A stretch of 9,574 bases of DNA. Origin: a bacterium UBP7_UBA7824 (GTDB taxonomy: Bacteria; UBP7; UBA6624). The translations under genes and the position numbers were made by a program. This document shows positions 1 to 9,574 of this stretch, piece after piece (the first letter of the stretch is position 1; the number at the start of each line of letters is the position of its first letter). The stretch covers positions 28,744 through 38,317 of the forward strand of contig DLTY01000002.1 of NCBI GenBank assembly GCA_002501535.1, read 5' to 3'. The notes below the pieces were generated by a model, which worked only from the letters and a program-made list of their open reading frames with translations, was not told where the DNA came from and made no database searches.

Positions 1-2
1 AG

Positions 3-428
3 TCTGGGATGATTGATTACGTCCACCATCAAGCCCTTGAGCAAGATTGGCCATCCATAATCGACATGATCGACAGCGGAAAAAGGGTTGTTGTTTTTAC
101 TAGCCGAGAAGGCGGTTCTGATGACTGGTATCATGATGCCTGGAGGTATGTTTGGGATACAGACTTTTCATACAAAAGCATCGATGACTTTTCATGCTCA
201 AGACTAAGGGGCCCAAAAGATCTTTCAGGCCTTTACAGCATAAATCATTTTTTGACAAACCCACTTGCATCAAAAGCGCTTGCAAAAAAAGCAAACCCGT
301 CTGTTTACGAAAGGGCTGAGAGCTGCTGGATGGAGGCCGGACAAAGGCCTAATTTTATTTTTGTTGATTTTTATTCAGTCGGAAATACCTTGGATGCGGT
401 AAGGAAATTAAATTCGTTACATTTTTAA
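3..428 (+). CDS. PI-PLC-like phosphodiesterase, C-terminal fragment (5' truncated by window edge)
   Basis: The reading frame is open to the window edge and ends at TAA 426-428. The first ATG (position 9) is probably internal, because the sequence starts in the middle of a conserved domain. The visible ~141 residues match the C-terminal half of bacterial PI-PLC-X-like phosphodiesterases. The pattern is W-P-S-I-x-D-M-I-x-S-G-K-R-V-V-V-F, then WYHDAWRYVWDT, then a DFSC-x4-RG segment, an NHFL segment, and finally RPNFIFVDFYSVGN followed by a short helix. Members of this superfamily hydrolyse phosphodiester bonds of lipid head groups or related substrates and are often exported. The catalytic histidines and any signal peptide would lie upstream, outside the window. 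The gene sits 11 nt before a phosphate-type regulator and the pst operon, so I infer a phosphate-scavenging or lipid-remodelling role. The family assignment is fairly sure; the substrate is unknown. Confidence 0.75.
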   Translation, partial: SGMIDYVHHQALEQDWPSIIDMIDSGKRVVVFTSREGGSDDWYHDAWRYVWDTDFSYKSIDDFSCSRLRGPKDLSGLYSINHFLTNPLASKALAKKANPSVYERAESCWMEAGQRPNFIFVDFYSVGNTLDAVRKLNSLHF

Positions 429-439
429 AACAATTTTGA

Positions 440-1402
440 ATGCATGCAGCAAATACAATTGAGAAGATGATGACAGAGGAACGTAAAAACAAGGTTCATT
501 TAAATGTTATCAGATTGGGTAAGCTGGTTGTTTTTGCGTTAAAAAAAGCCCTTAAGGGCAGCACCTTTAACATAGATGCTTTTCTTGCAAAATGCAGAGC
601 AAGAGAGGCTGAAATCAACCTGTTAGAGATGGAAATTGAACAGGATCTCCAGACTTTAATGAGGCCAGAGCTGGAAGATAAAGATTGTCGTCACTTTACA
701 GCGTTATTAAAAATTAATAATGACCTTGAGAGGATTGGCGATTATGCCATGGCGATAGCTAAATATCTTGTTAATGTTGATATGTCAGAAACAGTGAAAA
801 TTGAATCCAAATTTAAAAAACTATCAAAAGCATCTACAGAGATGCTTGAAAGATCCGTTAAGGCGATAGAGCTTGAGGACATCAACCTAGCCAAACAGGT
901 TATCCGTGATGACGATTATGTTGATAAATTGAACAAGGCAATAATCAAGATTCTTTTAGGTAGTAAAAATCCAGATATGGCTTCAGTTGTTTCGCTGGTT
1001 AATTTATGCAGGAGACTGGAAAGGACAGCAGATCATGCAACAAACATAGCAGAAGATTTGGTTTTTTGGATAGAGGGTGATGTCTTGAGGCATCCCACAA
1101 AAAAAAGATCCTTTATGTTTGATGAGATTGAAATATATCCAAACAGTAGAGAGATTAAGATTTCAGAAAAGGTCCATCTTTCTAAAAGTGAATGGGAGAT
1201 ATTCATACACCTTATAGAAAGATCTCCAGATGGTGTTTCTAGAGAGGATCTTATGAAAAATGCTTTAGGTTATGACTCTTCTGTTGAAACTCGAACCATC
1301 GATCAGCATGTGGTTAGGTTGCGAAAAAAACTAGGCCACAAAAAAACACTTTTGAAATCTGTAGCTGGATTCGGTTACAAAGTGGTTAATTCAAAGAATT
1401 AA
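440..1402 (+). CDS. PhoU domain fused to a PhoB/OmpR-type winged-helix DNA-binding domain (one-component phosphate regulator)
   Basis: This 320-residue protein has two parts. Residues ~15-218 form a complete PhoU fold of two three-helix repeats. Each repeat carries the acidic metal-binding ExxxD motif: E97/D101 in DLERIGDYA and E194/D198 in LERTADHATNIAED. After a basic linker of about eight residues, residues ~226-317 are a Trans_reg_C winged helix. It shows the N-terminal strand block, LSKSEWEIFIHLI, the recognition-helix block TRTIDQHVVRLRKKLG (284-299) and the terminal hairpin SVAGFGYKVV. No receiver domain is present, so the protein cannot be switched by aspartyl phosphorylation as PhoB is. 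PhoU proteins normally sense or relay the state of the Pst transporter, so I infer a regulator that couples Pst to transcription directly. The ATG at 440 lacks a clear Shine-Dalgarno sequence; ATGs at 467 and 470 are alternatives that leave both domains intact. It lies 11 nt after the phosphodiesterase gene and 88 nt before pstS. Confidence 0.9.
   Translation: MHAANTIEKMMTEERKNKVHLNVIRLGKLVVFALKKALKGSTFNIDAFLAKCRAREAEINLLEMEIEQDLQTLMRPELEDKDCRHFTALLKINNDLERIGDYAMAIAKYLVNVDMSETVKIESKFKKLSKASTEMLERSVKAIELEDINLAKQVIRDDDYVDKLNKAIIKILLGSKNPDMASVVSLVNLCRRLERTADHATNIAEDLVFWIEGDVLRHPTKKRSFMFDEIEIYPNSREIKISEKVHLSKSEWEIFIHLIERSPDGVSREDLMKNALGYDSSVETRTIDQHVVRLRKKLGHKKTLLKSVAGFGYKVVNSKN
1099..1106 (+). 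other. A8 run at the PhoU/winged-helix junction (possible slippage site)
   Basis: Eight consecutive A residues lie in the linker codons ACA AAA AAA AGA (residues 220-223), which gives an in-frame A-AAA-AAA heptamer. A -1 shift here would reach TGA at 1120-1122 and yield a PhoU-only protein of about 227 residues, close to the 215 residues of the free-standing PhoU downstream. A GAGG at 1087-1090 lies 8 nt upstream, roughly where Shine-Dalgarno-like stimulators sit in bacterial -1 frameshifting. I see no clear downstream stem-loop, and A7 runs occur elsewhere in this gene, so this is speculative. Confidence 0.25.
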
Positions 1403-1403
1403 A

Positions 1404-1422
1404 ACAAATTTGTTACAAGTTT
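1404..1422 (+). promoter_or_regulatory. Candidate operator: ACAAATTT / ACAAGTTT direct repeat, 11-bp period
   Basis: ACAAATTT (1404-1411) and ACAAGTTT (1415-1422) match at 7 of 8 positions and start exactly 11 bp apart. This is the spacing of the two half-sites bound by PhoB/OmpR-type winged helices in Pho boxes. Degenerate third and fourth units may follow in phase at 1426 (AAAAATCA) and 1437 (AGAATACT). The sequence itself does not resemble the CTGTCAT Pho-box consensus. In such A+T-rich DNA a chance repeat cannot be excluded. The best candidate ligand would be the PhoU-wHTH protein encoded just upstream. Confidence 0.35.
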
Positions 1423-1444
1423 TTAAAAAATCACAAAGAATACT

Positions 1445-1465
1445 ATTTAAGATTTCAACTTAAAT
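1445..1465 (+). repeat. Inverted repeat ATTTAAG / CTTAAAT just upstream of the pstS ribosome binding site
   Basis: Two perfectly complementary 7-bp arms (1445-1451 and 1459-1465) flank a 7-nt loop and end 5 nt before the AAGGAG at 1471. All but one of the seven base pairs are A-T, so an RNA hairpin would be weak. It could be a DNA-binding site, or part of the pstS leader. Confidence 0.35.
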
Positions 1466-1470
1466 CTAAA

Positions 1471-1476
1471 AAGGAG
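1471..1476 (+). promoter_or_regulatory. pstS Shine-Dalgarno AAGGAG with unusually long spacing
   Basis: A strong AAGGAG lies 14 nt before the ATG at 1491, which is longer than the usual 5-9 nt. No in-frame ATG, GTG or TTG occurs closer to it, and the signal peptide begins naturally at 1491. The start is therefore kept and the spacing noted as odd. Confidence 0.6.
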
Positions 1477-1490
1477 AATTTACCGCAAAA

Positions 1491-2375
1491 ATGAAATTTA
1501 AACTTTCAAGTTTTTTTATACTATTAGTTTTAGTAGTTACCAGTTGCGCAAGGCCGCAGGATTCTGAAGGAAATGCCGCAGGAAGAAGTTCCTCTGAAGG
1601 TGAGCAAAGTATCCAGGTAACAGGCTCCGACACCATGGTTAACCTAGGCCAAGCATGGGCTGAGGAGTATACAAAAACGAACCCCAACGCATATATTGCT
1701 ATTGGCGGTGGTGGCTCTGGTGTCGGAATCGCTGCTCTGATGAATGGAACTGCTGATCTCGCAAATTCATCTAGAGCAATTAAGGATAGAGAAATCTCGA
1801 AGGCAAATGAACTTGGCTTCGGCATCAAGGAGTATATTGTTGGTTGGGACGGGCTTGCTGTTGTCGTTCACCCAGATAATCCAGTTAACGAATTGTCAAT
1901 TTTGCAAATCGCAGAAATTTTTACTGCAAAAATTACAAATTGGAAAGAGGTTGGTGGTGATGATTTGGAGATTGTTTTGCTGTCACGAGAGGTGAATAGC
2001 GGAACACATGTTTACTTTAAAGAAAATGTCGTTGGGTCCTTGGGCAAAGGTACTGAATTTAGCGAAGAGGCGTTATTGATGCCAAGTAGCCAGGCACTTG
2101 CTGATGAAGTGACAAGTAATACTGGCGCAATTGGTTATTACGGTATGGGTTATTTGTCACCATCGCAAAAGCCAATTAATGTATCTGTGGATGGGGTTAC
2201 TTTTGTTTCACCAACTATAGAAAATGTTCTTAATAAAACATATCCAATTGCAAGACCCCTACACATGTTTTCAAGAGATAGCATTTCTGCAGCAGCACAG
2301 GCTTATATTGAGTGGATAATGGGAGAGGAAGGCCAGGCTGTTGTTGCGGAACAGGATTTTGTTCCCTTAAGCTGA
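1491..2375 (+). CDS. pstS: Phosphate ABC transporter substrate-binding lipoprotein PstS
   Basis: The 294-residue protein captures phosphate outside the inner membrane and delivers it to PstCA. Residues 1-18 form a lipoprotein signal peptide (K2, K4, then a hydrophobic core) with lipobox V-T-S-C at 16-19, so the mature protein is probably anchored through a lipidated Cys19. A polar, low-complexity linker (about 20-40) follows. The PstS/PBP-like domain then shows VTGSDTM (43-49), a glycine-rich IGGGGSG loop (71-77), NSSRAI (92-97), the GWDGLAVVV strand (118-126) and SREVNSGTH (165-173). The TGSD, SR and S-x4-SGT elements are the typical phosphate-contacting segments of the family. Length and motif order are normal. 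It is the first gene of the pst cluster, preceded by an 88-nt control region and followed 31 nt later by pstC. Confidence 0.95.
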   Translation: MKFKLSSFFILLVLVVTSCARPQDSEGNAAGRSSSEGEQSIQVTGSDTMVNLGQAWAEEYTKTNPNAYIAIGGGGSGVGIAALMNGTADLANSSRAIKDREISKANELGFGIKEYIVGWDGLAVVVHPDNPVNELSILQIAEIFTAKITNWKEVGGDDLEIVLLSREVNSGTHVYFKENVVGSLGKGTEFSEEALLMPSSQALADEVTSNTGAIGYYGMGYLSPSQKPINVSVDGVTFVSPTIENVLNKTYPIARPLHMFSRDSISAAAQAYIEWIMGEEGQAVVAEQDFVPLS

Positions 2376-2406
2376 CTTTAGCCTAATTTGATTAAGATTT
2401 GAGCTT

Positions 2407-3318
2407 GTGAAAAATATAAAATTAAAAAAGCATAAAACAGAGACTTTCAAACAGCCGTTGTCTGAAAAAATAACAGAGGCATGTTTACGTTTTGCAGCAT
2501 GGCTATGCATCTTTTTTATTGCCTGCATTCTTTATTTTTTAGTAAAAGAAAGCGGCGGGGTTTTTTTCAGTGATATCTTTACTATTACAGGTAAATTTTG
2601 GAGACCAATCAGTGAACCTCCAGATTTTGGTGTTTGGGTATTGCTTGCAGGTAGCTTAGCAGTAACGTTAACAGCATCTTTAATCGCAGTGCCCCTGGGG
2701 ATTTGTGCAGCTATTTTCATTGGTGAACTGCTGCCACAGAAATTTAGAGAATTTTTGAAAGTTATAGTTGAATTTCTAGCAGCAATACCTAGTGTTGTTA
2801 TCGGTTTCTTGGGCATGATTATTCTTGCACCATACATTAAGGAAACTTTTGACTTAAAAACAGGCTTAACGGCTTTTTCAGCAGCATTGATGCTTGCATG
2901 GATGGCAATGCCCACAATAGTCAGCTTAACCGAAGACGCTCTCAGAAGTGTACCTGACACTTTAAGAGATGGCGCTCTTGCTCTTGGTGCCACCAAATGG
3001 CAAATGATCACAAGGGTGCTTTTGCCAACAGCAAAACCAGGCATACTTGCCGCAGCAATGCTTGGTGTTGGAAGGGTTATAGGCGAAACAATGGCAGTTT
3101 TAATGATTAGTGGTAATTCTGCCAGGATACCAAGTGGCATCATGGAGCCAGTCAGAACCCTCACTGCGACAATTGCTGCAGAAATGGGAGAAACAGTTAA
3201 GGGCGACGAGCATTATCAAGCCCTTTTTGGGCTGGGTGTTGTTTTGTTTATTATCACATTGTTAATTAATACTGCAGCAGATAGGTTTATTAATAAAAAA
3301 TACACAGAAGAATCATGA
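2407..3318 (+). CDS. pstC: Phosphate ABC transporter permease PstC
   Basis: This 303-residue inner-membrane permease is one half of the phosphate channel. It has a basic cytoplasmic N-terminus and a first membrane helix at about 27-47. A periplasmic segment (about 48-74) follows, then a BPD_transp_1 core with membrane helices around 75-105, 117-140, 155-173, 211-235 and 274-292. The EAA-type coupling loop that docks on the ATPase is seen at about 181-212 (TLRDGALALGATKW ... VLLPTAKPG), followed by GRVIGETMA (222-230), a typical PstC/PstA motif. The start is a GTG at 2407 with only a weak ribosome binding site. No in-frame ATG lies before the first membrane helix, so GTG is preferred. The 3' end overlaps pstA by 4 bp (ATGA), implying coupled translation and 1:1 production. 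Confidence 0.93.
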   Translation: MKNIKLKKHKTETFKQPLSEKITEACLRFAAWLCIFFIACILYFLVKESGGVFFSDIFTITGKFWRPISEPPDFGVWVLLAGSLAVTLTASLIAVPLGICAAIFIGELLPQKFREFLKVIVEFLAAIPSVVIGFLGMIILAPYIKETFDLKTGLTAFSAALMLAWMAMPTIVSLTEDALRSVPDTLRDGALALGATKWQMITRVLLPTAKPGILAAAMLGVGRVIGETMAVLMISGNSARIPSGIMEPVRTLTATIAAEMGETVKGDEHYQALFGLGVVLFIITLLINTAADRFINKKYTEES

Positions 3319-4175
3319 ACTTTAGAAAACAAAATCCAATCAACCAGCAAAAAAGAGCCACTTTCGGCTTAGGGCTCATAACGGCCATTGTGGTTATTCC
3401 GGTTTTATTGATACTGGGTGTTGTTTTTGTTAAGGGTATTTCAGTTATAGATTGGAACTTCCTGACAACCGAACCCACCAATGGTTTAAGAGAGGGTGGG
3501 GTTTTTCCAGCCATAGTTGGAACATTGATCCTGGTTGTTGGAGCTGTGGTTTGGAGCGTGCCTTTTGGTGTGGCTACTGCAATTTATCTTGTTGAATATT
3601 CTCCAAGAAGCCGAGCAGCTAATTTGGTTAGGTTGGCAATCTTAAATTTAGCAGGGGTTCCCAGTGTTGTTTACGGGTTGTTTGGCTTGGGGGTATTTGT
3701 TATAGCCTTAAAATTTGGCGCAAGTATTTTAGCGGGAACCTTAACCCTTGCCCTAATGGGTTTACCAGTAATAGTCACATCAACTGCAGAAGCGTTAAAA
3801 GCTGTTCCTGATAGATTCAGAGAAGCAAGCTTGGCATTGGGCGCTAGCAAATGGCAAACAACCAGGCATGTTGTTCTTCCCAATTCCATACAGGGAATTT
3901 TGACCGGAATAATTTTAGAAATTAGCCGTGCTGGCGGAGAGACTGCACCAATTTTGTTTACCGTAGCAGCTTTTTATTTACCAAGATTGCCACAAAGTAT
4001 TTTTGACCAAGTCATGGCACTCCCAATGCACCTTTTCGCCATTTCAACACAGGTGCCTAATATAGGCTTGGATGTAAGGTACGCTGTTGCCTTAACATTG
4101 TTGTTTTTAGTTTTAGGCATCAATGCAGTCGCAATTTCCATAAGAGCAAAAATTAGGAAAAACAGAATATGGTAA
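3315..4175 (+). CDS. pstA: Phosphate ABC transporter permease PstA
   Basis: This 286-residue permease is the partner of PstC. The first membrane helix (about 16-40) follows a short basic N-terminus. The BPD_transp_1 core starts near residue 64, with helices around 64-92, 103-133, 137-155, 193-220 and 255-277. The EAA loop is at about 165-194 (RFREASLALGASKW ... VVLPNSIQG), and RAGGETAPILF (205-215) is the PstA hallmark. The ATG at 3315 overlaps the pstC stop by 4 bp. The 3' end overlaps pstB1 by 7 bp. Differences between the two EAA loops (TLRDGALALGATKW in PstC, RFREASLALGASKW here) fit a heterodimeric channel that contacts two different ATPases. Length and motifs are normal. Confidence 0.93.
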   Translation: MNFRKQNPINQQKRATFGLGLITAIVVIPVLLILGVVFVKGISVIDWNFLTTEPTNGLREGGVFPAIVGTLILVVGAVVWSVPFGVATAIYLVEYSPRSRAANLVRLAILNLAGVPSVVYGLFGLGVFVIALKFGASILAGTLTLALMGLPVIVTSTAEALKAVPDRFREASLALGASKWQTTRHVVLPNSIQGILTGIILEISRAGGETAPILFTVAAFYLPRLPQSIFDQVMALPMHLFAISTQVPNIGLDVRYAVALTLLFLVLGINAVAISIRAKIRKNRIW

Positions 4176-4918
4176 AAGAAATCATCATTAAATCGTTATC
4201 GGTTTCATATGGAAAAAAACAGGCAATAAGCAACCTGTCTTTATCAGTTGAAAAAAATGAAATATTAGGAATCATTGGCCCCACTACTTCAGGAAAAACA
4301 ACCTTACTTACAGTTTTAAACAGAATGATTGACACAATACCGTCAGCTGTGATTTCTGGCAATGTTTCTATGGGTGATATTGATGTTTTAACAACACCAA
4401 ACATCCATAGTCTTAGGAGGTCTGTTGGGATGATTTTTGCCCTTCCGGTTGCTTTGCCCATGACTATTAGGGAAAATGTTGAATATGGCCCAAAAATGGC
4501 TGGAGAGGCAAAAGGAGAGTTGGAGACAAGGGTTGAAGAAAGTCTTGTGCAGGCTGGATTATGGGATGAGGTGCATGACAGGCTGGACACCCCAGCATTA
4601 AAGCTTTCAGGCGGCCAGCAACAAAGACTTTGCATCGCAAGGGCCTTAGCCCTAAAGCCAAAGGTTTTATTGCTCGATGAACCTTGCTCGGGTCTCGATC
4701 CAATTTCAACATCCAGAATAGAGGATACATTGGGTCAATTAAAAAATGATATGACTATCATTTTGGTCACAAACAACCCTCATCAAGCTGCCCGTGTTGC
4801 TCATCGAACAGCTTTTATGCTTAAGGGTGAGCTTATCGAGCTTGCTGATACAGACACACTGTTCACAAATCCTGTAGACAATAGAACAAAAGAATACATT
4901 GAAGGTAAATTTGGATAA
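4169..4918 (+). CDS. pstB: Phosphate ABC transporter ATPase, first copy (PstB1), with degenerate Q-loop and switch histidine
   Basis: This 249-residue cytoplasmic ATPase is of the PstB type. Walker A is GPTTSGKTT (37-45), the signature is LSGGQQQRLCIAR (146-158), Walker B is VLLLDEP with catalytic Glu171, and the D-loop is SGLDP (174-178). Two residues that are nearly invariant in active ABC ATPases are replaced. The Q-loop Gln of the usual FQ-x-P-N-P-F-P motif is Ala91 (FALPVALP, GCC at 4439-4441). The switch His of VTHN is Asn202 (VTNN, AAC at 4772-4774). The ATP site built on this subunit's Walker A should therefore couple and hydrolyse poorly, while its intact LSGGQ can complete the site of a partner. 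It overlaps pstA by 7 bp and pstB2 by 1 bp (TAATG). I infer an obligate heterodimer with the second copy. Confidence 0.92.
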   Translation: MVKEIIIKSLSVSYGKKQAISNLSLSVEKNEILGIIGPTTSGKTTLLTVLNRMIDTIPSAVISGNVSMGDIDVLTTPNIHSLRRSVGMIFALPVALPMTIRENVEYGPKMAGEAKGELETRVEESLVQAGLWDEVHDRLDTPALKLSGGQQQRLCIARALALKPKVLLLDEPCSGLDPISTSRIEDTLGQLKNDMTIILVTNNPHQAARVAHRTAFMLKGELIELADTDTLFTNPVDNRTKEYIEGKFG

Positions 4919-5682
4919 TGACAAAAACTCTAATTAAATCTGAAAAATTCAATTTGTGGTATGGTGACTTTCAAGCTTTAATTGATATAGATCTCGACAT
5001 ACCAGAAAATCAAGTTACAGCTGTTGTAGGGCCTTCAGGGTGTGGAAAAAGCACTTTTGTTCGTTGCATTAACAGGCTAAATGATCAAATAAACACAGTT
5101 AGCACCAAAGGTTCTATTTTTATTGATGGGACAGACATTTATCAACATACGGCTGATGAGGTTGTTGGACTTAGGCGATCTGTAGGGATGGTTTTTCAGA
5201 GACCTAACCCATTTCCGCTTTCTGTTTTTGAAAATGTTGCTTTTGGCTTAAAGACAAATCCCATGGTTCCTGATGGTCAAACCATAAAAAAGGAAGTTAA
5301 CAAAGCGCTACAAGCAGTAGGGTTACTTGAGGATCTAGACGGTAACCTTACGAGACCGGGAACCAGTCTTTCTTTAGAGCAGCAGCAAAGATTATGTATT
5401 GCAAGATGTCTGCCGACAAGGCCAAAAATATTGCTTATGGATGAACCTTGTTCAGCATTAGATCCAAGCGATACCGATAAGGTAGAGGAGCTCATAAGGG
5501 AATTAAAGAAAGACTATACCGTTGTGATAGTGACCCACAACTTACAACAAGCTGGCAGGATTTCTGATCAATCTGTATTATTCCATTTGGGCAAAATTAT
5601 TGAAACAGCACCAACAACGGATTTCTTCCAGAACCCAAAAGAAAAAAGAACAAGAGACTTTATTACAGGTCGATATGGCTAG
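4918..5682 (+). CDS. pstB: Phosphate ABC transporter ATPase, second copy (PstB2), with degenerate signature motif
   Basis: This 254-residue PstB-type ATPase has textbook nucleotide-site residues. Walker A is GPSGCGKST (38-46), the Q-loop is VFQRPNPFP with Gln94, Walker B is ILLMDEP with Glu176, the D-loop is SALDP, and the switch residue is His207 in VTHNLQQAG. The signature that should read LSGGQ is instead LSLEQ (151-155; codons at 5368-5382), with both glycines lost, while the flanking QQRLCIAR is intact. No insertion or deletion is needed in the alignment, so a frameshift is unlikely. Its own Walker site can be completed only by a partner with an intact signature, which PstB1 has. The start ATG (4918) overlaps the pstB1 stop by 1 bp. 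It is followed 9 nt later by phoU. Confidence 0.93.
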   Translation: MTKTLIKSEKFNLWYGDFQALIDIDLDIPENQVTAVVGPSGCGKSTFVRCINRLNDQINTVSTKGSIFIDGTDIYQHTADEVVGLRRSVGMVFQRPNPFPLSVFENVAFGLKTNPMVPDGQTIKKEVNKALQAVGLLEDLDGNLTRPGTSLSLEQQQRLCIARCLPTRPKILLMDEPCSALDPSDTDKVEELIRELKKDYTVVIVTHNLQQAGRISDQSVLFHLGKIIETAPTTDFFQNPKEKRTRDFITGRYG

Positions 5683-5691
5683 GAGTTAAAT

Positions 5692-6339
5692 ATGACTAAA
5701 AGATTAACAAAACTTATTGATAAAATCAAAGTAAAAACCTTGGCAATGGCTCAAGATGTTTGCAACTCAATGGATGATGCAATGGAAGCAATTTTAAATT
5801 CTAGCGATGATAAATATCAAGCAATGAAACAACGAGAAGATAATATTGATTCGCTAGAAGTTGAGATAGAAGAATCCATACTTGGCACCATTGCTGTCCA
5901 TCAACCTGTTGCAGATGATTTAAGAATCCTTGCAGCAATGTTGAAGATTACAAACGACTTAGAAAGAATTGGTGATTATGCGATCAAGATTGCTCAAAGG
6001 GGCAAGGATATTGACGCTAACTTGATCAAGAGCATCAAAACCCCTTTGTCTAAATTGGGAACATCTTCAATCCAGATGATTAAAGATGCAGTACAGGCTT
6101 TAGACGCAGGAGATGCAGATTTAGCTCAGAAGGTTAGAGATGCTGATGACCAGGTTGATGACCTGAACAAATCCCTCATAAAGGAATTATCCAAAATCGA
6201 TGATGATGACTTTGAGTCCTTGGTTGCACTGGTTTCAATATCCAGAAGATTCGAAAGAGCTGCTGATCATGCAACAAACATAGCAGAGGATGTTTTGTTC
6301 TGGCTTGAAGGCAGGATATTCAGACACGGTGAAACCTAA
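5692..6339 (+). CDS. phoU: Phosphate transport regulator PhoU (stand-alone)
   Basis: This 215-residue protein has standard PhoU length and two helical repeats. Repeat 1 carries HQPVADDLRILAAMLKI followed by NDLERIGDYA, with E91/D95. Repeat 2 carries RRFERAADHATNIAED, with E188/D192, and ends in FWLEGRIFRH just before the C-terminus. These acidic clusters bind metal ions in characterised PhoU proteins. PhoU normally restrains phosphate uptake and mediates Pst-to-PhoR signalling; here no PhoR is encoded nearby. AGGAG at 5681-5685, spaced 6 nt from the ATG, is a good ribosome binding site that overlaps the pstB2 stop. It is a paralogue of the PhoU part of the 440-1402 gene: both contain ADHATNIAED and a similar VRD/IRD-x-D segment before repeat 2. 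A hetero-oligomer of the two is possible. Confidence 0.94.
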   Translation: MTKRLTKLIDKIKVKTLAMAQDVCNSMDDAMEAILNSSDDKYQAMKQREDNIDSLEVEIEESILGTIAVHQPVADDLRILAAMLKITNDLERIGDYAIKIAQRGKDIDANLIKSIKTPLSKLGTSSIQMIKDAVQALDAGDADLAQKVRDADDQVDDLNKSLIKELSKIDDDDFESLVALVSISRRFERAADHATNIAEDVLFWLEGRIFRHGET

Positions 6340-6344
6340 ACCAG

Positions 6345-6370
6345 CACTTGGGCATAAAATTGCCTAAGTG
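6345..6370 (+). promoter_or_regulatory. Hairpin in the phoU/deacetylase gap that includes the GTG start codon
   Basis: CACTTGGGCA (6345-6354) and TGCCTAAGTG (6361-6370) pair over 10 bp with one G-U, around the loop TAAAAT. The last three bases of the 3' arm are the proposed GTG start of the deacetylase gene. A-rich sequence follows, not a T tract, so it is not a standard intrinsic terminator on this strand. On the other strand the T run precedes the stem, which is also wrong for a terminator. It may mark the 3' end of the pst transcript or limit translation of the next gene. Confidence 0.5.
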
Positions 6371-7255
6371 AAAAAAGTTCGTTATTTTCAAAGACCATCA
6401 GAGTATTGGAAGGATCATGTTTTTCCAATGCGAAAAATGGATTTGTTGAAAAAGCGAATCGAAGAATCATTTTCAATTGATTTTGTTGAGCCTGACAGTT
6501 TGCCAGAAGGCGCAATCGCACTTACGCATCACCGCAATTTTATAAATCGTATACATTCGTATTTTGACAATCCCGAAGCTTCCTATGGTGAATTTGAAGC
6601 AAGATGTGACAGCTGGGTTTTTGAAAACGAATGTAAGGCGGTTGCCGGCACTTTGTCTGCATGTAGGGATGCCTTGTTACAGGGTTGGGGTTTTAATATT
6701 GGTGGCGGATTGCATCATTCTTTCCCTGATCACGGTGAAGGTTTTTGCATTATCAATGATATTGCAATTTCAATTAACCAACTTATCAAAGAAGGCAAGA
6801 TCCATAATGCAGCCGTAGTGGATCTTGATGTGCATCAAGGCAATGGTACGGCTGTTTGTTTCCAAGATAGCCCAAATGTCAAAACAATCTCATTGCATCA
6901 ACAGCACAATTATCCATCCTGGAAACCAAAATCAGATTTAGACATTGGTTTAGATGACGGAATAGGTGATAGCGTTTACCTGCAGCATCTATCAACTGCA
7001 CTTGATTGGCTTTCAACACAGGACAAACCCGACTTGGTTTTATTTTTAGCCGGCGCTGATCCTTATCGAAAAGACCAGCTTGGAGGGCTTGCGCTTACGA
7101 AAGCGGGCTTAGGCTCAAGAGATAGGCTTGTAGTAGAGTGGTGCAAAAATAACAATTGCCCAGTAGCGATTGTTTTGGCTGGTGGCTACGCTAAGGATGT
7201 AAATGACGTTGTTGATATACACTTTAATACATTCAAATGTTTAATGGAGGTTTAA
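6368..7255 (+). CDS. Histone deacetylase superfamily (class IV/AcuC-like) zinc amidohydrolase
   Basis: This 295-residue arginase/deacetylase-fold protein should remove acetyl or acyl groups from amines using a zinc ion. The catalytic set appears complete: tandem His116-His117 in GGGLHHSFPD, then GEGFCIIND (123-131), metal ligands Asp154 and His156 in VVDLDVHQGNG, Asp231 in AGADPY, the D-x-LGGL-x-LT segment (236-244), and Tyr274 in LAGGY as the likely transition-state tyrosine. The HHSFPD and AGGY forms look closer to class IV (HDAC11-like) proteins than to AcuC. The GTG at 6368 is chosen because the conserved N-terminal block (YFQRPSEY ... HVFPMRKMDLL) starts right after it; the next ATG (6428) would cut this off. 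No clear ribosome binding site is seen. It is followed after 1 nt by the CBM9-like gene. The substrate is unknown; acetylated polyamines, sugars or proteins are all possible. Confidence 0.88.
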   Translation: MKKVRYFQRPSEYWKDHVFPMRKMDLLKKRIEESFSIDFVEPDSLPEGAIALTHHRNFINRIHSYFDNPEASYGEFEARCDSWVFENECKAVAGTLSACRDALLQGWGFNIGGGLHHSFPDHGEGFCIINDIAISINQLIKEGKIHNAAVVDLDVHQGNGTAVCFQDSPNVKTISLHQQHNYPSWKPKSDLDIGLDDGIGDSVYLQHLSTALDWLSTQDKPDLVLFLAGADPYRKDQLGGLALTKAGLGSRDRLVVEWCKNNNCPVAIVLAGGYAKDVNDVVDIHFNTFKCLMEV

Positions 7256-7256
7256 G

Positions 7257-8084
7257 GTGATGTTGTTAGGTTTGTTATTTATGTCTAATCTTTTTAATTC
7301 AGATTGCACAGATGCAGAAAAATCCTTTAGGGGTTATTTAGCACATGAGTCAAAAAGCGAAATCACGATAGATGGAAAATTGGACGATCTCTCATGGACA
7401 AAAGCACCATGGTCAGATTGTTTTGTAGATATAGAGGGATCACTTCAGCCTGATCCAAAATATAAAACTAGATTAAAAATGTTATGGGACGAGAATTACT
7501 TTTACATCGCTGCACTAATGGAGGATCCTCATATTTGGGCCGTAAGCACAGAAAGAGATTCTTATATTTGGCAAAACGAAGGGGATTTTGAGGTTTTTAT
7601 AGATCCTGACAGTAATTCTTTGGACTATATTGAAATTGAAATTAACGCCATGGGAACAGAATGGGATCTCCTTATGGATAAACCGTATAGCGAAGGTGGC
7701 GTTAATGATGATAGTTGGGATATTCCAGGCCTTAAATCAGCAGTTACCATTGATGGAACTTTAAACAACCCTGAAGATATAGATAAAAAATGGATAGTTG
7801 AAATTGCAATTCCCTGGAAAGGCATAAACCAAACTGCAAACGTTTCCATGCCGCCAAAAAACAACGATTCTTGGAGAATTAATTTTTCTAGAGTATGGTG
7901 GGATCACGAAGTGATTGATGGCCGTTATGTCAAGATTGGAGAGGCTTTTGAAGGCCTGGAGTCAAATTGGGTTTGGTCTGCACAGGGTGTGATCAACATG
8001 CACGATCCTAGCCTTTGGGGCTTTGTAACTTTTAAAAAATTTGAAAAATCTCAAAATCGCATACTTGATTTTTTGTCTAGGTGA
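7257..8084 (+). CDS. CBM9-like carbohydrate-binding-family protein, probably exported
   Basis: This 275-residue protein is occupied almost fully by one CBM9-like beta-sandwich domain. Recognisable blocks are ITIDGKLDDLSW (36-47), the LKMLWDENYFYIAALMEDP strand pair (73-91), NEGDFEVFIDPDSN (107-120), IEIEINAMGTEWD (125-137), IVEIAIPW (180-187), WRINFSRV (206-213) and the C-terminal NWVWSAQG with INMHDPSLWGFV. Aromatic residues are abundant, as in sugar-binding modules. The first ~13 residues are hydrophobic but lack a basic n-region and a clear lipobox (Cys17 is in NSDC), so export is likely but weakly supported. The start may be GTG 7257 or ATG 7260, both served by GGAGG at 7246-7250; an in-frame stop at 7242 rules out anything upstream. 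Such domains also occur as stand-alone proteins of unproven ligand. The neighbouring symporter suggests a role in solute uptake. Confidence 0.8.
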   Translation: MMLLGLLFMSNLFNSDCTDAEKSFRGYLAHESKSEITIDGKLDDLSWTKAPWSDCFVDIEGSLQPDPKYKTRLKMLWDENYFYIAALMEDPHIWAVSTERDSYIWQNEGDFEVFIDPDSNSLDYIEIEINAMGTEWDLLMDKPYSEGGVNDDSWDIPGLKSAVTIDGTLNNPEDIDKKWIVEIAIPWKGINQTANVSMPPKNNDSWRINFSRVWWDHEVIDGRYVKIGEAFEGLESNWVWSAQGVINMHDPSLWGFVTFKKFEKSQNRILDFLSR

Positions 8085-8089
8085 ATTGA

Positions 8090-9574
8090 ATGAATGCTGG
8101 CCCTCTTGATTGGTTGATCATATTTGTCACTTGGGGTATTTTGGTTTCATCGGTTCCAATTGCCAAGAAATACATGAGGAGCGTTGCTGACTACCTTTCT
8201 GCAGGAAGATCGGCAGGCAGATACATTTTGTCTGTTGCTCAAGGTATAGCTGCGCTTGGTGCAATTTCTGTTGTGGCCATGATGGAACAGAATTATGTTG
8301 CCGGTTTTTCAATGTCTTGGTGGGGGCTAACTATGAATCTTGTTGTTCTTGCCGTCACCGCTTCAGGTTGGGTCATTTATCGTTTTAGGGAAACCAGGTG
8401 TTTGACATTAGCAGAATTTTTTGAACGAAGATACAGTAAAAAATTTCGTATTTTTTCAGGCCTGATAGCTTTCATTTCTGGAATTGTTAATTTCGGAATC
8501 TTCCCCGCAGTTGGAGCAAGGTTCTTTTTGAATTATCTTGGATTGCCAGAGTCTCTCAGCCTGCTTGGCTTTGACATCCCTACTTTTGCAATTCTGATGC
8601 TTTTCCTCCTGGGAACATCTTTGTATTTTGTTTTTTCCGGAGGGCATGTTGCGGTCACAATTGCAGACTTCATCCAAGGTGTTTTTAGCAATGTGGTTTT
8701 TATTTGGATGATTTTGTTTTTCTTATTCAATGTTTCCTGGGATCAGATTTTTTATTCATTAAATCAGGCACCAGAAAATGCATCATTGATCAATCCATTT
8801 AAAACAAGCCAGGTCGAGGACTTTAACCTAGGCTTCTTTTTGATAGGTATATTGATTTACATTTATGGAACCATGTCCTGGCAAGGTACGCAAGCGTATA
8901 ACGCCTCGGCTAAAAATGCACATGAAGCCAAAATGGGTAGCCTATTGGGAAATTGGCGAAACATTCCCCAAAATCTTTTCATGCTCTTCATACCAATAAT
9001 TGCATATACCGTCTTGCATCATCCCGACTTTAGCCTTCAGGCTGATTTTGTGAATGCAACTCTGTCTAATGAAGAAAATAATGCAGTCGTGAACCAGTTA
9101 AGAGTTCCTGCTGTTTTGATATCAATGCTGCCACCTGGCCTAATGGGGGCTTTTGCTGCAGTGATGTTGGCTGCTTTCATCAGCACTCATGACACTTATC
9201 TTCACTCGTGGGGCAGCATCTTTGTTCAGGATGTATACATGCCTTTTCAAAAGAAGCCTTTAACCCAGGAAAAACATTTAAAGATTTTAAAGTGGTCCAC
9301 GATTGGTGTTGCTATTTTCATATTCATCTTTTCACTAATCTTCCAACAGAGCGAATACATACTTTTGTTTTTTGCAATCACCGGTGCTATTTTCTTTGGT
9401 GGGTCCGGGGCTGTTCTGATAGGCGGTCTTTATTGGAATAAAGGCACAACCAAGGGAGCATGGTGGGCCATGTCTTTAGGTGCATCATTATCAGTTTTTG
9501 GCATCTTTGGTGAAAGGTACATTGAGGCTTGGCCTGATTGGTTGAATGGGCAAGTCATGACGGGGATTGTTATT
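8090..9574 (+). CDS. Sodium:solute symporter family (SSS) transporter, 3' truncated by window edge
   Basis: The open frame runs from ATG 8090 through the last base, giving 495 codons without a stop; family members usually have about 500-600. AGGTGA (8079-8084) overlaps the preceding stop and lies 5 nt from the ATG. The translation is very hydrophobic, with about a dozen membrane helices. It shows the SSS N-terminal pattern (WLIIFVTWGILV, then ADYLSAGRSAGRY and a VAQGIAALGAISVV helix), followed by LTLAEFFERRYS and FSGGHVAVTIADFIQG. LPPGLMG (347-353) leads into the TM8-like FISTHDTYLHSWGS, where S365-T366 occupy the position of the Na2-site hydroxyl pair of vSGLT-type carriers (inferred by alignment from memory). 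The transporter should import a solute with Na+. A sugar or sugar derivative is suggested only by the adjacent CBM9-like gene. Confidence 0.88.
   Translation, partial: MNAGPLDWLIIFVTWGILVSSVPIAKKYMRSVADYLSAGRSAGRYILSVAQGIAALGAISVVAMMEQNYVAGFSMSWWGLTMNLVVLAVTASGWVIYRFRETRCLTLAEFFERRYSKKFRIFSGLIAFISGIVNFGIFPAVGARFFLNYLGLPESLSLLGFDIPTFAILMLFLLGTSLYFVFSGGHVAVTIADFIQGVFSNVVFIWMILFFLFNVSWDQIFYSLNQAPENASLINPFKTSQVEDFNLGFFLIGILIYIYGTMSWQGTQAYNASAKNAHEAKMGSLLGNWRNIPQNLFMLFIPIIAYTVLHHPDFSLQADFVNATLSNEENNAVVNQLRVPAVLISMLPPGLMGAFAAVMLAAFISTHDTYLHSWGSIFVQDVYMPFQKKPLTQEKHLKILKWSTIGVAIFIFIFSLIFQQSEYILLFFAITGAIFFGGSGAVLIGGLYWNKGTTKGAWWAMSLGASLSVFGIFGERYIEAWPDWLNGQVMTGIVI

Follow-up and report, generated by a model that had tools for sequence, protein, structure and literature searches.

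PhoU proteins and OmpR-type regulators in described systems

The E. coli PhoU acts as the link between PstB and PhoR, and neither PhoU nor PstSCAB alone restored control (PMC4423584), an observation that counts against the reading developed below, in which a PhoU-winged-helix fusion acts as a phosphate switch. In M. smegmatis, purified PhoU1 together with phosphate shifts the kinase SenX3 toward phosphatase activity, and its authors hold that Pst takes no direct part (PMC12301784). What PhoU senses and how the signal is passed on are thus debated, the E. coli work pointing to Pst and PhoR and the M. smegmatis work to PhoU itself.

PhoU-like proteins of P. furiosus are classed among transcription factors (PMC6316755). 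The archaeal protein HVO_2374, like the fusion described here, combines PhoU with a DNA-binding domain, shows synteny with pst and is a predicted regulator of phosphate uptake (PMC6267482). However, its DNA-binding domain is N-terminal, whereas the fusion carries a C-terminal Trans_reg_C domain. Thermococcus TK2245 belongs to the SpoVT/AbrB family and has a PhoU domain (PMC7325993), while the DNA-binding part of our fusion is an OmpR-type winged helix. The passages on HVO_2374 and TK2245 contain no phosphate-dependent DNA-binding test of either protein.

OmpR-type domains can be active without a phosphorylated receiver, as in ChxR (PMC3960148) and CadC (PMC5430869). ToxR/CadC-like proteins share with the fusion the union of an OmpR-type domain and a non-receiver sensor in one polypeptide (PMC5430869). 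They are membrane-bound, with the sensor in the periplasm; the fusion is modelled as two soluble domains, the DNA-binding one last. The literature searched, which lay mostly outside subscription journals, yielded no characterised PhoU-winged-helix protein from bacteria. That PhoU may be coupled to DNA binding within one protein is thus an older idea, since an archaeal example was predicted before. What seems new, within the literature searched, is a bacterial fusion with a PhoB-type output domain, lying beside pst in an uncultured lineage seemingly devoid of PhoR-PhoB.

Architecture of the fusion protein

A first-pass annotation of the window (the whole stretch of DNA analysed, 9,574 nucleotides) had described the product of open frame 440-1402 as a PhoU with both ExxxD metal motifs, followed by a very short basic linker and a Trans_reg_C domain without a receiver. 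That description is borne out by the sequence and by the Pfam search for both domains that it had proposed (Table 1). PhoU is matched in two stretches with 105.3 bits (E 2.1e-30; cut-off 23.5, passed) and Trans_reg_C over residues 243-314 with 61.5 bits (E 8.3e-17), values that rule out chance matches. Response_reg is absent from the Pfam matches, and the protein is thus without a phospho-acceptor receiver domain. Where PhoB has such a receiver, the fusion has PhoU in its place.

Table 1. Features of the fusion gene and of the adjoining pst cluster (window coordinates)
Feature	Position	Strand	Basis or remark
PhoU-winged-helix fusion gene	440..1402	+	open frame of 320 aa, with ATG 467 or 470 the probable conserved start
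Fusion PhoU repeat 1	509..766	+	domain match, G000 C15 29252-29509
ExxxD metal motif 1, E97-D101	728..742	+	sequence
Fusion PhoU repeat 2	815..1057	+	domain match, G000 C15 29558-29800
ExxxD metal motif 2, E194-D198	1019..1033	+	sequence
Fusion linker, short basic, residues 219-224 (PTKKRS)	1094..1111	+	sequence, structure model
OmpR/PhoB-type winged-helix DNA-binding domain (Trans_reg_C)	1166..1381	+	Pfam; PhoB effector structure match
Predicted recognition helix, residues 285-304	1292..1351	+	structure model
Fusion-pstS intergenic region, 88 bp, candidate operator/promoter	1403..1490	+	conservation; function inferred
pstS, phosphate-binding protein	1491..2375	+	TIGR02136 238.4 bits (cut-off 206.6)
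pstC permease	2407..3318	+	TIGR02138 283.6 bits (cut-off 196.45)
pstA permease	3315..4175	+	TIGR00974 280.3 bits (cut-off 193.45)
pstB1 ATPase	4169..4918	+	best match TIGR00972 303.2 bits, below cut-off 343.2
pstB2 ATPase	4918..5682	+	best match TIGR00972 332.9 bits, below cut-off 343.2
Stand-alone phoU, ends pst cluster	5692..6339	+	TIGR02135 161.3 bits (cut-off 130.25)

Among NCBIfam models, the N-terminal part comes nearest to TIGR02135 (PhoU) with 120.8 bits and misses the cut-off of 130.25; a PhoU domain is therefore present, but the protein is not filed as a PhoU equivalog. The C-terminal part scores best with a PhoB model, at 56.6 bits, far under the whole-protein cut-off. In the predicted structure, residues 2-315 comprise the PhoU helices and the winged helix, seen as two soluble domains with a short linker between them. 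Each half is modelled confidently, and the structures matched are those of solved PhoU and of the PhoB effector domain. The linker comprises about 6 residues; residues 218-222 are the sole stretch of at least 3 with a pLDDT below 50. In the predicted recognition helix R285, H290 and R295 are kept. At the wing position where 75% of 24 sampled winged helices carry an arginine, the fusion has A or P, which counts against the switch reading.

The PhoU half was judged against the 46 positions that are invariant across 31 sampled canonical PhoU rows. In the PhoU alignment E97, D101, E194 and D198 are kept in all four fusion proteins, as are neighbouring residues such as K91, N93, N94, D95, R98, R195, N202, E205 and D206. 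On the other side of the ledger, 16 of the 46 positions differ in one or more of these proteins, and this too counts against the switch reading. The fusion thus differs from a stand-alone PhoU both in carrying a DNA-binding domain and in these substitutions; the window's own stand-alone PhoU has 7 of the 46 changed. Ten of the 16 fall in residues 68-83 (window 641-688), and among these Q77, P78, A80 and L83 are altered in all four fusions and retained in the stand-alone PhoU. Residues 68-83 are in the region of helix 2 and of the loop that precedes helix 3; R84 is kept.

Conservation of the fusion and of its flanking DNA

A counterpart of the fusion protein with 97% identity is encoded in the sister genome G001 (PBAU01000002.1, a MAG of the same genus), where the neighbouring genes are the same. 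ATG 440 is out of frame in the DNA of G001, and the relatives P0002 and P0003 align to the fusion from about M10/M11. These two observations point to a downstream ATG, 467 or 470, as the probable true start.

A comparison of the window's genome (G000) with G001 gives dN/dS values of 0.048 (PhoU part) and 0.061 (linker plus winged helix). Eight further genes span 0.005-0.074, which includes both values, and the alignment of the fusion is gap-free on either side of the junction. By this measure both halves are under purifying selection. The fusion is known from MAG data only, and one might suppose that assembly or annotation had joined two genes wrongly. However, both MAGs show the same junction, which is also shared by a cluster at 99% with 42 member sequences and by clusters of 4 (P0002) and 13 (P0003) members at 73% identity, and neither the gap-free alignment nor the low dN/dS is disturbed on either side of it. 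Such an artefact is already contradicted by these comparisons, and its probability is negligible.

The first 64 of the 88 bases between the fusion gene and pstS are identical in G000 and G001, and the last 24 carry 7 differences. The 28-base gap after phoU is likewise unchanged, and the 31-base pstS-pstC gap has 2 differences. Conservation of 1403-1490 is compatible with a candidate promoter or operator. In a Pho-box search of 1400-1490 at spacings of 10-12 or 20-23 bp, the best repeat agrees in 7 of 8 bases at 11 bp. This repeat, ACAAATTT/ACAAGTTT at 1404/1415, was rejected as a Pho box, such a match being estimated, without simulation, to be at chance level in AT-rich DNA. Sigma-70-like sites number 0 in 300-1600 against a shuffle mean of 3.3; this lack and the chance-level repeat count against the switch reading. 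Terminator-like sites number 2 in the same interval against a shuffle mean of 0.8, one at 334-350 (+) within the upstream gene and the other on the minus strand within the fusion gene.

The pst cluster and neighbouring genes

The first-pass annotation placed the fusion gene directly upstream of the pst operon. Indeed, its end lies 88 bp before pstS, and fusion gene, pstS, pstC, pstA, pstB1, pstB2 and phoU all share the + strand. The second, stand-alone phoU of the cluster had gone unmentioned there.

The two ATPases show unusual motifs, assigned to segments that we take to be the Walker A, Q-loop, H-loop and LSGGQ elements. In PstB1, Walker A reads GPTTSGKT, the Q-loop Gln is replaced by Ala and the H-loop His by Asn, with LSGGQ intact. 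In PstB2, Walker A, Q-loop and H-loop are normal and LSLEQ replaces LSGGQ. These complementary defects are common to G000, G001 and G002, the latter a genome of the family's other genus. In a PstB1-PstB2 heterodimer, all of the changes would land in one ATP site. Asymmetric ABC exporters likewise have their defects gathered in one ATP site.

The gene upstream of the fusion occupies window positions 3-428, with a gap of 11 bp, and is available in full length at L006:9184-9984. It shows a sub-threshold PI-PLC-X match (E 0.011). It was not accepted as a phospholipase, since this match stands alone and no PDB relative was found at E 1; next to a phosphate regulator, a phospholipid phosphodiesterase would fit a role in scavenging phosphorus. 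Downstream of phoU, positions 6368-7255 encode a histone-deacetylase-family protein (Hist_deacetyl, 171.5 bits in Pfam). A similar deacetylase-family protein of G002 (L057:4316-5221) is, by our reading, encoded divergently to pstS. M24 peptidase, urocanate-hydratase-like and deacetylase-family genes are found close to pst in both genera, the G002 copies and the urocanate-hydratase label being assigned by reading.

The search for a PhoR-PhoB pair

The domain matches of the window's open frames include no phoR or phoB, in agreement with the first-pass annotation. The search was extended to both MAGs of the genus, of which G000 is 62% complete, with a few stretches read as N, and G001 86% complete. 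In profile searches of the G000 contigs, the fusion is the only Trans_reg_C protein found; the one receiver domain found is in an HD-GYP protein, and the two HATPase matches are the kinase adjoining that receiver and GyrB (the latter by reading). G001 carries the same kinase/HD-GYP pair, again by reading. In these searches G000, and G001 without its contigs 12 and 16, yielded no second Trans_reg_C and one histidine kinase each, beside the HD-GYP receiver. A kinase-regulator pair is also absent from the pst locus of both genomes.

A canonical pair elsewhere in the genome, which the first-pass annotation had named as contrary evidence, was looked for as well. The sole OmpR-type pair in the two MAGs, a regulator with a HAMP kinase, is on contig 16 of G001. 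Its best NCBIfam matches are not PhoB and PhoR: the regulator is closest to OmpR, and the kinase to ArsS-type, RstB and CpxA models. Contig 16 also carries a second dnaA that is 28-30% identical to the dnaA common to G000 and G001, and contig 12 holds what read as additional dnaN and gyrB genes (both contigs are in records L056, L060, L074 and L079). In G001 the fusion lies on contig 2, together with the genus's own dnaA and gyrB.

In tetranucleotide composition, the best match of contig 16 within the comparison is contig 12, with r of 0.75 and 0.65. The corresponding values are 0.34-0.58 for eight pieces, each about 20 kb long, from contigs 2 and 3 and 0.29 for a 7-kb piece of contig 3. It must be noted that a piece of the contig holding the window gives r of 0.61, and that the 7-kb piece reaches just 0.27-0.50 with pieces of contigs 2 and 3 of its own genome, so that the composition test alone is not decisive for contig 16. 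The second dnaA, dnaN and gyrB, taken with the OmpR and ArsS-type best matches, led us to treat contigs 12 and 16 as contamination, which the contig 16 pair in G001 probably is. That the pair is instead native and serves the genus as its phosphate two-component system could be argued from the binning of contig 16 in the same MAG and from an open frame reading as a glycerophosphodiesterase two genes away from the pair. It would then have to be reconciled with the extra replication genes of contigs 16 and 12, with best matches outside PhoB and PhoR and with the lack of pst or phoU among the 13 open frames listed on contig 16, and we consider it very improbable. Contig 16 also encodes proteins that read as Cys-rich and dockerin-like.

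The situation is different in G002 (78% complete). There pstS-pstC-pstA-pstB1-pstB2-phoU, as named by reading, is followed by a convergent kinase (416 aa, HisKA and HATPase) and regulator (223 aa, receiver and winged helix); the PhoU-winged-helix fusion was not found in this 78% complete genome. The best NCBIfam matches of the kinase are PhoR (88.4 bits; cut-off 334.2) and then PnpS (79.3), and those of the regulator PmrA (152.0), RpaB (146.3), the Bacteroidetes PhoB model (146.2) and PhoB (145.7). Every score is below its cut-off, and the pair was accordingly not accepted as a certified PhoR-PhoB; it is called PhoR-PhoB-like on account of these best matches and its position beside pst-phoU. 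The same locus thus appears to hold the pair in one genus and the fusion in the other, in a family too thinly sampled to date either state. PhoB-type regulators are common, the G002 regulator being matched at E 1e-20 in 91 of 116 genomes. G000 is not among them, and the one match in G001 must be the protein of contig 16, its only one with receiver plus winged helix. Contig 74 of G002 (L058:9300-9998) encodes a 232 aa winged-helix protein with Trans_reg_C and no receiver above the Pfam threshold, next to what look, by reading, like genes for subunits of a membrane reductase and a chaperone.

A canonical PhoR-PhoB pair might still reside in the unassembled part of the genome and control pst, leaving the fusion an auxiliary role. 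The completeness of G000 and G001 leaves room for this, and a PhoR-PhoB-like pair does exist in the family's other genus. Against it, the G002 pair adjoins pst-phoU, and this locus, present in G000 and G001, is without the pair; contigs 12 and 16 aside, the contents of both MAGs are those given above. The chance of missing a pair in both MAGs is about 5% (0.38 x 0.14, assuming independent gaps). We consider a hidden pair in control of pst quite unlikely, and PhoR-PhoB has likely been lost from the genus, as judged from these two partial genomes. Together, Pfam and the searches of both MAGs support the domain arrangement, its linkage to pst and the apparent lack of phoR/phoB.

Distribution and origin of the fusion

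Protein searches scored at most 7,999 candidates, and the architecture counts are a floor, not a census. Six proteins with PhoU and Trans_reg_C are among the best 120 of 6,859 protein matches: three of the window's clade, P0004 and P0029 (no receiver) and P0010 (with receiver). A profile search gives five among the best 120 listed. With the winged-helix region alone as query, 35 candidates yield 5 matches, 3 of this clade and 2 ordinary response regulators. Among the matches listed from 116 genomes, those extending over both halves are from G000 and G001 only, the phylum being sampled by 3 genomes.

P0004 and P0029 have the domain order of the window's fusion, with which they share 29% identity in alignment. 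P0010 (452 residues), which keeps the receiver, is a PhoU joined to a whole PhoB-type regulator. A single ancestry of the window's fusion and P0004/P0029 is disfavoured by the PhoU half (p-AU 0.030), the winged helix alone being compatible with it (p-AU 0.168), and P0004/P0029 probably represent a second, independent bacterial PhoU-winged-helix fusion.

In the PhoU tree (59 rows), the fusion PhoU halves, the stand-alone PhoUs of the genus and the PhoU of G002 form a group of 7 (support 100/98), the nearest paralogues of the fusion half being the window's stand-alone phoU and that of G002. The stem leading to the fusions is long (2.07 changes per column, in a tree whose bootstrap is not settled). 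The simplest reading of the group of 7 is that the fusion arose by duplication of phoU, followed by capture of an output domain. The winged-helix tree (41 rows, 110 columns) is unresolved and its bootstraps are not settled. Joining the fusion with the G002 regulator gives a tree 1.10 log units better than the free one (p-AU 0.53); rare residues shared with the fusion winged helix number 8 in 98 columns for G002 and 10 in 99 for L086, so that G002 is not singled out. Capture from the family's own PhoB-like output domain is therefore possible on these comparisons, but they do not place the fusion's winged helix as its descendant, which counts against the switch reading.

A proposed one-component phosphate switch

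The domain arrangement, which both genomes of the genus share, the purifying selection acting on each half, the linkage to pst, the intact ExxxD motifs and the pair in G002 together suggest that the fusion is, on balance, likely to be a one-component phosphate switch that replaced the PhoR-PhoB relay in this lineage, its DNA binding and its response to phosphate being predictions. We propose more tentatively, and with some doubt, that PhoR/PhoB was discarded and that a duplicated PhoU with its winged helix senses intracellular phosphate and controls pst alone.

Because the metal motifs are intact and no partner kinase was found, the PhoU half of the fusion is favoured as the phosphate sensor. 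It would sense intracellular phosphate through its metal site and, probably, by dimerisation of the fusion with itself or with the stand-alone PhoU. The first-pass annotation had Pst act through docking of the fusion's PhoU or through metal-dependent oligomerisation. Docking now appears less supported, with 16 of the 46 invariant positions changed, 10 of them concentrated in residues 68-83. The four residues altered in every fusion and kept in the stand-alone PhoU suggest that it is the latter that may dock to Pst and that it likely keeps the transporter contact. At high phosphate, the geometry imposed by the PhoU half would keep the winged helices off the operator. At low phosphate, the winged helices would be released and bind as a dimer between the fusion gene and pstS, turning pst on. 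The least certain element is the sign of the switch, an activator in low phosphate rather than a repressor in high phosphate, which is proposed by analogy with PhoB.

An alternative model assumes that the fusion is a scaffold-type regulator, in which the winged helix binds DNA constitutively or according to the amount of protein present, and PhoU is a mere means of dimerisation or titrates the stand-alone PhoU, without sensing phosphate. S. aureus PhoU does form homodimers (PMC11705898), and ChxR, an atypical OmpR/PhoB regulator, acts without phosphorylation (PMC3960148). Moreover, the changed invariant positions and the long stem mean that some PhoU functions of the fusion may be gone. On the other hand, a mere scaffold would not need the two ExxxD motifs and their neighbours, which are kept in all four fusions, and the dN/dS of the PhoU half is low. 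We regard the scaffold model as unlikely.

The proposed switch offers several points of entry. With PhoU covalently tied to a DNA-binding domain, the effects of phosphate, metal and PstB on DNA affinity become assayable in one protein. G002, whose corresponding locus carries a PhoR-PhoB-like pair, is a natural comparison to the fusion, and the stand-alone phoU of the cluster offers a testable split between sensing and transporter roles. If the one-component switch is true, the fusion would be a natural demonstration that PhoU, not a kinase or a transporter, can be the primary phosphate sensor.
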